64,000 nucleotides of DNA from Actinomycetota bacterium (GTDB lineage Bacteria; Actinomycetota; Geothermincolia; Geothermincolales; RBG-13-55-18): the NCBI GenBank assembly GCA_014360685.1, contig JACIXB010000017.1, positions 62,001-126,000 on the forward strand, read 5' to 3'. The translations under genes were made by a program, and so were the position numbers. Below, one piece after another: positions 1-64,000 of this stretch. The notes beneath the pieces are model-generated. The model did no database searches, was not told the origin of the DNA, and worked only from the letters and a program-made list of their open reading frames with translations. Every line of letters starts with the position of its first letter. The first letter of the stretch is position 1.

Positions 1-78
1 CTCGTGATCCGCGCCACCACTTTCACCCCCCAGCAGAAGCGGGATACGTCGCCCTTCCGGCACGTCCCCTTGACATAG
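1..78 (+). CDS. 3' end of an upstream gene (partial)
   Basis: Reading from base 1, an open frame of 25 codons ends at TAG (76-78). Nearly every codon ends in G or C, as in the real genes here, so this is probably the C-terminus of a protein that starts outside the window. The residues visible (LVIRATTFTPQQ and so on) are too few to name a family. It lies 58 bases before the thiolase, in the same direction, so it may belong to the same operon. Confidence 0.45.
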   Translation, partial: LVIRATTFTPQQKRDTSPFRHVPLT

Positions 79-136
79 ATCCCGTAAGGGAAGGTGCTCC
101 GTTCCGCGGCTCGTTTATCGGCGAAGGAGGTAAGTG

Positions 137-1327
137 ATGGCCAGGGAACTGCAGGAAGTATATCTCATCGACGCCTGCCGGACGGCCTTCGGCAAGGCCC
201 GCCCGGACGGCATCTTCTCCCAGACCAGGGCGGACGACATGGTGGTCAAGGTAATCCGGTCCCTCCTGGAGAGGAACCCCGAGGTGCCCAAGGACAAGAT
301 TGACGACAACATCTGGGCCGCCTCCACGCAGTGGGGCGACCAGGGCCTGACCATCGGCCGCACCACGGCCATCCTGGCCGGGTTGCCGGTGAGCACCCCG
401 GGATGCGCCGTGGACCGCATGTGCTCCGGAGCCGCCACGGCGGCGGCCTTCGGGGCCTCGGAGATCCAGGTGGGAGCGGCGGACCTGATCATCGCCGGGG
501 GCGTGGAGCACATGTTCCGCCATCCCATGGGACAGGGCGCGGACCCCAACCCCCGCTTCCTGGCCGAGAAGCTGGTGGACCAGAGCGCCCTGAACATGGG
601 CATGACCGCCGAGAACCTCCACGACATGTACCCCGACATCACCAAGGAGATGTGCGACGAGTACGCCCTCCTCTCACAGCAGAAGGCCAAGAAGGCCCTG
701 GACGAGGGAAAGATCGCCAAGTTCCTGGTGCCCATGACCGTGTGGACGGGTAACGGCTGGAAGGTGGCGGACAAGGACGAGCAGCCCCGCCCCGATGCCA
801 CCCTGGAGGGCATGAGGGACCTGCGTACCCCCTTCCGGGTCAAGGGGAGGGTTACCCCGGGCAACGCCTCCGGCCTGAACGACGGGGCCGCCGGGGTCAT
901 CCTGGCCTCGGAAAAGGCGGTCAAGGAATACGGGCTCAAGCCTCGCATGCGGCTGGTGCAGTACGCCTTCGCGGCGGTGAGGCCGGAGATCATGGGGCTG
1001 GGACCGGTTCCCGCCACCAAGAAGGTGCTGGAGAGGGCGGGGATGAAGTTCGATGACCTGGACGTCATAGAGCTCAACGAGGCCTTCGCCGTGCAGTGCG
1101 TGGTCTTCATGAAGGAGTTCGGGATGCAGCTGGTGGACGACCCGCGCCTCAATCCCTGGGGAGGGGCCATCGCCTTCGGGCATCCCCTGGCCTCCTCAGG
1201 CGCCCGACTCATGGCCCACCTGGCCTACGAGTTCGAGGAGAACCCCCAGTGGAAGTACGGGCTGGTCACCATGTGCGTGGGCCTTGGCCAGGGCGCTTCC
1301 ATGATCTGGGAGAACGTCCAGAACTGA
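137..1327 (+). CDS. fadA: acetyl-CoA acyltransferase (thiolase)
   Basis: A 396-residue thiolase that would cleave 3-ketoacyl-CoA to acetyl-CoA and a shortened acyl-CoA in beta-oxidation. The N-terminal active-site cysteine sits in the DRMCSGAATAAAF stretch near residue 96. The C-terminal catalytic histidine is in GHPLASSGAR and the second cysteine in MCVGLGQG. Length is normal for the family. ATG at 137 is preferred over GTG at 134 because AAGGAGG (124-130) then has six bases of spacing. The FadB-type gene starts 26 bases downstream, so the pair probably forms the usual trifunctional beta-oxidation complex. Confidence 0.93.
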   Translation: MARELQEVYLIDACRTAFGKARPDGIFSQTRADDMVVKVIRSLLERNPEVPKDKIDDNIWAASTQWGDQGLTIGRTTAILAGLPVSTPGCAVDRMCSGAATAAAFGASEIQVGAADLIIAGGVEHMFRHPMGQGADPNPRFLAEKLVDQSALNMGMTAENLHDMYPDITKEMCDEYALLSQQKAKKALDEGKIAKFLVPMTVWTGNGWKVADKDEQPRPDATLEGMRDLRTPFRVKGRVTPGNASGLNDGAAGVILASEKAVKEYGLKPRMRLVQYAFAAVRPEIMGLGPVPATKKVLERAGMKFDDLDVIELNEAFAVQCVVFMKEFGMQLVDDPRLNPWGGAIAFGHPLASSGARLMAHLAYEFEENPQWKYGLVTMCVGLGQGASMIWENVQN

Positions 1328-1353
1328 TCGAGGGATAAGGAAAGGAGGAAGCC

Positions 1354-3396
1354 ATGCCCGAGGAGCTGGTCACCCACTTCAAGGAGACCTACTACGACTC
1401 GCCGGCGGGAAAGGTTGCCCTCGTGACCATGGACAACGGCGAGGATTACCGCAAGCCCAACACCTTCGGTTTCGGGGCCATGCAGAGCCTCAACGAATGC
1501 CTGGATCGCATCCAGGCCCAGGGGGACGTGAAGGCCATGGTCCTCACCGGCAAGCCCTTCATCTTCGCCGCCGGGGCCGACCTGACCCAGGTGCCCCAGG
1601 TGAAGACCAAGGAGCAGGCCATGGAGATCGCGCGGGCGGGGCATGCCGCCTTCAAGCGCATCATCGACCTGCCCTTCGTCACCGTGGCCGCGGTGAACGG
1701 CGTGGCCCTGGGCGGGGGGTTGGAGATCGCCCTGGCCTGCAAGTACCGTACGGTGGCCTCCAGCGTGGAGCACATCGGGTTCCCGGAGTGCTTCCTGGGG
1801 CTCATCCCGGGATGGGGCGGCACGACCATGCTGCCCAAACTGGTGGGCCCGGAGAAGGCTCTCCAAGTCATCATCTACAACGCCCTGAACAACAACCGCA
1901 TGATCAAGGCCAAGGAAGCCCTGGACATGGGCATCATGGACCGCATGTTCGAGCCGGTGGACCTCCTGGACAAGAGCATCCAGTTCGCCGTGGACCTGGT
2001 CCTGGGCAAGGAGAAGGTGGAAAGGCCGGAGCCGGACTGGTCCAACCTGGATTCCCTCCTGGAGCAGGCCAGGGCCTTCGCCGATTCCAAGGTGCACGGG
2101 AACTCCCGCGCCCCCTACATGGCCATCGACATCATCGCCAAGGCCAAGGACAACACCATCGACGAGGGCTTCGCCCTGGAGGACGAGGCCCTGGGCGAGC
2201 TCATCCCCTCCCCCCAGATGCAGGCCGGCGCCTATGCCTTCGATCTCACCCAGCGCCGGGCCCGCAAGCCGGTGGGGGTGCCCGAGGGCCAGCCCCTGCC
2301 GGTGCGCAAAGTGGGCATCCTGGGAGCGGGGCTCATGGGCAGCCAGCTGGCGGTGCTCTTCCTAAGGCGCATGCAGATCCCCGTGGTCATCAAGGACATC
2401 AAACAGGAGTTCGTGGACCGCGGCATGAACTATATCCAGCAGGAGATAAACCGCCAGGCGGAGAAGGGTCGCATCGACAAGAACCGGGTGCCTTGGCTGC
2501 TCAGCCTGGTGGAGCCCACCCTGGAGTACAAGGACATGGCGGAGTGCGACTTCGTCATCGAGGCCGTCCTTGAGGAGATGCCGGTAAAGAAGCAGGTCTT
2601 CGGAGAGATCGAGGAATACATCGCGGAGACGGCCATCCTGGCCACCAACACCTCCTCCCTCTCGGTGACCGAGATGGCCTCCGACCTAAAGCACCCGGAG
2701 CGGGTGGTGGGCTTCCACTTCTTCAACCCGGTGGCGGCCATGCCCCTCCTGGAGATCATCAAGGCGGAGAAGACCAACGACCCCACCCTGATCACCGCCT
2801 TCGACGTGGGTAAGAAGCTGGGCAAGCGCTGCGTGCTGTGCAAGGACGCACCGGCCTTCGTGGTCAACCGCCTGCTCATCCGGTCCATGGTGGAAACCAT
2901 CAAGCTGGTGGACGAGGGCAACGACTTCAAGGAAGTGGACGAGGCCCTGTGGGCCCTGGGGACCCCCATGCCTCCCTTCGCCCTCCTGGCCCTGGTGGGA
3001 CCGGCCATCGCCATGCACGCCACGGAGACCTTGGCCGCGGCCTTCCCCGACCGCTATTTCGTGAGCGACAACCTGCGGGAACTGGTGGCCCGCAAGAAGC
3101 CCGGCGTGTACGGTCCCGACGGCGAGGTGGACCCCGAGGTGCGGGAGTTCTGGAAGCAGGCCGACCCGCCGAAGAAGGCCACCCCCCAGGAGATGCGCGA
3201 CCGGGTGAGCCTGGCCCTGGCCGACGAGGCCTGGCACATGCTGGAGGACGGGGTGGTGGGCGCCCCGCAGGAGATCGACATCTGCATGATCTTCGGCGCC
3301 GGTTACCCGTTCTACATGGGCGGCCTGACCAAGTACCTGGATTACGCGGGTTACTCGGAGAAGGCGCGGGGGAAGAAGTTCCACCCCGAGGACTAA
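1354..3396 (+). CDS. fadB: enoyl-CoA hydratase / 3-hydroxyacyl-CoA dehydrogenase fusion
   Basis: A 680-residue FadB/FadJ-type fusion. Residues about 15-200 are a crotonase fold with the oxyanion-hole segment AVNGVALGGGLEIALA. From about residue 318 an NAD-binding domain begins (GILGAGLMGSQ), followed by the 3-hydroxyacyl-CoA dehydrogenase domains with NTSSLSVTEMA and the HFFNPV histidine. It would hydrate enoyl-CoA and oxidise the 3-hydroxyacyl-CoA, handing the product to the upstream thiolase. It has a strong AAAGGAGG site at 1341-1348. A C-UUCG-G hairpin follows the stop codon. Confidence 0.93.
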   Translation: MPEELVTHFKETYYDSPAGKVALVTMDNGEDYRKPNTFGFGAMQSLNECLDRIQAQGDVKAMVLTGKPFIFAAGADLTQVPQVKTKEQAMEIARAGHAAFKRIIDLPFVTVAAVNGVALGGGLEIALACKYRTVASSVEHIGFPECFLGLIPGWGGTTMLPKLVGPEKALQVIIYNALNNNRMIKAKEALDMGIMDRMFEPVDLLDKSIQFAVDLVLGKEKVERPEPDWSNLDSLLEQARAFADSKVHGNSRAPYMAIDIIAKAKDNTIDEGFALEDEALGELIPSPQMQAGAYAFDLTQRRARKPVGVPEGQPLPVRKVGILGAGLMGSQLAVLFLRRMQIPVVIKDIKQEFVDRGMNYIQQEINRQAEKGRIDKNRVPWLLSLVEPTLEYKDMAECDFVIEAVLEEMPVKKQVFGEIEEYIAETAILATNTSSLSVTEMASDLKHPERVVGFHFFNPVAAMPLLEIIKAEKTNDPTLITAFDVGKKLGKRCVLCKDAPAFVVNRLLIRSMVETIKLVDEGNDFKEVDEALWALGTPMPPFALLALVGPAIAMHATETLAAAFPDRYFVSDNLRELVARKKPGVYGPDGEVDPEVREFWKQADPPKKATPQEMRDRVSLALADEAWHMLEDGVVGAPQEIDICMIFGAGYPFYMGGLTKYLDYAGYSEKARGKKFHPED

Positions 3397-3418
3397 AAAG
3401 AAGGAAGAAGGAAGAAGA

Positions 3419-3438
3419 CGGCCCCCTTCGGGGGGCCG
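3419..3438 (+). terminator. UUCG-loop hairpin after fadB
   Basis: A perfect 8-bp stem (CGGCCCCC / GGGGGCCG) closes a TTCG tetraloop 22 bases after the fadB stop. Only a weak T-rich tail follows (TTCATCAT), so it is a probable but not textbook intrinsic terminator. Confidence 0.6.
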
Positions 3439-3447
3439 CTTCATCAT

Positions 3448-3902
3448 AGGTCAGGTCTTGAATTTTTCATACCCCAGTATGCCAAAAGCAGCCTTCTTGC
3501 GTGAGCCGGGTGATGGTTTGACATGGGAGCATGGCCGTGCGAACGAAAAAATTCAGGTCCTGACTCCATGGCAAATGACGCCCGGCGATCGCATATCGCT
3601 ACCTGATGGATGCAGCGGTTGGAGCTGCGAAAGCACGGCTCAGCCGGGGTATCGGCTCAAGATGCGTTGCATTCCCATGCTTTTATCGATGAAAGCATCG
3701 GGCATATGGTTTTCCAGGGCGCGCAAGGCCCAAGTCCGGGCCCCGTCTTGCAAAAAACACCACGGAAAGAGGTCAAGGGATGCCTGGTTTAACGGGGCAT
3801 GCAAAATTCAAGACCTGACCCCATCTGTTGTAAAATACATCCGGCGATGAAGGTTAACGGACGGCTGTTTAACAGAGCATGCAAAATTCAAGACCTGACC
3901 CC
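3448..3902. repeat. 455-bp element bounded by CAAGACCTGACCCC repeats
   Basis: An inverted copy of the repeat (AGGTCAGGTCTTGAATTTTT, 3448-3467) faces two direct copies (GCATGCAAAATTCAAGACCT and on to CTGACCCC, at 3797-3822 and 3877-3902). A diverged copy lies at 3550-3567. The interior is less GC-rich than its surroundings and codes for nothing I recognise. Repeats with a CTGACCCC core recur at 39.1, 49.5 and 57.5 kb. They resemble REP/RAYT-type palindromic units, an assignment that is inference. The rightmost copy supplies the start codon of the next gene. Confidence 0.75.
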
Positions 3903-4838
3903 CTTTTGCCGGAAGGGGTTCTTCTGCACCGGGAGAAGGCCACTTTATGGCCGGCCTCGGCCAACGTGCTGGCGGTAAGGGATTCCGAGGGCCTCTCCCT
4001 GGTGGACGTGGGCTGCGGGCACGAGGAGACCTACCTGCGCTTGAAGGAATTCCTGGCTTCCCAGGGCTTCCGGATCCACGATGTACACACCGTGGTCCTC
4101 ACCCACGCTCACCCGGACCACATGGGGGCCATGCGCTTCCTGCTCCAGGAGATAAGGCCGCGCGTCCTCCTCCACCCCGTGGAGGTACCCCTGGCCGCCG
4201 AGCCCTCGCGCCTGAACCAAACCTTCGGCATGGACATACCTTTCCGCTACGGGATGGCGGACATCCCGCGGGAACGTGCGGATATCATAGAGTACTTCCG
4301 GTCTCTCTGCCCCATGGCCGGCGCCGAGGCCACCCACGAGCTGGAGCCGGGAGGCGAGCTAAGGCTGGGAGAATTTACCTTCCAGGTGGTGGAGACCCCG
4401 GGCCACGCCAACGGCCTGGTCTCCCTCTTCGAGGAGAGCACGGGGCTGCTCTTCTCCGCCGACGCCGTGGGCGAGGTGGTGGCCTGGTACGCTCCCCAAT
4501 CCGGCGGCCTCACCGGCTTCCTGGAGGGCCTGGACAGGCTGGAAGCCCTGCCCGCCGCGCTCCTCGTCCCCTCCCACGGCGGCGTGAGCGGCCGGCCCGC
4601 GGAGGAGATCGCCAGGACCCGCGCTTACCTCCTGCGCCGCGAGGAAAAGATAATACGCCAGCTGGCGTCCGGGCCGCTCCCTTTCCCGGAGCTCGTGAAG
4701 CGCATCTTCAAGAACCCGCTCATCCACTTGTTCCCGGGTCCTCAGATCATCCAGTGCCACCTGGACAAACTGGAGGCGGAGGGGAGGGTGCGCCTGCACG
4801 GCGAGGAGGAGGGCTGGCTGGTGGAGCTGGTCCCCTGA
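3879..4838 (+). CDS. metallo-beta-lactamase-fold hydrolase, start codon inside a repeat
   Basis: A 319-residue MBL-fold protein. The metal-binding motif THAHPDH is near residue 75, a further histidine is in VETPGHANG, the aspartate in FSADAVG, and the last histidine in PSHGG. A C-terminal winged-helix-like tail (about 255-319) follows, as in glyoxalase-II-like and RNase-J-unrelated MBL hydrolases. Substrate is unknown. The only ATG lies in the mobile repeat, so residues 1-9 (MQNSRPDPL) are encoded by the repeat, and no Shine-Dalgarno precedes it. The native start may be lost, or translation may begin at TTG 3906. Confidence 0.8.
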   Translation: MQNSRPDPLLPEGVLLHREKATLWPASANVLAVRDSEGLSLVDVGCGHEETYLRLKEFLASQGFRIHDVHTVVLTHAHPDHMGAMRFLLQEIRPRVLLHPVEVPLAAEPSRLNQTFGMDIPFRYGMADIPRERADIIEYFRSLCPMAGAEATHELEPGGELRLGEFTFQVVETPGHANGLVSLFEESTGLLFSADAVGEVVAWYAPQSGGLTGFLEGLDRLEALPAALLVPSHGGVSGRPAEEIARTRAYLLRREEKIIRQLASGPLPFPELVKRIFKNPLIHLFPGPQIIQCHLDKLEAEGRVRLHGEEEGWLVELVP

Positions 4839-5115
4839 TCCCGGCCGCTCTACGGGGCACCGGTCCTGCCGGGAAGGTCCCGGAGGACCGGCATGGCCCT
4901 TGAAAGGCGGGTCTCCCGTGGGTTTGGCGGCGCGCACGGCACGGTCGTATCGGTCCGGCGGGGAGGGGAGAGCGGTTTGGACGTATGACCTCGGGGGTAA
5001 ACGTAGGGAGGACGAGAGGTTTTCTTCGGGTGGACGGGCCATTCCCGCCCGGAAGGAGGCGGGGGAATGGCCCCGGGAAGGAACCCGGCATGCGTAACGA
5101 GAAGGGGTGACGAGG

Positions 5116-5862
5116 ATGAAGTATTGTCCCCAGTGCGGGAACGAGAACCGGGACGAGGCGCGATTTTGCGTGAGGTGCGGTAACCGGCTGCCGGAACCGC
5201 AGGCGGAGGAACCGCCCGCCCCGCCCGAAAGCCTTCCCGAGCAGCCCACGCCTTACGCGCCTCCCGCTCCGGGGCTTCCCCATGCCGGGGTACCGCCCGC
5301 CGCCTCCCCGCCTCACCCGCATCCGGCGCCGGTCCCCCCTCGGTACACATACGGAGCCCCCGCGAGGCCCGCGACCGCCGGGGTCCCCTACCGGGCGGAT
5401 ACCGGGAAAAAGAGGAAGGCGGCCTTTTGGGTCGGGGCGGCCGTCCTGCTGCTGGCGGGTTTGCTGGTGTTGCTCAGCTCCTTCATGCCCTGGATCAAGG
5501 GGCCCTTCGGGTTCGGATCCGTCAGCGGGATGGATTTCGTGACCCGTGAGGAGACGAGGATGGACAACCTCTTCTTCGATTACGGTGATGGTTATCCCCT
5601 GTTCAGCGGCCTGACCTCCCTGATCCTGGGGCTGCTCGTCGCCTTCCTGGCGGTGGTCATGCTGGCCTCCCGCAGCAAGTGGCCCGCCGGGCTGGCCCTC
5701 CTCTTCTGCGTGATCTCGCTGGGGATGGCGGGGACCAACCTGTCCTCCATCCTGCGCGGGCCGGAGGGCGCGGACTTGATCTCCGCCGGGTCGGGGATAT
5801 ACGTGTTCATCGTCTTCTCCCTGCTTGGGCTGGCGGGTTCCATCACCTCCCTCGCGGGATGA
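5116..5862 (+). CDS. zinc-ribbon membrane protein
   Basis: A 248-residue protein of unknown function. The N-terminus is a zinc ribbon (YCPQCGNE, FCVRCGNRL), then a Pro-rich linker (about residues 30-100), then roughly four hydrophobic segments. A short FMPWIKG motif follows the first membrane segment. The kinase at 60267 has a similar LFPWIGRG motif and membrane layout. ATG at 5116 is chosen over GTG at 5107 because AAGGGG (5102-5107) then has eight bases of spacing. The cytoplasmic zinc ribbon on a membrane anchor suggests a sensory or scaffold role, but this is inference. Confidence 0.75.
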   Translation: MKYCPQCGNENRDEARFCVRCGNRLPEPQAEEPPAPPESLPEQPTPYAPPAPGLPHAGVPPAASPPHPHPAPVPPRYTYGAPARPATAGVPYRADTGKKRKAAFWVGAAVLLLAGLLVLLSSFMPWIKGPFGFGSVSGMDFVTREETRMDNLFFDYGDGYPLFSGLTSLILGLLVAFLAVVMLASRSKWPAGLALLFCVISLGMAGTNLSSILRGPEGADLISAGSGIYVFIVFSLLGLAGSITSLAG

Positions 5863-6138
5863 CGTGGGGTAGGAAGCGGAGGACTGGCGCCGGGAAGTCA
5901 CGGGTCGGGCAGTACGGCTCCGCGGGCTCGGAAAAGGGTCCTGTTCAGGGGAGGGTGAAGGTGATAATATCTTCCCGAGGTCCGGTTTCGAATCCCCATA
6001 GGCGACATGCGTGAAAGCGGGCGTGGGAGGGGCCGGCGGCGGAAACGGCTTCATCATTCATTATCGCTTCTCGCCGGCTTCATCCCGGTGATGGTATTTT
6101 TTGCCTGCGCGCGGGGAGGTGTCCCGCGTCACTTTTCA

Positions 6139-7143
6139 ATGTCCTTTTTCCTCCTTCCCTTGCTGGGCATCGCCGTCATCACCAACGTGGAAGCGGGGAA
6201 GAACCGCTACGGGCGCTACAAGCGCTACCATCTCCCGGAGCTGGTGGGGGAGCGCGGCCTGGTGGTGGAGACGGAGACCATGGAGGAGATCGACGGGGCC
6301 ATGGACCGCATCCTTTCCCGGGGGGAGAGGGTCATCTGCCTCAACGGGGGAGACGGTACCGTGCAGCGGGCCCTCACCCGGTTGGTGAACCGCTTCGGCG
6401 AGGACGAGGATTCCCTTCCGGTCATCTTCCCCCTCCGGGGGGGGACCATGAACCTCCTGGCCGATCACCTGAACATCAAGGGAAGCACCCCGGAGCTCAT
6501 GGAGCGAGCCCTGCGCGCCGTGGAAGAGGGCGGGGAGGTCCCCTTCGTGCGGGTGCCCTCGCTTCGGGTCACGCGGAGGATGGGGGACCGCGAGGAGAGG
6601 GAATACGGTTTCTTCTTCGGCCATGGCGCCCTCTACCGCTTCCACCGCGTGTATTACCGGGACACCAGGGGAGGGCCACTGGCGGCGGCGACCCTCTTCG
6701 CCAAGTGCGCCTTCGGGGGGGCCACGGGCCGGACCCGCTACCGGGACGTCTTCGGCATGACCCCCGCCCGGCTGGTCATCGACGACTTCGAGATGCCCGG
6801 TGACCGCTTCACGGTCATCCTGGCGGTCATCTTCAAGGTGGTGGTGATCACCTTCGACGCCTTCCGCGACGTGGGGGAAGGCGACTTCTACGTGCTGGCC
6901 ACCAACGTGCCCTTCTTCCGCATGGTGGGGCGTCTGCCCCGCCTGCTCTGGGCCCGGGGCGCGGAGCCGCCCTACCCCCGGGAGGAGTTCTTCAACGAAC
7001 GGGCGAGTCGGGTCTTCATCGAGTGCCGCGAGGGATACAGCCTGGACGGGGAGGTCTTCGAGTTGGAAGAGCCCTACACCCTGACCGTGGAACGCGGCCC
7101 CATGGTGAGGGTGCTCATGCCCTCCCCCATGATCCGAACATGA
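6139..7143 (+). CDS. diacylglycerol kinase / sphingosine-kinase-like protein
   Basis: About 334 residues of the DAGK catalytic family, which phosphorylate lipid alcohols or act as polyprenol/lipid kinases. The start of the fold reads GIAVITNVEAGKNRYGRY. The nucleotide-binding GGDGTVQRAL motif is near residue 74 and PLRGGTMN near 98. The C-terminus carries the usual beta-sandwich ending in SLDGEVFE. An open frame extends back to 6007, but that part has poor GC3 and no ribosome site, so ATG 6139 was chosen with little support. Substrate cannot be told from sequence. Confidence 0.75.
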   Translation: MSFFLLPLLGIAVITNVEAGKNRYGRYKRYHLPELVGERGLVVETETMEEIDGAMDRILSRGERVICLNGGDGTVQRALTRLVNRFGEDEDSLPVIFPLRGGTMNLLADHLNIKGSTPELMERALRAVEEGGEVPFVRVPSLRVTRRMGDREEREYGFFFGHGALYRFHRVYYRDTRGGPLAAATLFAKCAFGGATGRTRYRDVFGMTPARLVIDDFEMPGDRFTVILAVIFKVVVITFDAFRDVGEGDFYVLATNVPFFRMVGRLPRLLWARGAEPPYPREEFFNERASRVFIECREGYSLDGEVFELEEPYTLTVERGPMVRVLMPSPMIRT

Positions 7144-7274
7144 AGACGCGGCCTCGGAAACCCGCCATCAGTGAACCGGATGTCGGGGACCGGTCTCGAT
7201 CCCGCTTGGGACTCGCCTCTGGTTTTTCCCCGATCCAGGCCTGGGGATAAGCCCGTAGATACGCCATCCAGCCT

Positions 7275-7683
7275 TCATTTTTCCTTCTCTTTCGTAGAGA
7301 TGAAGTCGGCGATCTCGAAGGCTACGGAGATGGCCTCGACGGAGTCCCTGGAGGTGAAGGCGTCCCTGGGTATCCCTCCGGGAAGGCCGTTAGGGTACCG
7401 GGTGGGGATATAAAAACGGTAGAGGAAGTCTCCTCTCTATTAGAAGGTGGAATGAAGGATCGTATTGCCCGGCGTCGTCCACCAGTTCGGCCACCGAACG
7501 CCCCCAGACCACCTGGTTTCCCACCAGGTCGATGTCCCCGAGGGGGTTGATCGGATCCCTGGTCATGGAGCCTATGAGCACAACCCTTTCGGCCCCCATC
7601 TCCCGCAGGGCGTCCACCGGCCGGGCCAACTCTTCTTCCATCATTTTCCTGCGTTTTTCCAGGGTTTCCCTGTCCGGTATCAT
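7275..7683 (-). pseudogene. fused remnant of an MNT nucleotidyltransferase / HEPN pair
   Basis: The minus strand starts with a nucleotidyltransferase N-terminus (VLIGSMTRDP, GDIDLV, the G-S-x10-D-x-D core). It runs without a break into HEPN-type sequence (VVWGRSVAELVDDA), then shifts frame near 7415. In the next frame it continues as RFYIPTRYPNGLPGG, a hallmark HEPN C-terminus, ending at TGA (7275-7277). An intact system would be two genes of about 110-140 residues each, so this is a deletion fusion plus a frameshift. Intact MNT-HEPN pairs are toxin-antitoxin systems. This one should be inactive. Confidence 0.7.
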
Positions 7684-7770
7684 CCCGCCACCTCCTAAGG
7701 CTTCATTACATCATCCATCGGTTCGATGGGTTCCCGAGCCGGCTGAGTCGGAAGTTCGGAGACGCGGTCG

Positions 7771-7810
7771 GGCCCATAAGATCATGTAAAGGCCCATAAG
7801 ATCATGTAAA
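7771..7810. repeat. 20-bp perfect tandem duplication
   Basis: GGCCCATAAGATCATGTAAA occurs at 7771-7790 and again at 7791-7810 with no spacer. It lies between the MNT/HEPN remnant and trmO and has no obvious coding role. Confidence 0.9.
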
Positions 7811-7921
7811 GATTTCCGGGCGACCATTCTTGGTAAAGAAAACCGCCACCTTCCAAAATCGGGGAGGCTCCGCCCGCATGGCAGGCGATGCCGCTCGGGG
7901 CCGGCTGTGATGTCACGTGTA

Positions 7922-8407
7922 TTAAACGTTTGCGGCTTCCCCGGGATTCTTCTTGCCCCTTTCCCCGAACCAGGCGATGCGGGCTTCCGGGACGGCGTCG
8001 ATACGGCCGCTGTAGGGCTTGATGTCCAGGAGGGGGCTTCCGTCCAGGGCGTCCAGGCCCCGCACTGTGAGCCGGTTGCCCTCCCGGCGCAGGAGCTCCA
8101 CCACGCACAGGTTGATGGGGTTGGGGCGGGAGGGGGAGCGGCAGGCGAAAACGCCCCGCACCTCGGGCCCCCACGGGGTCACCGTCTGCAGGACGTCGCG
8201 GGAGGCTTGGGATGCCCAGTATAGGATGTAGAGGTGGCTGGCGGCTTCGACGTCCTTGAGTCCGTCCGAGTATTCCTGGAAAACCTCCACCACGCTCTCC
8301 GCCGGGGACATGCGCCCCTGAAAAGGGGTCTGGTCCATTTCCCTGTAAGGCGAATGGATGACACCTATAGGTATGAGCAGTATCTCCATGTCTTTCGTAT
8401 CTTTCAT
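7922..8407 (-). CDS. trmO: TrmO/TsaA-family methyltransferase
   Basis: A 161-residue protein of the TrmO (TsaA, YaeB) beta-barrel family. In Escherichia coli this enzyme N6-methylates t6A37 of tRNA using SAM. Family segments seen include IGVIHSPYREMDQTPFQG, FACRSPSRPNPI, and LDALDGSPLLDIKPY. It is last in the FecBCD-type transport operon, 12 bases after the ATPase stop. TrmO homologues beside metal-chelate transporters may have a role other than tRNA modification, but that is inference. ATG 8407 is favoured over GTG 8416, which has no spaced ribosome site. Confidence 0.85.
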   Translation of the reverse strand: MKDTKDMEILLIPIGVIHSPYREMDQTPFQGRMSPAESVVEVFQEYSDGLKDVEAASHLYILYWASQASRDVLQTVTPWGPEVRGVFACRSPSRPNPINLCVVELLRREGNRLTVRGLDALDGSPLLDIKPYSGRIDAVPEARIAWFGERGKKNPGEAANV

Positions 8408-8419
8408 CTCTCCCACCCC

Positions 8420-9382
8420 TCACGATTGCCGGTCCTGTTCAAAGCAGCAGCACCCCTCCGGTATGACCAGGAAACGGTCCCCGAACCTCTCCACCCTGGC
8501 CTCCACTCCGTAAGCCTCCCGGATGGTCTCCGGGTCGATGACCTCCGGGCCTCCCCACCTCAGCACGGCGCCGTCCTTGAGGACGATGAACCGGTCCGAG
8601 TAACGGAGGGCCAGGTTGAGGTCGTGGATGGCCACCAGGACGCAGATCCCCCCCGAACGCGCCTCTGCGCGCAGGATCTCCATCACCTCGGTCTGGTTGC
8701 GCAGATCGAGGTTGTTGGTGGGTTCGTCCAGGAGCAGGATGCGGGGCTCCTGGGCCAGGGCGCGGGCGATGACCACCTTCTGCATCTCCCCCCCGCTGAG
8801 CTCGTCGGTGTAGCGAAGGGCGAGGTGGGCAAGACCCAGGCGGTGGAGGATGGCCTCCACCGCCTCCAGGTCCGCCGTTTCCACCCCCCAGCTCACGTGC
8901 GGCTTCCTTCCTAAAAGGACGGCGTCGAAGACGGTCAGCCGGTGGTACCCGTCGGCGCGCTGGGGTACGTAGCCCGCCTTTCTGGCCAGCTCCGGGGGCT
9001 TGAGCCGGGACAGGGGTTCACCCTCCACGAGTATGGCTCCTTCCCGGGGCTTGAGCAGGCGTAGTAGGCACTTGAGAAGCGTGCTCTTCCCCGCCCCGTT
9101 GTTGCCCAGCACGGAGCAGACCTCCCCGGGCCGCAGCGTGAAGCTCACCCCGCGGAGGACCTCCACCTGCGGGTAGGAGAAAGAAACCCCCTCCACCCTT
9201 AAGGCGGCGCCATCCCGCGAGGGCTCGTTGCCCGCCCGCGCCGTGGCTGGAGCGGGCGAGTCCTTCCCCGCCCCCCTTAAGATTCCCCCGCGCTTTCCGG
9301 TTCTCTCCGCCCTTTCCTGGCCTCTCCTTCCGTAAAGCCATTCTTTGCCATGTCTTACCAATACATCGGGAAACCTCCCCAT
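8420..9382 (-). CDS. FecE/BtuD-type ABC transporter ATPase
   Basis: A 320-residue ATPase for a metal-chelate (siderophore, haem, corrinoid or metal) importer. The N-terminal 75 residues are a charged, low-conservation extension. The ATPase proper starts at RVEGVSFSYPQ, with Walker A GNNGAGKST, signature LSGGEMQKV, Walker B ILLLDEPTNNLD and the switch histidine in AIHDLN. The C-terminus ends in a cluster GCCCFEQ. ATG 9382 has GGAGGTGAGG just upstream, overlapping the end of the permease gene by spacing of eight bases, so the two are translationally linked. Confidence 0.9.
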   Translation of the reverse strand: MGRFPDVLVRHGKEWLYGRRGQERAERTGKRGGILRGAGKDSPAPATARAGNEPSRDGAALRVEGVSFSYPQVEVLRGVSFTLRPGEVCSVLGNNGAGKSTLLKCLLRLLKPREGAILVEGEPLSRLKPPELARKAGYVPQRADGYHRLTVFDAVLLGRKPHVSWGVETADLEAVEAILHRLGLAHLALRYTDELSGGEMQKVVIARALAQEPRILLLDEPTNNLDLRNQTEVMEILRAEARSGGICVLVAIHDLNLALRYSDRFIVLKDGAVLRWGGPEVIDPETIREAYGVEARVERFGDRFLVIPEGCCCFEQDRQS

Positions 9383-9390
9383 ATCCCACC

Positions 9391-10512
9391 TCACCTCCGG
9401 TATCCCCTGACCAGCAGGTAGATGAAGAGGGGCGCCCCCATGAAGGAGGTGATGGCCCCCACGGGCAGGACCACCGGGGCGATGATGGTGCGCCCGATGG
9501 TGTCCGAGGCCAGGAGGAGGAAGGACCCCGCGGCTACCGACCCCGGCACCAGGTATCGGTAATCGCCCCCGATGACCCGGCGCATGAGGTGGGGCGCCAC
9601 CAGCCCCACGAAGGCGATGATCCCCAGGAAGGCCACGCACACCGCGGCCAGCAGCGAGGCCAGGAACATCCCCGCCAGGCGGAGGCGGTTCACGTTCACC
9701 CCCAGGGTCCGGGCCGTCTCGTCACCCGCGGCCAGGGCGTTGAGGCTCCAGCGCCGGGCGATGAAAAAGGCGACCACGGGGAGGGTGACCCCGGCGATGA
9801 TCGCCAGTTCCTTCCAGGAAGCCCGGCCCAGGTCTCCAAAGGTCCAGAAGACCACCGAGGCCACCTGCACGTCGCTGGCGAAGTACTGGGTGATGATGGT
9901 GCCGGCGGAGAAGAGGGCACCCATGGCGATACCGGCCAGGATCATGGCCTCGGGGGTCATTCCCCTGGCCCGGGCCATGCCCAGGACGACGAGGGTGGTG
10001 AGGATGGCCCCCAGGAAGGCGAAGACGGTGACCACGTAGGGGTTGTTGATCCACACCGCGTCCAAGGTGGTGCTCTGGGTGGTCCCGGCTCCCAGGACCA
10101 CGATGGCCACCGCCGCCCCGAAGGCAGCCCCCTGCGAGATTCCCAGCGTGTAATCGGAGGCCAGGGGATTCACCAGCAGGTTCTGCATCACGCAGCCGGA
10201 AAGGGAGAGGGCCGCGCCGGCCAGGAGGGCGGCGAGGACGCGCGGTAGGCGGATGTGGAGGACGATGCGCGAAGCGGTGGCGTCCGCCCTGCCCAGGAGA
10301 GTACGGATCACCTCGAGGGGGGAGAGGCCGGCCGAGCCGAGGCCCATGGCGATGATGGCTAGGGCTGCCGAGCCCAGGGCCACGAGCATGATGACCAGGG
10401 CCTTCCTCCTCGCGTACCTCCGGTAGATGGCGATGGGAGCCGAAGTGCCGCTCCCCACCGCCGGGTCCCTCTTTCGCCACCGGGTTTCCCACCGGCCTCG
10501 TTCTGCTTCCAC
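9391..10512 (-). CDS. FecCD/BtuC-type ABC transporter permease
   Basis: A 373-residue polytopic permease of the FecCD family with about ten membrane segments. Typical stretches are RLPRVLAALLAGAALSLSGCVMQNLLVNPLA (quoted in part: RLPRVLAALLAGAALSLSGC), DYTLGISQGAAFGAA, FWTFGDLGRASW and FVGLVAPHLMRR. It would form the homodimeric channel for the ligand delivered by the lipoprotein encoded upstream. The start is GTG 10512 with GGGAG nine bases before it. The 240 bases between it and the binding-protein gene contain a GC-rich hairpin (about 10581-10602). Confidence 0.9.
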   Translation of the reverse strand: MEAERGRWETRWRKRDPAVGSGTSAPIAIYRRYARRKALVIMLVALGSAALAIIAMGLGSAGLSPLEVIRTLLGRADATASRIVLHIRLPRVLAALLAGAALSLSGCVMQNLLVNPLASDYTLGISQGAAFGAAVAIVVLGAGTTQSTTLDAVWINNPYVVTVFAFLGAILTTLVVLGMARARGMTPEAMILAGIAMGALFSAGTIITQYFASDVQVASVVFWTFGDLGRASWKELAIIAGVTLPVVAFFIARRWSLNALAAGDETARTLGVNVNRLRLAGMFLASLLAAVCVAFLGIIAFVGLVAPHLMRRVIGGDYRYLVPGSVAAGSFLLLASDTIGRTIIAPVVLPVGAITSFMGAPLFIYLLVRGYRR

Positions 10513-10751
10513 TTTACCCCGCTCCCGGGTGTTTCACACCACCTAACTCCCAGCCGGGCACGGAGACCGGGCGCCCCCGCGGTGCCCCCCCGGGGGGCAT
10601 ATTTCCCCGACTCCGCCTGGCATATTTCGTCCCTTGTCGCCGAAAAGTTACTTCATCAACGGGCAGGGCCTGCCCGGGGAAGGTTCTTAGGAATGGTTAG
10701 AATTACCAACCCCTGGAACTCGCCCCGGGCAGGACACCCTTCACCCCGGTA

Positions 10752-11876
10752 TCAGAATTCGAGTTTCGTGAAGCCGCCGAAGTCCCGGGCCATGTCCTCG
10801 TAGAGGCGCTTGCCCAGCAGGAACTCGTAGATTTCATCAGCTTTCTCGGCCGGGTCCACGTCCTCGAAGGCCCGGGGGAAGATGACCTTCCCCATGAAGT
10901 AGGCGTCGGCTATGGCCGTGTCCACGTTGGTGGTGTAGTAGTTGTAGGGAAGGTACCCGTAGACCCTCCCCTCCCGGAAAGCCCGCAGGGACTGGTAATA
11001 ACCGGGGTTCTTGCCGTAGTCCTCCCTGACCATGGCCAGGCCCCCCTCGTCCACGAAGATGATGTCCGGGTCCCAGGCCAGGAGCTTTTCCTTGTCGATC
11101 ATCACGCTGCCTTTCTGCCCCGTCTCGTCAGCCACGTTGACCGCCCCGACCGCGGAGAGGGGAGGAAAGTTGGCCTGGGTGCTCTCTATCCCGTGGGTGC
11201 CCTTGAAGCCTATGCCTCCGACGTAAACCCTTGGCTTCTCCTCGGCAGGGATGTCCTCCGTCCGCGAACGCAGGTCCTCCTGGCACTCCCTCACGAAATC
11301 CGCCACTTGCTCAGCCCGTTCGCGGTTCCCGGTGATCTCCCCCACCAGCCGTATGGATTCCAGGAGCTCTTCGTCGAAGGTGCCCAGCTGCCCGTAACTC
11401 AGGACCACCACCGGGATGCCCGTCTGCTGCTGCAGCTCATCCGCCTTGGCCGCGTCCACCAGGTGGGCCGCGAAGATGACCTCCGGGTCCACGCTTATCA
11501 GCTTCTCGGGGTCCGGAGAGGAGTCCGGCCCTCCCTGCCCGATGACCGGTAGCTCCTTGAGCTCGGGGTAAGCCATTATGTAGGGACGCCCCGTGGCCCA
11601 CTGCTTCTCCATGTTCTCGATGCCCACCACCTTGTCCGCGGCTCCGGCGTAGCACACCAGTCGCAGCGCGCCCGGCCCGATGGCCGCCACCCGTTCCGCC
11701 GGGACGGTCACCTCCACGCTCCTCCCGGCCAGGTCGGTCAGGGTGGTCTTCCCCGGACCGGTTCCGGTGCTTTCGCCCCCGCAACCGGGTAGGATCGCCA
11801 GGACGATCAGCGCGGCCAGGGCCAGCGAAAGCCCGGTCCAGGACATCATGCTCTTTCTCGCCCTTTTTCCAGCCAT
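10752..11876 (-). CDS. FecB/BtuF-type substrate-binding lipoprotein
   Basis: A 374-residue periplasmic-binding-type lipoprotein. A signal peptide ends in the lipobox ILPGC. Two Rossmann-like lobes follow with the typical VTVPAERVAAIGPGALRLV and DLAGRSVEV openings. The C-terminus contains YNYYTTNVDTAIADAYFMGK, seen in FecB-like proteins annotated as iron or other metal-chelate binders in anaerobes. The ligand cannot be named. ATG 11876 is preferred to ATG 11882, which abuts the GGGAGGAGG site with no spacing. Confidence 0.88.
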   Translation of the reverse strand: MAGKRARKSMMSWTGLSLALAALIVLAILPGCGGESTGTGPGKTTLTDLAGRSVEVTVPAERVAAIGPGALRLVCYAGAADKVVGIENMEKQWATGRPYIMAYPELKELPVIGQGGPDSSPDPEKLISVDPEVIFAAHLVDAAKADELQQQTGIPVVVLSYGQLGTFDEELLESIRLVGEITGNRERAEQVADFVRECQEDLRSRTEDIPAEEKPRVYVGGIGFKGTHGIESTQANFPPLSAVGAVNVADETGQKGSVMIDKEKLLAWDPDIIFVDEGGLAMVREDYGKNPGYYQSLRAFREGRVYGYLPYNYYTTNVDTAIADAYFMGKVIFPRAFEDVDPAEKADEIYEFLLGKRLYEDMARDFGGFTKLEF

Positions 11877-12165
11877 CTCCATCCTCCTCCCGATTCCGAT
11901 CCCGCCTTTCACGGATACCGGGCCCGCCTGGAAGACTTCACCGGGTGTCTCCCAGAGCCCACTGGCTGCCTGCGGGAAGTGGTGCTCCATGGGCTTCGCC
12001 GAGGTTCCAGGGGACACCGCAACACTTTCCCCGAGGATTACCGGGGGCGTTATTCGGCGCGCTCGCCTGTTTCACGCCCGACGCGCGGACCCGATGGTAG
12101 CCTGATGGCGCTCGCAGGTTTCTCCCCGGCCGTGTTAACGGGCGCACGGGGCGCGATTAGCAACG

Positions 12166-12654
12166 TCACTGTTCCGGGGACACGAGGTCCCCTTTCAGGG
12201 CGGAAACGATCTCCGCGATGGAACCCCTCACCTCCTTCGCCTCCAGGGGAGTGCCCTCCAGGTTGGCCCGGGCCACGGCCCCCATGGGGCAGGCGCAGCC
12301 CTCCATGCTGTGCTCGATCTTGCCAATTCTTACCAGGGAGAGGCCGTTCCGGGCGGACCTGCAGGACTCGGGCAGGGATTCGTGATCCAATCCTGGCTCG
12401 AAGAGGCCCATATCCTCGCCACCCGTTCCCCGCAACAAGGCCATGAGTTTTTCCCGCACCGCCGATCTCCCGCCCAGCCAGTCCATGAGGGTATGCAGGG
12501 GCTCGGGCAACCCGAGCATGGAGGGAAGGCCGAGGTTGGACTCGTCGGCGTCCACCACCAGGACCGGCGCCGACTCCCTTATCTCGAGGGCCAGCAGGCT
12601 GACCAGGGTGCTCTTGCCGCTCCCGCCGCGACCGCTCACCAGTATCTTGGGCAT
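12166..12654 (-). CDS. truncated CooC-like P-loop ATPase
   Basis: A 162-residue protein starting as a CooC/MinD-type ATPase with the deviant Walker A GRGGSGKST and VVDADESNLGL. It also has the CACPMG cysteine motif. Family members run to about 250 residues, with a VDTEAG-type Walker B after that cysteine motif. Here the protein instead ends soon after ANLEGTPLEAKEV. The ATPase should therefore lack part of its fold, so this may be a recent internal deletion. CooC proteins assist nickel insertion into CO dehydrogenase, which would fit the transport operon, but function here is doubtful. Confidence 0.65.
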   Translation of the reverse strand: MPKILVSGRGGSGKSTLVSLLALEIRESAPVLVVDADESNLGLPSMLGLPEPLHTLMDWLGGRSAVREKLMALLRGTGGEDMGLFEPGLDHESLPESCRSARNGLSLVRIGKIEHSMEGCACPMGAVARANLEGTPLEAKEVRGSIAEIVSALKGDLVSPEQ

Positions 12655-12674
12655 GTTACCTCCATTCAGGGTTT

Positions 12675-13286
12675 TTACGATGAGGCTTCACAGGGTTCCG
12701 GAGCCGTTTTACGGGCCTGGAGAAAGTAACCTTCTGCGCCGTCCCTTATGTCGATTTCCGAAAAACCCGCACCCCCGAAAAGGCGTAGCATGGCCTCCTC
12801 CCCCGGCAGCATGTCTTCTCCCACTGCACCGCCCAGGCGGCGGTGGCGGGCGTTTATGCTCTCCCGGTCCTCGGTGTGGGAGACCACCACCCGGCCCCCG
12901 GGACGGAGGACGCGGAACATCTCCCGGACCGCCCTTTCCTTGTCCCAGATGTGGGGGAAGCAGTTGTGGCACACCACCAGGTCGAAACTCTCCTCGAGGA
13001 AAGGGGTTTCGGCGATGTCCGCGTGCAAGTACTGCAGGTTGGGCCGGGTCAGCTTGCGGCGGGCGACGCGGAGCATCTCCTCGGCGATGTCCAGGGCGCA
13101 GACCGACCCCCCGGGGCCAACCGCCTCCAGCAGGTGGGGCAAGAGGACGCCGGTGCCGCATCCCACGTCCAGGACCGCGCTTCCCGGCGCGATTCCCAGG
13201 GACCTGACCATGGCGGATCCTCTCTCCCGTTCCCAGGCGTCCTGGGTGAGGTCCCAGTCGGCGGCACGGCGGTTGAAGAAATCCAT
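12675..13286 (-). CDS. class I SAM-dependent methyltransferase
   Basis: A 203-residue Rossmann methyltransferase. Motif I is VLDVGCGTGVLLPHL, an acidic loop is ALDIAEEM, motif II/III lies around ESFDLVVCHNCFPH, and the post-motif segment is FRVLRPGGRVVVSHT. The start MDFFNRRAADWD at 13286 is typical of UbiE-like methyltransferases found beside FecBCD-type transporters in anaerobes. An open frame reaches back to 13820, but it covers the hairpin-rich leader and shows no conserved sequence. It is first in the minus-strand operon, 20 bases before the CooC-like gene. Confidence 0.85.
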   Translation of the reverse strand: MDFFNRRAADWDLTQDAWERERGSAMVRSLGIAPGSAVLDVGCGTGVLLPHLLEAVGPGGSVCALDIAEEMLRVARRKLTRPNLQYLHADIAETPFLEESFDLVVCHNCFPHIWDKERAVREMFRVLRPGGRVVVSHTEDRESINARHRRLGGAVGEDMLPGEEAMLRLFGGAGFSEIDIRDGAEGYFLQARKTAPEPCEASS

Positions 13287-13783
13287 TATCTCTAGCGCAT
13301 GTATCTCAGGTCGGGAGCCCGGCCCGCGCGGGGGCAGGTCATGTGGCCCCTCCTCGAACGTGGGACGGGGCGGCGCGGCCGCCGAATCGTGAGCCACGCC
13401 CGGGGAGAGGTTGAGGCATCCTCCCTCGCACCGCATGGAATGCGTCCCGCCAGACAAAAAGCCGGACCTTTCGGCGCTTCCCATGGTGCAGGCCGTATCC
13501 AGGGCGGCTCCGGGGTATGGGTCAGCCGAAAGAGCATACCTTTCGTTGCACCCTATCCCTTCGCGTCTCTTGAGCTGGCCCTCCCATGCCTGCGAGGCCT
13601 TTTCGGTTGTGATGCCCGTTGGTGCCGCTGATCCCCGGCCGCAAGCGCCGTCAACACCCGCCGTCGCTCCACGCCGGAGCCCTTGGTAGGCGGCGTTCTC
13701 CCCGGTCGAAGCCTCTCCCGGGGGGATCACTCGGGCATCCACGCAGTCCGTCACCTCCATTTGAGGCGGATTCATCCGTTCCC
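13287..13783 (-). other. structured 500-base untranslated stretch upstream of the methyltransferase
   Basis: No gene is recognised here. On the minus strand, GGTGCA (13552-13547) can pair with TGCACC (13490-13485) to enclose two hairpins (CGAAAG/CTTTCG at 13545-13527 and GGCT/AGCC at 13527-13506). A weak hairpin with a T5 tail (about 13477-13456) follows. This resembles a three-way-junction leader but could be chance in GC-rich DNA. I could not match it to a named riboswitch. Confidence 0.3.
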
Positions 13784-13893
13784 GAAAAAAACCACGAAGG
13801 TCACCGACCTTCGTGGTCAATCCTTCCGAGTATTTCTCTCAGCCGGGCCTTACCGCCCTTTACACGGCGGCTTCCCGCCGCCTTCTTTCTCCG
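13784..13893 (-). ncRNA. short leader or small RNA ending in an intrinsic terminator
   Basis: From the predicted start near 13893 the minus-strand RNA would be about 110 nt. It would hold a GGCGGC/GCCGCC hairpin, a CGGCUGAGA segment, and a perfect 12-bp terminator stem (13817-13806 with 13802-13791). A run of seven T residues (plus-strand A run 13785-13791) follows the stem. Placed ahead of the transporter operon, it may be a riboswitch or attenuator. It could also be a free small RNA. No known riboswitch core was recognised. Confidence 0.45.
13785..13817 (-). terminator. strong intrinsic terminator in leader of transport operon
   Basis: ACCACGAAGGTC / GACCTTCGTGGT form a perfect 12-bp stem with a three-base loop, followed on the minus strand by seven T residues. 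Confidence 0.85.
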
Positions 13894-13899
13894 GGTAGA

Positions 13900-13929
13900 G
13901 GATAACACGGGGAAAGGGGAAAATGTCAA
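13900..13929 (-). promoter_or_regulatory. sigma-70-type promoter, minus strand
   Basis: On the minus strand TTGACA (13929-13924) is followed after 18 bases by TTATCC (13905-13900). The -35 is a perfect consensus. It would start the leader RNA near 13893. Confidence 0.55.
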
Positions 13930-14110
13930 GCGATGGCCTTACCCGGTTGATTATTGCGGATTTCAATTTTACTGTTACGCGTGGGCTGGCAGGAAATGTA
14001 AGGCGATCACGCCAAACGGGGCATTGATCCGGGGTGGCCCTAAATCCCCGGCGGCATGATGGTGGAAGGCAACGCCAGGCGTGCCAACCGAAGATCGAAG
14101 ATGTGACCCC

Positions 14111-14139
14111 TTTCCAAGGGTTGACGGCGGTGGTAATAT
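14111..14139 (+). promoter_or_regulatory. candidate promoter for the cobalamin riboswitch RNA
   Basis: An extended -10 (TGGTAATAT, 14131-14139) lies 17 bases after a poor -35 (TTTCCA). TTGACG at 14121 and TTGACA at 14157 are nearby but are not spaced to any good -10. Confidence 0.35.
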
Positions 14140-14174
14140 TGTGGAGGTGTCGAGGCTTGACAACCGTATAACAC

Positions 14175-14338
14175 GCCGGCCGGGTTCGCGAGATTAAAAG
14201 GGAAGTCGGTGAGAGTCCGACACGGTAGCGCCGCTGTGACCGGGGAGCGAAGCCCCAGGTATCCCACTGGCGGGAGCCGGGAAGGGGGGGCGGAGCGGTG
14301 ATCCGGAAGTCAGAAGACCTGCCCGGCATGGGTCAGTG
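14175..14338 (+). promoter_or_regulatory. cobalamin riboswitch
   Basis: The core matches the cobalamin riboswitch consensus: AAAAGGGAAGTCGGTGAGAG, then GTCCGACACGGTAGCGCCGC and TGTGACC, a GCCCC hairpin, CCACTGG, GGGAAGG, and the B12 box AGTCAGAAGACCTGCC (14309-14324 region). The outer P1 can form from GCCGG near 14175 and CCGGC near 14333. A terminator follows at 14375-14408, so adenosyl- or methyl-cobalamin binding probably shuts off transcription of the downstream secreted protein and possibly the ECF operon. Confidence 0.95.
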
Positions 14339-14374
14339 AGCTCTCCGCCTTAGAGAGAATCTGACGGATGTGCC

Positions 14375-14408
14375 ATCTCCTCTCTCGAAGCGAGAGAGGA
14401 GATTTTTT
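14375..14408 (+). terminator. riboswitch expression-platform terminator
   Basis: A perfect 13-bp stem (ATCTCCTCTCTCG / CGAGAGAGGAGAT) with an AAG loop is followed by six T residues. GAGCTCTCCGCCTTAGAGAG just upstream can compete for part of the stem and may act as the antiterminator. Confidence 0.9.
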
Positions 14409-14409
14409 G

Positions 14410-14827
14410 TCTTCCGGAGGCTCGCGCGGTGATCTGTCGATCCGCGTTGGATGAGCGTGGTGTGCGGGGATCCCAGGGTTGGATTCCTCGGGTATTTTCG
14501 GCGAGGACCGCGTCGTCGGGAGATGGAGGCGGAAGGGGTCGAGCGAGGTCGGGGAGGGCCGGTCCTCAAGTGTTGTTCGACGTGGCTCCGCCACCATGAC
14601 CTGGACTCTGACATTGAGTGGATGGGGTGGGGCTTGGAGAGGGTTTTCGGTAAGGGACCGGCGGCCGCCGAGAAGTGCGGGAAAGGAGAGACGGCTTATG
14701 GCGGTGGCGGAAAGGAGAAACGGTGTATGACCTTGGGATGAAAGCTGTAAGGGCGATGGAGCAGGGGAAAAGGCGGACTCCTGATCTATCCGGCGGCATG
14801 GGACTGGTAGGTATGGAGGAGGCTGAG
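14410..14827 (+). other. long leader with two overlapping mini-ORFs
   Basis: Between the riboswitch terminator and the secreted-protein gene lie two short frames, each with an AAAGGAG site. One is MAVAERRNGV (14698-14730) and the other MTLG (14727-14741). They are joined by ATGA overlaps to each other and to an in-frame ATG at 14738 of the next gene. The sites are parts of an imperfect duplication (about 14679-14702 and 14707-14730). The rest of the stretch holds no gene I recognise. Confidence 0.45.
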
Positions 14828-17146
14828 ATGAGAGGTTGGACGCTGAAACGGGGGTTCGACGGCAAAAGCTCGGAGGCGCGTTTTCCGGCGGGGAAGAGAC
14901 GCAAAACGGCGATGAGAAAAGGGATATCGATCTTCTCCTGCGCCCTTCTTTTCCCGGCCCTTTTGGCCCTCTCCTTTATTTTTCCAGGGGCGTTAGGGCT
15001 CCGGGCCCAAAAAGCCCTTGCGCAGCCCGGGGAGCTTATATTGGAGAGCGACGACTACGACATCAAGGACGGCACCGCCCCCACTCTGGTTGGGGGGGTG
15101 GCCTACCTCTTCGCCGGGGATGACCCCTGGGCTCCCCCCTACGTGAACAGCAAGGTGGTGGCCCTGGACGCCTCCGACGGCCGACTTCTGTGGGAAAGCG
15201 AGCTGGAATGGGCGGGGGGCATGGGTTCCAAGGCCCGCCCCCTGGTGGACTCGGGTCGGCTCTACATCGGCTGCGGCAAGTCCGTCTACTGCTTGGACAC
15301 GGTGGATGGGAACGTGGTCTGGGCCACGGATATCACCCCGGAAGAAGGACAGGTTGACTCCGTGATCATCACCGACCCGGTGATGTACGCCAACGCCTCC
15401 GGGAAGAAGGTGGTAGTGGGCGATTACATCCACGGCGCTTACGTGGGGCTGGACGCGTCGGACGGCACCATCCTCTGGCGGTATCCTCTGGACGCCAACA
15501 CCTCGGCCATCGGGACCCCCGGCGTCGACGACGCCAACGACCGTCTCTACCTTCCCCAGCATACCTCCTTCGGGTTCCCGGCCAACGGGAAGGTGCACTG
15601 CGTGGACGTCTCGGGGGATGCGCCGGTAAAGGAGTGGGAATACAAGACCTCCTACGACGTGGCCGGGGGGATAGCCGTGCACCAGGGACTCCTCTTTTTC
15701 AGCGACTTCGCCTACGGGGGGGAGAAGAGCAAGCTCTACTGCCTGGAGGACGGGGGCAATACCTCCTCCCTCCAATGGAGCGTGGAGGTGTGGGGATCCT
15801 CCGGCACGCCCCTGGTGAACCCCGAGGGAGAGGTGGTCTACATCTGCGGGAACGACTATTCCGTAGGAGGGAACCACTTCTACGCCTACGGCATGACCAC
15901 CGGGAACCTCATCTGGGACAACCCCAACTGGGGAGCCTACAACGGCAACTGTGCCCTCTCACCGGATACCGGATACCTGTACGCCGGGAGCTTCGACACC
16001 TCGGCCTGGGCGCACAACAAGGGCCTGGCGGCCCTGGATCCTCTGACCGGGAGCGAGCTGTGGTACGTGACGGAGAAGGGCGGGGGGGACCCGGTGGTGG
16101 TGGACGGCGTGGTTTACAGTACCGCCGACGGCAAACTTTACGCCTACCAAGAGTACCTCCCCTCCAGCTTCGACTGGTACTTCGCCGAGGGCTACACCGG
16201 CGAGGGCTTCGACGAATTCCTGTGCCTGGCCAACCCAGGGACTGCTCCGGACGACGACGCCCAGGTCAGCCTGACTTACGTCTTCAACGGGGATAGGACC
16301 CCGTTGACCAGGGAATTCGAGGTCCCCGCCGGCACCCGGGCCACGGTTTACGTGAACGAAGACGTGGGGGAGGACATGGAGGTCTCCGTGAGGGTGGTCT
16401 CCGACAGACCCCTGGTGGCCGAGCGCCCGGTGTACTTCGACTACCGGGGGACGGCGGGCCGCAACTGGACGGGCGGCCACTGCGTGGTGGGAGCCGACGC
16501 CCCATCCAAGACCTGGTACTTCGCCGAGGGGTACACCGGGGAGGGCTTCGAGGAGTACCTCACTCTGGCCAACATGAACGACGATGAGGTGACGGTGGAA
16601 GTCACCTACCTCTACAACGGCGAGGACCCGGTGACCAAGCCCTACGTGGTGGAGGCCGACTCCCGCCGCACCCTGAATGTCAACCTGGAGGCGGGTTCGG
16701 GAAAGGAACTGGGCATCAAGGTGGATAGCGACCTCCCCATCCTGGCCGAGCGCCCCGTGTACTTCAGCTACGGCAGCGGGTGGAACGGAGGTTCCTGCGT
16801 GATGGGTGCACGGATGGCCGCCAACTTCTGGTGCCTGGCCGAGGGTTACACCGACTCCAATTTCGACGAGTACGTATGCATATCCAACCCGGGGAAGGAG
16901 GACGCCCAGGTGACCGGCGTGCCCCTTTTCGGAGGGGGCGAGCCCTTCGAATTGACGGTGGAGGCGGGCAGGAGGCGGACGGTGGTCCTCCACAGCGACC
17001 AGGGCGTGGAGCGGGCGTACGCCGTATATTCCGACCGGGGCGTGGTGGTGGAGCGGGCCATGTACTTCGATTACCGGGGATTCGCGGCCCACGACTGGGA
17101 TGGCGGTCACTGCACCCTGGTCGCCGCCTTGAGGGACATTTACTGA
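14828..17146 (+). CDS. secreted PQQ-like beta-propeller protein with three C-terminal repeats
   Basis: About 772 residues. A basic N-region and hydrophobic signal segment (GISIFSCALLFPALLALSF) suggest export. Residues about 60-445 are a PQQ/WD-like beta-propeller with repeated SKVVALDASDGRLLW-type blades. Three tandem units of about 110 residues follow at 447, 561 and 666, each opening with WYFAEGYTGEGF or a close form and containing AERPVYFDY. No enzyme residues are evident. Start 14828 is chosen for GGAGGAGG at 14815-14822. ATG 14738, coupled to a mini-ORF, is possible. Lying downstream of a cobalamin riboswitch, it may be a surface component of B12 capture (inference). Confidence 0.85.
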   Translation: MRGWTLKRGFDGKSSEARFPAGKRRKTAMRKGISIFSCALLFPALLALSFIFPGALGLRAQKALAQPGELILESDDYDIKDGTAPTLVGGVAYLFAGDDPWAPPYVNSKVVALDASDGRLLWESELEWAGGMGSKARPLVDSGRLYIGCGKSVYCLDTVDGNVVWATDITPEEGQVDSVIITDPVMYANASGKKVVVGDYIHGAYVGLDASDGTILWRYPLDANTSAIGTPGVDDANDRLYLPQHTSFGFPANGKVHCVDVSGDAPVKEWEYKTSYDVAGGIAVHQGLLFFSDFAYGGEKSKLYCLEDGGNTSSLQWSVEVWGSSGTPLVNPEGEVVYICGNDYSVGGNHFYAYGMTTGNLIWDNPNWGAYNGNCALSPDTGYLYAGSFDTSAWAHNKGLAALDPLTGSELWYVTEKGGGDPVVVDGVVYSTADGKLYAYQEYLPSSFDWYFAEGYTGEGFDEFLCLANPGTAPDDDAQVSLTYVFNGDRTPLTREFEVPAGTRATVYVNEDVGEDMEVSVRVVSDRPLVAERPVYFDYRGTAGRNWTGGHCVVGADAPSKTWYFAEGYTGEGFEEYLTLANMNDDEVTVEVTYLYNGEDPVTKPYVVEADSRRTLNVNLEAGSGKELGIKVDSDLPILAERPVYFSYGSGWNGGSCVMGARMAANFWCLAEGYTDSNFDEYVCISNPGKEDAQVTGVPLFGGGEPFELTVEAGRRRTVVLHSDQGVERAYAVYSDRGVVVERAMYFDYRGFAAHDWDGGHCTLVAALRDIY

Positions 17147-17737
17147 TCGGAACTGGGACAGGGCAATAATGGAAGAATATGGTAAGATAATCCGAAACCG
17201 ACGATCGGGTGGGAGATGCGGCCTTCGGCGGATGGGCCCTTCCCCTCCTGGTTGCGGAGGCGGGGTTATGAAAGGCGGGTGATACCGGGAGCTTGGCCGG
17301 GCAACCGGGATTGGATGAAACGGCGATAGTTACCATCAAGGCTCCTTGCGGTCGACCACCTGGCGGGCAGGAGGGCGTTGGTCCTCCTGCCCGAGCCCCT
17401 GTCGCGAGGAGGGGGGATGAGAGGGGTTTTTTCGGGGAAGAGCCGCTCTGCGAGCGGCGGGAATACCTTCGACGAAGGGTTGGGGACCACACCGACGTCA
17501 AAGCCGGTTTTAAACGTAGTGGGGTTGACGCCGGAGAGGGGAGGTTGGTGGCCCGGCATCCTTGGCCGGCTGAGGTCGGCCTTGGGGGAGCGGGAGGGAG
17601 CGCGGATGAGTGCGGAAAAACGGCATGAAATCGTAAGCCCGCAATGCCCGCACTGGCGGACATCCCATTTTATGGAATAGATTTCCAGGGATAAGGCCTA
17701 TACCGGTCGAACGGGTCGTTAAGAGGTCAGGAGAGAG
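17147..17737 (+). other. 590-base intergenic stretch with hairpins
   Basis: A perfect 10-bp hairpin (GGGCAGGAGG 17365-17374 with CCTCCTGCCC 17383-17392) is followed about 35 bases later by GGGGTTTTTT. This suggests a terminator or partial terminator after the propeller gene. GCCGCTCTGCGAGCGGC forms another hairpin near 17446. No second riboswitch core or gene was recognised, so it is unclear whether the ECF operon is cotranscribed with the riboswitch. Confidence 0.5.
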
Positions 17738-18748
17738 ATGGTGGACGGGAAAGAGGGAAGGCTCAGGCGGAGGCCCAAGTGGCTGGAGGCCGCGGCCCTC
17801 TCCCTGGCCGCGCTGGTGGCCTTCTTCCTGGTCAGGGGATGCGCCTTCATGCCCTGGAACCGTTCCGGCCCGGAAAGTGAGGTGAGGGTCACCGTCACCC
17901 GCGATTTCGGGACCGTCGTCCTCAAGGACGAGCTGGTCCGGCTGGAAAGGGGCGGCAGCGCCATGGACGCCCTGCGCGAGGCGGCGGAGGTGGAGACGAC
18001 CTACGGCGGGGGTTTCATCCAGGGCGTCGACGGCCTGCGTTCCCGCTACGATTCCGCCCTCGGCGGGGGGGAGAAGGTGGACTGGTTCTTCTACGTGAAC
18101 GGGCACCTGGCGGACGTGGGAGCCGGTTCCTACGAGGCCGGGGAGGGTGACTGGCTGATCTTCGACTATCACCGGTGGGACTATTCCGCTTTCACCCCTT
18201 TCCTGGCCGGTTGCCTCACCCAGGCTTTAAACAGGGGCTACGGGGGCGCGGTACCGGCGAAGGTGGCCGTGCTCCATGCCCCGGGCGCCGCGGCGCAGGC
18301 GGAGGAGGTGGCGGGCCTTCTGCGCGCCAACGGCTCGGCGTGCGAGACCCTGCTCCTGGAGGAGAGTTGGACGCCCCGCGCCGGCGAGTACGCGGTTCTG
18401 GTGGGCATATGGAAGGAGTTGGCAAACAACGCCTACCTCCGCGAGGCGCTGTCCAATGCCTCCCGACTGGGACTATTCGCCTACGTGGAGGGAGGCGCCG
18501 TGAGGTTGGTCGGTCCCGGGGGTGAGGTGGCCAAAACCCTCGGCGAGAACGCCGGGGTGCTGGAGGCCACGGGTCCCCGCCTGGGTGACGGCCGCTCCGC
18601 TTTCCTGGTATGCGGGCTGGACGAGGCGGGCCTGGATGCGGCCGTGGAGGCGCTGCGGAGGGTGCTGGCGGAGCAGTGCAGGCCGGTCGCCGTCCTGGTG
18701 GCGGTGGCGGGGGAAGAGCCGTTGGCGGTGCCGGGGGAGGTGAAATGA
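17738..18748 (+). CDS. membrane-anchored DUF4430 protein (transcobalamin beta-domain-like)
   Basis: A 336-residue protein. One N-terminal membrane segment (residues about 18-34) precedes an extracytoplasmic DUF4430 domain (about 50-150) with GGGFIQGVDGLRSRYD, WFFYVNGHLADVGAGSY and GDWLIFDY. DUF4430 is the fold of the C-terminal beta domain of transcobalamin and intrinsic factor. Residues about 165-330 are a second alpha/beta domain I do not recognise. The start has AGGAG just upstream. It opens an operon of ECF transporter genes, with the EcfT start two bases after its stop, so a role as corrinoid-capturing partner is a reasonable inference. Confidence 0.8.
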   Translation: MVDGKEGRLRRRPKWLEAAALSLAALVAFFLVRGCAFMPWNRSGPESEVRVTVTRDFGTVVLKDELVRLERGGSAMDALREAAEVETTYGGGFIQGVDGLRSRYDSALGGGEKVDWFFYVNGHLADVGAGSYEAGEGDWLIFDYHRWDYSAFTPFLAGCLTQALNRGYGGAVPAKVAVLHAPGAAAQAEEVAGLLRANGSACETLLLEESWTPRAGEYAVLVGIWKELANNAYLREALSNASRLGLFAYVEGGAVRLVGPGGEVAKTLGENAGVLEATGPRLGDGRSAFLVCGLDEAGLDAAVEALRRVLAEQCRPVAVLVAVAGEEPLAVPGEVK

Positions 18749-18749
18749 G

Positions 18750-19670
18750 GTGAAGCTGATCCCCGTGTACCGGCCCCGGGAAACTTTTATCCACGGTTTG
18801 CACCCCTTGGCTGCCCTGGCGCTCTATGCGTCCCTGGTGGCCGTGGTCCTGGTGCTCCAAAACCCGCTTTACCTGGCGGTATGCGGGCTGGGTGTCCTTT
18901 CCCTGGTCCTCCTGGCGGAGGCCGGGGAGGAATGCCGGCCCTTCCTGCTGCTGGGGATGTTCATGGCCTTCCTGGTGGCCCTGCTCAATCCCCTGGTCAA
19001 CCGGCAGGGAGGACACGTCCTGGTCTACGGACCCCGGCTCCCGGTCCTCGGCCGCCTGGACGTCACCCTGGAGGCCGTGGCCTACGGAGCGGTGTCCGGT
19101 TTCCGCATTCTCCTGGTGGTAGTCCTGTTCGGGCTGGCGAGCGTCACCGTGAGCCCCGATGACCTGCTGGATATCCTTTCCAGGATATCCTTGCGCTCCT
19201 CCCTCTCCGCCGCCCTGGCAGTCCGCCTCTATCCCAGCCTGGTGGTGGAGGCGCGGGAGATGACCGAGGTCCAGCTGGCGCGAGGCGAGCGGCTGCGGGG
19301 CGGGCGCCGGTGGCAAAGGGCGAGGGCGCATTTCCCCCTCTGGATGGCCCTTTTCCGGGGTTCCCTTGACCGGGCGGCGAACATAGCGGAGGCCATGAGC
19401 GCGCGGGGTTTCGGGAGCGGGAGGGTCACCAGGCGCCGGCTCCCCTTGAAGGGAAGGGACCTCGTCGTCCTGCCCCTCTCCCTGGCGGTGGCGGCGGCGG
19501 CCGTATTCTCCTCCACGGGTGGGGGGGGTTACCGGTATTTCCCCCTCCTGGACAATCCCCTCGCCGGTTTTCGCACATGGGCCACGGTGTCCCTGGCCGG
19601 TTTTTTCGCCCTGCTGCAGGTTATTGGAAGGTGTTGGAAGAAATGGCCCTGGTGGAGATCTCGGATCTGA
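18750..19670 (+). CDS. ecfT: ECF transporter T component
   Basis: A 306-residue CbiQ/EcfT-family membrane protein with about five to six membrane segments. The two coupling-helix Ala-Arg-Gly motifs, which contact the ATPases, are seen as LARGERLRGG and SARGFGSG. It starts at GTG 18750 with GGGGGAGG ten bases before. The 3' end overlaps the ATPase gene by 28 bases. With the neighbouring ATPase and S component it completes an energy-coupling-factor importer. Confidence 0.92.
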   Translation: MKLIPVYRPRETFIHGLHPLAALALYASLVAVVLVLQNPLYLAVCGLGVLSLVLLAEAGEECRPFLLLGMFMAFLVALLNPLVNRQGGHVLVYGPRLPVLGRLDVTLEAVAYGAVSGFRILLVVVLFGLASVTVSPDDLLDILSRISLRSSLSAALAVRLYPSLVVEAREMTEVQLARGERLRGGRRWQRARAHFPLWMALFRGSLDRAANIAEAMSARGFGSGRVTRRRLPLKGRDLVVLPLSLAVAAAAVFSSTGGGGYRYFPLLDNPLAGFRTWATVSLAGFFALLQVIGRCWKKWPWWRSRI

Positions 19671-21397
19671 CCTACTGGTATCCCCGCGGGGAGAAACCCG
19701 CCCTCAGGGAATTGAGCCTCAGGGTGGAGAAGGGGGAGTTCGTGCTCCTCACCGGCCCCACGGGGTGCGGGAAGACCACCTTCATGCGGCTCCTAAACGG
19801 CCTGGTCCCCCATTTCCACGGCGGGGTCCTACAAGGGAGGGCGCTGGTGTGCGGCATGGACGTGGTGGCCTCCGGGCCGCGGGCCCTTTCCTCCCGCGTG
19901 GGAATGGTCTTCCAGGATCCCGAGGACCAGCTGGTGAGCACCACGGTGGAGAGGGAGGTGGCCTTCGGCCTGGAGAACGCCAGACTGCCCGCCCCGGTGA
20001 TCTCCAAGCGAGTGGAGGAGATGCTCGCCGGGATGGGGCTTTCCCGCTTGCGGCGGTCCTTCCTGCCCGAGCTGTCCGGGGGGGAGGCCCAGAAAGTGGT
20101 CCTGGCTTCCATCCTGGCCCTCCACCCGGAGGTCCTGGTGCTCGACGAGCCGACCTCGCAACTGGATCCCCTGAGCTCCGAGGAGCTGCTTACCTTGGTA
20201 AGGCGCATCCACGAGGAGACGGGGACCACGGTGATCATGTCCGAGCACCGGTTGGAGAGGTGCTTTCACTACGCCACCCGGGTGATCCACATGGAGGAGG
20301 GCAGGATCTGCTTCGACGGCTCCCCCGCCCAGGCGGCGCGGTGGTGGGGACCACGCGAGGGAGCCTTCCTCCCCCCCGTCGCCCGGGTCTTCGCCCGGGC
20401 GGGCTGGGAAGAGATACCCCTGACCGTGAACCAGGCGAGGCGTTTGATACACGGATTGGAATCGCGCGGGTCAGGTAAAGTGGAGGTTCCGGGGGGGAGG
20501 AGGGAAGGCACTCCCCGGGGCGGACCGCTGGTGGAAGCCAGGGACCTCTGGTACGTCTACCCCGAGGGCCCGGAGGCCCTGCGGGGCGTGGACCTGCGCC
20601 TGGAGAGGGGCAGGAACCTGGTGATCATGGGGGAAAACGGGTCCGGAAAGAGTACCCTTTTACGCTGCTTCCTGGGCCTGCTTCCCCCCACCCGCGGAAG
20701 GGTGCTGCTCCTGGGGGAGAGGCCGAGCCGGGAGAGGCTGCCCGGGCTGGCCGCCCGCCTGGCTTACTGTCCCCAGAACCCGAACGCCTTTTTCCTCTCC
20801 CCTACCGTGCGGGAGGAGATGCTTCGCACCCTGAGACTCCGCGGTTACCGCGGCGACGCGGAGGAGGCGGTGAGGCGGCAGTTGGACCGCTTCGGGCTGG
20901 AGGGTACGGAGGAACGGGATCCCCGCGACCTGAGCAGCGGCCAGAAGGAAAAGCTGGTCCTGGCCTGCGCCCTCCTGCCGCCCGTGCCGGAGCTCCTGGT
21001 CCTGGACGAACCCACCCGCGGATTGGATTACGGCAGCAAAAGGGAAATAATGGAAATCATCAAGGAGTACGGGGACGGGGGAAGCACGGTGGCGGCGGTC
21101 ACCCACGACGTGGAGTTCGCCGCCGCCCTGGCAGACGAGGCGGCCATCATGGGCAACGGAAAGTCCATCGTGAACGGGGCGGCGGAGGACATGCTCAGCG
21201 ACTCCCTCTTCTTCTCCCCCCAGGTGAACCGGCTTTTAAACCACCTCTTCCCGGGTCTGATCCGCGAGGAGGAGGCGGTGGCCGTCCTGGAGGGGATGCG
21301 CGAGAGGATGGCCGCGGGGAAGGAGAGGCAAAGCGGGGAGGCGGCCTCGGCTTGCTCCCGGGCCACGGTTGCCTCCGCGAGAGGGTCGCGCCGATGA
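19643..21397 (+). CDS. ecfA: ECF transporter double ATPase (EcfA-EcfA' fusion)
   Basis: A 584-residue fusion of two ABC ATPase domains. Domain 1 has GPTGCGKTT (about 38), LSGGEAQKV (about 143) and VLVLDEPTSQLD (about 165). Domain 2 has GENGSGKST (about 331), LSSGQKEKL (about 429) and LLVLDEPTRGLD (about 451). The fused form replaces separate EcfA1/A2 subunits. The start MALVEISDLTYWY overlaps the ecfT end. The stop overlaps the next start as ATGA, which implies translational coupling. Confidence 0.93.
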   Translation: MALVEISDLTYWYPRGEKPALRELSLRVEKGEFVLLTGPTGCGKTTFMRLLNGLVPHFHGGVLQGRALVCGMDVVASGPRALSSRVGMVFQDPEDQLVSTTVEREVAFGLENARLPAPVISKRVEEMLAGMGLSRLRRSFLPELSGGEAQKVVLASILALHPEVLVLDEPTSQLDPLSSEELLTLVRRIHEETGTTVIMSEHRLERCFHYATRVIHMEEGRICFDGSPAQAARWWGPREGAFLPPVARVFARAGWEEIPLTVNQARRLIHGLESRGSGKVEVPGGRREGTPRGGPLVEARDLWYVYPEGPEALRGVDLRLERGRNLVIMGENGSGKSTLLRCFLGLLPPTRGRVLLLGERPSRERLPGLAARLAYCPQNPNAFFLSPTVREEMLRTLRLRGYRGDAEEAVRRQLDRFGLEGTEERDPRDLSSGQKEKLVLACALLPPVPELLVLDEPTRGLDYGSKREIMEIIKEYGDGGSTVAAVTHDVEFAAALADEAAIMGNGKSIVNGAAEDMLSDSLFFSPQVNRLLNHLFPGLIREEEAVAVLEGMRERMAAGKERQSGEAASACSRATVASARGSRR

Positions 21398-22209
21398 AGG
21401 AATCGAGGGAGAGCCGCGTGGACGGAAACGTGCCGGGAAGAGGAAGTACGTTCGGGCAGTGGGTCCCGCGGGCCCTGCGCCGCCTCCTTACGGCTTGCAT
21501 GTTCGCCTTTATCTTCCTGGGAATAAGGGGCGTCGCTCCCTTTTCCCGCTGGTCCCTGAACTCCCTTTTCCTGGCCCTCGTCCTTTTGGTTATACTCTTC
21601 CTGCGCTTCGAGGAAAGGGAGTACGGCGCCCGCGAGGTGGCGGCGGTGGGAGCCCTGGCCGCGGTAGGGGCGGCGGGCAGGGTCTTCTTCGCCGCCCTGC
21701 CGGGGGTCCAACCGGCTACCTTCCTGGCCGTCCTGACCGGGTACGCCATGGGAGCCGAGACCGGCTTCCTGGCGGGCGCCCTCATCGCCCTTTTGAGCAA
21801 CATCTTCCTGGGGCACGGCCCCTGGACGCCCTGGCAGATGCTCGCCTGGGGCCTGGCGGGCGCCAGCGGAGGCCTGCTGGGCGCGTTTCGCCGCCCGAAG
21901 AGCCTCCTCGCCGCGGCCGCCATACTGGTCACTTCTTGGGGGTTCATTTTCGGGTGGTTGATGAACCTGTGGTTCTGGCTGTCCTTCGTGTATCCGCTGA
22001 ACTGGACCTCCTACATCGCTACCTGCTCAACCAGCTTCTGGTTCGACCTATTCCATGCCGCGGGAAACCTGGTTTTCGTGCTGGCGCTGTGGAGGCCGAT
22101 GGCCGAAATGCTGCGGCGCTACCGTGAGCGCTTCCGGTTCCGGTACCTGGGCGAGGGGAGGGAGTGGGCGAGCTCGGGCGGCGACCGGCAAGCGAGGGAA
22201 GTCGTGTAA
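21394..22209 (+). CDS. ECF transporter S component, probable corrinoid-specific
   Basis: A 271-residue membrane protein with about six to seven hydrophobic helices. It contains LPGVQPATFLAVLTGYAMG, NIFLGHGPWTPWQMLAWG and GGLLGAF, which recall CbrT-type S components proposed or shown to bind vitamin B12 in Gram-positive bacteria. The start ATG overlaps the ATPase stop (ATGA). Specificity is inferred from these motifs, from the cobalamin riboswitch upstream, and from the transcobalamin-like neighbours. Substrate binding is not proven by sequence. Confidence 0.82.
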   Translation: MKESRESRVDGNVPGRGSTFGQWVPRALRRLLTACMFAFIFLGIRGVAPFSRWSLNSLFLALVLLVILFLRFEEREYGAREVAAVGALAAVGAAGRVFFAALPGVQPATFLAVLTGYAMGAETGFLAGALIALLSNIFLGHGPWTPWQMLAWGLAGASGGLLGAFRRPKSLLAAAAILVTSWGFIFGWLMNLWFWLSFVYPLNWTSYIATCSTSFWFDLFHAAGNLVFVLALWRPMAEMLRRYRERFRFRYLGEGREWASSGGDRQAREVV

Positions 22210-22236
22210 AACATTCCCATTAAGGGAGGTCCGGGA

Positions 22237-23634
22237 ATGAAATACAATAAAAGTATCGGTTCGGCTCGAGAGTGGTTTTACCGCATGGAGAGGAAAGGGA
22301 AGGGCGGCATGAAGGGCGATACGGGACAAGCGGAGAAGGAGACGCCGAAAGTGGAGGCCGGCTTTTCGAAGCGCAAGGCGCTGACCCTGGCGATGACGGC
22401 GGCCTTGTTCCTTACCCTCTTCACGGTGCCGTTTCCGGCCCGGGCGGGGACCGGGGAAGCCCTGGCCTACATCCGGGCCTGCCAGGCTCCCGACGGCGGC
22501 TTCAGCGAGCCGGGGCGGGGAGGCAACGGCCAGGACGCGACCACCGCATGGTGCATCATGGCCCTCTCCGCCGCCGGCGCGGATCCCTCATCGGTCAGGT
22601 CGCAGGGGCGTTCTCCCCTCGATTTCCTGGCCACCCAGTCAGCCAACTGGAGGAGCGTCACCGATTACGAGAGGACCCTGCTGGCCGTGGTGGCGGGCGG
22701 CGGGAATCCTTATGACTTCGCGGGCCTGGACCTGGTGGCCAAGGTCAAGTCATTTCAGAGGCCGGGAGGTAACATAGGTGACGCGGTAAACTCCAATGCC
22801 TTCGGGATCCTGGCCTACAAGGCGGCGGGGGTCGGGATCCCCCCCGGAGCGGTACAGTGGCAGAAGACGGCCCAGAACCGCGACGGGGGTTGGGGAAACA
22901 GCCCGGGTGCGGCCAGCAACCCGGACATGACCGCCGCCTCCATCATGGCTTTGCGCGCCGCGGGCGTGGACCCGAGCGACCCCTCCATCGTCTCCGCCCT
23001 TTCCTACCTCCGCTCCATCCAGAACGGGGACGGCGGTTTCGCCTTCCAGTCCGCTTCCTCCGACGTCTCGGCCACCGCGTGGTGCGTGCAGGCCCTGGTG
23101 GCCGCGGGCCAGGACCCGGCGGGCGCGGCGTGGTCGAAGAACGGGAATACGCCCTGGAGCTTCATCCTCTCCATGCAGGCCCCGGACGGCCACTTCGTGT
23201 GGATGCAGGGTCGCGACGTCAATCCCCTGTGGACTACCGCTTACGCGGTGTGCGCCCTGGCCCGCAGGCCCTACCCGGTGGCCGTGTTCCGGTCGGAGGA
23301 GAGTTCCTTCGCGGAAGGCGTGACGGCGGCGCCTCCGGCGGGCGAAGAACCTTCCGGGGCGGGGACCCCCGGCGAGGAGACGGCGACGGAAGCGGTCGGG
23401 GCCGCGCAAGGAGGGGACAGCGGGGCGGCGCCGGAGGAGCCGCCCGTGGAGGAAGCGGCGGGGAACGAAGGCCGGGCGGAGACGGTGATGCCCCGCGAGG
23501 AGGGGGAGGAGAAGGGCGGCGGGGTGCACCCGGCGGCCTGGGCGGTGCCCCTGGCGGTCACGGCGCTCCTGGGCGCCGTCGCTTACTGGTATTTTATGGT
23601 AAAACGCCGCCCCGCGTCCGGGAGCAAGGGATGA
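22237..23634 (+). CDS. exported alpha/alpha-toroid protein (transcobalamin alpha-domain-like)
   Basis: A 465-residue protein. A signal segment (about 47-70, ending FPARAG) is followed by an alpha/alpha toroid with squalene-cyclase/prenyltransferase-type repeats: QAPDGGFSEPG, QNRDGGWGNSPG, QNGDGGFAF, QAPDGHFVW. An acidic Pro/Glu-rich linker (about 360-430) and a C-terminal membrane anchor ending in KRRPASGSKG complete it. No cyclase DXDD motif is present, so it is probably a binding protein. The alpha domain of intrinsic factor and transcobalamin has this fold. GGGAGG at 22224-22229 serves ATG 22237. It is last in the ECF operon. Confidence 0.82.
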   Translation: MKYNKSIGSAREWFYRMERKGKGGMKGDTGQAEKETPKVEAGFSKRKALTLAMTAALFLTLFTVPFPARAGTGEALAYIRACQAPDGGFSEPGRGGNGQDATTAWCIMALSAAGADPSSVRSQGRSPLDFLATQSANWRSVTDYERTLLAVVAGGGNPYDFAGLDLVAKVKSFQRPGGNIGDAVNSNAFGILAYKAAGVGIPPGAVQWQKTAQNRDGGWGNSPGAASNPDMTAASIMALRAAGVDPSDPSIVSALSYLRSIQNGDGGFAFQSASSDVSATAWCVQALVAAGQDPAGAAWSKNGNTPWSFILSMQAPDGHFVWMQGRDVNPLWTTAYAVCALARRPYPVAVFRSEESSFAEGVTAAPPAGEEPSGAGTPGEETATEAVGAAQGGDSGAAPEEPPVEEAAGNEGRAETVMPREEGEEKGGGVHPAAWAVPLAVTALLGAVAYWYFMVKRRPASGSKG

Positions 23635-23652
23635 ATTGACCTCCGTGCCCGG

Positions 23653-25854
23653 TCATTCCTCGATGACCACCCGGATGTCCCCTTCCTTTTCCGTGACGCT
23701 GAAAACGGTGGCCCCTTCCTCGTGGCGGAAGAGGAGGCCGAGGCGGGAATCGCCCACCCTGAGGCCGCTTATCCTCACCGATTCCAGCCAGGGGGGAAGA
23801 CAGGGCTTGTTTATGTACAGGACCCCGCGCGGGGCGTCCGGGGTGATGCCCAGGAGGGACTGGAGGATGAGGAAGACGCTTCCCGAGGACCAGGCTTGGG
23901 GGCTGCAGGCCACCGGGTAAGGGACCGGCTCGTCATAGAGGGTGCGCCGGAAGCCGCAGAAGAGCTCCGGGAGGCGCAGGTTCTCCATGCGCAGGCAGGC
24001 CGTGAAAAGCCCTTCCACCAGCTTCAGGCAGGCCTCGTCGGCGCCGTAGCGTTTCATGCCCCGCAGGATCAAGGCGTTGTCGTGGGGCCAGATGCTCCCG
24101 TTGTGGTAGCTCATGGGGTTGTAATAATGGGTTTTCTCGCTCAAGGTGCGTATCCCCCACCCGGAGAACATGTCACCCTCCATGAGCCGCTGGATGACCC
24201 GACGGGCGCGCTCCGGGGAGGGAAGCCCGGTGAACAGGAGCTGCCCCCCGTTGGAGGAGACCACCCGCACGGGGTTCTTCTCACCGTCCAGGGCCAGGAC
24301 GTAGAAACCCAGCTCCTCGTCCCAGAAGATCTCCTCCACCTTGCGTCGGAGGTCCTCCGCCTCGGCCAGCAGGCGTTCGCCGCGCTCCCGGTCTCCAAGA
24401 TCCCGGAAGAGCTCGCCCAGGCGGCGCTTGGCGTAATAGACATAGCCCTGGGTCTCCACGGTGGCCACGGGCATGCAGGGAAGGCGTCCGCCCGGTAGGA
24501 GGATGGAATCCCCGGAGTCCTTCCAGAACTGGTTGGAGAGCCCCAGCGGGCTGCGCCGCGCGTATTCCACCAGGCCGTCCCCGTCCTGGTCCCCGTACTC
24601 GTCTATCCACCGCAGGGCCAGGTTCACGTTCTCCTCCAGGCGGCGGAAGGTATCCAGGTCCCCCGTCCACTTGAGGTACTCGCTGATGAGGATGAGAAAG
24701 AGGGGGGTGGCGTCCACCGTCCCGTAATAGGGAGTGTGGGGGATCTCGTTCATGCGGGCCATCTCGCCCCGGCGGATCTCATGGAGGATCTTTCCGGGTT
24801 CCTCGTCCCTCCAGTCGTCTACTTTGCTCCCCTGGAAGGAAGCCAGGAAAGCCAGGCTTTCCCGGGCCAGTTCCGGCTTGAGCATCAAGGTCATATAGCA
24901 GGCGATGAGGGCGTCCCTGCCGAAGGGAGTCGAATACCACGGCACCCCGCCCACCAGTATCTCTCCGTAAGGGGTTCGGGTGTGCAGAGCCCTGAGGTCG
25001 CGAAGGCTGCGCTGGATGACCAGGTTGAAGACGTTGTTGTCGGTTTGGATACGGGTGGTGGGCTCCATCCATTCCTCGTAGGAGCGGCGCAGCTCGCGGC
25101 GCGCTTCCAGGTACTTGGCGGGTGCCTTCTCCTCGCCTTCCTCGAGGGGAATGACGTTGAGGTCAAGGTAATCCACTTCGTCCGTGGTGAGGAGGAAAGG
25201 GAATACGGCTTCCACTCCGGCCCTTCCGCCCCGCACCTCCTCGGGCGCGCGGGAGAAGGTGACGCGCGTATAACGGCGCAGGCCGTCGGTTCCGGTGTAG
25301 GACAAGAGGACCTCCCGCTCCGCGACCCGGGGTCGGTGGACCCTTCCGCGCCTGGGGCGGCGCATGCCGCGCACCTCGAAGATATCCGCGAAGTCCGAGA
25401 CCAGGGTGATGCTCAGGCGCACGTGCACGGGGGCGGAATGGTAGTTGCGCACGTAAATCCTCTCCACCAGTCCGTCCTTGAGGAGGCGGCTGCGCCGGAT
25501 GCTGATGACGTCCTGGGGTATGACGGTCCTGCCCTCCTCCAGGATGTCCGGGTTGGAGAGGTGGATGTTGGCCATGTAACCCCTCTCCAGGGAGGAGGAC
25601 AGGAAGAGGGGCTGGATGCCCTCCAGCCGTGTCTCCAGGGTGGAAAGGAAGCGGGTATCGCGGTAGTAGAGCCCCAGCCCGGCCCGGTTGGCGTGGGTCA
25701 TGTCGCCGTTCTCGTAGGTGTAGAGGAAATACTCTCCCTCCTTGATGATCAGGGACTGGCGGGGCACCTCGCTGACGATGAAGGGGAGGCCGCCTCCTCC
25801 CTCCAGGCAGAGGGCCTCGCTTCTACGCCTCGTCCCAGCCTCGGTGCCTTCCAT
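23653..25854 (-). CDS. amylo-alpha-1,6-glucosidase / glycogen debranching-type enzyme
   Basis: A 733-residue protein. An N-terminal beta-sandwich (GDE_N-like, about 25-230: REGEYFLYTYENGD-type, GLYYRDTRFLS) precedes an (alpha/alpha)6 barrel of the GH133/GH63-related class. Likely catalytic regions are GVPWYSTPFGRDALI, DGLVEYARRSPLGLSNQFWKDS (partly acidic) and SIWPHDNALI. It would hydrolyse alpha-1,6 branches or a related alpha-glucoside in the cytoplasm. ATG 25854 has GGAGAGGGGG upstream. The gene converges on the toroid gene and is divergent from the glycosyltransferase, with a good promoter at 26033-26061. Confidence 0.88.
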   Translation of the reverse strand: MEGTEAGTRRRSEALCLEGGGGLPFIVSEVPRQSLIIKEGEYFLYTYENGDMTHANRAGLGLYYRDTRFLSTLETRLEGIQPLFLSSSLERGYMANIHLSNPDILEEGRTVIPQDVISIRRSRLLKDGLVERIYVRNYHSAPVHVRLSITLVSDFADIFEVRGMRRPRRGRVHRPRVAEREVLLSYTGTDGLRRYTRVTFSRAPEEVRGGRAGVEAVFPFLLTTDEVDYLDLNVIPLEEGEEKAPAKYLEARRELRRSYEEWMEPTTRIQTDNNVFNLVIQRSLRDLRALHTRTPYGEILVGGVPWYSTPFGRDALIACYMTLMLKPELARESLAFLASFQGSKVDDWRDEEPGKILHEIRRGEMARMNEIPHTPYYGTVDATPLFLILISEYLKWTGDLDTFRRLEENVNLALRWIDEYGDQDGDGLVEYARRSPLGLSNQFWKDSGDSILLPGGRLPCMPVATVETQGYVYYAKRRLGELFRDLGDRERGERLLAEAEDLRRKVEEIFWDEELGFYVLALDGEKNPVRVVSSNGGQLLFTGLPSPERARRVIQRLMEGDMFSGWGIRTLSEKTHYYNPMSYHNGSIWPHDNALILRGMKRYGADEACLKLVEGLFTACLRMENLRLPELFCGFRRTLYDEPVPYPVACSPQAWSSGSVFLILQSLLGITPDAPRGVLYINKPCLPPWLESVRISGLRVGDSRLGLLFRHEEGATVFSVTEKEGDIRVVIEE

Positions 25855-26429
25855 GTCCCCCTCTCCTTTTACGCCCGGGGAAATCGGGCCCCCGCTCAAT
25901 ACCTCCCGCATCCAGGGCAGTGGAGGTCCGGATCCCTCTCCCCGCTCGCGATGCCGCCCCTACGCTTCCGGCGCCCCGTTCCCTGTCCGCCTCCCTCGCG
26001 CCGCGGGAAGGGACCCGCAGTAGCCGAATATATTTATATTTTTATACCCGGAACATGTCACATCTACCAGGTTTTCGCGCCCTTAAGCATCACCTCCGGG
26101 TCACGTACGATGGGCCGCTGCAAGGCACCCGGCGGCGCTCTTCCTGTCCGGCACAGGGGCAGGTTTCGACTTCCATGCGCATGAAAGGTGGAGGGCCGGA
26201 AGGTTTTACCGGATACACGCCGCTTGGTCGGGGGATCACGGGATTTTCCTCCCCTGCCGGTGAAAAGCCCGGTGGGTGGGAACACCGGGGGACGTTTCCG
26301 CGTCTTGGTTTATGGCGGCGAAGTTAAGGAAAAATAAAACTATGTGAGGCGCCCCTTAGGTCTCAAGATTCCAGAAACCATGATCGTTGGGTTGAGTTGT
26401 GCATAAATTCGTAGAGGAGGTTGGATCAC
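25855..26429. other. divergent intergenic region, AT-rich patch
   Basis: No gene is recognised. The region holds the minus-strand promoter described separately and an unusually AT-rich patch (about 26028-26046). An AT-rich GGAAAAATAAAACTATGTG segment near 26328-26346 may belong to the plus-strand promoter of the glycosyltransferase. Confidence 0.5.
26033..26061 (-). promoter_or_regulatory. promoter for the debranching-enzyme gene
   Basis: On the minus strand GTGACA (26061-26056) and TATAAA (26038-26033) are separated by 17 bases, upstream of the gene starting at 25854. Confidence 0.5.
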
Positions 26430-27494
26430 ATGCGCGTCGCGGTAATCGCCCCGGTGTGGATACCGGTCCCGCCCGAGGGTTACGGGGGGATCGAGAGGGT
26501 GTTGAAGCTCCTGGTGGACGAACTGGTGAAAAGGGGCGAGGAGGTGACCCTCTTCGCCGCCGGCCCCTGCAACACCCTTGCCCGCCAGGTGATCAGCCTG
26601 GAAGAGGCTCCCACTTCCCGCATGGGCGAGACCCTCTTCGACGCCTATCACGTGGGACAGGCGTACAGGACGGTGGCAGCCGGCCCCTACGACCTGGTGC
26701 ATGACCACTCCGGTTTCCTGGGCCCGGCCTTCGCCCGCCTCATCCCCCAGCCGGTGGTGCATACCCTTCACGGCCCCTTCACCGCGGACACGCGGCTCTT
26801 CTACCGGGCCTTCCGGGACGACTGCTACTACGTGGCCATAAGCCGCAGGCAGCGGGACGGCTGCCCGGATTTGAACTACCTGGGCGTGGTTCCCAACGCC
26901 GTGGACGTGGAAGAGCACCACGTATCCGCGGAGAAGGAGGATTACCTGGTCTGCGTGAGCCGCATATGCGAGGCCAAGGGTACGGAGCATGCCGTGCGCC
27001 TGGCCCGTAAGGCGGGAAGGCGCATCCTGCTGGCGGGGAAGATCGACCCCGGACGGGACCGCGAATACTTCGAGAGGCGGGTGCGGCCTCTCCTGGACGG
27101 GGAGAACGCCGTGTACCTGGGCGAGGTATCCCAGGAGGAGAAGGTGCGGCTGGTATCGCGGGCCGCCGCCTTCCTCTTCCCCATCCAGTGGGAAGAGCCC
27201 TTCGGCCTGGTGATGGCCGAGTCTTTGGCCTGCGGGACGCCGGTCCTGGCCACGCGCCGGGGAGCGGTGCCGGAGGTGGTGGAGCACGGGGTTACCGGGT
27301 TCCTGGCCGACACGCCGGAGGAGCTCCAGCCCTTCCTGGACCGCATCGAGGAGATCGACCCCCTGACTTGCCGCAGGGTGGCGGAGGAAAGGTTCAGCCC
27401 CCGGGCCATGGCCGAAGGATATATGGAGATATATTCCAGGGCCCTGGACCTGCACCGCAAGAGGCTGCGCCCGGTGTACGCCCGCCCCGCCTGA
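26430..27494 (+). CDS. family 4 glycosyltransferase
   Basis: A 354-residue GT-B glycosyltransferase. The N-terminus RVAVIAPVWIPVPPEGYGG is typical of GT4 enzymes. HDHSGFLGP lies in the acceptor domain, and the donor domain carries CVSRICEAKG, FPIQWEEPFGLVMAESLACG with the E-x7-E motif, and TPVLATRRGAVPEVV. It would transfer a sugar from a nucleotide donor to an unknown acceptor. ATG 26430 is nine bases from GAGGAGG (26414-26420). TTG 26421 abuts that site and is rejected. Confidence 0.9.
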   Translation: MRVAVIAPVWIPVPPEGYGGIERVLKLLVDELVKRGEEVTLFAAGPCNTLARQVISLEEAPTSRMGETLFDAYHVGQAYRTVAAGPYDLVHDHSGFLGPAFARLIPQPVVHTLHGPFTADTRLFYRAFRDDCYYVAISRRQRDGCPDLNYLGVVPNAVDVEEHHVSAEKEDYLVCVSRICEAKGTEHAVRLARKAGRRILLAGKIDPGRDREYFERRVRPLLDGENAVYLGEVSQEEKVRLVSRAAAFLFPIQWEEPFGLVMAESLACGTPVLATRRGAVPEVVEHGVTGFLADTPEELQPFLDRIEEIDPLTCRRVAEERFSPRAMAEGYMEIYSRALDLHRKRLRPVYARPA

Positions 27495-27611
27495 GGAGCG
27501 AGGTTTCCCCTGCCACGGCTTCTTGCCCCCGCGGCCGCGTGGTTATACATTTACCACCGGGATGCGGCGCCGGCATGACGCTTTTATTGCCTGGAGGGGA
27601 AAGGATCGGAG

Positions 27612-28715
27612 ATGCATTACGACGCCGTGGTGGTCGGTGCGGGGCCCGCCGGATGCATGGCCGCCGGTGAGCTCACCGCCAGGGGCTTCAAGGTGCTCCT
27701 CCTGGAGAAGGAGAGGCTGCCCCGCGAAAAGCCGTGCATGGGCCTGCTGTCACCGCTGGGAAGGCGGCTTGTGGAGGACGATTTCGGCCCCCTTCCCCCG
27801 GAATGCCTGGAGCGTCCGGCGGAAGCCCTGGGGGTCAGGGTGCTGGGTGAGGGGGGAGGAGAGTATTCCCTTCCCTTCCCGGGGGAAGGCCTGTGGGTGA
27901 AGCGGGCCGTTCTTGATGCTTTCCTGGCCCGATCCTGTGGGGCGGAGGTCGGGGAGGGTTGCAGGGTGGTCGACGTTGCCGCGGGACGTTTCCACGTCCG
28001 GTTGCGTTTTGTGCGAGGAGAGGAAGAGGAGGAGGCGGAGGCCACTTACCTGATAGGCGCGGATGGGGCGGATAGCCTGGTGTCGGGGATGGTGCGTCCC
28101 GAGTTCCACCGGCTCCATGCTCTTCCCGCCTTGGAGAGGGCCACGTTGTTCCTCTGGGAGGGGGAAGCGGATTGGGATCCCCGCTGGCTGGGGATGGTGG
28201 TGTGGAAACGCGGCGTGGGGCGGTTTTTCGCGCGTTGCGGCATGGTGGGCCTGGCCTTGAGCCACGGCGAGGGGCGAGGCTGGCAGGAGGAGCTGGAGGG
28301 CCTGACGGGATTTCTCTCCCGCCGCGTGGGCCTGCGGCTGAGGGGCGATCCGGTGCGCATGGCCGCCGTTTCCAACCGCATGGCCAGGGAGGGGAGGTAT
28401 AACCTGGGAGCGGGAAGCGCGCTCCTGGCGGGCGAGGCGGCCGGGTTCCTGGATCCCTGGGGTTTCGGTATCCGCCTGGCCCTGGAGAGCGGGAAACTGG
28501 CCGCGGAGTGCATCGCCGAGAGCGCCGGGGAGAACGTCACCCCTCACCTCCATTACTTACGCCGCGCACAGCCCATGCTGGGGGCGGGATCCGGGGGGAA
28601 ACGCAGGCGATCTCACGGAAAGGTGGGAGAGCTGGACTTGAGCGGTTGGGCCGGAGAGAAGGGGAGGGCGGCGCGAAGGGATTTTCGCGCCCTGCGCAGG
28701 AACCTCAACCGCTGA
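27612..28715 (+). CDS. geranylgeranyl-reductase-family flavoprotein
   Basis: A 367-residue FAD-dependent oxidoreductase. The dinucleotide-binding GAGPAGCMAAGEL is at residues about 9-21, followed by LLLEKERLPREKPCMGLLSP, a variant of the K-x-C-G-G-G-L segment of geranylgeranyl reductases. The second FAD motif LIGADGADS is near 148, and GEAAGFLDPWGFGIRLALESG near 276 is the family's C-terminal FAD segment. It may reduce isoprenoid double bonds, such as in quinone or lipid side chains. A cytoplasmic or peripheral membrane location is expected. Confidence 0.85.
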   Translation: MHYDAVVVGAGPAGCMAAGELTARGFKVLLLEKERLPREKPCMGLLSPLGRRLVEDDFGPLPPECLERPAEALGVRVLGEGGGEYSLPFPGEGLWVKRAVLDAFLARSCGAEVGEGCRVVDVAAGRFHVRLRFVRGEEEEEAEATYLIGADGADSLVSGMVRPEFHRLHALPALERATLFLWEGEADWDPRWLGMVVWKRGVGRFFARCGMVGLALSHGEGRGWQEELEGLTGFLSRRVGLRLRGDPVRMAAVSNRMAREGRYNLGAGSALLAGEAAGFLDPWGFGIRLALESGKLAAECIAESAGENVTPHLHYLRRAQPMLGAGSGGKRRRSHGKVGELDLSGWAGEKGRAARRDFRALRRNLNR

Positions 28716-28737
28716 GCGGTCGGCGTGGCCGTTCCGT

Positions 28738-29868
28738 TCAGGGGACGAGGGGCCGGTTGACGTCTATCTCCAGAACCTCCCCGCTGGGGACGCGAAGGGC
28801 GAAGACGATTCCCTTGGCATTATATTCCAGGATAGTCGCTTCTTCTCCCTGGTGAAGCATGGTGGTCTGCTTTTCAGGAGTCCCGAATTCCTTGAGCACA
28901 TCCGCCTGGGAGGAACCTATGCCCACCCCCTTGGGAGTCCTCCCGGCATAGGGATGGCGGAGGCAGATGGAGACCACGGTGTCGAAGTCGTCCAGGCCCT
29001 TGCCCTTGTCCCGGTCCTCCAGGTAGAGGGTGAGTTTCCAAGTGCCGTAACCCCAGGTATAGGTGGCGTACACCAGGCCTTCCGTCGTGTGGCCGCTGGA
29101 GTCCGGCATCCCGTAGAGCTCCCTGACGGAGCGGAAATCGCTGCCTATGCTTATCCCCGCGGCGGATTGCCCGGGCAGGATGGGATCCGCCTTGTGGGAC
29201 CCGAATACCCCCCCATCGACCGCTTCTCCGCCCGCCGTTTCCTCCACCGGACGCAACCCGCCGTATGCGGTGACCAGGACGGTGATCACGCCCTCCCTCG
29301 GGCTGATGAGGAACTCCACGCCCCGGTCGGAATAGGAGTACAGGAGCAGTTCTTCCTGTTCGGAGGAGGCGGAAACGTTGGTGCAAGGGCCGAACTCCCT
29401 TTCCACCTCCTCCACGGTGCTCCCTATGCCCACGCCGCCCGAGGTCCTCCCGGCATAGGGCGCGGAGACCTCCACCGCGCCCACCTCGTCCTCCGGGTCC
29501 AGGTACCCGTTTCCCTGGTCGTAGAGGGTCACCACCAGGAGCCAGGAGGCGGGGTCGTCCAACCTCCCCCCCTCGCGAGTGCGGCCGTAATAGGCATACA
29601 GGTAACCGCCGTCACTGCGGTGTTCCTCGGGATCACCGTGCACCTCTTGGACGGCGGAAAAGGGGCTCCCGATCTCGATGGCCGCCGCCGAGTAACCGGG
29701 CACGATGGGATCCCTCTGCCAGGCGGGCAGGCTCTCGTCGCCCTTCCCGCATCCGGGAAAAGCCGGCACCGCCAGGGCGAGCGCGAGGAGCAGGAGCGTC
29801 CCGGCGATTACACCTCCGGCCCGGGAAAGCCGGTGGCCGGGGAAACCCCCTCCTTCTGAGGACTTCAT
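28738..29868 (-). CDS. lipoprotein with an internal duplication
   Basis: A 376-residue protein of unknown function. A signal sequence ends in a lipobox-like FPGC. The mature part is two related halves. One half has IVPGYSAAAIEIGSPF, PYAGRTSGGVGIGSTVEEV and YSYSDRGVEFLI. The other has ILPGQSAAGISIGSDF, PYAGRTPKGVGIGSSQADV and LEYNAKGIVFAL. Each half contains a GIGS-x4-V repeat pair, the style seen in outer-surface assembly or sensor lipoproteins. ATG 29868 is preferred over the upstream start because of the GAGG seven bases before it. It converges on the flavoprotein gene. Confidence 0.75.
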   Translation of the reverse strand: MKSSEGGGFPGHRLSRAGGVIAGTLLLLALALAVPAFPGCGKGDESLPAWQRDPIVPGYSAAAIEIGSPFSAVQEVHGDPEEHRSDGGYLYAYYGRTREGGRLDDPASWLLVVTLYDQGNGYLDPEDEVGAVEVSAPYAGRTSGGVGIGSTVEEVEREFGPCTNVSASSEQEELLLYSYSDRGVEFLISPREGVITVLVTAYGGLRPVEETAGGEAVDGGVFGSHKADPILPGQSAAGISIGSDFRSVRELYGMPDSSGHTTEGLVYATYTWGYGTWKLTLYLEDRDKGKGLDDFDTVVSICLRHPYAGRTPKGVGIGSSQADVLKEFGTPEKQTTMLHQGEEATILEYNAKGIVFALRVPSGEVLEIDVNRPLVP

Positions 29869-30045
29869 TTCCTCGCGCCTCCCTTCGCCGAACGCCCTTG
29901 CCAAAGGAGTTGCGGGCGGCGCCCCGTACCTTCCCTCCGGGGCGGAACCTCTCGTCCCACCGGCGCCCCGCGGCGCGCCTCCCCTCGCGCCTCCCCTTTC
30001 GGCCGTCCCCGCCCCGGCGCCTCGAGGACCCTTTCCCCGCGTGCC

Positions 30046-30579
30046 CTACCGGGACGAATAGGAGACCGGGAGGTCGAGATGCGCGGAAAGGGCCTCCACC
30101 ACCAGGAAGGCTCGAGCCCGGTTTTCGGCCGGAGAACCGGACATCTCGGAACGGTAGACCCTGTGTTTCCTCCCTCCCCGCCGGCGGAGGTAGACGCGAG
30201 CGGAGTAGGACAGGCTTCTTCCCGAGGGCCTTCCCTCTCCTTCCGCGCCGCTCAGGCCCCGTTCCTGGACCACGATCTCCTCCAGGTCGTCACGGGAAAA
30301 CCTGCGGCGGGAAGGGAAAAAGAAACGGTAGCGTTCCAACGCCACGGTCTTCTCTTCCGGGAGGATCACCAGGTAGGTGGGGGAGGAGAAGACGGCCAGG
30401 ATGCTGTAGAAGAGGAGGGCCACGGCGCATATCCCCGTAGCCATGCGGGCGACTCCCGCCGTGGCCAGGACGGCGCAGGCCACCGCGGCGTAGAAGACCA
30501 GGGCGTGGAAACCCTCCCAGGGCCCTCCCCGGACCTCGAATTCCAGACCCTTTTCCCCGCTGCCTGGGCCGGCCGCCAT
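30046..30579 (-). CDS. small membrane protein, unknown function
   Basis: A 177-residue protein. Two adjacent hydrophobic helices (residues about 25-65) precede a basic cytoplasmic domain with ERYRFFFPSRRRFSRDDLEEI, resembling bacterial PH-like domains that follow paired helices. No catalytic residues are evident. The start ATG 30579 is preceded by GGAGAGGAGG. Confidence 0.6.
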   Translation of the reverse strand: MAAGPGSGEKGLEFEVRGGPWEGFHALVFYAAVACAVLATAGVARMATGICAVALLFYSILAVFSSPTYLVILPEEKTVALERYRFFFPSRRRFSRDDLEEIVVQERGLSGAEGEGRPSGRSLSYSARVYLRRRGGRKHRVYRSEMSGSPAENRARAFLVVEALSAHLDLPVSYSSR

Positions 30580-30657
30580 CCTCCTCTCCCTTCGTTCAGG
30601 CTCGCCCTCGTGAGCGATTATAAACCATTACCGGCCCGGGAAGAGGCATGGAGGGCG

Positions 30658-30912
30658 TCAATCCTCAACTACCTTGTACACTACGTCGTGTTCGCGGGCG
30701 TGCTCGATCACCTTGATCCCGACCACGTCTCCGGGGCCCGCCTGCTGGACCTGGCGGTGTTCGATCTGCATGGATTCCACCTTCTGCGTCCAGTCGGAGG
30801 TGTGGCCCTTCACGTGTATGGTGTCCCCCACCTTGAGTTCGTCCTCGAGCTCGATGGCCGCCACCCCCACCTTGCCGAAGTAATGAGTCACCCTGCCGAC
30901 CTGTTTCTCCAT
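30658..30912 (-). CDS. translation-elongation-factor-like small protein
   Basis: An 84-residue beta-barrel protein resembling the isolated domain 2 of EF-Tu-type factors: VGRVTHYFGKVGVAAIEL, LKVGDTIHVKGHTSDW, and QIEHRQVQQAGPGDVVGIKV. Such stand-alone proteins are common in anaerobes and are of unknown function. No GTPase domain is present. ATG 30912 has GGGGAG about six bases before, whereas ATG 30918 abuts it. Confidence 0.8.
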   Translation of the reverse strand: MEKQVGRVTHYFGKVGVAAIELEDELKVGDTIHVKGHTSDWTQKVESMQIEHRQVQQAGPGDVVGIKVIEHAREHDVVYKVVED

Positions 30913-31440
30913 ATCCATCTCCCCCTTCACCCTTCACGGCAGATGCCTCGCCTAACCCGCACGGTGCGGAAATCCGCCCGCCGCCCCCGAGGCCGCCATG
31001 CGCCACGAGGGTTTATCCGCCCGCTGCGTATCTTCCTCTCCGCCGGTGGACGCATCCCGGCGGAAGGGTTCTCCGGCGGCCGCCCCCGAGGCCGTAAATC
31101 CCTACCCGGGGCTCCGCTTCCTTAAAACCGGTTGTTCCCCTTATCCGGCCGGGATAAACCGCGCCCCCGGGGTCCAGGGAGGGGCGCCATGGTATGGGCT
31201 TCAGGTCCCCTGTTTTTCGTCCCATCCCGGGAAAACGGCGCGCCTTTCGAGCCCGCGCCGCCCCGGAGCCCCGGAAACAGGAAAGAAGCAGGCCCCGTTC
31301 CTTGTCGCTGGAAACAAGGCACGCAGCCCTCGAAGACGCGATCCTTCGCTGCCTGGTTTTTCGGGACTACGCTTTCCTCCGGCGGGGGATATCGAGGTGG
31401 GGAAAAACGGTAACCGTTTTCCTGTTCCCTCATAGCGGAC
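30913..31440. other. intergenic stretch, no gene seen
   Basis: About 530 bases of GC-rich DNA between two divergent genes. No coding sequence, RNA or repeat was recognised. Confidence 0.5.
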
Positions 31441-31472
31441 GGGATGCAATCCCCTCGAAGGCGGTATATAAT
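31441..31472 (+). promoter_or_regulatory. csoR promoter with possible operator
   Basis: A consensus -10, TATAAT, is at 31467-31472. Just upstream the palindrome GGGATGCAATCCC (31441-31453) occupies the -35 position and could be an autoregulatory CsoR operator. No good -35 is seen. Confidence 0.45.
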
Positions 31473-31503
31473 ATCCGTGTTCCGTCCTAGGCGAGGAGGG
31501 TCG

Positions 31504-31782
31504 ATGCCCACGGATGATGAGGCCAAGAGGGCGATATTACGCCGTCTTCGTCGCGTCGAGGGCCAGGTCCGCGGTATCATCCGCATGGTCGAGGAGGGGA
31601 AGGACTGCCGGGAAGTCCTTAACCAGGTGGCCGCGGTACGCTCCGCGATGGAGCGGGTGGGAGCTCACGTTATCACCCATCACATGAAGGAATGCCTGCG
31701 CATCGGCTCGGAGGACGATCTGGAGAAGGCGGTAGGCGAGGCGGTGGAGACCTTCCTACGCTTTACATCGTCCATACGCTGA
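31504..31782 (+). CDS. csoR: CsoR-family metal-sensing repressor
   Basis: A 92-residue all-helical DUF156 repressor. RRLRRVEGQVRGIIRM opens the fold. The Cu(I)-ligand pattern is present: a Cys in KDCREVLNQVAAVRSA, then a His and a Cys in HVITHHMKECL, matching the C-H-C triad of CsoR. It should bind DNA and be released by copper(I) or a related thiophilic metal. GAGGAGGG lies four bases before ATG 31504. No intact efflux gene adjoins it. A decayed CopB-type ATPase lies 3.6 kb downstream. Confidence 0.88.
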   Translation: MPTDDEAKRAILRRLRRVEGQVRGIIRMVEEGKDCREVLNQVAAVRSAMERVGAHVITHHMKECLRIGSEDDLEKAVGEAVETFLRFTSSIR

Positions 31783-32281
31783 GCGGCCATGTGGGGCGGC
31801 GCCTGGTGGCGAGTCGGCCAGGTTTTAACGGTTCACGGTTTTCTCCCTTGTCATGCCCCGGATGCCTTCCTGCATAAGGCGGAGACCACGACGGATATCG
31901 GTGTTGGCCCGGGGTTAACGCGTCACCGAAGCTCCCCATTGGAAGTGGGCGCGCATCACGGGTTACTACTTCATATGCGACCTGATCACGGGCGGTGCGG
32001 GTCCGTCTCCGTCCTGGGTGGGCTCGCGGGCGATGAAGATCGATGTTTCATCCTTGAGATCCCCGTTTAGCGCCAAAGGCTCACAACCCCTGTTCCCCTC
32101 CGGGGAGGAGTCGCCGCCGCATCTCCCGGGCGAAGGAGGGGACCGCCGCGGCTTCGCGGTTTCACGGAATCCCCTCGGCAGCCATCCCCGGACATGATCT
32201 GCATTAGGTCTCCCATACCCATGGAGGTATATTATGCACTCATCTTGCTTACCACGTCTGTTAAAGGCCTGGAGGTGCATG
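31783..32281. other. intergenic stretch, no gene seen
   Basis: About 500 bases between csoR and the Fe-S flavoprotein gene. A minus-strand frame reading ETSIFIAREPTQDGDGP is visible but lacks a credible start or family match. Confidence 0.4.
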
Positions 32282-35200
32282 ATGAAGGTCATTCGCCGGA
32301 AAGGATTGAAACCCCCCCAAGTCTCCGAACTGCAGCGGCGTTTCGGGGAGCGCGTCAACTTCAGCGTTGTTGAGAGGTACCTCTACTCCAGGGATATGGG
32401 GGAATTCCCGGGCCTGGTGAGCAGGCTGGTGGGAGGCCCGGCCCACGCCGTGGTCCAGGTCCATGGAGAGGACGAACTGGCCTGGCTCTTGGATTTCGCC
32501 TTCCGACACGGGATCCCCCTCGTCCCGCGTGCCGCGGGCACCAGCGGTTACGGCGGCTCCCTACCCGTGCGGGGCGGGATAATCGTGGACCTCTCCCGGA
32601 TGGACCGCGTCCTGGAGGTAGACGAGGAGGAAGCGCGGGTCAGGGTGGAGCCGGGCGTCATATGGTGGAACCTGGAAAAAACCTTGCGCTCGCGGGGCTT
32701 GGCCCTGCGCGCCTACCCATCCAGCGCTCCTTCCTCCACCGTGGGTGGTTGGGTGGCGGAAGGCGGCACGGGTATAGGGGCTTACGGGTACGGGGGCATA
32801 AGGGACGTCCTCCTCGGCCTTCGCGTACTCACTCCCCATGGGGCCCTGGAAGTGGGCGGCGAGGACCTGGACCTTTACGTGGGCTCGGAGGGGATCCTGG
32901 GATTCATAACCGAGGTCGAGCTCTCCGTGCGTCCATCCCTCCCGGAGTCGCCGTATCTGTTTTCCTTTCCCGGCCCCGACGAGGTGCAGGGCTTCATCGA
33001 CGACCTCACCGTGACCTATCCCCCGCAGGCGGGAACCCAGGGGTCCGCAAAACGCCCCGGGGAAGGGCGGGAGGTGGAAAAGGCGGGCACCTTCCACTTA
33101 CAGGTGATCACGCCTTCCCTGGCCGCCCTCAAGAACCGAACGGCGGAGCGGGCCTATCTGCCGGAGGGCTCTTACCTGGTCCTGGTGGTGACGGAAGGCG
33201 GCGGGGAGGTAATAAGGGCGGAACTTTCCCGCCTCGCCCTTTCCAAGGGGGGCGAGGCGCTCGGAGATGAGGCGGCGGAGCGCGAATGGGAGGAGAGGCT
33301 CTACCCCATGCGCATAAAGAAGGCGGGGCCCTCCCTCGTGCCCGCCGAGGCGGAGATCCCCACCCTCAAGATAGGCGAGCTCCTGGAGCGGACCTCCCGG
33401 CGGCTTCCCCACCTGGCCATGGAGGTGGTGGTGGGAGGAAAGGGGACCTCGGTGTGCCTGGGTTTCATTCCCTGCGACTCCAGAACCTCCGATTTCACTT
33501 TCCGGTTCACCGCTTCCCTGGAGTTCCTGCGCCTGGCGGAAAAGCTCGGGGGGGTTCCTTACGGTGTGGGCCTATATTTCACGGACTGGGCGGACCGCAG
33601 GCTGGGAATGATCAGAAGGAAAATAATGGAAAAGAAGAAACGGGAGGTCGACCCCGGTTGCCTGCTCAACCCGGGTAAGCTACTGGGTTTTTGCGCCGGA
33701 GACCCCCATCTTCGGGCCTTGCGCCTTCTCCTGCGGGCGGGGAGCCTCTCCTTGCCCCTCGCCCTTCCCCTGGGACGCCTGGTGCCCGGGGTGAGGTTGA
33801 TGCGCCGCAAACTTCCGGAGAAGGTGGAGGAGGCCGCCTTCACCTGCGCCCAATGCGGCTATTGCAAGGAGGAGTGCACCCTCTACGCCGGAAGGGGGTG
33901 GGAGAGCGCTTCCCCGCGGGGCAAGATGCAGTTCCTGCGGGGTTACGCCCGCGGCGAGGTGTCCTTCACGGAGGAGATGTCCGACACCTTCCTCCTTTGC
34001 ACCACCTGCAAGAAGTGCGACCTGGCCTGCCAGACCGACCTGCCCATCGAGTCCGTGTGGGAGGAGATGCGCGGGGAGCTCGTCGCCCGGGGCAAGTTCC
34101 ACACCTTCCCGCCCTTCGAGATGATGGGCGCATCCTACGAACTGGAGAACAACATCTGGGCCGGTTTCGCCGCCGAGCGTTCCGCCTGGCTTCCCGGGGA
34201 CGTCAAGCCGCGGGAAAGAGGCCCGGTGGGTTACTGGGCGGGCTGCACCGCCTCCTACGTGGAGCGGGATATCGCCCGCGGCGCGGTGCGCATCCTCAAG
34301 GAGGGGGGCGTGGACTTCGTCTACCTGGGAAACGACGAGGCCTGCTGCGGGGTGCCCTTCCTCATGAGTGGGAAGTGGGATCTCTTCGAGAAGGCCCTCC
34401 GCCGCAACATCCGGACCTTGAGGGAGCGCGGTGTGAGGATCCTCTACGCCTCCTGTCCGGGTTGCTGGGTGACCCTGGCCCATCATTACCGGGATTGGGC
34501 GGGGAAGTTGGGCCTGGAATGGGACGTGGAGGTGAAGCACATCAGCGAGCTGGCCGCCGAATTGGTAAGAGATGGTAAATTGCGTTTCCAGCGCCCGGTA
34601 GATATGAAGGTCACCTGGCACGACCCCTGCCACATCGGGCGACACGGCGGGATATACGAGGAGCCGCGGCAGGTGCTGCGGGCCATCCCCGGGTTGGAGC
34701 TGGTGGAGATGGAGCACAACCGCGAGGAGGGCCTGTGTTGCGGCAGCGTGCTTACTCTCATCGGAGAGACCCGCCCCACTTCCGGGCGCATCGCCTCCCG
34801 GAGGTTGGCCGAAGCCCGCGCCACCGGCGCCGAGGCCGTGGTCACCACCTGCCCCTGCTGCGAGTTCCAGCTCCGGGTATGGAACGCCGCGGGGGGAAAC
34901 GACCTGAAGATATTGGATTTCGCCGCGTTGGTGGCCGAAGCCCTGGGGGAGAAGCTGGAGAACCCCGATCCCCAGGTGCAGGACGCCTGGGCGGTATTCG
35001 ACACCATGATCCAGCTGATGACCCCCCAGGGAATGGCGGATCTCATGTGGGAATTCCTGGATTCCATATCCCCCGCCCTGGGCGGGGCGATGCGCCTTGG
35101 GAAGAGGATTCCCGGACCGCTCAAGAAAGCGCTGTTCGCCGGCACCGATCGGGTTATGCCGCCGCTCGTACCCCGCATGCTCCCAGCCCTGATGCCCTGG

Positions 35201-35347
35201 ATGCTACCCCGCATGATGCCCCTCATGGAGAAGAGGATGCCCACCATGAGCGATTCCATGCGGGAGCTCATGCCGGCCGTCCTCCCCAGGGTGATGGACC
35301 GCGTCATGCCCTACATGATGCCCCGCATCCTACGCTGCATGTTGTGA
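32282..35347 (+). CDS. GlcD-HdrD-type FAD/Fe-S oxidoreductase with Met-Pro-rich tail
   Basis: A 1021-residue fusion. Residues about 30-480 are a GlcD-like FAD-linked oxidase (LVPRAAGTSGYGGSLPV, VGGWVAEGGTG). Two 4Fe-4S motifs follow at about 521 (CAQCGYCKEECTLY) and 572 (CTTCKKCDLACQTD). Two CCG domains of the HdrD/GlpC type follow (CCGVPF about 687, CCGSV about 818). The last 70 residues are an unusual tail with about 16 methionines in repeated MP, LMP and MMP steps. It would oxidise a 2-hydroxyacid or similar compound and pass electrons through Fe-S clusters. ATG 32282 is six bases from GGAGG. Confidence 0.87.
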   Translation: MKVIRRKGLKPPQVSELQRRFGERVNFSVVERYLYSRDMGEFPGLVSRLVGGPAHAVVQVHGEDELAWLLDFAFRHGIPLVPRAAGTSGYGGSLPVRGGIIVDLSRMDRVLEVDEEEARVRVEPGVIWWNLEKTLRSRGLALRAYPSSAPSSTVGGWVAEGGTGIGAYGYGGIRDVLLGLRVLTPHGALEVGGEDLDLYVGSEGILGFITEVELSVRPSLPESPYLFSFPGPDEVQGFIDDLTVTYPPQAGTQGSAKRPGEGREVEKAGTFHLQVITPSLAALKNRTAERAYLPEGSYLVLVVTEGGGEVIRAELSRLALSKGGEALGDEAAEREWEERLYPMRIKKAGPSLVPAEAEIPTLKIGELLERTSRRLPHLAMEVVVGGKGTSVCLGFIPCDSRTSDFTFRFTASLEFLRLAEKLGGVPYGVGLYFTDWADRRLGMIRRKIMEKKKREVDPGCLLNPGKLLGFCAGDPHLRALRLLLRAGSLSLPLALPLGRLVPGVRLMRRKLPEKVEEAAFTCAQCGYCKEECTLYAGRGWESASPRGKMQFLRGYARGEVSFTEEMSDTFLLCTTCKKCDLACQTDLPIESVWEEMRGELVARGKFHTFPPFEMMGASYELENNIWAGFAAERSAWLPGDVKPRERGPVGYWAGCTASYVERDIARGAVRILKEGGVDFVYLGNDEACCGVPFLMSGKWDLFEKALRRNIRTLRERGVRILYASCPGCWVTLAHHYRDWAGKLGLEWDVEVKHISELAAELVRDGKLRFQRPVDMKVTWHDPCHIGRHGGIYEEPRQVLRAIPGLELVEMEHNREEGLCCGSVLTLIGETRPTSGRIASRRLAEARATGAEAVVTTCPCCEFQLRVWNAAGGNDLKILDFAALVAEALGEKLENPDPQVQDAWAVFDTMIQLMTPQGMADLMWEFLDSISPALGGAMRLGKRIPGPLKKALFAGTDRVMPPLVPRMLPALMPWMLPRMMPLMEKRMPTMSDSMRELMPAVLPRVMDRVMPYMMPRILRCML

Positions 35348-35351
35348 TTTA

Positions 35352-36480
35352 TTATCCGGAAGAAAGGGACAACAGGCAGGCGTTGACGGCCACGATGACC
35401 GCGCTCAGGGACAGGGGCATCGTTAACACCATCCCCTACCATGGCCGTTACCAACCCTCTTTCCTTGATCTCCCTTATTTTCTGGGATTTTTCGTGGGGG
35501 AGGACTTCGGCGAAATAATCGTCCAGGGCGAGTTCCTCCGCCACCCATCGGGCTACCTATCGGTTGCCTACGGTAAGCATCATGCATCGTAGGCCCAGAT
35601 CCTTGAGTTGCTTGATCGCACCCCTGGATTCTTTCTAATGAGATCGGTGAGAGCAACGGCGCCCATGGGCTGGTCGCCGGAAAGCATGTAGATCACGGTT
35701 TTCCCCTGGCCGGCCAGCTCTCTTGTCTCCTCTCGGTCCAGATGAATATCCATTTCCTGCAGATATCCCGGGCTTACCACCATGATCTCTCTGTCCCCCC
35801 CGAAGGCTCGAGTTCCTTTCCCCGGCATGGCCTTGAAGCCCTCCGCTTGTTCGATGCGGAAGCCACGGCTTCAAGCCGCCTCGACGGTTCCGCGGATGAT
35901 GGGATGTTCTGACCGGGATTGCAACGCCGCGGCGAGAGCCGGCACCTCCTTCTCACTTGCTTCGCCTCCAAGGGCTGTCATGTCCGTCGCTCCGAAGCGC
36001 CCCTCCGTGAGGTGCTCTTCTTGTCGAAGACCGACGCTCATAGCAACCGCGCCCTTTCAAGGGCGGAGCGATTGCGGATAAGCAACCCGTTGCCGGCGGA
36101 GAGGGAGTGGAGACAGCGACCGCCGGGAGGACGGCCAAACCGAGGACAGGGGGCCAGGCGATAACCATTACCGTGACCGCTTTTTCTATCCCGGATTCTC
36201 AGGGGTGGCCCAGTATGAGCCATACGAACAGGGTCATCATCCCCGCTCCCGCTTGACGATCTCGTCCTTCAGCCCCTTCATGAATGGCCACCCTCCATAG
36301 AAGAGAAAAGACAGGAGAAAGCCAGGAGGACGTACAGCTGCCCGGGAAAATCAAGGGCCTCGTTTATTTAGAGGACACCCTGGATCATGGGGAGGAGGAG
36401 CAGAACGGGGACGGTTGCTACCGGGCAGGCCCAGAAACGGCGATGGAAGTCGGCCACTATGGGAGTATGGCGAGAAACGC
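35352..36480 (-). pseudogene. decayed CopB-type copper P-type ATPase
   Basis: Fragments in all three minus frames give an ordered P1B ATPase: ADFHRRFW, PFMKGLKDEIVKRERGMMTL, AVTVMVIAWPPVLGLAV (the metal motif CPH has become WPP), GLLIRNRSALERARLL, ALAAALQSRSEHPIIRG, VYMLSGDQPMGAVAL-like sequence and MVGDGVNDAP. Several frameshifts and stops break it. Directly after GDGVNDAP the next sequence is SLSAVIVAVNACLL, the normal extreme C-terminus, so about 75 residues are deleted between them. It cannot make a functional pump. Its former regulator may have been the nearby CsoR. Confidence 0.85.
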
Positions 36481-36654
36481 GGGATAAATGAGCCTTTTCA
36501 CCCTGACCCTCGAGACCCGAGGTGGCGCTGCCCGGGTTTGTCGCGCCACTTTCGGGCAATAATAAGGTCAGTGATCTGAGCTTGGAAGATCTTGTTAGAG
36601 GAAGACGGTATGCGTGGAATTGTCCGATGGGGAATCCATGAAAGGAGTAAAAAG

Positions 36655-36915
36655 ATGATCTCGATCCTGGCGCATATCGCGGACATGATGCACTGGGAAG
36701 AAGGCGGCTGGTTTTGGATGACCTTGATGATGGTCTTCTGGGCTCTGGTGGCCATCGTGGTCGTCTTTTTCCTGGCGCGGGCCTTCTCGCCTCATGGTGC
36801 CGGAGAGGGGCGAAAGGAAGGGGAAACTGCCCTGGAAATCGCCAAGCGAAGGTACGCGGCAGGGGAGATAACCCGGGAGGAATTTGAAAGAATAAAGCAG
36901 GACTTGAGGGAGTGA
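36655..36915 (+). CDS. small SHOCT-domain membrane protein
   Basis: An 86-residue protein. One membrane helix (about 18-42, WFWMTLMMVFWALVAIVVVF) precedes a SHOCT domain (ALEIAKRRYAAGEITREEFE). SHOCT proteins of this type are common beside copper-efflux genes and are of uncertain function. AAAGGAG at 36641-36647 precedes ATG 36655. It lies divergently beside the decayed ATPase. Confidence 0.85.
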   Translation: MISILAHIADMMHWEEGGWFWMTLMMVFWALVAIVVVFFLARAFSPHGAGEGRKEGETALEIAKRRYAAGEITREEFERIKQDLRE

Positions 36916-37449
36916 GCGGGGATACGAAGAAGGAAAGAAGGATCCCCTTCGGTGTACATGAATCCGGGCTGCTGGTGGAAGTCGGGCCGCCCCTCGCGGC
37001 CATTAATCAATACCCATCGTTATTCTCTGGAGGCGTCACGTGTTCTTTCATGGATCCCCGTCCTTAAGCCTGACCTTTTACCATCATCGCCCCGGCGATC
37101 CGGCTGGATGTCGGCAGGCATTTGCACCCACCGTGACCACTGGACTGGAAGGCCCTGTGCCGAGCGGTGGGGTGATGCGGCCCGTACTCGTGATTTCGAT
37201 ATAAAATACTTACACCGGTCTCCGACAGACATCGTGAATGACGGGGCCTCGTCAAGCCGGAGACGTGGCCTATGACGGCCGGTGGCGCTTCTGGATGGTA
37301 TTGTTCCATCGTCGCCTGCGCTACGCCGTGATGGTATGGGGATGGCCCATGAGGGAAATCGGTTGAGGCCGGGGGGATACCGAGCGATGGGTGAATCCGG
37401 CACACGTTCCGAGGCCGGCGCCCCCGGCACTTAGGGCACGGAGGTGGAG
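36916..37449. other. intergenic stretch, no gene seen
   Basis: About 530 bases ahead of the pterin-binding methyltransferase. A GATATAAAATAC segment (about 37197-37208) could be a -10 region. Nothing else was recognised. Confidence 0.4.
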
Positions 37450-38277
37450 ATGATCGAGATCGGTAAATGGACCCTGATCGTCGGCGAGAGGATCAACCCC
37501 ACGGGAAGGAAGAAGCTGACAGAGGAACTCAGGGAAGGAAAGCTGGACACGGTGATCGCCGACGCCAGGGCCCAGGCGGAGGCGGGGGCCGAGATCATCG
37601 ACGTCAACATCGGAGCCCCGGGGGTGGACGAATCGAGTCTCCTCCCCAGGGCCGCCCGGGCGGTGTACGAGGAGACGGGGCTTCCGGTGTGCGTGGATTC
37701 CTCGGACGTGGAGGCCCTAAAGGTGGCACTGGCCGTGCTTCCGGGCGAGGACACGCTGGTGAACTCGGTCACCGGGGACGAGGAGATGATGAAGGTCCTC
37801 CTGCCGACGGTGGCCGAAAGCGGCGCCTTCGTGGTGGGGTTGACCAAGGACAGGAGCGGCATTCCCCGTACCGTGGAGGAGCGGATGGCCGTCGGCCGGC
37901 GCATCATCGAAGCGGCGGAAAGATACGGCATCGGAAGGGAGAGGATCCTCCTCGACTTTCTCACCCTCCCCGCGGCTACCGATTCGGAGGCTGCCCTGGC
38001 GGCTCTGGCCTGCATCGATAAGGCCTCCCGTGAATGGGGAGTGGGGACCATCCTGGGGGCTTCCAACGTGAGCTTCGGGATGCCGGAGCGTCGGGTGATA
38101 AACGCCGCTTTCCTGGCCATGGCCATCTCGCGTGGCCTCACGGCCGCGCTGGTGAATCCCCTGGAGGAGGGAGTGGTCCAGGCCATCCTGGCCGCCGACA
38201 TGCTCGTGGGTAGGGATCCCATGGGCAGGCGATTTCTCGTGGATTACAGGCGGCGCAAGGCGCGGGGATCTTCATGA
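37450..38277 (+). CDS. pterin-binding methyltransferase (AcsE/MtgA-type)
   Basis: A 275-residue TIM-barrel protein of the dihydropteroate-synthase-like family that binds methyltetrahydrofolate. Family motifs are VGERINPTGRKKL, DVNIGAPGVDE, CVDSSDVEAL, NSVTGDEE, and GASNVSFGMPERRVIN. It would transfer a methyl group between methyltetrahydrofolate and a corrinoid protein, as in acetyl-CoA-pathway AcsE or demethylation systems. No corrinoid protein adjoins it. ATG 37450 is five bases from GGAGG. The B12 uptake operon elsewhere in the window fits a corrinoid-dependent metabolism. Confidence 0.88.
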   Translation: MIEIGKWTLIVGERINPTGRKKLTEELREGKLDTVIADARAQAEAGAEIIDVNIGAPGVDESSLLPRAARAVYEETGLPVCVDSSDVEALKVALAVLPGEDTLVNSVTGDEEMMKVLLPTVAESGAFVVGLTKDRSGIPRTVEERMAVGRRIIEAAERYGIGRERILLDFLTLPAATDSEAALAALACIDKASREWGVGTILGASNVSFGMPERRVINAAFLAMAISRGLTAALVNPLEEGVVQAILAADMLVGRDPMGRRFLVDYRRRKARGSS

Positions 38278-38650
38278 GAGCCGTGGGGCTTGCGCCCGCT
38301 GCCCGCGTGGGGCGCGGGCAGTCGGGAAGGGCGGAGCGGCGCGTGGTCGGCGGCCGCCGAACCGATACGCTCCCCGGTGGTTCGCCCTTCGATCTTCTGC
38401 GGGGACGGCGGGTGGCGGAGACGCAAAAAGGGAAAGTGTTTTAGGTCAGTGAGGGGTGTGGATCTGGCGCCGGATCCTCGGGATGGGCGCCGGGACCGCG
38501 CATCAGGGGCGGGTTCGCTCGCGGGGATATTTCCATGTAGTGGACCACATGGGAGAAGAAGTCCATCAAGCGCCCCCGGGAGAGCGGATTTTGGTATCGG
38601 GGGAGCGGCTCTTGGCGGAACCAGGTCGATGAGCGAGGAGGTCCACGGAG
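38278..38650. other. intergenic stretch, no gene seen
   Basis: About 370 bases between the methyltransferase and thioesterase genes. No convincing frame, RNA or repeat was recognised. Confidence 0.4.
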
Positions 38651-39064
38651 GTGCCAAAGGAATTTCCCACCGCATCCGGGGGTTTCAACCCCTTCGGCGA
38701 GTTGGTCGGCCTGGTCTTCACCGGGTACGGGGGAGGCCGCAGCACTTGCGAGGTCCTGGTGAGGGAAGAACTCTTCAACCCCCACGGGGTCCTGCATGGC
38801 GGGGTGCTTTATACCATGGCCGACACCGGCATGGGCGGAGCCCTCTATTCCCTCCTCGAGGAAAGCGAGCTGTGCACCACGGTGGAGATAAAGATCGTCT
38901 ACTTCAGCGCGGTTCGTTCGGGGGACCTTCGCTGCGAGACGAGGGTCATCGAGAGGAGGGCGCGCTTGGCGGTCTTGGAATCGGAGATCTTCAACCGAGA
39001 CGGTGACGGGGAACGCCTGGCGGCCAAGGCCCTGGGAACTTTTTACATCTACCGGAAGGAATAA
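38651..39064 (+). CDS. PaaI-type hotdog thioesterase
   Basis: A 137-residue hotdog-fold protein. The helix segment NPHGVLHGGVLYTMADTG carries the HGG motif and following aspartate typical of PaaI/4HBT thioesterases. It would hydrolyse an acyl-CoA or aryl-CoA thioester. GTG 38651 is chosen because GAGGAGG lies about ten bases upstream and no in-frame ATG is better placed. Substrate is unknown. Confidence 0.85.
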   Translation: MPKEFPTASGGFNPFGELVGLVFTGYGGGRSTCEVLVREELFNPHGVLHGGVLYTMADTGMGGALYSLLEESELCTTVEIKIVYFSAVRSGDLRCETRVIERRARLAVLESEIFNRDGDGERLAAKALGTFYIYRKE

Positions 39065-39117
39065 GCGAGCGCTATCCTTACGGTTTCCCCGCTTTCTTTT
39101 TCCTTGCCCCGATACAC

Positions 39118-39261
39118 GGGAGACCTTTGACCCACCGCTCCTTCCGTGACAGGGAAAGGGACTGACCCCAGGATCTGTCCGGGAGACCTTTGACCCACCG
39201 CTCTTTCCGGGACAGGGAAAGGGACTGACCCCAGGATATGTCTGGGAAGGGGACTGAGCCC
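39118..39261. repeat. 63-bp tandem repeats with GGGACTGACCCC core
   Basis: Two near-identical 63-base units (39118-39180 and 39181-39242) contain GACCTTTGACCCACCGCT and GGGAAAGGGACTGACCCCAG. A partial third copy (GGGAAGGGGACTGAGCCC, 39244-39261) touches the phosphoribosyltransferase stop codon. They share the CTGACCCC core with repeats at 3.4, 49.5 and 57.5 kb. Confidence 0.88.
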
Positions 39262-39887
39262 TATAGGTACTTTAAGACTTCGTCGTCGGTGAGGTCGTGG
39301 AAGTCGAGGTAGAAGTCGGCCACCGCGAAGGGGTAACGGTCGGATACGTGGAGGCAGTGGAAGTGGTCCACCAGCGGGCGCAGGCGCCGGGCGGTATTCT
39401 CCGGGCTTACCGGAACGGCCACGTTAACCGATGCGGGGTCCGCCTTGCGCACCATCTCCACGGCGGCGATCATGGTGTAACCGGTGGCCAGCCCGTCGTC
39501 GGTGAGGATGACGTTCTTGCCTCCCAAGTCCGGAAAGGGGCGGTCCCCCCGATAGACCTTCAGGCGGCGTCGGACCTCCACCAGAACCCTGGAGGCTATG
39601 GTCCGCACCTGCTCCTGCGTTAGGTGCAGGTGCCGGAGCATCTCCTCGTTGAGGTAGAGAGAGCCGTCCGGGGCCACGGCGCCGAACCCGGCCTCCGGGT
39701 TGTGAGGTATGGGGAGCTTGCGGGCCACCAGGACGTCGAACTCCCCGCCGAGCTCCCGTGCCAGGTGGTAACCCACGGGGATGCCTCCACGGGGAATGCC
39801 CAGGACCACCAGGTCATCCACCGGGCCCCGGTAGGATTCCGCGAGCTTCCGGCCGGCATCCTCCCGGTCGCGAAAGAGCACCGGCAT
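39261..39887 (-). CDS. phosphoribosyltransferase-family protein
   Basis: A 208-residue protein. The PRPP-binding loop VILTDDGLATGYTMIAA is near residue 126, and GIPRGGIPVGYHLARELG near 30 is the type seen in PRTase-like proteins often fused to or beside hydrolases. The substrate is not evident. The TAG stop codon touches a repeat unit. The opposite-strand neighbours are the thioesterase and a flavoprotein. Confidence 0.85.
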   Translation of the reverse strand: MPVLFRDREDAGRKLAESYRGPVDDLVVLGIPRGGIPVGYHLARELGGEFDVLVARKLPIPHNPEAGFGAVAPDGSLYLNEEMLRHLHLTQEQVRTIASRVLVEVRRRLKVYRGDRPFPDLGGKNVILTDDGLATGYTMIAAVEMVRKADPASVNVAVPVSPENTARRLRPLVDHFHCLHVSDRYPFAVADFYLDFHDLTDDEVLKYL

Positions 39888-39984
39888 GCGGGGTCTCCTT
39901 CCTCCAAGGCGGCCGATGCATTGATTATACAGGTATGGGAGGAGCCCATGCGCCGTGTCTTTCGCCCGGGCGGCGTTCCGGTCC

Positions 39985-41475
39985 TCAACCTCCCCGGGAA
40001 GCCCGGAGGAGTTTCCAGGCCCCGCGGGCCAGGGCCAGGCCGCCCAGGATGGCCCCCAGCTGGGTGGCAGGCTTGATGAGGGGCACCAGGCCCTTCTTGG
40101 GTTTCCACTCCACGTTCAGGACGTGTGACTTGCCCAGCTTATCCAGGGCGATGAGCTCCGCGCAGTGGTTGGCGGTCCAGATGGCCGCCTCCATGCCCCC
40201 GGAGGACACGTGGGTCCGCGTGTAATCGCCGGCCAGGTAGAGGTTGTCCAGGGGAGAGCGCTGGTAGGGTCGGTGCTTCTCCATGCCCGGGAGCGGACGG
40301 TACACACCCTGCCTCTCCCTGACCACCTTGTACTTGCGCACCTCCGCTTCCCGCGCGGGAGGGAAGAGGGAGCGGATCTGCTCCAGGGCGATGTCGAAGA
40401 TGACCTCGTCCGGGAGCCCCTCGATGTGGTCCGCCGGGGAGAGCACCATCTCGAACATGGACCCCCCGGTGAAGATGTGGGGCAGCACGTTGGAGAGGTC
40501 GGCGTAGGTGTTGAATATGCAATTGTTGGAGAAGAAGGTCACGTCCACGTCGGTGAGCTTGCGGTCGAACCACACCTGAAGGGAGAGGCTGGGCGCGTAC
40601 TGGAAGTACCACAGGTCCCGGAAGTACTGGAAGCGGAAGGCCTCCCGGGGCAGCACCTGGCGCAGGGTGAAGGGGGGAAGGCAGGATACGTAGAGGTCCG
40701 CGGTGCGCTCTTCCTCCCCGTTGATGGTCACGCTGCGCACCCGGTTTCCCTCCAGGTTGATGGAGGTGACCGCCTTGCGCAGCTCGGTCTTCCCACCCTT
40801 CCCGTGGATGTAGTCCAGGCAGGTGCCCACCCAGATGTCCCCCAATCCACCGTTGGCGAAGCCCACCCGGGCGCTGTCCGGGTCGGCGGCCACCTTGCGG
40901 AACCAGTTGAGCATCACCTTGGCGGAGACCATCCAGGAGGGAGTGAAGGTGAGGCCGTTGATCCCCGGCTCCATGGGCAGGAAGGCGTCGCCGGGCGAGC
41001 GCCGGTAGGCCCACTGGCCGAAGGTTATCTCGTCCAGCTTCTCCAACTTGCGCTCCGAGTACATCACCGCCCCGCCCATGCCCGCGGCGGTGAAGAGCAA
41101 CTTCCACTTGGGGACCCCGGTGTAGGACCGCAGCAGGGTGTAGAAGGCCGCCGCGGCGTGGAAGGGGGCCGGTAGGTTGGCGAAACGGAGCACCGCCTCC
41201 TTGCCTCCCTCCTGCATGTAGTAGAACTCGGTCTGCTTCCAGAGGATGTTGTCCTCGATGCCCATCTTGCGGAAGAAGTTGAGCAGATTGGCATAATATG
41301 GAAAGAAGACGTGGAGGGCGTTGTCGATCATGTCCCCGTCCTCGTCCTTCCAGGAGCTGGCGCGGCCCCCGAAGATCTCGTCCGCCTCCACCAGCTCCAC
41401 CTCCAAGCCCAGGTCCAGGAGGTTGATGGCCGTGGCCAGGCCGGACATGCCTCCTCCCATGATCAACGCCTTCAT
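39985..41475 (-). CDS. phytoene-desaturase-like FAD oxidoreductase
   Basis: A 496-residue amine-oxidase-fold flavoprotein. The FAD motif GGGMSGLATAINLLDLG starts at residue 6, followed by VEADEIFGGRASSW. The C-terminal FAD segment is DNLYLAGDYTRTHVSSGGMEAAIW. The overall form matches phytoene/zeta-carotene desaturases and related plastidial-type enzymes, and the substrate may be an isoprenoid. ATG 41475 overlaps the TetR stop by one base, so the two genes are cotranscribed and the regulator probably controls its own operon. Confidence 0.88.
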   Translation of the reverse strand: MKALIMGGGMSGLATAINLLDLGLEVELVEADEIFGGRASSWKDEDGDMIDNALHVFFPYYANLLNFFRKMGIEDNILWKQTEFYYMQEGGKEAVLRFANLPAPFHAAAAFYTLLRSYTGVPKWKLLFTAAGMGGAVMYSERKLEKLDEITFGQWAYRRSPGDAFLPMEPGINGLTFTPSWMVSAKVMLNWFRKVAADPDSARVGFANGGLGDIWVGTCLDYIHGKGGKTELRKAVTSINLEGNRVRSVTINGEEERTADLYVSCLPPFTLRQVLPREAFRFQYFRDLWYFQYAPSLSLQVWFDRKLTDVDVTFFSNNCIFNTYADLSNVLPHIFTGGSMFEMVLSPADHIEGLPDEVIFDIALEQIRSLFPPAREAEVRKYKVVRERQGVYRPLPGMEKHRPYQRSPLDNLYLAGDYTRTHVSSGGMEAAIWTANHCAELIALDKLGKSHVLNVEWKPKKGLVPLIKPATQLGAILGGLALARGAWKLLRASRGG

Positions 41476-42134
41476 CACTTACCACTCCTTTCGCCTACCA
41501 CTTCTCTGCCGCCGGTGGCGGCGTCACCGACGATGCTTTTCAACATCTCCCTGACCGCCAGGAGCGCCTTGTCGCGGGTAAGGACGTCTCCCAGGCCCAT
41601 GAGGGCGGCGTGAACCAGGGTGACCGCCAGCGACAGGATCTGCCAGGCGGCCACCACGGTGTTCAGGTCTTCCCGTACCGACCCCTCTTCCTTGCCCATC
41701 TCGAACATCTCCGAGATGACCAGGATGTAGTCCAGGAACTTCTCCCCCAGCGCCTCCCGGATGTCCGGATCCCGGGCCGCGGTCATGACCTCGAAGAGGA
41801 GCAAGGCGTCCTCGGGGTTGTCCATGACGAACCCGTAGAAGGCCTCGCTCATGCCCAGGATCCTCTCGGGGACCGTGCCCTCCTTATCCCCCACGCCCAG
41901 GAGCACCTGCAGGGGCCGGCGGCTGAGCTCGTCCAAGGCCTCCAGGAGGATCTCCTTCTTATTGCGGAAATGGCGGTAGAGGGCGGGCTCGGTTATCCCC
42001 ACCCGCTCGGCGATGCGCCGTGTGGTGGTTCCCTCCAGGCCGCGCTCCTTCATGATGGACAGGGCGGCCTCCAGGATCTGGGCCCGCCTTTCCCCCCTTT
42101 CCCGCCTTTTCGATCTCCCCGTACCCGTGGCCAT
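41475..42134 (-). CDS. TetR-family regulator
   Basis: A 219-residue TetR repressor. The N-terminal helix-turn-helix has RRAQILEAALSIMKERG, TTRRIAERVGITEPALYRHF and KKEILLEALDEL. The C-terminal helical ligand domain is of unknown specificity. An imperfect 20-bp palindrome (42189-42208) lies 55 bases upstream of the start and is the likely operator. The gene is cotranscribed with the desaturase-like flavoprotein. Confidence 0.93.
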   Translation of the reverse strand: MATGTGRSKRRERGERRAQILEAALSIMKERGLEGTTTRRIAERVGITEPALYRHFRNKKEILLEALDELSRRPLQVLLGVGDKEGTVPERILGMSEAFYGFVMDNPEDALLLFEVMTAARDPDIREALGEKFLDYILVISEMFEMGKEEGSVREDLNTVVAAWQILSLAVTLVHAALMGLGDVLTRDKALLAVREMLKSIVGDAATGGREVVGERSGK

Positions 42135-42188
42135 GCACCTCCCGCTTACGAAGCCCGGGGTAATGGGCCGGCAGCCCGCGAAAATACG

Positions 42189-42208
42189 GTTAGTAAATAT
42201 TAACTAAC
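42189..42208. promoter_or_regulatory. TetR-type operator palindrome
   Basis: GTTAGTAAATATTAACTAAC is a 20-base dyad with six perfect terminal pairs and only two mismatched pairs inside. It lies just upstream of the TetR gene in AT-rich DNA and overlaps a plausible minus-strand -10 (TAATAT). Confidence 0.6.
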
Positions 42209-42313
42209 ATATATCACGGCTGGTTAAGGGGCGTCAACGTGTCGGGGTATGAGGCGCCATGCCGTGGGATCATCGTAGCAACGTGGAGAATAAGCAGGTT
42301 TAACCAGACGGTG

Positions 42314-42440
42314 GATGTTATACGTTTCGGTAGGCGCTTTTAAGGTGGAAAAAGCTTGAGAGACCACCTTATCATCGATGCTGTATCGTTTCCGTAGGCG
42401 CTTTTTGGGTTGAAAAAGTACGAGAGACCACCCTATCATC
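42314..42440. repeat. tandem pair of 64-bp units, also beside a transposase remnant
   Basis: Two related units (42314-42376 and 42377-42440) share GTTTC-GTAGGCGCTTTT, a short CTTTTT/AAAAAG hairpin, and GAGAGACCACC-TATCATC. A third copy lies at 52798-52861 immediately before the transposase remnant. The conservation covers the whole unit, so these are not CRISPR repeats with unique spacers. They look like solo ends of that insertion sequence. Confidence 0.8.
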
Positions 42441-42549
42441 CTGGTTGTTGCGGCGCGGGCTGGAAATGGTATATTCTTTTTCATCCGCACGGCTCGTCGG
42501 TAAGAGTATCGGACACGATGTGTCACGGAGCAGAGCAGGGAGGTGCTGG

Positions 42550-43497
42550 ATGTCCGTCGTCGCCGTCACGGGGTGTTCCGGCTACATAGGTTCCAGGTTG
42601 CTGCACTTCATGGACCGCAGCGACAAGGTGGAGAAGATCCTGGGGATCGACCTGAATCCGCCCCGATACCAGAGCCCCAAGATGGATTTCCAGAGGCTGG
42701 ACGTGCGTGATCCCCGCCTCACCAACCTCTTCGTGCTCAACGAGGTGCAGACGGTGGTGCACCTGGCCTTCATCGTCAACCCCCTCCACGACGACCGGCT
42801 GATGCACGATATCGACGTCAACGGAACCCGCAACGTCCTGGCCGCCACCGCCGCCTGCGGGGCCCGGCACCTGGTCATCGCCTCCTCGAGCTCCGCCTTC
42901 GGGGCCTTTCCGGACAACCCGGAGTGGCTGACGGAGAAGGACCATCCAAGGCGCATGCCCAATTACACCTACGCCTCGGACAAGTACGAGGTGGAGATGA
43001 TCTGTCGCCTCTTCAAGGACGACCACCCCGAGGTGAAGATGGCCTTGGTCAGGCCCTGCATCGTCTACGGCCCCAACGTGGATAACTATCTCTCGCGCTT
43101 CATCATCCGGCTGCCCTTCTTCCCCGCCGTGGGCGACGAGCGCCCGGAGATGCAGTTCGTGCACGAGGACGACACCGCAGAGGTCTTCATGCGCGTCCTG
43201 GAGTTGGAGGCGGAGGGCTTCTTCCACGCCTGCGGGGAGGGGACCATCAACGTGGAGGAGATCGCCGAGCTGGCGGGCAAGCGCTTAATCCCCCTCCCAC
43301 CCGCGATCGCCTATCCGGTCATCGACCTCCTGTGGAAGCTGCGCGCCCCGCTCATCGAGGGTCCCTCGGGGATGCTGGACTTCATCCGCTACCGCTGGAC
43401 CATCTCCGACGCGCTGACCCGCGAGGCCCTGGAGCTGGGGCCCCGCATGAGCAGCCGCGAGGTGGTCAAGCTGATGATCGAGACCCATCGTCAGTAG
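42550..43497 (+). CDS. NAD-dependent epimerase/dehydratase (extended SDR)
   Basis: A 315-residue extended short-chain dehydrogenase. The nucleotide-binding TGCSGYIGSRL is at residues 7-17. The active-site region is SSSSAFGAF with YTYASDKYE providing Y-x3-K. LVRPCIVYGPN is typical of nucleotide-sugar epimerases and dehydratases. The substrate is not evident. ATG 42550 lies six bases after GGGAGG (42538-42543). The repeat pair sits just upstream. Confidence 0.88.
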   Translation: MSVVAVTGCSGYIGSRLLHFMDRSDKVEKILGIDLNPPRYQSPKMDFQRLDVRDPRLTNLFVLNEVQTVVHLAFIVNPLHDDRLMHDIDVNGTRNVLAATAACGARHLVIASSSSAFGAFPDNPEWLTEKDHPRRMPNYTYASDKYEVEMICRLFKDDHPEVKMALVRPCIVYGPNVDNYLSRFIIRLPFFPAVGDERPEMQFVHEDDTAEVFMRVLELEAEGFFHACGEGTINVEEIAELAGKRLIPLPPAIAYPVIDLLWKLRAPLIEGPSGMLDFIRYRWTISDALTREALELGPRMSSREVVKLMIETHRQ

Positions 43498-43874
43498 CCC
43501 GCGATAGATTGGCGCCCGGGCTCCGGCGTGTCCAGGCGGCCCGGAGCGGGGCTTGCGCGGCGGCGGGAAGACGGTCTCCATCTCCCGGATACCGGGATAG
43601 ATTACAACGGTTACGGCGGCGAACGAATGGCGCTGCCTTGGTCATGGTGAATGGGCCACCATTAGGGGTATGCTCTTGAAGAGATAACGCGTCACGTGAA
43701 AAAGCGGCTTCAATGTGGCGGTTCGCAACATGGCCCCGGCCGCCTCGGGGGAAGAGGATGGGACATCGCTGGAAAAGCGACTTTAAGAGGGCAGGTAACG
43801 AAAAAGCGAGAGCCGCGTCGGTTGATGGAGGTTGAGCTTTTGCGCGGCAAGCGACCTTGAGAAGGGGGCGGCGG
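43498..43874. other. intergenic stretch, no gene seen
   Basis: About 375 bases. A TAACGAAAAAGCGAGAG segment and short GC-rich hairpins are present, but no gene or known RNA was recognised. Confidence 0.4.
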
Positions 43875-44186
43875 TTGGGCGTACTCGGTTTTTTCAAACG
43901 TAGGCCGAAGGAAGAGGTGGTATTCACCGGGGAAAGGACGGAGGCCGAACTGGTGGTCAACCTGCTGCGGGAGGAGGGGTTCCATCCCCTGCTGTGGGCC
44001 GACCTTCCCACCCCCCTCTACGCCGGTCCCATAGGGATGGCCCGCGTGGTGGTCCCTCCGGGGGAAGGGGACGGCGCCAGGTCCTTCTTGAGCGCCCTTG
44101 GGGGTCCCTCGGCGGGGGAAGAGGTGGATCCCGGATTGGAGGGGGAGGAAGGGGAAGCCAGGGATGAGGACCCCGCGCAGCGATGA
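43875..44186 (+). CDS. DUF2007-like small protein
   Basis: A 103-residue protein whose core (VVFTGERTEAELVVNLLREEG, then VVVPPGEGDGARSFL) resembles the DUF2007 putative signal-transducing fold, a ferredoxin-like domain of about 70 residues. The TTG at 43875 follows AGAAGGGGG and yields the natural N-terminus MGVLGFFKRR. The acidic C-terminus is low complexity. Function is unknown. Confidence 0.65.
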   Translation: MGVLGFFKRRPKEEVVFTGERTEAELVVNLLREEGFHPLLWADLPTPLYAGPIGMARVVVPPGEGDGARSFLSALGGPSAGEEVDPGLEGEEGEARDEDPAQR

Positions 44187-44354
44187 TCCCGGCGCGGTTT
44201 GCCTTCGCCAAAGGCAGCGCACCCAGCTTCTTTGGAGCCGCACCGACCGTATCCGGGAAGGCCGGTATGGGTATCCTTCAGCGCGTTTCTCGATTCTCAA
44301 CGGAATATTTTCCAAAGGCCGGGCGGGGAAAGCGTGAGCGGGGCCGCCCCTCTT

Positions 44355-44912
44355 TCACGCCTCCCCTTTTTTCAGGAGTTCCCGTAAGGAAGCGGTGAAA
44401 TCGGCCTGGAGAGCCCGGTCGAACTCGCCCAACCACGAAAACACGTAATCGCGGTCCCAATCGGGGTTTTTGGCCAGGACCCTTTCCGCGTCCTCCAGGT
44501 CCCGTGGCCTCCCGGCGATCACCTTGTGAATGATCAGATCCTCCAAGGAGGCGAACCTAACTTCCGCGTCTCCTATCCTGACCGCCCTGGCCCTGCGCAG
44601 CGCCTGCTCCTCGTAAGGTGACTGGGAGAAGATGAAGTCCACCCGTATGCCGGATTTTTCCTCGCTGCAGGGCAAAACAAAGGTCTTCCTGGCGAAATCG
44701 ATGGGGTCCCCGATCAGGATCCTGAGGTCGAGCTCTTCGGCCAAGGCCACCACTTCCCCCGCCCTTTCGGGGCTTATCCCCAGTGTGATGTCGATGTCCC
44801 TGGTCAGCCTGGGCTCGCCATAGAGGAGAACCGCTTGCCCCCCGATGACCATGTAGGGGATTCCCCTTCGGTCAAGCCGGCGCGCCGTTCTGGCCAGGAG
44901 CTCCTTGAACAC
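44355..44912 (-). CDS. AbiEii/MNT-type nucleotidyltransferase
   Basis: A 185-residue nucleotidyltransferase. The core YMVIGGQAVLLYGEPRLTRD-ID (G-G-x-A, then D-I-D-I-T) is the AbiEii/DUF6036 pattern of GSx-DxD-type enzymes. VDFIFSQSPYE and ASLEDLIIHK follow. Many such genes are toxins paired with a small upstream protein. The GTG start at 44912 lies inside the end of the preceding gene (41-base overlap), so the pair is coupled. Confidence 0.85.
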   Translation of the reverse strand: MFKELLARTARRLDRRGIPYMVIGGQAVLLYGEPRLTRDIDITLGISPERAGEVVALAEELDLRILIGDPIDFARKTFVLPCSEEKSGIRVDFIFSQSPYEEQALRRARAVRIGDAEVRFASLEDLIIHKVIAGRPRDLEDAERVLAKNPDWDRDYVFSWLGEFDRALQADFTASLRELLKKGEA

Positions 44913-45102
44913 TGTTGATGACCCTTGCTATCCTCAGGTCCACGTCGATGCCCTCAAGGGGTTGGGACGGTGGGAGTGCCCGCAGGAGGATGGCCTCCTC
45001 CCACATGGCGTCGAGAATATGGAATTTTTTCTCCAGGCTGGTCCTGTCGCTTGTCAGCAGTTCCCTCTCCCATCTTTCCAGTAATTCCCTGTCTTCGATC
45101 AT
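44872..45102 (-). CDS. partner protein of the nucleotidyltransferase (possible antitoxin)
   Basis: A 76-residue helical protein (ELLERWERELLTSDRTS, ILDAMWEEAILL, IDVDLRIARVINSV) of the type usually encoded just before AbiEii-like nucleotidyltransferases. It has no DNA-binding motif. An antitoxin or chaperone role is inference from the coupled arrangement. Confidence 0.75.
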   Translation of the reverse strand: MIEDRELLERWERELLTSDRTSLEKKFHILDAMWEEAILLRALPPSQPLEGIDVDLRIARVINSVQGAPGQNGAPA

Positions 45103-45726
45103 AGCCGCCCCCGTCGTTAACGGCGTGATCTAGCTCGTTTCCCGGTTTTCATTATAACCTTTCCGGCCCGTTTAGAGTATGGAATTTCCAGGGGTTTCCA
45201 AGGCCGCTTATGGGATCCGGCGGGGAATTTCCTTCGCCGCAGAAAGGCAAAAGAAAAAGCGAGCATTGCCGCCGGGAACCGAAGGGGGATGGGTGGTGCG
45301 ATTGCCTCGACCCCGCGGGCAGGGTCCAGTGGAAGGGGCAAATCGAGAATCGCCTGCTCCTGAAGGTCGCTCCACGCGGTCAAGTGCCAGGAGGGTGATG
45401 CGCGCCCCTTTCCGGCGGGAGCGACGAGGGATGGGCGTTTCCTGTCCGCGGCTTATCTGCGGGAACGGTCTCTTCATCCGGGATGGTGCGAAATGGACGC
45501 GGGATGGGCGCTTCCTTTCCGCCATGCTGCCGGACTGCACGACGACCCCCGGAGCGGGGCGGCCCTCACCTTCCCCCGGGCCGCGGGAAAGTGGGAAAAG
45601 GCGGCGGATAACCTTTCGCTGCTCCAAGAGGCGGAAAAGGTTTCCCCTCTGTAAAGGGGGACGAAAACTTCGCCTAACCCCTACCCATACCCTCGCGCCG
45701 TTCCAAAGCCGTTTGCCGGGAAACCC
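45103..45726. other. intergenic stretch, no credible gene
   Basis: About 620 bases. A plus-strand frame of 225 codons runs through it, but it is rich in Arg, Pro and Gly, lacks conserved motifs and enters an opposite-strand gene. It is rejected as a gene. No repeat or RNA was recognised. Confidence 0.5.
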
Positions 45727-45936
45727 TCAGGATACGGCGGCCGCCTTTTCCGCCTTGGGAAGGCGCAGGAGGGGGACCAGGACGAAGACCCCGAAGACCG
45801 CGGTAAGGGCTGCGAACAGCTTGGGGTTCTTGCCCCGCTTCGAGGCGGCCAGGTAGGCGATGGGGGCCTCCACGGCGTGCATCAGGGCCAGGGACCGCAA
45901 CGCCTTCTTCACCTTCTCGTTCTTGAGCAGTTCCAT
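45727..45936 (-). CDS. small membrane protein, unknown function
   Basis: A 69-residue protein with two hydrophobic stretches (LALMHAVEAPIAYLAA and FAALTAVFGVFVLVPLLRL) linked by a basic turn. It resembles short DUF-type actinobacterial membrane proteins. ATG 45936 has GGGGAGGGAAG just upstream, better placed than the ATG 18 bases before. Confidence 0.65.
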   Translation of the reverse strand: MELLKNEKVKKALRSLALMHAVEAPIAYLAASKRGKNPKLFAALTAVFGVFVLVPLLRLPKAEKAAAVS

Positions 45937-46255
45937 CTCTTCCCTCCCCTTCACGCGTCAGAACCCTTGATTATCCATGGATGACAACCATGCAGCGGCA
46001 GGCCGGCGGCGCGATCCAGGCGAGTTCCGGCTCCTCCGCCTCCCCTGCACCCCCGTGAGAAGCGCCTTTATTTTCCGCTCAACCTGGCGCCCTGGATGAT
46101 AAGCACCTTTTCCGAGCGAGGCCCGCCCTGGCAAGAATTGTATCATCCGCCCCCGCCTGCGGGCAGGGAGGCGAGAACTTGACCGATGTTATATCCCCTT
46201 CCCCGGGATAAGGTAAAATCGTGTTTGAGGAAGGGAAGGGAGGAAGAGACGGCAC

Positions 46256-47740
46256 ATGAGCGACCTGAACCGGAAACTGCGGGCCATCTACCAGGCTATC
46301 GAGGACAGCGGGCTGTACATCAACCTCAACCACGACGTCCGTTTCCACGAGAAAAAGGAGGTGCCTCTCAACCTCAACGAGACGGAGTCCATCGTCCTGG
46401 CCGAGGAGAGCTACAACTCCCCCCTCTTATTCGCCCTGCTCACCTCGGTGCTGCGCAACGGGACCATGATCCTCTACGGGTCGCCGGGCTCGGGGAAGAC
46501 CACCTCGGCGGAGTTCGTGGGGGCCTTCGTCCACGGCACGCTGCTCCGGGAGACCTTCGGGGACGGGAGCGGGGATTTCAAGGTCATGGAGGCCATCCAC
46601 GAGGCCACCATCCACGGACACCACGAGCTCACCGAGGAGAAGATGATCGGCCGTCCCCACTTGGGAAAGCTGATGCGCGACGGCGAGGAGGAGATCATCC
46701 CCCGCAAGTTCATGCTCTCCCCCTTCCGTATGGTGGACGAGGTCAACCGCCTCACCCCGGGGCGCACCAACAACCTCCTGGAGATGATGGACCGCGGCTT
46801 CTCCGTCTACGGGGACACCAAGATCTACGCCGCGGAGGGGGCCACCTTCCTCACCGCCAACTTCCGGGACGTGGCCTCCTCGGACCTCACCCCTCCCTTC
46901 CTGGACCGCATCGACGTGGGGGTCTTCGCCCCCACCCTCAACCCCTATTTCCTGGAGATGGCCGGGGGAGGGGAGGACCGCAAGCTCACCGGGGACGAGG
47001 AGGCCCTGGTGGCCAGGCTCCGCGGGGAGATCGGGGTGGAGCTCACGGCGAGGGATTTCGAGACCATACGGGAGGAGATCGCCGCCGTGCGCGTCGAGCC
47101 GGAAGCCCTATATATCCTGTACAACTTCATCTCCGAGCTCAACGGCTGCGCCCTGGCCTCCCCGGACATCGAGCGCAAGAGCAAGGGGTTCGCCTGGTTC
47201 GTCAAGCCCCCGGTGCTCTGCGCCCAGGTGGACGACGGGGGCATGGCCGGGGGAGGCCACCTGGGAGGCTGCCACTACCACAACACGGAGAACATCTGCT
47301 ACAAGACGGAAAACGAGGTCAGCGTGCGGGCCGGCAAGACCATCGAGCGTTACGCCAAGGCCCTGGCCTGGTTCCGCGGAAAGGAGAAAGCGGGGCTGGA
47401 GGACGTGGAGGCGGTGGTCCCCTACGTCCTGTGGTTCAAGCTCATACCCACCGACCGCGCCTGGGCGGAACGGCCGGAGTTCATGAACGACCGCATCGCC
47501 CTGGTCAAGGACCTCTTCGAGACCTCGCGGAACCATTACCTGAAGAGCCGGCGCATGATCAAGACCCTGGACGCGGTGCTGGACCTCTACGAGAGGGCCA
47601 TCCACGGGGAGAAGGTGGACCCGGAGATGGTGCTCGAGGCCCTGGCCTCGCTGAAGAGCTACGACTCGCCGGCCAAGTACCCCATCGCCACCATGCTCCG
47701 CCAGGTTTACCGCGAGCTGGAACGCCAGGCGGCGAGATGA
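46256..47740 (+). CDS. MoxR-type AAA+ ATPase
   Basis: A 494-residue AAA+ protein of the MoxR/RavA-related group. Walker A GSPGSGKTT is near residue 75, MVDEVNRLTP is the Walker-B region, and FLTANFRDV the sensor. A long C-terminal extension (about 300-494) includes a CHYHN segment with nearby cysteines (NICYKTE), not usual for MoxR. MoxR ATPases act as chaperones paired with VWA proteins, and the next gene encodes one. Upstream TTGACC and TAAAAT elements exist but are not correctly spaced. Confidence 0.88.
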   Translation: MSDLNRKLRAIYQAIEDSGLYINLNHDVRFHEKKEVPLNLNETESIVLAEESYNSPLLFALLTSVLRNGTMILYGSPGSGKTTSAEFVGAFVHGTLLRETFGDGSGDFKVMEAIHEATIHGHHELTEEKMIGRPHLGKLMRDGEEEIIPRKFMLSPFRMVDEVNRLTPGRTNNLLEMMDRGFSVYGDTKIYAAEGATFLTANFRDVASSDLTPPFLDRIDVGVFAPTLNPYFLEMAGGGEDRKLTGDEEALVARLRGEIGVELTARDFETIREEIAAVRVEPEALYILYNFISELNGCALASPDIERKSKGFAWFVKPPVLCAQVDDGGMAGGGHLGGCHYHNTENICYKTENEVSVRAGKTIERYAKALAWFRGKEKAGLEDVEAVVPYVLWFKLIPTDRAWAERPEFMNDRIALVKDLFETSRNHYLKSRRMIKTLDAVLDLYERAIHGEKVDPEMVLEALASLKSYDSPAKYPIATMLRQVYRELERQAAR

Positions 47741-47920
47741 AATGCTTGAATGTCCTCATCAAGGAAATGATAATAGGGCATTTTCTGGGAAAAAGGACCT
47801 TCGGGGTGTTTGAGGGCGGAGGCGGATATGGAGGGTGGGAATCCCGCGGTCGTCGGTATTCAAGGGAGCATGCCGGCGTGAAGGCCTCGCCCCGAGTGGT
47901 GAAGGCGGGAGGATCCTGAA

Positions 47921-49510
47921 GTGCGCATCCTGGGAGTGGAGCTGGAGGAGGTGCTGGAGAGGGCGCGGGCCTTCTGCGGGTACCCACGCATCATGGACCC
48001 CGAGTTCGTCCTCAACCCGGCCTCCCATCCCCACGCCGCCAAGCTAAAGGACCAGTACGGTTTCTGGGAACCCTCGGAGAACCGCGTCTACATCAATGTG
48101 CCCGAGGTACTGGAAAAACTTGGTATCCAGAACCTGGAGGGGGTCCTGGTCTACCAGCTGCTGCACTACGCCCTGGCCCCCTTCGACATGCGCACCGCCC
48201 TGCGGCTCACCGCCTCGGCCAAGCTGGCCCTGGAGGAGGTCAAGGACCGCGGACGACCGGTCACCTTCCAGGAGGCCATGTCCATCCAGCGCCTCTTCTG
48301 CGACCTGGTCAACGTGACCTACGCGGCGCGCAGCGGGATGAAGGAGGAGATGATCTCCCTCTACCGGGCCCTGGACCGGGCCAAGGGCTGGAAGCAGAGC
48401 AGGATGTGGAAGTTCCTCCTGTGCTGCTTCGAGGAGATGTGGGAGGCCCCCGAGGCGCTCATCGGGAGGGTACCCGTGGAGATGCGCGACGACGCCCGCC
48501 GCCTGGCCTCCCGGGTGTTGGACCGCCCCTTCGCCGCCGCGGGATGGGAGCAGAAGGTGCGTTTCCTGGTCGGCTACCTGCACAAGTACTACGAGGACCC
48601 GGCGGAGATGGACGAGAGCCGGCTCATGGACCACGGGATCGACGAGCTGCGTTCCCGCTCCCCGGAGGAGGCCTTCCGCTCCCTGGCCCTGGAGATGGGC
48701 ATGCAGGACTTCAAGGAGCTGGTGGGAGGGCTGGGGGCGGGCACGGAGACCCAGGCCCTGGTGTGGTATTACCGCGACCTCTCCCGCCGCTACGAGGTGC
48801 GCTTCCGGCCGGTGCGCAGCGAGGCGGGAGAGGAGATCCCCCACGCCCCGTTGGCCTGGGGGATGGCCGATCCCTTCGAGAGGCTGGATCTCCCCTACAC
48901 CCTGTACACGGCGGGGAAGGCCATCCCCACCCTGACCACCAAGCAGTGGGAGAAAGTGCGCATGGAGGTGATCACCCGGCGTCGGACCCCGCCGGACGTG
49001 ATCATCATCCTGGACGCCTCCGGGTCCATGACCAACCCCGCCTCCGAGGTGGCCAACGCCGTGCTGGCCGGTTTCGTCATGGCCCGCAGCGCCGGTAACC
49101 TGGGGGCCAAGGTGGGGCTGGTGGTCTACTCCGACCAGCAGCGCTCCCTGGTGGTGGAGCCGGTGTGGGACATCCGCAGGGTGGAGGAGGGTCTGGTCAC
49201 CTACTACGGCGGGGGAACGGTCTTCCCGGTGCGGGAGTTCCGATACCTGGCCTCCTTGGAGCCGCACCGCCCCAAGCACTTTTGCCTCATCTCGGACACG
49301 GAGATCACCAACATCGTGGAGGCCTCGGAACACCTGGGGGAAGCCCTGCACATGCATCCCGAGAACTCGGGTTCCGTGTTCCTCATCGACCAGGCCTACA
49401 GCGAGAAGGCGGAGTTGATCCGGCAGGCGGGATACGAGGTGTTCCCCGTGTCGCGGGGAGAGGACCTGGTGCGCATCGTGGCCGGCAAAGCCCACGACCT
49501 CTACACTTGA
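47921..49510 (+). CDS. VWA-domain protein partner of MoxR
   Basis: A 529-residue protein. A long N-terminal helical region precedes a von Willebrand A domain with the MIDAS motif DVIIILDASGSMTNPASE near residue 362 and later YYGGGTVF and LISDTEITN segments. The GTG start is seven bases from GGGAGG. MoxR/VWA pairs assist assembly or activation of cofactor enzymes or membrane complexes. The stop codon lies within a CTGACCCC-type repeat, so the insertion abuts the 3' end. Confidence 0.87.
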   Translation: MRILGVELEEVLERARAFCGYPRIMDPEFVLNPASHPHAAKLKDQYGFWEPSENRVYINVPEVLEKLGIQNLEGVLVYQLLHYALAPFDMRTALRLTASAKLALEEVKDRGRPVTFQEAMSIQRLFCDLVNVTYAARSGMKEEMISLYRALDRAKGWKQSRMWKFLLCCFEEMWEAPEALIGRVPVEMRDDARRLASRVLDRPFAAAGWEQKVRFLVGYLHKYYEDPAEMDESRLMDHGIDELRSRSPEEAFRSLALEMGMQDFKELVGGLGAGTETQALVWYYRDLSRRYEVRFRPVRSEAGEEIPHAPLAWGMADPFERLDLPYTLYTAGKAIPTLTTKQWEKVRMEVITRRRTPPDVIIILDASGSMTNPASEVANAVLAGFVMARSAGNLGAKVGLVVYSDQQRSLVVEPVWDIRRVEEGLVTYYGGGTVFPVREFRYLASLEPHRPKHFCLISDTEITNIVEASEHLGEALHMHPENSGSVFLIDQAYSEKAELIRQAGYEVFPVSRGEDLVRIVAGKAHDLYT

Positions 49511-49572
49511 AATGGGGTCAGTCCCTTACCATGTCCAACGCAATGAAATGGGGTCAGTCCCTTACCATGTCC
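49509..49572. repeat. two copies of GAAATGGGGTCAGTCCCTTA repeat
   Basis: GAAATGGGGTCAGTCCCTTA followed by CCATGTCC occurs at 49509-49536 and 49545-49572. It is the reverse complement of the GGGACTGACCCC family. The VWA stop codon lies inside the first copy. Confidence 0.9.
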
Positions 49573-49686
49573 GACCCAAGACGGGTCAAGGGGACGGGCC
49601 CGTACCTGGCCGGAGAAGGAGTATGAAACGGATCGGCTGGGCTCGAGGGAGAACAGGCGGATGGGGATGAAACCGGAGAGGAGCGC

Positions 49687-50535
49687 ATGGTGAGGCTGCC
49701 GCGGTCGGTGTTCGGGGAGGGGCCGGAGTCCCTGAGGGAGATACTGGAAGCCAACCGGCAGGAGGAAGAGGCTCGCCGGGAGCGCTTTCGGGACTTCTCC
49801 CTGGAGGACTTCTTCCTCAACCTTCGTTCCCGTGACCGGCTCAGCAAGGCGAGGGTGCGACAGGCCCTTCCCACGCAGGACGACCGGGAGGTCGTCGAGC
49901 TGGCACGCCGCCTGATGCGCGAGGCCTCGGAGGATTACCTGAAGCTGCGCATGCAATGGCAGCGCGAAGCGGTGGGCTACCTTTCCAGCCTGGGCATGGA
50001 AGCATATTCCAGGACCGATGGCGGCCGCTTCGAGGTACCGGACGGGTTGGATTACGTGGGCATGCAGGCTGAGGGAACCCCGGAAAGGCCGCTCCTGGTG
50101 AAGGCGGGACGGCTGGGCAATTTCGCCGGGATGAAGGCCAGGTATCTTCATATACAGGCGCAAGCGGTGGGTGACTACTGCCTGCGCAGGGCTGCCCACT
50201 GCCGCCTGGAGGTGGGGACGGCGGGGAAGTGCCTGGGGGAGGAAGGGGAGGACCTCCACCTGCAGGCCAGGGAGGCGGGAGACTGGCTGATGCTCAAATC
50301 CAGGCGCTGCCGGGTTTCAGCCTACAAGGTGGGAAGGCTGGCAGGCCTTGATTCCCAGGAGCTGGAAATGCACTGCCACCTGGCCGGCGCGGAGCTGGGC
50401 GCCCGTGCCCGGGACGCGGTCATCTACGTCTACAGCGAGGCCAGGAGCCTGGGGTTGCGGGGAAGCGGGGTCATCTACCTGCGCCACGGCTCCCCACCTT
50501 GGCGCACCACTTTCCGCGTGGAGCGTATGAAATGA
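49687..50535 (+). CDS. beta-repeat protein of the MoxR-VWA cluster, function unknown
   Basis: A 282-residue protein. Residues about 1-110 are a charged helical region. The rest is a series of short beta-type repeats with Gly, Cys and Leu spacing (GNFAGMKARYLHIQAQAVGD, HCRLEVGTAGKCLGEE, WLMLKSRRCRVSAYKVG), suggesting a beta-helix or bactofilin-like fold. I do not recognise the family. It follows the MoxR and VWA genes, separated only by the repeat, and may be their client or scaffold. ATG 49687 has GAGAGGAG upstream. Confidence 0.6.
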   Translation: MVRLPRSVFGEGPESLREILEANRQEEEARRERFRDFSLEDFFLNLRSRDRLSKARVRQALPTQDDREVVELARRLMREASEDYLKLRMQWQREAVGYLSSLGMEAYSRTDGGRFEVPDGLDYVGMQAEGTPERPLLVKAGRLGNFAGMKARYLHIQAQAVGDYCLRRAAHCRLEVGTAGKCLGEEGEDLHLQAREAGDWLMLKSRRCRVSAYKVGRLAGLDSQELEMHCHLAGAELGARARDAVIYVYSEARSLGLRGSGVIYLRHGSPPWRTTFRVERMK

Positions 50536-50677
50536 GAAGGAGAGCCCGGATTGAATAGGCGGCAACGCGAGGCCGGTATTCGTCAGCCGGGGCAAGGGAG
50601 TGGGCGGCGATCCAGGCAATGTGAATCGGCAAAGGCGGTAATTATCGGAAGGTGATACGAAAGGACGGTGATGGGCC

Positions 50678-51880
50678 ATGATGACCTACATCAACTTCCC
50701 GCGCCGCATCGCGCGCTTCCAGGAGGAGCTCAAGAAGGAGGGGGTGGATGTCCTGGTGGGCACCAAGCTCAAGACCGTGGTCCACCTCTCCGGGGGTTTC
50801 GTCCCCTGGAGGAGCGCCATCATCGTCCCCGCCGAGGGAGAGCTCCAGCTCATCACCTCCGCCCTGGACGCCGCCCGCCTCAAGGAGGAGACCTGGCTGG
50901 ACAACGTGGTGGGTTTCGGGGGGCTTCCCGGGCTGGAGTTCATGGACATGATAACCGCGCGCATCCGGGAGCTGGGCCTGGAGAAATCAACCATCGGCAT
51001 CGAGAGCGGTACCTCCAACTACCTCCCCGACGGCTTCATCACCCTCTACGAGTACGAGAAGCTGCGCGAGGCCTTCCCCGAGGCGCGCATCGTAAACGCC
51101 GCGCACCTCATGGACCGCTTTACCCTGGTCAAGGAGCCGGAGGAGATAAAGCTCATGCGCCAGGCCACGGCCCTGGTGGACTACGCCCACGAGGTGGTGC
51201 GCGACCACCTGCGCGTGGGCATCACGGAGAAGGAGATCGCCGGCATCGCCGAGAAGGTGATGCGCGACCGGGGCAGCCAGTTCGCCTGGACCTTCACTGG
51301 GGGCCAGGAGATCGCCTCCGGCTACCGCACCTGGTGGTTCTGGGGAGGATGCACGCCGGCCACGGACAAGATCGTGCAGTGCGGCGACCCGGTGATGATC
51401 GACCTCCATGGCATGTTCTGGCTTATGCTGGGGGACGTGGCCCACAACGCCATCATGGGGGAGCCCACCAGGGAACAACAGGAGGTCATCGACGCCTACG
51501 TGGCCGTCTGTCACAAGGTGGTGGAGGAGATGCAGCCCGGCCGCACCCTGGGCGAGGTGGCGGCGCGGGTGAACGAGTTCGTGCGGGAGAAGGGCTGGGC
51601 GGAGTGGGTCCTACCCGGCTTCGGGCACGGCATAGGCCACTTCGGGCACGAGTGGTACCCCTGCGTGGCCGAGGCTCCCTCGCCGGGCAACAACGAGCCG
51701 GACTACGTCCTGGAGCCGGGCTACATCCAGATGGCGGCGGTGGTCTGCAACCGGCCGGGGGTGGCCGGGTTCCGCCTGGAGCGCCCCCTGCTCATCACCG
51801 AGCACGGGAACGAGCTGCTGTCGAAGTTGCCCATCGAGCCCTGGATCATCGACTGCGGCCGTTCCTGCGCCCGACGTTGA
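50678..51880 (+). CDS. M24-family peptidase, one metal ligand missing
   Basis: A 400-residue creatinase/prolidase-fold protein. The Asp pair is in VMIDLHGMFWLMLGDVAHN, the His in GFGHGIGHFGHE, and a Glu in FRLERPLLITEHG. The usual T-I-E-P-G segment that supplies another Glu ligand is replaced by QMAAVVCNRPG. Homologues such as Xaa-Pro aminopeptidase and prolidase need five metal ligands, so this enzyme may bind metal differently or act as a creatinase-like hydrolase. It is not obviously part of the preceding operon. Confidence 0.85.
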   Translation: MMTYINFPRRIARFQEELKKEGVDVLVGTKLKTVVHLSGGFVPWRSAIIVPAEGELQLITSALDAARLKEETWLDNVVGFGGLPGLEFMDMITARIRELGLEKSTIGIESGTSNYLPDGFITLYEYEKLREAFPEARIVNAAHLMDRFTLVKEPEEIKLMRQATALVDYAHEVVRDHLRVGITEKEIAGIAEKVMRDRGSQFAWTFTGGQEIASGYRTWWFWGGCTPATDKIVQCGDPVMIDLHGMFWLMLGDVAHNAIMGEPTREQQEVIDAYVAVCHKVVEEMQPGRTLGEVAARVNEFVREKGWAEWVLPGFGHGIGHFGHEWYPCVAEAPSPGNNEPDYVLEPGYIQMAAVVCNRPGVAGFRLERPLLITEHGNELLSKLPIEPWIIDCGRSCARR

Positions 51881-52181
51881 ACGGGTCATTTCCGCGGCCG
51901 CGGTCTCCCCGGGGGTTAGGGGACGGCGATGGGGTTCCTTCCTCGACCGGAATTTTCGAGGAGCCGTGGAGTCGGGTAGCCGCCTGGCGACGCGGTGCAG
52001 GGCAAGTGACCCAAGACCGGCTGTCCCTTCGGGGGGACGTGGCAAGGAGCCCTGGGATCCGTCTATGAGAAGGCGGGCGCTCCCGGGACCGCCGAGTAGG
52101 CGGAACCGGGAAACCTAAACGTGATTGACTTAAAGGCAAGACGCGGGAGGCAGGCGGGATCCCGGTTCGGAAGGAGGGGAT
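51881..52181. other. intergenic stretch, no gene seen
   Basis: About 300 bases of GC-rich DNA without a convincing frame or RNA. Confidence 0.4.
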
Positions 52182-52646
52182 GTGAGGAAAATGCTGGAAA
52201 AGGTTCTCCTGCCCGTTGATGGCTCGGAAACGTCCCGGAAGGCGGTTGATTTCGCCGTCCGGCTCCTGGAAGGGAGCGGGTGCAAGGTGACCCTGCTGGC
52301 CGTGGTGGAGGAACCCGCCTACGCCGCCTTCTGGTCCGACGGCATGATCGCCCCGGAGGTGGTCCTGCCCCCGCCGGAGGAGCTCCGGCTGGAACTGGAG
52401 AAGAGGGCAGAGGCTATGCTGGTAGATATTTCCTCCTTGCTGAAAGGGGCAGGCCTAAAGGTCGAGCACCGGGTCCGCTTCGGCAACGCCGCCTCGGAGA
52501 TTCTGAGGGAGGCTGAGGAGGGCGGTTACGACCTGGTGATCATGGGCAGCCACGGTCGCGGCGTCCTGGGAGGGTTTCTCCTGGGATCGGTGAGCAACCG
52601 GGTGGTCCATCACGCCCGCTGCCCCGTCCTCATCGTCCGGGGATAA
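52182..52646 (+). CDS. universal stress protein (UspA family)
   Basis: A 154-residue UspA-fold protein. VLLPVDGSETS begins the fold, and MGSHGRGVLGGFLLGSVSNRV is the G-2x-G-9x-G(S/T) ATP-binding motif (the quoted part ends GGFLLGS). It would be an ATP-binding stress response protein. GTG 52182 has AGGAGG four bases upstream. ATG 52191 gives a protein three residues shorter. Confidence 0.9.
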   Translation: MRKMLEKVLLPVDGSETSRKAVDFAVRLLEGSGCKVTLLAVVEEPAYAAFWSDGMIAPEVVLPPPEELRLELEKRAEAMLVDISSLLKGAGLKVEHRVRFGNAASEILREAEEGGYDLVIMGSHGRGVLGGFLLGSVSNRVVHHARCPVLIVRG

Positions 52647-52797
52647 GAGGCTTCCCATCCCCCGGCCGTTCCGGGGTGTCATGGGGTAGGAGGAGGCGCG
52701 GCAGGCTGGCGGGCCTGGAGGAAACCCGGGCGAGCGTGGTGACTGGTTCGATGGACGAAAACGGGAAGTCGCCCTCACGTGAGCGTAAGGGGTGGAG

Positions 52798-52861
52798 GAT
52801 GCTGTATCGTTTCCGTAGTCGCTTTTAGGGTTGAAAAAGTACGAGAGACCACCCTATCGTC
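52798..52861. repeat. 64-bp IS-end-like unit next to transposase remnant
   Basis: This third copy of the unit found twice at 42.3 kb ends ten bases before the remnant. It includes ATCGTTTCCGTAGTCGC and ACGAGAGACCACCCTATCG. Confidence 0.85.
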
Positions 52862-52871
52862 CCGGCAAAAC

Positions 52872-53631
52872 AAGCCAAAGAGGAAGAAAAGGGTGATCTC
52901 TCTTCTCCCTGGCCTGCCGCGGCAAGGCCTCCCAGGTGGTGGAGGAGCTGGAGGAACACCTGGAGAAAGCCACCGAGGAGAGAAAGAGGAAGCGGATAGC
53001 GGAAGCCCTCTCCTCCCTGGCCTCCTGCGGCAAGGCCTCCGAGGTGGTGGAGGAGCTGGAGGAACACCTGGAGAAAGCCACCGAGGAGAGGAAGAGGAAG
53101 CGGATAGCGGAGGCCCTCTCCTCCCTGGCCTCCTGCGGAAAGTCCTCCCAGGTGGTGAAGGAGCTGGAGGAACACCTGGAGAAAGCCACCGAGGAGAGGA
53201 AGAGGAAGCGGATAGCGGAGGCCCTCTCCTACATCTCCTCCCTCTCCGCCTGGCTTTCAGACTGGAGGAAGGTGCTCCCGGCGGGAGAGGACGACCGCTC
53301 CCCCGGGGCCATGGAGTCAAACGTGGACAAGCCGGCCGCGGACCGCTTCAAGAAACGGGGCATGAGCCGGCGGCCGCAGGGCGCCGACCACATGTGCCAG
53401 ATCATAGAGCTCAAGGAGAACGGGGAACTTTCCTCCTTCATCTCCAAGAGGGTGAAGACGGAGGACGCAAGGAAGGCCCAGGCGGCCATGGCCTACCTGC
53501 GCAAGGAGGTGAGAAGAGACCCGGAGGCCTGGCTGAAAAAGAACATGCCGCTGCTTCAGTCAAGAAGCGGAGATCCCTGGGTGAAGGAGGTCCTCGCTGG
53601 CCTGGCGGGCTATGACAAGTTGGCGTGTTGA
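52872..53631 (+). pseudogene. C-terminal remnant of an ISLre2/UPF0236-family transposase
   Basis: The 3' half codes for LSAWLSDWRKVLPAGEDDRS, GAMESNVDKPAADRFKKRGMSR and GADHMCQI, which match the C-terminus of UPF0236/ISLre2 transposases. The N-terminal catalytic part is missing. An in-frame stop (TGA 52894-52896) precedes the surviving frame, which could start only at GTG 52936. The centre is expanded by a 36-residue helical repeat, nearly identical in three copies. The first, degenerate copy is out of frame. Confidence 0.75.
52927..53232 (+). repeat. 108-bp in-frame tandem repeat within the transposase remnant
   Basis: Units at 52927-53034, 53035-53142 and 53143-53232 (partial) differ at only a few bases. 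Each encodes VVEELEEHLEKATEERKRKR and IAEALSSLASCGKAS. A degenerate unit lies upstream at about 52872-52926. Such near-identity suggests recent expansion. Confidence 0.9.
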
Positions 53632-54060
53632 GGTTTTGCCGGGGTGAGGTGCCTACTTTTTGTGGACAGCAACCAAGTTCCTAAAACGGTGGACAGGAAG
53701 CGAACATTTTGGTAGATTTTTTTCGGATAGGGTAAAGGATGCACAAGGCCCTTTACAGTTCCGTTTACACACGTAGTTCAGGGACGAGAAGAGGAGGAGA
53801 AGGCCTTTTATTGCCGACGAAAGAGTCCGCCCGGGGGTAGGCGGTTCTGTCCAGGGAGGCCAGGTGGAGAGCGACGTGACGAGGCGGAAAGGGTAGCGGA
53901 AGAAGGGGAATGAAGGGGCTATAAATTCACGGTAGCCGGTGGTTCATTACTGCCACCCTGAATGGAGGCTGCCGGTGTGGGAGAGACCCCGTTTCTCGTG
54001 CCCTGGAAGAATGCCCGGGAAGAAGGGCGTCCGAAAACGGATCGTGGGAGGTATTGAGGG
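53632..54060. other. intergenic stretch with probable IS right end
   Basis: GTAAAGG and CCTTTAC form an inverted pair at about 53731-53757, followed by TTTACACACG, the style of an insertion-sequence end. CTTTTTGTGGACAGCAACCA (53653-53672) and GGTGGACAGG (about 53689) are a near-repeat. No gene was recognised. Confidence 0.45.
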
Positions 54061-56697
54061 TTGAAGAAAATCCGGAAAGCTGCGTGGCCGGTGATATTCC
54101 TGGTGGTGGCGGCCCTGGCCCTGGCCTGGCTCCCGGGGTGCGAGGTGCTTCCCTACCAGGAACCGGCGCAAGGCATGGCCGTACGCTACGATTTCGTGTC
54201 CACGGTGGACGGCCTCAACCTTCCCTGCAGCATATTCCTCCCTTCCGGATACGACCCCTCGCGTTCCTATCCCCTGTGGGTTGAGCTGCACGCCCTGGGA
54301 GGAATCCCCCTGATCGACAACAATTGGATGAACATCTTCTCCAACTCCATGAAGACGGTGGCCGACAACAACCAGTGGATCATCCTCTCACCCTGGGGCC
54401 GCAATCTCACCAGTTTCTACATCGACGGGGTGAACAAGGACAGCGGCCCCAACCGCGAGCCGAACATCGTGGACGACATGTCCAGCCTGGGCAGCTGGAC
54501 CCCGGTGGGTGGCAGCTGGTCGGTGGAGGGAGGAATGATCCGCCAGTCGGACCCCTCCGCCTCCTGGAAGGAGCTGGTAAGGAAGGATTCCTACGGCAAG
54601 GATTACGCGGTGCGCGTCAGGTTCCGCGAGGTCAGCCGGCCGGGCAACGTGAGCGCCGTGGGCGTCAACCTGCGGCGGGACCCCGCCACCGGGGACTTCT
54701 ACCACGTGGATCTCTACTCCGAGACGGTGAACGGTACCACCAGCAAGTCCGTGCGCCTCTTCCGCGTCTCCGGAGGCAGCTGGAACCTCATCTACCAGGC
54801 ACCGTACGAATGGGGTCCCCTGAAGCCTGGGGATCCCTGGATCAACCTCCGGGTGGGGACCTATGCCGGCTACCTCAAAGTGAACGTGAACGATAAGCCG
54901 GTGAACCTCCAGCCCGGCGACGACTGCACGCCCTACGGGGATGGCCGGGACACGCCGGAGCCGCCGACGGCGGGCGAGGTCTCCGTATGCAGCTACGGGG
55001 CGGTGCACGAGTTCGACGAGGTGCGCATCCAGAACGAGCACCAGTACGGGGAGCGGGACGTCATCGACTGTATCCTCCAGGCCATGGAGAAGTTCAACAT
55101 CGACGAGGACCGCGTGTACGTGTCCGGCCTGTCCATGGGCGGGACGGGGGCCTACGTCCTGGGCATCCACAACCCGGGGCTGGTGACCGCCGTATCACCC
55201 AACGCAGGAGCCTCCGACCTGGTCTACGATTACCAATGGATGCGGGAGCACTTCCCGCGCAATTACGGTTATCCCTACGCCGATGTCAACGACGCTCGGG
55301 TGCCCGACAACTGGGCGGCCATCGCCGGCAAGGAAGACGAGCCGGGGGCCTCGCTGGACACCCCCCTCATGCGGGACAACAGCGCCCGATATGTCCTGGA
55401 AAACCTTGCCAACATGCCCATCCGCATCGTGCAGGGCCTGAATGACAGCAACTTCCCCAACCAGTACCAGAACCTCACCGTCATGTGGTGGAAGAGGGAG
55501 AGCACCACCCCCGGGGACCGCTGGTGGCTGGTGGAGGCACCCCCTCCCTATTCACCGGCCACGGCGGAGTTCGCCAACGGGGGGGACATCCATTCCCTTC
55601 TCACCGCCTGGTCATCTGTGGGCCCCTATTATTCCGAGTACAACACCAGCCCCTGGGGCGGGCACGGGTTCATGGAGCCCTACGACGTGACCGCGGCCTT
55701 TTTCCGGGCCCAGGCGCGTAACCGGCAGCCCACCCAGGTGGCCTACAAGACCTACGACGACCCCGTGAGCTCCTCCTACTGGATGACCATGCGCAGGTAC
55801 GCGGGCGCCGGCGAGGAAGCCGCCCTGGCCCGCGCCGGGGTGGACCGTTCCGCCGCCACCGTGCAGGCCCACGTGCGCAACGTGGAGGAGCTCACCCTGG
55901 ACCTCTCCTGGGCCGGGCTGCCCCTGGAGCCGGGAAGCACCGTCACTGTGCGCCTGGACACGGACACCGACCCCAGCGCCGTCCCCGTGGCGGACAGGCT
56001 GGGGAAGACCGACCTGGTGCTGGTTCATGCCTGGGCAGCGGTTCCCGACATGCAGGTGAGTTTGGACGGGGCTCCTTTGACTGCGGGAGTGGACTACACC
56101 CTGGAGGGAGCCCGCCTGCGCGTTCCCGGCATCGTCCTCGACCGGCAGAGGACGCTCACCCTGGAGCTTCCCCTCCAGGCCCGGGCCAACCTCCTGCCCA
56201 ACCCCGGCTTCGAGGAAGTCAACCCGGACGGGGGTGTTCCGGGCTGGAAGCAGGTCGTACTTTCCGGGGGAAGCGCCCGATTGGAGAATCATGACAAGAT
56301 GTCCCATGCCGGAATCCGTTCCCTGCGCGTCAAGGACCCGGCGCCGGGGGGATCGCCCTACACCTGCGGGTGGCGGAGTGACCGGGTGACGGGCGTGCAG
56401 GCGGGCGCCGGTTACGCCCTCACCGGCTTCTACCGCACCCGCCTCCTACGCGGCGCCTCGGTGCGGGTCTCCGTGTATTGGTACAGTTCTTCCGGAACCC
56501 TGCTGGGAATGGACACCGGGGTTGTGGAGGCGCCCTCAGGTTATTCAACCCACGACTGGGCGCCCTTCCACCTCCAGGCGCGTGCCCCGACGGGCGCGGT
56601 CGCGGCCGAGGTGGGCCTGGAGACGGTGGGCGGTGCGGGAGCAGCCGGGAAAGGCAGCGTGTGGTTCGACGACGTGCAACTGTGCCGGCTCCCCTGA
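54061..56697 (+). CDS. large esterase-type lipoprotein with inserted carbohydrate-binding-like domain
   Basis: An 878-residue exported lipoprotein (lipobox LPGC at about 24-27). An alpha/beta-hydrolase of the PHB-depolymerase/feruloyl-esterase type starts at PCSIFLPSGYDPSRSYPLWV. It is interrupted by a concanavalin/DUF1080-like beta domain (about 140-325) before resuming with YVSGLSMGGTGAYVLG, in which Ser of GLSMGG is the nucleophile. The likely histidine is in WGGHGFMEPY. A C-terminal galactose-binding-like domain (about 708-878) begins LLPNPGFEE. It probably acts on extracellular esters or polysaccharides. The TTG start is eight bases from GGGAGG. Confidence 0.85.
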   Translation: MKKIRKAAWPVIFLVVAALALAWLPGCEVLPYQEPAQGMAVRYDFVSTVDGLNLPCSIFLPSGYDPSRSYPLWVELHALGGIPLIDNNWMNIFSNSMKTVADNNQWIILSPWGRNLTSFYIDGVNKDSGPNREPNIVDDMSSLGSWTPVGGSWSVEGGMIRQSDPSASWKELVRKDSYGKDYAVRVRFREVSRPGNVSAVGVNLRRDPATGDFYHVDLYSETVNGTTSKSVRLFRVSGGSWNLIYQAPYEWGPLKPGDPWINLRVGTYAGYLKVNVNDKPVNLQPGDDCTPYGDGRDTPEPPTAGEVSVCSYGAVHEFDEVRIQNEHQYGERDVIDCILQAMEKFNIDEDRVYVSGLSMGGTGAYVLGIHNPGLVTAVSPNAGASDLVYDYQWMREHFPRNYGYPYADVNDARVPDNWAAIAGKEDEPGASLDTPLMRDNSARYVLENLANMPIRIVQGLNDSNFPNQYQNLTVMWWKRESTTPGDRWWLVEAPPPYSPATAEFANGGDIHSLLTAWSSVGPYYSEYNTSPWGGHGFMEPYDVTAAFFRAQARNRQPTQVAYKTYDDPVSSSYWMTMRRYAGAGEEAALARAGVDRSAATVQAHVRNVEELTLDLSWAGLPLEPGSTVTVRLDTDTDPSAVPVADRLGKTDLVLVHAWAAVPDMQVSLDGAPLTAGVDYTLEGARLRVPGIVLDRQRTLTLELPLQARANLLPNPGFEEVNPDGGVPGWKQVVLSGGSARLENHDKMSHAGIRSLRVKDPAPGGSPYTCGWRSDRVTGVQAGAGYALTGFYRTRLLRGASVRVSVYWYSSSGTLLGMDTGVVEAPSGYSTHDWAPFHLQARAPTGAVAAEVGLETVGGAGAAGKGSVWFDDVQLCRLP

Positions 56698-57011
56698 GGC
56701 GAAGTCCACTTCCCCTGAAGGGGATACCGGCATCGCCGTCGTTTCGAAACCCGGGGTAAAAACCTCGGCGCCCACTATGCGTGTGGATTAAATGGGCGAA
56801 GCGTGTTCACCGGAGGCCTTTCCCTGTATCCTCGCGCAGGGAAGGGAAATCCTGCCGAGCCCGGAACCCGATCTCTCCTGCCCCCTGGAATCAGTAGAGA
56901 ACTTCGGAATGGGTTTACGTGATCGAGCATTATGAAGGGGAGAGACTTCCAAGCCGGAAATCTTTGCCATCGACAGGTGATGGACGTATTGTGATGAATA
57001 CGATGCGCGGT
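56698..57011. other. intergenic stretch upstream of the T-box promoter
   Basis: About 310 bases with no gene, RNA or repeat recognised. Confidence 0.4.
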
Positions 57012-57040
57012 TTGACTTTGAAGGGGAGGGCAGGTATCAT
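57012..57040 (+). promoter_or_regulatory. sigma-70-type promoter for the T-box leader
   Basis: TTGACT (57012-57017), a 17-base spacer and TATCAT (57035-57040). The expected start is near 57047, just before the leader. Confidence 0.65.
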
Positions 57041-57089
57041 TATATCCATTCTTGAAGGGAAATTTATGGAAGTTTTTGACAACTGAACA

Positions 57090-57345
57090 TGTACCGCGAA
57101 AGGCGATGAAGGGGAGGAGTAGGTCCGCGGGTAGCGCTACAGAGAGCCGGGCCGAGGTTGAGAACCGGTGCGCGAAGCGGGCCGAAGATGGCCCTGGAGC
57201 TTCCCGTCGAAAGCGATGAGCGAGTAGGCGAGGACGGATGCCCCCGTTACCATGGGCGAGGGTATCGCGCTGCGGCGCCGTACCCGGTGCGGGTGATACG
57301 GTAGTGAATACCGCCGTGCGCCTTCGCCGGCGGTATTTCATTTCC
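57090..57345 (+). promoter_or_regulatory. T-box leader with AUG (Met) specifier
   Basis: Hallmarks of a T-box stem I are present in order: GATGAAGGGGAGGAGTAG (57104-57121 region, with the AGTA S-turn), CAGAGAGCCGG, GGTTGAGAACCGG, CCGAAGATGGCCCTGGAGC and GAGTAGGCGAGGACGG, followed by CCCCCGTTAC. The specifier codon is in the GAAG-NNN-GCCCTGGAGC context and reads ATG at 57188-57190, so uncharged methionyl tRNA should be sensed. The 3' T-box sequence is degenerate (AGTGAATACCGCCG at 57303 is the best match, and the UGG is lost). The downstream homocysteine genes fit methionine control. Confidence 0.7.
57307..57337 (+). terminator. T-box terminator hairpin
   Basis: AATACCGCCG pairs with CGGCGGTATT (10 bp, perfect) around an 11-base loop. 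A T-rich tail (TCATTT) follows. It fits the terminator conformation expected of a T-box leader. Confidence 0.65.
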
Positions 57346-57492
57346 CGCCGGGGAAGTGAGGAATCCGTCCCCGATGGGAGGGAAAGCCTCTCGGGCTTTA
57401 AGGCGGGAGTTGCTTCTTGGCCTTCCAGGGCGCGAAAAGTGAGACCCGGCTAAAGGGGGTATCGCCGGGGAGGACGCAGCGTATTCTCAGAA

Positions 57493-57550
57493 AGGGAAAG
57501 GGACTGACCCCAAATGATGTTTGTGGACAGGGAAAGGGACTGACCCCAAA
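57493..57550. repeat. two GGGAAAGGGACTGACCCCAA repeats
   Basis: AGGGAAAGGGACTGACCCCA occurs at 57493-57512 and CAGGGAAAGGGACTGACCCC at 57528-57547, separated by a short spacer. They lie between the T-box terminator and the homocysteine gene. Confidence 0.9.
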
Positions 57551-57629
57551 AGGTGGTGGTGGATTTGGTATGGATCATGCGCAGCCTCCCGCGGGAATGA
57601 AGTTCCGTCAACACGGGAGGTAAGGAGGA

Positions 57630-58805
57630 ATGGGAAAGACCATAGCGGAGATCAACGAGAGGATCAGGAAGGGCGAGGCGGTGGTGGTCACCGCCGAGGA
57701 GATCATCGACCTGGTGGAGGAGAAGGGCGTGGAGGAGGTGGCCCGCACCGTGGACGTGGTGACCACGGGCACCTTCGGGCCTATGTGTTCCTCCGGGGCC
57801 TTCATCAACCTGGGACATGCCCAGCCGCGCATCAAGATCCATCGCGCGTGGCTGAACGAGGTTCCCGCTTACTGCGGCATCGCCGCCGTGGACATCTACA
57901 TCGGGGCCACGGAGATGGCGGAGCACGACCCCCTGAACGAGGTATTCCCCGGCGACTTCCGCTACGGGGGCGGGCACGTCATCGAGGACCTGGTTGCGGG
58001 GCGCAGGGTGCACCTGAGGGCGGAGGCCTACGGCACGGATTGCTATCCCAACCGTCGATGGGAGAAGGACATAACCCTGGAGGACGTGAAGGAGGCCTGG
58101 CTCTTCAACCCGCGCAACGCCTACCAGAACTACAACGTGGCCGTGAACCTCTCCGAACGGGTCATCTACACCTACATGGGGGTGTTGCGCCCCAACCTGG
58201 GGAACGCCAACTACTGCAGCGCGGGCCAGCTGTCGCCGCTGCTCAACGACCCCCTGTTCCGGACCATCGGCATAGGTACCCGTATCTTCCTAGGCGGCGG
58301 AGTCGGCTACGTGGCCTGGCACGGGACGCAGCACAACACAGACGTGCCCCGAGCGGATAACGGCACTCCTACCCGGCCCGCCGGCACCATCGCCGTCATA
58401 GGGGATCTCCGGGGGATGAATCCCCGCTACCTGACCGGGTATTCCATCCTCGGATACGGGGCCACCCTGGCGGTGGGCATCGGCATCCCCATCCCGGTGC
58501 TGGACGAGGAGGTGGTGCGGTACGCCGCGGTTCGCGACGCCGACATCACGGCCCCGGTGGTGGATTACTCGGTGGATTACCCCCAGGGCACGGGCCGCGT
58601 GCTGGGAGAAGTGACCTACGCGGAGCTGAAAAGCGGACGCATCGTGGTGGAGGGCAAGGAGGTTCCCACCGCTCCTCTTTCCAGCTACAGCCGGGCGAGG
58701 GAGATCGCCGGGATCCTCAAGGACTGGATACGGCAGGGCCGCTTCCTGCTCACCGAGCCCGTGGAGCTTTTGCCCTGCGCGGCGAGGGAGAAGGGGGTGA
58801 GGTGA
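57630..58805 (+). CDS. homocysteine biosynthesis protein (COG1900/DUF39)
   Basis: A 391-residue DUF39 protein. VTTGTFGPMCSSGAFINLGH carries the conserved Cys near residue 55, and TYMGVLRPNLGNANYC, WHGTQHNTDVPR and GDLRGMNPRYLTGYS are family segments. With its NIL-ferredoxin partner it belongs to the pathway shown in methanogens (MA1821 and MA1822 of Methanosarcina acetivorans) to make homocysteine from an aspartate-semialdehyde-derived precursor. TAAGGAGG precedes ATG 57630. The T-box leader upstream would tie its transcription to methionine supply. Confidence 0.88.
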   Translation: MGKTIAEINERIRKGEAVVVTAEEIIDLVEEKGVEEVARTVDVVTTGTFGPMCSSGAFINLGHAQPRIKIHRAWLNEVPAYCGIAAVDIYIGATEMAEHDPLNEVFPGDFRYGGGHVIEDLVAGRRVHLRAEAYGTDCYPNRRWEKDITLEDVKEAWLFNPRNAYQNYNVAVNLSERVIYTYMGVLRPNLGNANYCSAGQLSPLLNDPLFRTIGIGTRIFLGGGVGYVAWHGTQHNTDVPRADNGTPTRPAGTIAVIGDLRGMNPRYLTGYSILGYGATLAVGIGIPIPVLDEEVVRYAAVRDADITAPVVDYSVDYPQGTGRVLGEVTYAELKSGRIVVEGKEVPTAPLSSYSRAREIAGILKDWIRQGRFLLTEPVELLPCAAREKGVR

Positions 58806-59213
58806 ATGGTGCGGCACAAGATCGTCCTTCACTTTCCCCACGAGCAGGTGGACAAACCCGTCGTGAGCAAACTGGTCCGGGATTACAACCTGGACTTCAA
58901 CATCCTCAAGGCCTCCATAACCCCCCGGGAGGAAGGCCTGCTGGTCCTGGAGGTGACCGGGGAGGAAGCGGACTACGACCGCGGGCTCGAGTACCTCCGC
59001 TCCTGCGGGGTGGACATCCAGCCCCTCTCCCAGGACATCCGGCGCAACGAGGAGCGCTGTACCCACTGCGGGGCCTGCCTGGCGGTCTGCCCCACGGAAG
59101 CCCTGAGGCTGGACCGGGAGACCTGGGAGGTGAGGTTCTCCGACGACGAATGCGTGGCCTGCGAGCTCTGCGTGCGCGCCTGTCCCCCGCGGGCCATGGA
59201 GGTCCACTACTGA
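58806..59213 (+). CDS. NIL-domain 4Fe-4S ferredoxin, homocysteine pathway
   Basis: A 135-residue protein. An N-terminal NIL domain (IVLHFPHEQVDKPVVSKLVR, about 1-75) is followed by two 4Fe-4S motifs, CTHCGACLAVCP and CVACELCVRACP. It is the partner of the upstream COG1900 protein, like MA1822. ATG 58806 follows the COG1900 stop directly, so the two are probably coupled. It supplies low-potential electrons for the sulfur step. Confidence 0.93.
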   Translation: MVRHKIVLHFPHEQVDKPVVSKLVRDYNLDFNILKASITPREEGLLVLEVTGEEADYDRGLEYLRSCGVDIQPLSQDIRRNEERCTHCGACLAVCPTEALRLDRETWEVRFSDDECVACELCVRACPPRAMEVHY

Positions 59214-59529
59214 GCGTGGGCGGGACTATCGCGTATAGGTGGGGATAAAGCCCCGTATTCCCGCGTGGTCGCCGGGTCGGGTGAAGGATAAGGGCGCTCT
59301 GGCGGGATGAATCCGGCGGCGTTACCGGGGGCCGGGCCATGCGCGGCGTGGCCGGGCCCCCATGCCTTCCCTGCCGGCAAGGAGGTCCTTGGGTTATCCC
59401 CCTCGCCGGCCGGTTGTGCATGCCAGGCCGTATCCTTCCGGTGGGCGCCGCGGACTTTATCTTGTCTCCCTTTACGGGTATAAATATTCGTATGCGAGGC
59501 CGACGAGCCCATGGTTTCGGAAAGGGAAG
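59214..59529. other. intergenic stretch, no gene seen
   Basis: About 315 bases between the ferredoxin and FHA genes. A GTATAAATATTC segment (about 59478-59489) could hold a -10 element. No gene or repeat was recognised. Confidence 0.4.
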
Positions 59530-59871
59530 ATGTTTCCTGGGAGCGAGGAGATGGCCAGGCTGGAGTTGGAGGGAACGAGAAAGGCCTTCGACCTGGAGGA
59601 TAAGGCGGAATATACCTTAGGCAGGGCGGATCCGGCCACCCGTTCCTTCCCGGATATCGACTTGGCGCCCTTCGGGGCCCTGGATGCCGGCGTTTCCAGG
59701 AGACATGCCAAGATAACCCGCCTGGGAGGGGGCCGCTATTACATCATGGATCTGGCCTCCACCAATTACACCCACGTCAACGGCGAGCGGTTGGAGGCCT
59801 TCGAGCCCCGTCCCCTGGCCGATGGGGACGAGATCCACATGGGAACCATGAAGCTCGTCTTCCGGGCTTGA
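59530..59871 (+). CDS. FHA-domain protein
   Basis: A 113-residue protein that is one forkhead-associated domain. YTLGRADP (the conserved GR), GVSRRHAKI (S-x-x-H), and the ASTNYTHVNGERL segment (T-N-x3-V-N-G) fit FHA phosphothreonine-binding domains. It is probably recruited by the Ser/Thr kinase encoded about 400 bases downstream. ATG 59530 is close to AAAGGGAAG. ATG 59551 is an alternative with GAGGAG. Confidence 0.87.
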   Translation: MFPGSEEMARLELEGTRKAFDLEDKAEYTLGRADPATRSFPDIDLAPFGALDAGVSRRHAKITRLGGGRYYIMDLASTNYTHVNGERLEAFEPRPLADGDEIHMGTMKLVFRA

Positions 59872-60266
59872 AGGATCGGGCCCTTCCCCCACGTCTTCCA
59901 GCGCGTTGCCGGGCGGACATCCCTCGCGATCGCCCGCTACCCTTCCTCCCTCCAGGTACCCCGCCCCCATCCCCCGCCCTCCGTTCTTGCAAAGAGCCCG
60001 GAGGATGGGATACGGCCCCTTTCTCGGTCGGACAGCGCGGGCGAAATTGGTTTTTTCGGATGGACGATAACCGGATCACCGCGGGCCTTACAGGAGATTT
60101 GGTTTTTTCTAGAGCCGCCGCCTTTTTTACAGGACTCGACGCCAAGGGCGGTTTAAGGCGGCGGGCGCGAAGTGTCGATAGAATAATGGCGCGGAGCGCG
60201 GATGAACTCTTATCCCCTCTGGCGAGGAGAGAAAAAATATTTTCGTTTACCATTCCGGGTGGAGCG
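59872..60266. other. kinase leader region, no gene seen
   Basis: About 395 bases. The kinase frame is open back through this stretch, but the residues are unlike a protein domain and the codons are less GC3-rich. A GAATAATGGC segment and an A-rich AAAAAATATTTTCG segment (about 60233-60246) may mark the promoter region. Confidence 0.4.
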
Positions 60267-61940
60267 ATGGTGAAGCGATATCGCATCCTCAGGGAAATCG
60301 GGCGGGGAGCCATGGGCCGCGTTTACCTGGCCCAGGACAGCCTGCTGGAGCGTGACGTGGCCCTGAAGGAGCTGAAGGTACCCGATTATTTCAAGGAGCA
60401 GGAGAAGGCCGAGGTCAGGGAGAGGTTCCGGCTGGAGGCCAAGGCGGCGGCCAAGCTCTCCCATCCCCACATCCTCACCGTGCACGACATAATACTGGAC
60501 GAGGACCGCCAGTACATAGTCATGGAGTACCTCGAGGGCAAGACCATGCGGGAAGTGTTGGCGGAACGCAGGCTTTCCCCGGGGGAGGTCATGAGCATCG
60601 CCCCCATGGTCTGCGAGGCCCTGGGTTACGCCCACCGGCAAGGCATCATCCACCGTGACGTGAAGCCGGACAACATCTTCGTCCTCCAGAACGGGAACAT
60701 CAAGCTGGCGGACTTCGGCATCGCCAAGATGATAAGGATGAGCGACCGGACGCACACCGATGTGATCTTGGGCACCCCCAACTACATTGCCCCGGAGGTC
60801 ATCCAGGGGAGGCCTTACGATCACCGGGTGGACATCTTCGCTCTGGGGGTCACCATGTACGAAATGCTCTCCGGGCGCCGGCCGTTCGACGCCGAGAACG
60901 ACTTTGCCATCCTCTACAAAGTGGTGACGGAGGAGCCGGTGCCCCTTTCCGAGGTGGTGGATGGGGTGCCGCCGTCCCTGGTGCGGGTGGTTCACAAGGC
61001 CTTGCGCAAGGATCCTTCCCTGCGGTACCGGGACATGGAAGAATTCAGGGCCGACCTCATGGAGGTACGCACGGAACTGGGAATGGAAGTAGATGGAAAG
61101 GAGGCCTTCGACAAGGAGAAGGCCCTCCTGGCGGAGCTGGAAGCGGCCCGGGAGATGGAGCTCGGCGAGGAGCAACAAGGCGTGGGGTACGATTTCCGCC
61201 GCGACAGGGAATGGAAGGAGCTCATCGCCAGGATTTACGCCCCTCGGCCGGGAGAGGAAAGGGGCCTTGTGGAGACATCGGGCGGAGGGTTCCCGACGGA
61301 ATCGGAAGTCGGCGCGGCTGCGGAGCGTAACCGCCCACCGAGCGTCTCTCCCGCCTACGGGGTGGCGGGGGCTCAAGCGTCGCCTTCCCGGGGACGGACC
61401 CTGGGACACGCGTGGGTGGAGGGGGCTCCTCACGTGCGGATCCCCTTCCCCGGGGGGAGCCCTCAGCCTGGAGCAGCTCGTCGCGGCTTCCAGGGAAATG
61501 CCCGGGTCCTGTCCGTGGGAGCCAGGCGGCTGGCCTTAAGTATCCCGGCACTGACCGCCTTGTTGGTGATTTCCACCCTTTTCCCCTGGATCGGCAGGGG
61601 CTTGAATCCCACGCGGGAGATGGCGGGGATATCCTTCCCCGAGGGGATGCTGATCTCCGGCCTAGCTACCTTGATCGCCGGGTGCGACGCCATGGTGCTC
61701 CTGGGGATGTTATCGCCGGGGAAATGGACGCGGGCCATGAAAGGTTTATCCCTGCTGGTTTTCCTCACCGCCCTCCTCTTCCTCGGATTGCGGGTCTTCG
61801 CCGGGTTGGGTTACGGTAAGGCGCCGGGCCTCTCCCTTGGACAGGCGTTGGCGGGGACGGGGTGGGGATTATGGCTGGCCCTGGCCGGATCCCTGGCTAC
61901 CTTCATCCTCTGCTCCCGCCTGCGGGCGGAAGCCCAATGA
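60267..61940 (+). CDS. membrane Ser/Thr protein kinase (PknB-type)
   Basis: A 557-residue eukaryotic-like Ser/Thr kinase. The glycine loop EIGRGAMGRVYLA, the Lys in VALKELKV, the catalytic HRDVKPDN, DFGIAK and APEVI are all present in the first 270 residues. A linker and about four membrane helices follow (from about 430), including LFPWIGRG. Unlike PknB it has no PASTA domain, and the C-terminus lies within the membrane. The helical block resembles the zinc-ribbon membrane protein at 5116. ATG 60267 follows GGTGGAG. Confidence 0.9.
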   Translation: MVKRYRILREIGRGAMGRVYLAQDSLLERDVALKELKVPDYFKEQEKAEVRERFRLEAKAAAKLSHPHILTVHDIILDEDRQYIVMEYLEGKTMREVLAERRLSPGEVMSIAPMVCEALGYAHRQGIIHRDVKPDNIFVLQNGNIKLADFGIAKMIRMSDRTHTDVILGTPNYIAPEVIQGRPYDHRVDIFALGVTMYEMLSGRRPFDAENDFAILYKVVTEEPVPLSEVVDGVPPSLVRVVHKALRKDPSLRYRDMEEFRADLMEVRTELGMEVDGKEAFDKEKALLAELEAAREMELGEEQQGVGYDFRRDREWKELIARIYAPRPGEERGLVETSGGGFPTESEVGAAAERNRPPSVSPAYGVAGAQASPSRGRTLGHAWVEGAPHVRIPFPGGSPQPGAARRGFQGNARVLSVGARRLALSIPALTALLVISTLFPWIGRGLNPTREMAGISFPEGMLISGLATLIAGCDAMVLLGMLSPGKWTRAMKGLSLLVFLTALLFLGLRVFAGLGYGKAPGLSLGQALAGTGWGLWLALAGSLATFILCSRLRAEAQ

Positions 61941-62289
61941 GACCTACAGCCATGGACCGGAGGAAATCGAAGGGCCGACCGGGATCGCGCCACTTGCCTC
62001 GGCCGTTTCCCGGGCCACGTGGATGACATCCGATTTTTCGCTTCCTTTACTTCCGGGAGTGCGGGGACGGGCTGTCCAAGAGGAAGGTTCAGAGGGTTTG
62101 CGTCGGCCTGATCCGGGGCGGAGCATCCGGCAGCAGCCATCAAAGGTTTAGGGCTACCCAAGCGAAAAAGCCATGAGGAACCCCCTGGTTTTCCGGTGCG
62201 GGGCGTCCGCCGCGGAAGCCTAAGGGTGGGGCTAACCGGAAGAAAGGGCCAAAGGAGGTTTCCGGATACCCGCGCTTGGGGTCGGGGAC
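61941..62289. other. intergenic stretch between convergent genes
   Basis: About 350 bases with no gene or strong terminator recognised. Confidence 0.4.
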
Positions 62290-63150
62290 TCAGAAGTCCT
62301 CGTTGGCCAGGAGCCAACTCACGTATTCCCGGAGGGGCTCCCGATAGTGGCGGGCGAGGGGAAAACCGCGCAGGCGCAGGTTCAGGTTGTCCAGGGGGGA
62401 ATAGGGAGGGCGGGGACAGGGGAGGTTGAGGTCGGCGTAGCGGATAGGTTGTACCGGGATATCCTTCCAACCCGCGATCTCCAGGATCTCCCGGGCGAAG
62501 TCGTACCGCGAGCATACCCCCTGGTTGGTTGCATGGTACAGGCCGTACTGGCCCGAATGGCAAACGCGGTGGATGATCTCCGCCAGGTCGCCGGTATAAG
62601 TGGGCGTTCCCACCTCGTCGGTCACCACCCGCAGGGAACCCTTCTCGCGGGCGTTGCGCAATATGCTCTTCACGAAATTGCGCCTTCCTCCACGCCCGAA
62701 GAGCCACTGGGTGCGGAAGATGTAATGGCGGGGCAGGGCGGAGGCGAGGAAGCGTTCCGCGGCCAGCTTGGCCTTCCCGTAGACTCCCTGCGGGTTGGGC
62801 TCGTCCAGTTCCGTGTAGGGAGCCCCCTTGCGGCCGTCGAAGACGTAGTCAGAGCTGATGAAGGCCAGGGGGCAGCCGGCCTCCAGGCAGGCCAGGGCCA
62901 GGTTCTGCGCCCCGGTCAGGTTGACCCGCAGGGAGGGTTCGGGATCCAGTTCGGCACGGTCGGCGTCCAGGTCGGCGGCGGTGTTGATGACCAGGTCGGG
63001 TTGGCAAGAGGGAATTTTTTCCATGACGAGGTTATAATCCGTGATGTCCAGGTCGACGTCGAAGGGAAGGACCTCGTCACCGGAGGTCCGGAAGACCTTC
63101 ACCAGGTCGGTTCCCAGTTGGCCGGCGGCACCGCAAATCACCACGCGCAT
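62290..63150 (-). CDS. rfbD: dTDP-4-dehydrorhamnose reductase
   Basis: A 286-residue extended SDR of the RfbD family. ICGAAGQLGTDLVKVF is the nucleotide-binding motif, SSDYVFDG and PQGVYGKAKLAAE (Y-x3-K) the active-site region, and FRTQWLFGRGG the substrate part. It would reduce dTDP-4-keto-L-rhamnose to dTDP-L-rhamnose for cell-surface polysaccharide. ATG 63150 has AAAGGAG about seven bases upstream. The rfbC-like gene lies 350 bases upstream in the same direction. Confidence 0.92.
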   Translation of the reverse strand: MRVVICGAAGQLGTDLVKVFRTSGDEVLPFDVDLDITDYNLVMEKIPSCQPDLVINTAADLDADRAELDPEPSLRVNLTGAQNLALACLEAGCPLAFISSDYVFDGRKGAPYTELDEPNPQGVYGKAKLAAERFLASALPRHYIFRTQWLFGRGGRRNFVKSILRNAREKGSLRVVTDEVGTPTYTGDLAEIIHRVCHSGQYGLYHATNQGVCSRYDFAREILEIAGWKDIPVQPIRYADLNLPCPRPPYSPLDNLNLRLRGFPLARHYREPLREYVSWLLANEDF

Positions 63151-63503
63151 CTCGCTCTCCTTTCCGGCTTGATCGCCCGTCCTGCCTCCTGCGCCCGCTG
63201 GACTCGGGTTCCCGGGGCCGGCGTCGCTCATGCCCCTTGCGCCTCGTTCGCTTCGCGTTTTTAATGCCTTGGCGGCCGAGGCTTTCCATCCCGGGGCCGG
63301 GTGACACCGACCCGGCCGTGCCTCAGCCGCGGAGATTCTCGCCTCACCTAAGACCAGGCCCTGGGACGAAAGCATGATGCTCGAGCCCCGGATCCCCGGC
63401 GTTTGGTCTTGAACCCCCCGCGTGGGCGGTGGAATCCGTTTCCGCCCGCCCGCTTGGCTCCCTCCCCGGGAGGCATCATCTCATATCAGCATACCCAAGT
63501 CCG
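63151..63503. other. intergenic stretch between rfbC and rfbD
   Basis: About 350 bases on the rfb operon strand with no gene recognised. Confidence 0.4.
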
Positions 63504-63977
63504 TCAATCCTCTCCCCCGCTTTCCCAGTCGAAGAGGGCGTCGTAGGGGATGCGCTCCTCGTCCGGGTCCGAGGGGTCGTAGGAGCGGGTGGTGTGGTAG
63601 AAGAGGCCCACGGGCTTGTTTCCCAGCACCTGGTACCCGTGGGCCACTCCCGGGGGTATGACGATGAGCAGGGGGCGGTGTTCTCCGGCGTAGATGACCT
63701 GGGTGCGGCCGTGGGTGGGGGAATCCTCCCGCAGGTCGTGGAGGACCACGCGTGCCTCCCCCTGGGCCACGAACCATAGGTCGTGCTGTTTGCGGTGCCA
63801 GTGGAAGGCCTTGATCACCCCGGGGTAGGTGAGGGTGAAGGTGGTCTGCCCGAAACGCTCCAGCAGGGCGTCGTCGTCGCGCAGCACTTCCAGGAGATAA
63901 CCCCTCTCGTCGCAATGTCGGACCAGTGGTTTTACCAAAACGCCCTCTATACCCTTTTCCTTTTGCTCCAAGGCCAC
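63504..63977 (-). CDS. rfbC: dTDP-4-dehydrorhamnose 3,5-epimerase-like protein
   Basis: A 157-residue cupin protein of the RfbC family. DERGYLLEVLRDD, YPGVIKAFHWHRKQHDLWFV and the His-containing PPGVAHGYQVLGNKP stretch are typical. It would epimerise dTDP-4-keto-6-deoxyglucose before RfbD. The start lies at one of two adjacent GTG codons (63980 or 63977); GGGAGG fits 63977 better. It is close to the window edge and other rfb genes may lie beyond it. Confidence 0.88.
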   Translation of the reverse strand: MALEQKEKGIEGVLVKPLVRHCDERGYLLEVLRDDDALLERFGQTTFTLTYPGVIKAFHWHRKQHDLWFVAQGEARVVLHDLREDSPTHGRTQVIYAGEHRPLLIVIPPGVAHGYQVLGNKPVGLFYHTTRSYDPSDPDEERIPYDALFDWESGGED

Positions 63978-64000
63978 CACCTCCCGTTCAGGATAAAGGT

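Follow-up and report, generated by a model that had tools for sequence, protein, structure and literature searches.

A conserved riboswitch-led operon in Geothermincolia encodes a dedicated ECF transporter and three predicted surface proteins, likely for corrinoid scavenging

The region described here lies in a 64,000-nucleotide stretch of DNA (contig JACIXB010000017.1 of assembly GCA_014360685.1), which is referred to in its full length as the window. We place it in the actinobacterial class Geothermincolia, its nearest named relatives being Candidatus Solincola and Candidatus Geothermincola. Six genes were found on one strand, encoding in order a propeller protein, a DUF4430 protein, EcfT, a fused EcfAA', an S component and a toroid protein, and a cobalamin riboswitch with an intrinsic terminator lies ahead of them (Table 1). 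The original prediction, which was made from the sequence, had placed such a riboswitch and terminator in front of a secreted propeller gene, and both were detected there, with the one correction that the aptamer begins 10 bases earlier than had been thought. It is the sole cobalamin riboswitch detected in the organism's own genome, the assembly of which is 79.57% complete. The propeller open reading frame extends further upstream than its likely start codon, which was chosen as it fits a signal peptide. From DUF4430 onward the genes abut or overlap, with open reading frame ends at most 28 bases apart, and the DUF4430-through-toroid genes are therefore almost certainly carried on a single transcript. 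The predicted order of these five genes was confirmed, mostly by Pfam, with the S component scoring below the cut-off of its Pfam family (ECF_trnsprt). EcfT and two EcfA ATPase domains are encoded together, as expected of a member of the ECF transporters. A divergent cluster on the minus strand (7922-13820) adjoins the operon and encodes a SAM methyltransferase, a MinD/CooC-like ATPase, a FecB-FecCD-FecE importer and a TrmO_N protein; in several relatives, strong FecCD matches were observed on the same contig as the operon.

Table 1. Positions in the window of the riboswitch, the six genes and the associated RNA elements.
Feature	Position	Strand	Evidence and remarks
Cobalamin riboswitch aptamer (RF00174)	14165..14340	+	cmscan 106.9 bits (gathering score 31.5), E 8.5e-26, model 1-189 of 189
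Intrinsic terminator, riboswitch expression platform	14375..14409	+	Terminator scan (14375-14403, strong) and sequence; 13-bp stem, T-tail
Secreted PQQ/BamB-type beta-propeller protein with DUF5719-like repeats	14912..17146	+	PQQ_2 86.5 bits, DUF5719 32.2 bits; ORF opens 14675
Genus-restricted conserved structured element, containing hairpin 17365-17392	17331..17402	+	No T-tail
Membrane-anchored DUF4430 (transcobalamin beta-domain-like) protein with C-terminal alpha/beta domain (Dc)	17738..18748	+	PF14478 48.1 bits (cut-off 23.8)
EcfT (CbiQ family), transmembrane coupling subunit	18750..19670	+	PF02361 65 bits
Fused EcfA-EcfA' ATPases	19577..21397	+	Two ABC_tran domains in one chain; TIGR04520 333.6 bits; likely start 19643
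S component, CbrT (B12) type	21394..22209	+	phmmer to 6fnp_A, E 5.1e-15; ORF opens 21352; likely start codon (ATG, 21394) overlapping the stop codon of EcfA
Secreted alpha/alpha-toroid protein with C-terminal membrane anchor	22237..23634	+	PF00432 42 bits

The arrangement is not peculiar to the window. The order riboswitch, propeller, DUF4430, EcfT, EcfAA', S component and toroid is kept across the class at protein identities of ~30-80%, and because the identical order recurs among proteins that have diverged to this extent, the operon is far beyond what chance would produce. The riboswitch was found immediately 5' of the propeller gene, both in the window and in all 14 further class genomes in which the 5' flank is intact. 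Outside the class, 73 loci with a CbrT-type S component (Bacillota, Chloroflexota, Thermoplasmatota and others) were surveyed for related genes: DUF4430 is present at 62 of them, a toroid at 53, and at 44 a protein in which toroid and DUF4430 are fused. In these loci the fused gene is typically the first behind the riboswitch, and after it come a gene for a stand-alone DUF4430-Dc protein, the ECF genes and often a gene for a separate toroid; the riboswitch was located 5' of the fused gene in eight Bacillota-type loci.

An earlier caution was that control by the riboswitch may stop short of the ECF genes. The window does have a gap of 591 bases between the propeller and DUF4430 genes (17147-17737), whereas in most of the other loci of the class it spans 0-216 bases. 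The strong hairpin in this gap counts against control of the whole set. We considered the hairpin as an intrinsic terminator and rejected this, as there is no T-run behind it, and a plain terminator is unlikely. That most relatives have short gaps, and that the hairpin lacks a U-tract, weakens the earlier caution, and the riboswitch probably governs the whole six-gene set. The hairpin belongs to an element of ~70 bases with compensatory changes in three main-stem pairs among four sequences (the loci considered besides the window were L132, L133, L134 and L052). This element could possibly act as a stabilizer, a processing site or an attenuator. No Rfam family matched in the gap above its gathering score, and a match that starts at the hairpin, to a Brucella sRNA, fell below that score and was discarded.

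The S component bears on what the transporter carries. When its sequence was compared with those in the PDB (phmmer, E up to 10), the sole match was 6fnp_A, the CbrT subunit of ECF-CbrT, so that an S component of some other vitamin family, which would have spoken against the original prediction, was not what we found. CbrT has been shown experimentally to transport both B12 and cobinamide (PMC5997447). An alignment of 19 members of the S-component family contained 22 invariant columns. Ahead of the CbrT-like core the window protein has an N-terminal hydrophobic extension (21394-21640), with 6fnp_A aligning at residues 91-261 of 285. One related S-component gene (L036:12137-12916, genome G069) was observed to contain in-frame stops, which may reflect an assembly error or a decaying gene.

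The host appears to depend on corrinoids it does not make. CbiD, a marker of corrin synthesis, was present in two class genomes and absent from 29 of 31 (raw counts, shared ancestry included), and none was found in the organism's own, incomplete genome, which has 16 matches to B12-binding domains; the host is apparently unable to make the corrin core of vitamin B12. The FecBCD importer encoded nearby counts against corrinoid uptake by the ECF system. Several near-complete DUF4430-bearing class genomes had no strong FecCD match, however, and because of this the ECF system may be the sole corrinoid importer in them. Overall, we consider it likely that the operon serves to scavenge corrinoids (the vitamin B12 family), as a riboswitch-controlled set of six genes for surface capture and ECF import. 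An alternative is that the imported ligand is a different corrinoid-like compound or tetrapyrrole, such as cobinamide or some other precursor, with cobalamin acting as a regulatory signal only. This would be in keeping with the binding of cobinamide by CbrT (PMC5997447), and a reviewer of the 2007 paper discussed below cautioned that the ligands of the DUF4430 clade may be diverse (PMC1796856). CobS, which is needed to finish precursors, was detected in 16 of the 31 class genomes, among them all but one of the eight without DUF4430 and nine of the 23 with it (raw counts, shared ancestry included); the nine speak for such a ligand. In the other 14 DUF4430-bearing genomes, including the incomplete one from which the window comes, CobS was not detected, and these would require cobamides in complete form. 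This, together with the match of the S component to the B12 family only, makes a different ligand unlikely.

Among the proteins predicted to lie outside the membrane, the DUF4430 protein resembles known B12 carriers in fold. Its AlphaFold2 model has a mean pLDDT of 90.4, and a Foldseek search placed 5no0, the human transcobalamin beta domain, at the top (E 2.5e-5; TM-score 0.71 by target), followed by haptocorrin, transcobalamin and intrinsic factor, so the model bears out the predicted resemblance to a transcobalamin domain. Weaker fold matches were also seen to BcsB and to GH84/GH115 glycosidases. That the link to transcobalamin rests on structure follows from the failure of the full-length DUF4430 profile to reach transcobalamin among PDB sequences. 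The protein has an N-terminal hydrophobic segment with a conserved GC at its end.

The same expectation was only partly upheld for the toroid protein. Its Pfam matches are to Prenyltrans/SQHop, and the core of its model, with pLDDT above 90, has the toroid fold as predicted. A specific likeness to the toroid of transcobalamin, in sequence or in fold, was not recovered among the matches listed: the 50 PDB matches that Foldseek listed are terpene cyclases and prenyltransferases, with squalene-hopene cyclases closest, and transcobalamin is not among them. Likewise, the eukaryotic cobalamin-binding Pfam family matched neither the window toroid nor 10 relatives. These structures could be taken to mean that the toroid acts as a terpene cyclase- or prenyltransferase-type enzyme and not as a ligand-binding domain, particularly as the DxDDT motif is present in 7 of 18 class toroids and 12 of 35 other stand-alone toroids. 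The window copy, however, reads NPDMT at the position of the DxDD catalytic motif of class II terpene cyclases. It has a signal sequence and a C-terminal hydrophobic membrane segment, and would thus be secreted and anchored, and it is locked into a B12 operon. As toroid-bearing relatives have SLH, LPXTG or copper-amine-oxidase-N-type domains in place of this segment, the predicted surface location is conserved even though the anchors vary. The SLH and cell-wall domains also argue against an enzyme of this kind, and we regard such a function as very improbable.

The DUF4430 and toroid proteins are not, as had been suggested, the halves of a split transcobalamin. Unlike transcobalamin, in which toroid and beta domain share one chain, the two are encoded by separate open reading frames in the window. 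In Bacillota and Chloroflexota a stand-alone DUF4430 protein, often with a stand-alone toroid, occurs beside a separate fused toroid-DUF4430 protein, and because of this coexistence we rejected a fusion that was broken in Geothermincolia. The counterparts of the two window proteins are the stand-alone proteins encoded in the Bacillota operons. Among 17 class loci inspected, none encodes a fused toroid-DUF4430 protein, and every class genome with DUF4430 has the domain exactly once. Geothermincolia thus appear to lack the fused gene, with the propeller gene filling its slot behind the riboswitch.

The C-terminal half of the propeller protein, with its DUF5719-like repeats, represents a generic surface module: 20-71 matches to the protein were counted in each class genome (G000 and others), and in the eight class genomes without DUF4430 the best matches span just these generic C-terminal repeats. 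The propeller and DUF4430 were found together in all 23 DUF4430-bearing class genomes (G199 included; raw counts, shared ancestry included). Judged from the genome sequences, the propeller belongs to the conserved unit and is no bystander. Associations of the same kind were observed in archaea. Two DHVE2 loci (L109:4733-6223 and L130:10592-12535) encode a DUF4430-PQQ propeller fusion directly after the CbrT-type S gene, and in a Thermoplasmatota locus (L089) a propeller gene lies immediately before DUF4430. At L130, a second PQQ propeller gene adjoins the fusion. A Clostridium protein that joins a propeller to a transcobalamin-like domain was noted as a single case in 2007 (PMC1796856). Based on the co-occurrence with DUF4430, the archaeal fusions, the adjacency at L089 and the Clostridium precedent, we infer that the propeller takes a working part in capture, either as a binding partner or as a scaffold.

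It is quite possible that corrinoid import is correct but that the propeller has only the transcript in common with the system and is otherwise a generic protein of the envelope or of adhesion, leaving the ligand to DUF4430 and the toroid alone. In favour of this, the BamB/PQQ propeller fold is very common and the DUF5719-like half is abundant across the class. That the propeller half is tied to the presence of DUF4430 across the class is harder to reconcile with this, as are the position of the gene as the first behind a B12 riboswitch and the recurrence of archaeal propellers beside or fused to DUF4430. Returning to a working role in capture, we propose tentatively that the PQQ propeller itself captures corrinoid, replacing the fused toroid-DUF4430 receptor in Geothermincolia and partnering DUF4430 in some archaea. 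If this is true, the operon would encode a three-part surface B12 receptor for the ECF transporters of single-membrane cells, and the propeller would be a functional counterpart of BtuG of Bacteroides.

For the operon as a whole, we envisage that low intracellular cobalamin would allow transcription to pass the riboswitch terminator, leading to expression of the six genes. The propeller, DUF4430 and toroid proteins would be located on the external surface of the single membrane, where DUF4430 and the toroid would capture corrinoid roughly in the manner of the two transcobalamin domains. The propeller would be a further surface part that assembles with them, as a corrinoid-binding partner of DUF4430 or as a scaffold. 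Corrinoid would then be handed over to the CbrT-type S component, which the dedicated EcfT-EcfAA' module would topple and power inward. The earlier proposal of a surface pair that captures corrinoid and feeds the ECF complex was right in kind, but it took the pair to be split and left out the propeller.

The central idea has in fact been known in kind since 2007, when Burroughs et al. delineated the transcobalamin-like (SLBB) clade and suggested that it functions in B12 scavenging; they described bacterial members that are fused to alpha/alpha toroids, as well as operons in which the clade occurs together with CbiO- and CbiQ-like genes (PMC1796856). The holding of corrinoid at the surface for the ECF importers of single-membrane bacteria that lack a BtuF-type protein has been predicted since that time. 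The window shares with those operons a DUF4430-type domain with a signal peptide, an alpha/alpha-toroid partner, a CbiO-like ATPase, a CbiQ-like membrane protein and the predicted scavenging of B12. It differs in that toroid and DUF4430 are separate and there is no fused protein, whereas the toroid was fused to SLBB in the 2007 examples, and in having a PQQ propeller in the first slot; a CbrT-type S component and a B12 riboswitch are also identified here. New here is a conserved variant in which a propeller is a third candidate surface part. The literature searched, from which many subscription journals were absent, yielded no study that tests experimentally whether a bacterial DUF4430 protein takes part in B12 uptake. 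The operon isolates the riboswitch, a dedicated ECF module, DUF4430, the toroid and the propeller, so that each is testable alone.

Comparison with characterized systems showed both similarities and departures. ECF-CbrT of Lactobacillus delbrueckii (6fnp; PMC5997447) likewise combines a CbrT-type S component with EcfT and EcfA/A', but its CbrT is encoded in an nrdJ-cbrS-cbrT-pduO cluster, whereas the window has a dedicated ECF module with fused ATPases, an S component that is longer at the N-terminus and surface proteins encoded alongside. BtuG is also a surface beta-propeller encoded with a B12 transporter (PMC6143338, PMC10404256). The window propeller had no sequence likeness to it, with only BamB chains matched in a PDB search (E up to 0.01), its B12 role is that of a candidate, and it accompanies a single-membrane ECF system, in contrast to the TonB-dependent BtuB that BtuG serves. 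The animal carriers transcobalamin, intrinsic factor and haptocorrin share with the operon the beta-grasp fold of their C-terminal domain, as detected by Foldseek, and the presence of an alpha/alpha-toroid. In the window, however, these are two separate membrane-anchored proteins, the DUF4430 protein has the extra Dc domain, the toroid is nearer to terpene cyclases, and a bacterial importer takes the place of endocytosis. In bacteria the parts are found joined in one protein as well as apart, beside the same kind of transporter, and for this reason these operons bear on the proposed bacterial origin of the animal B12 carriers.
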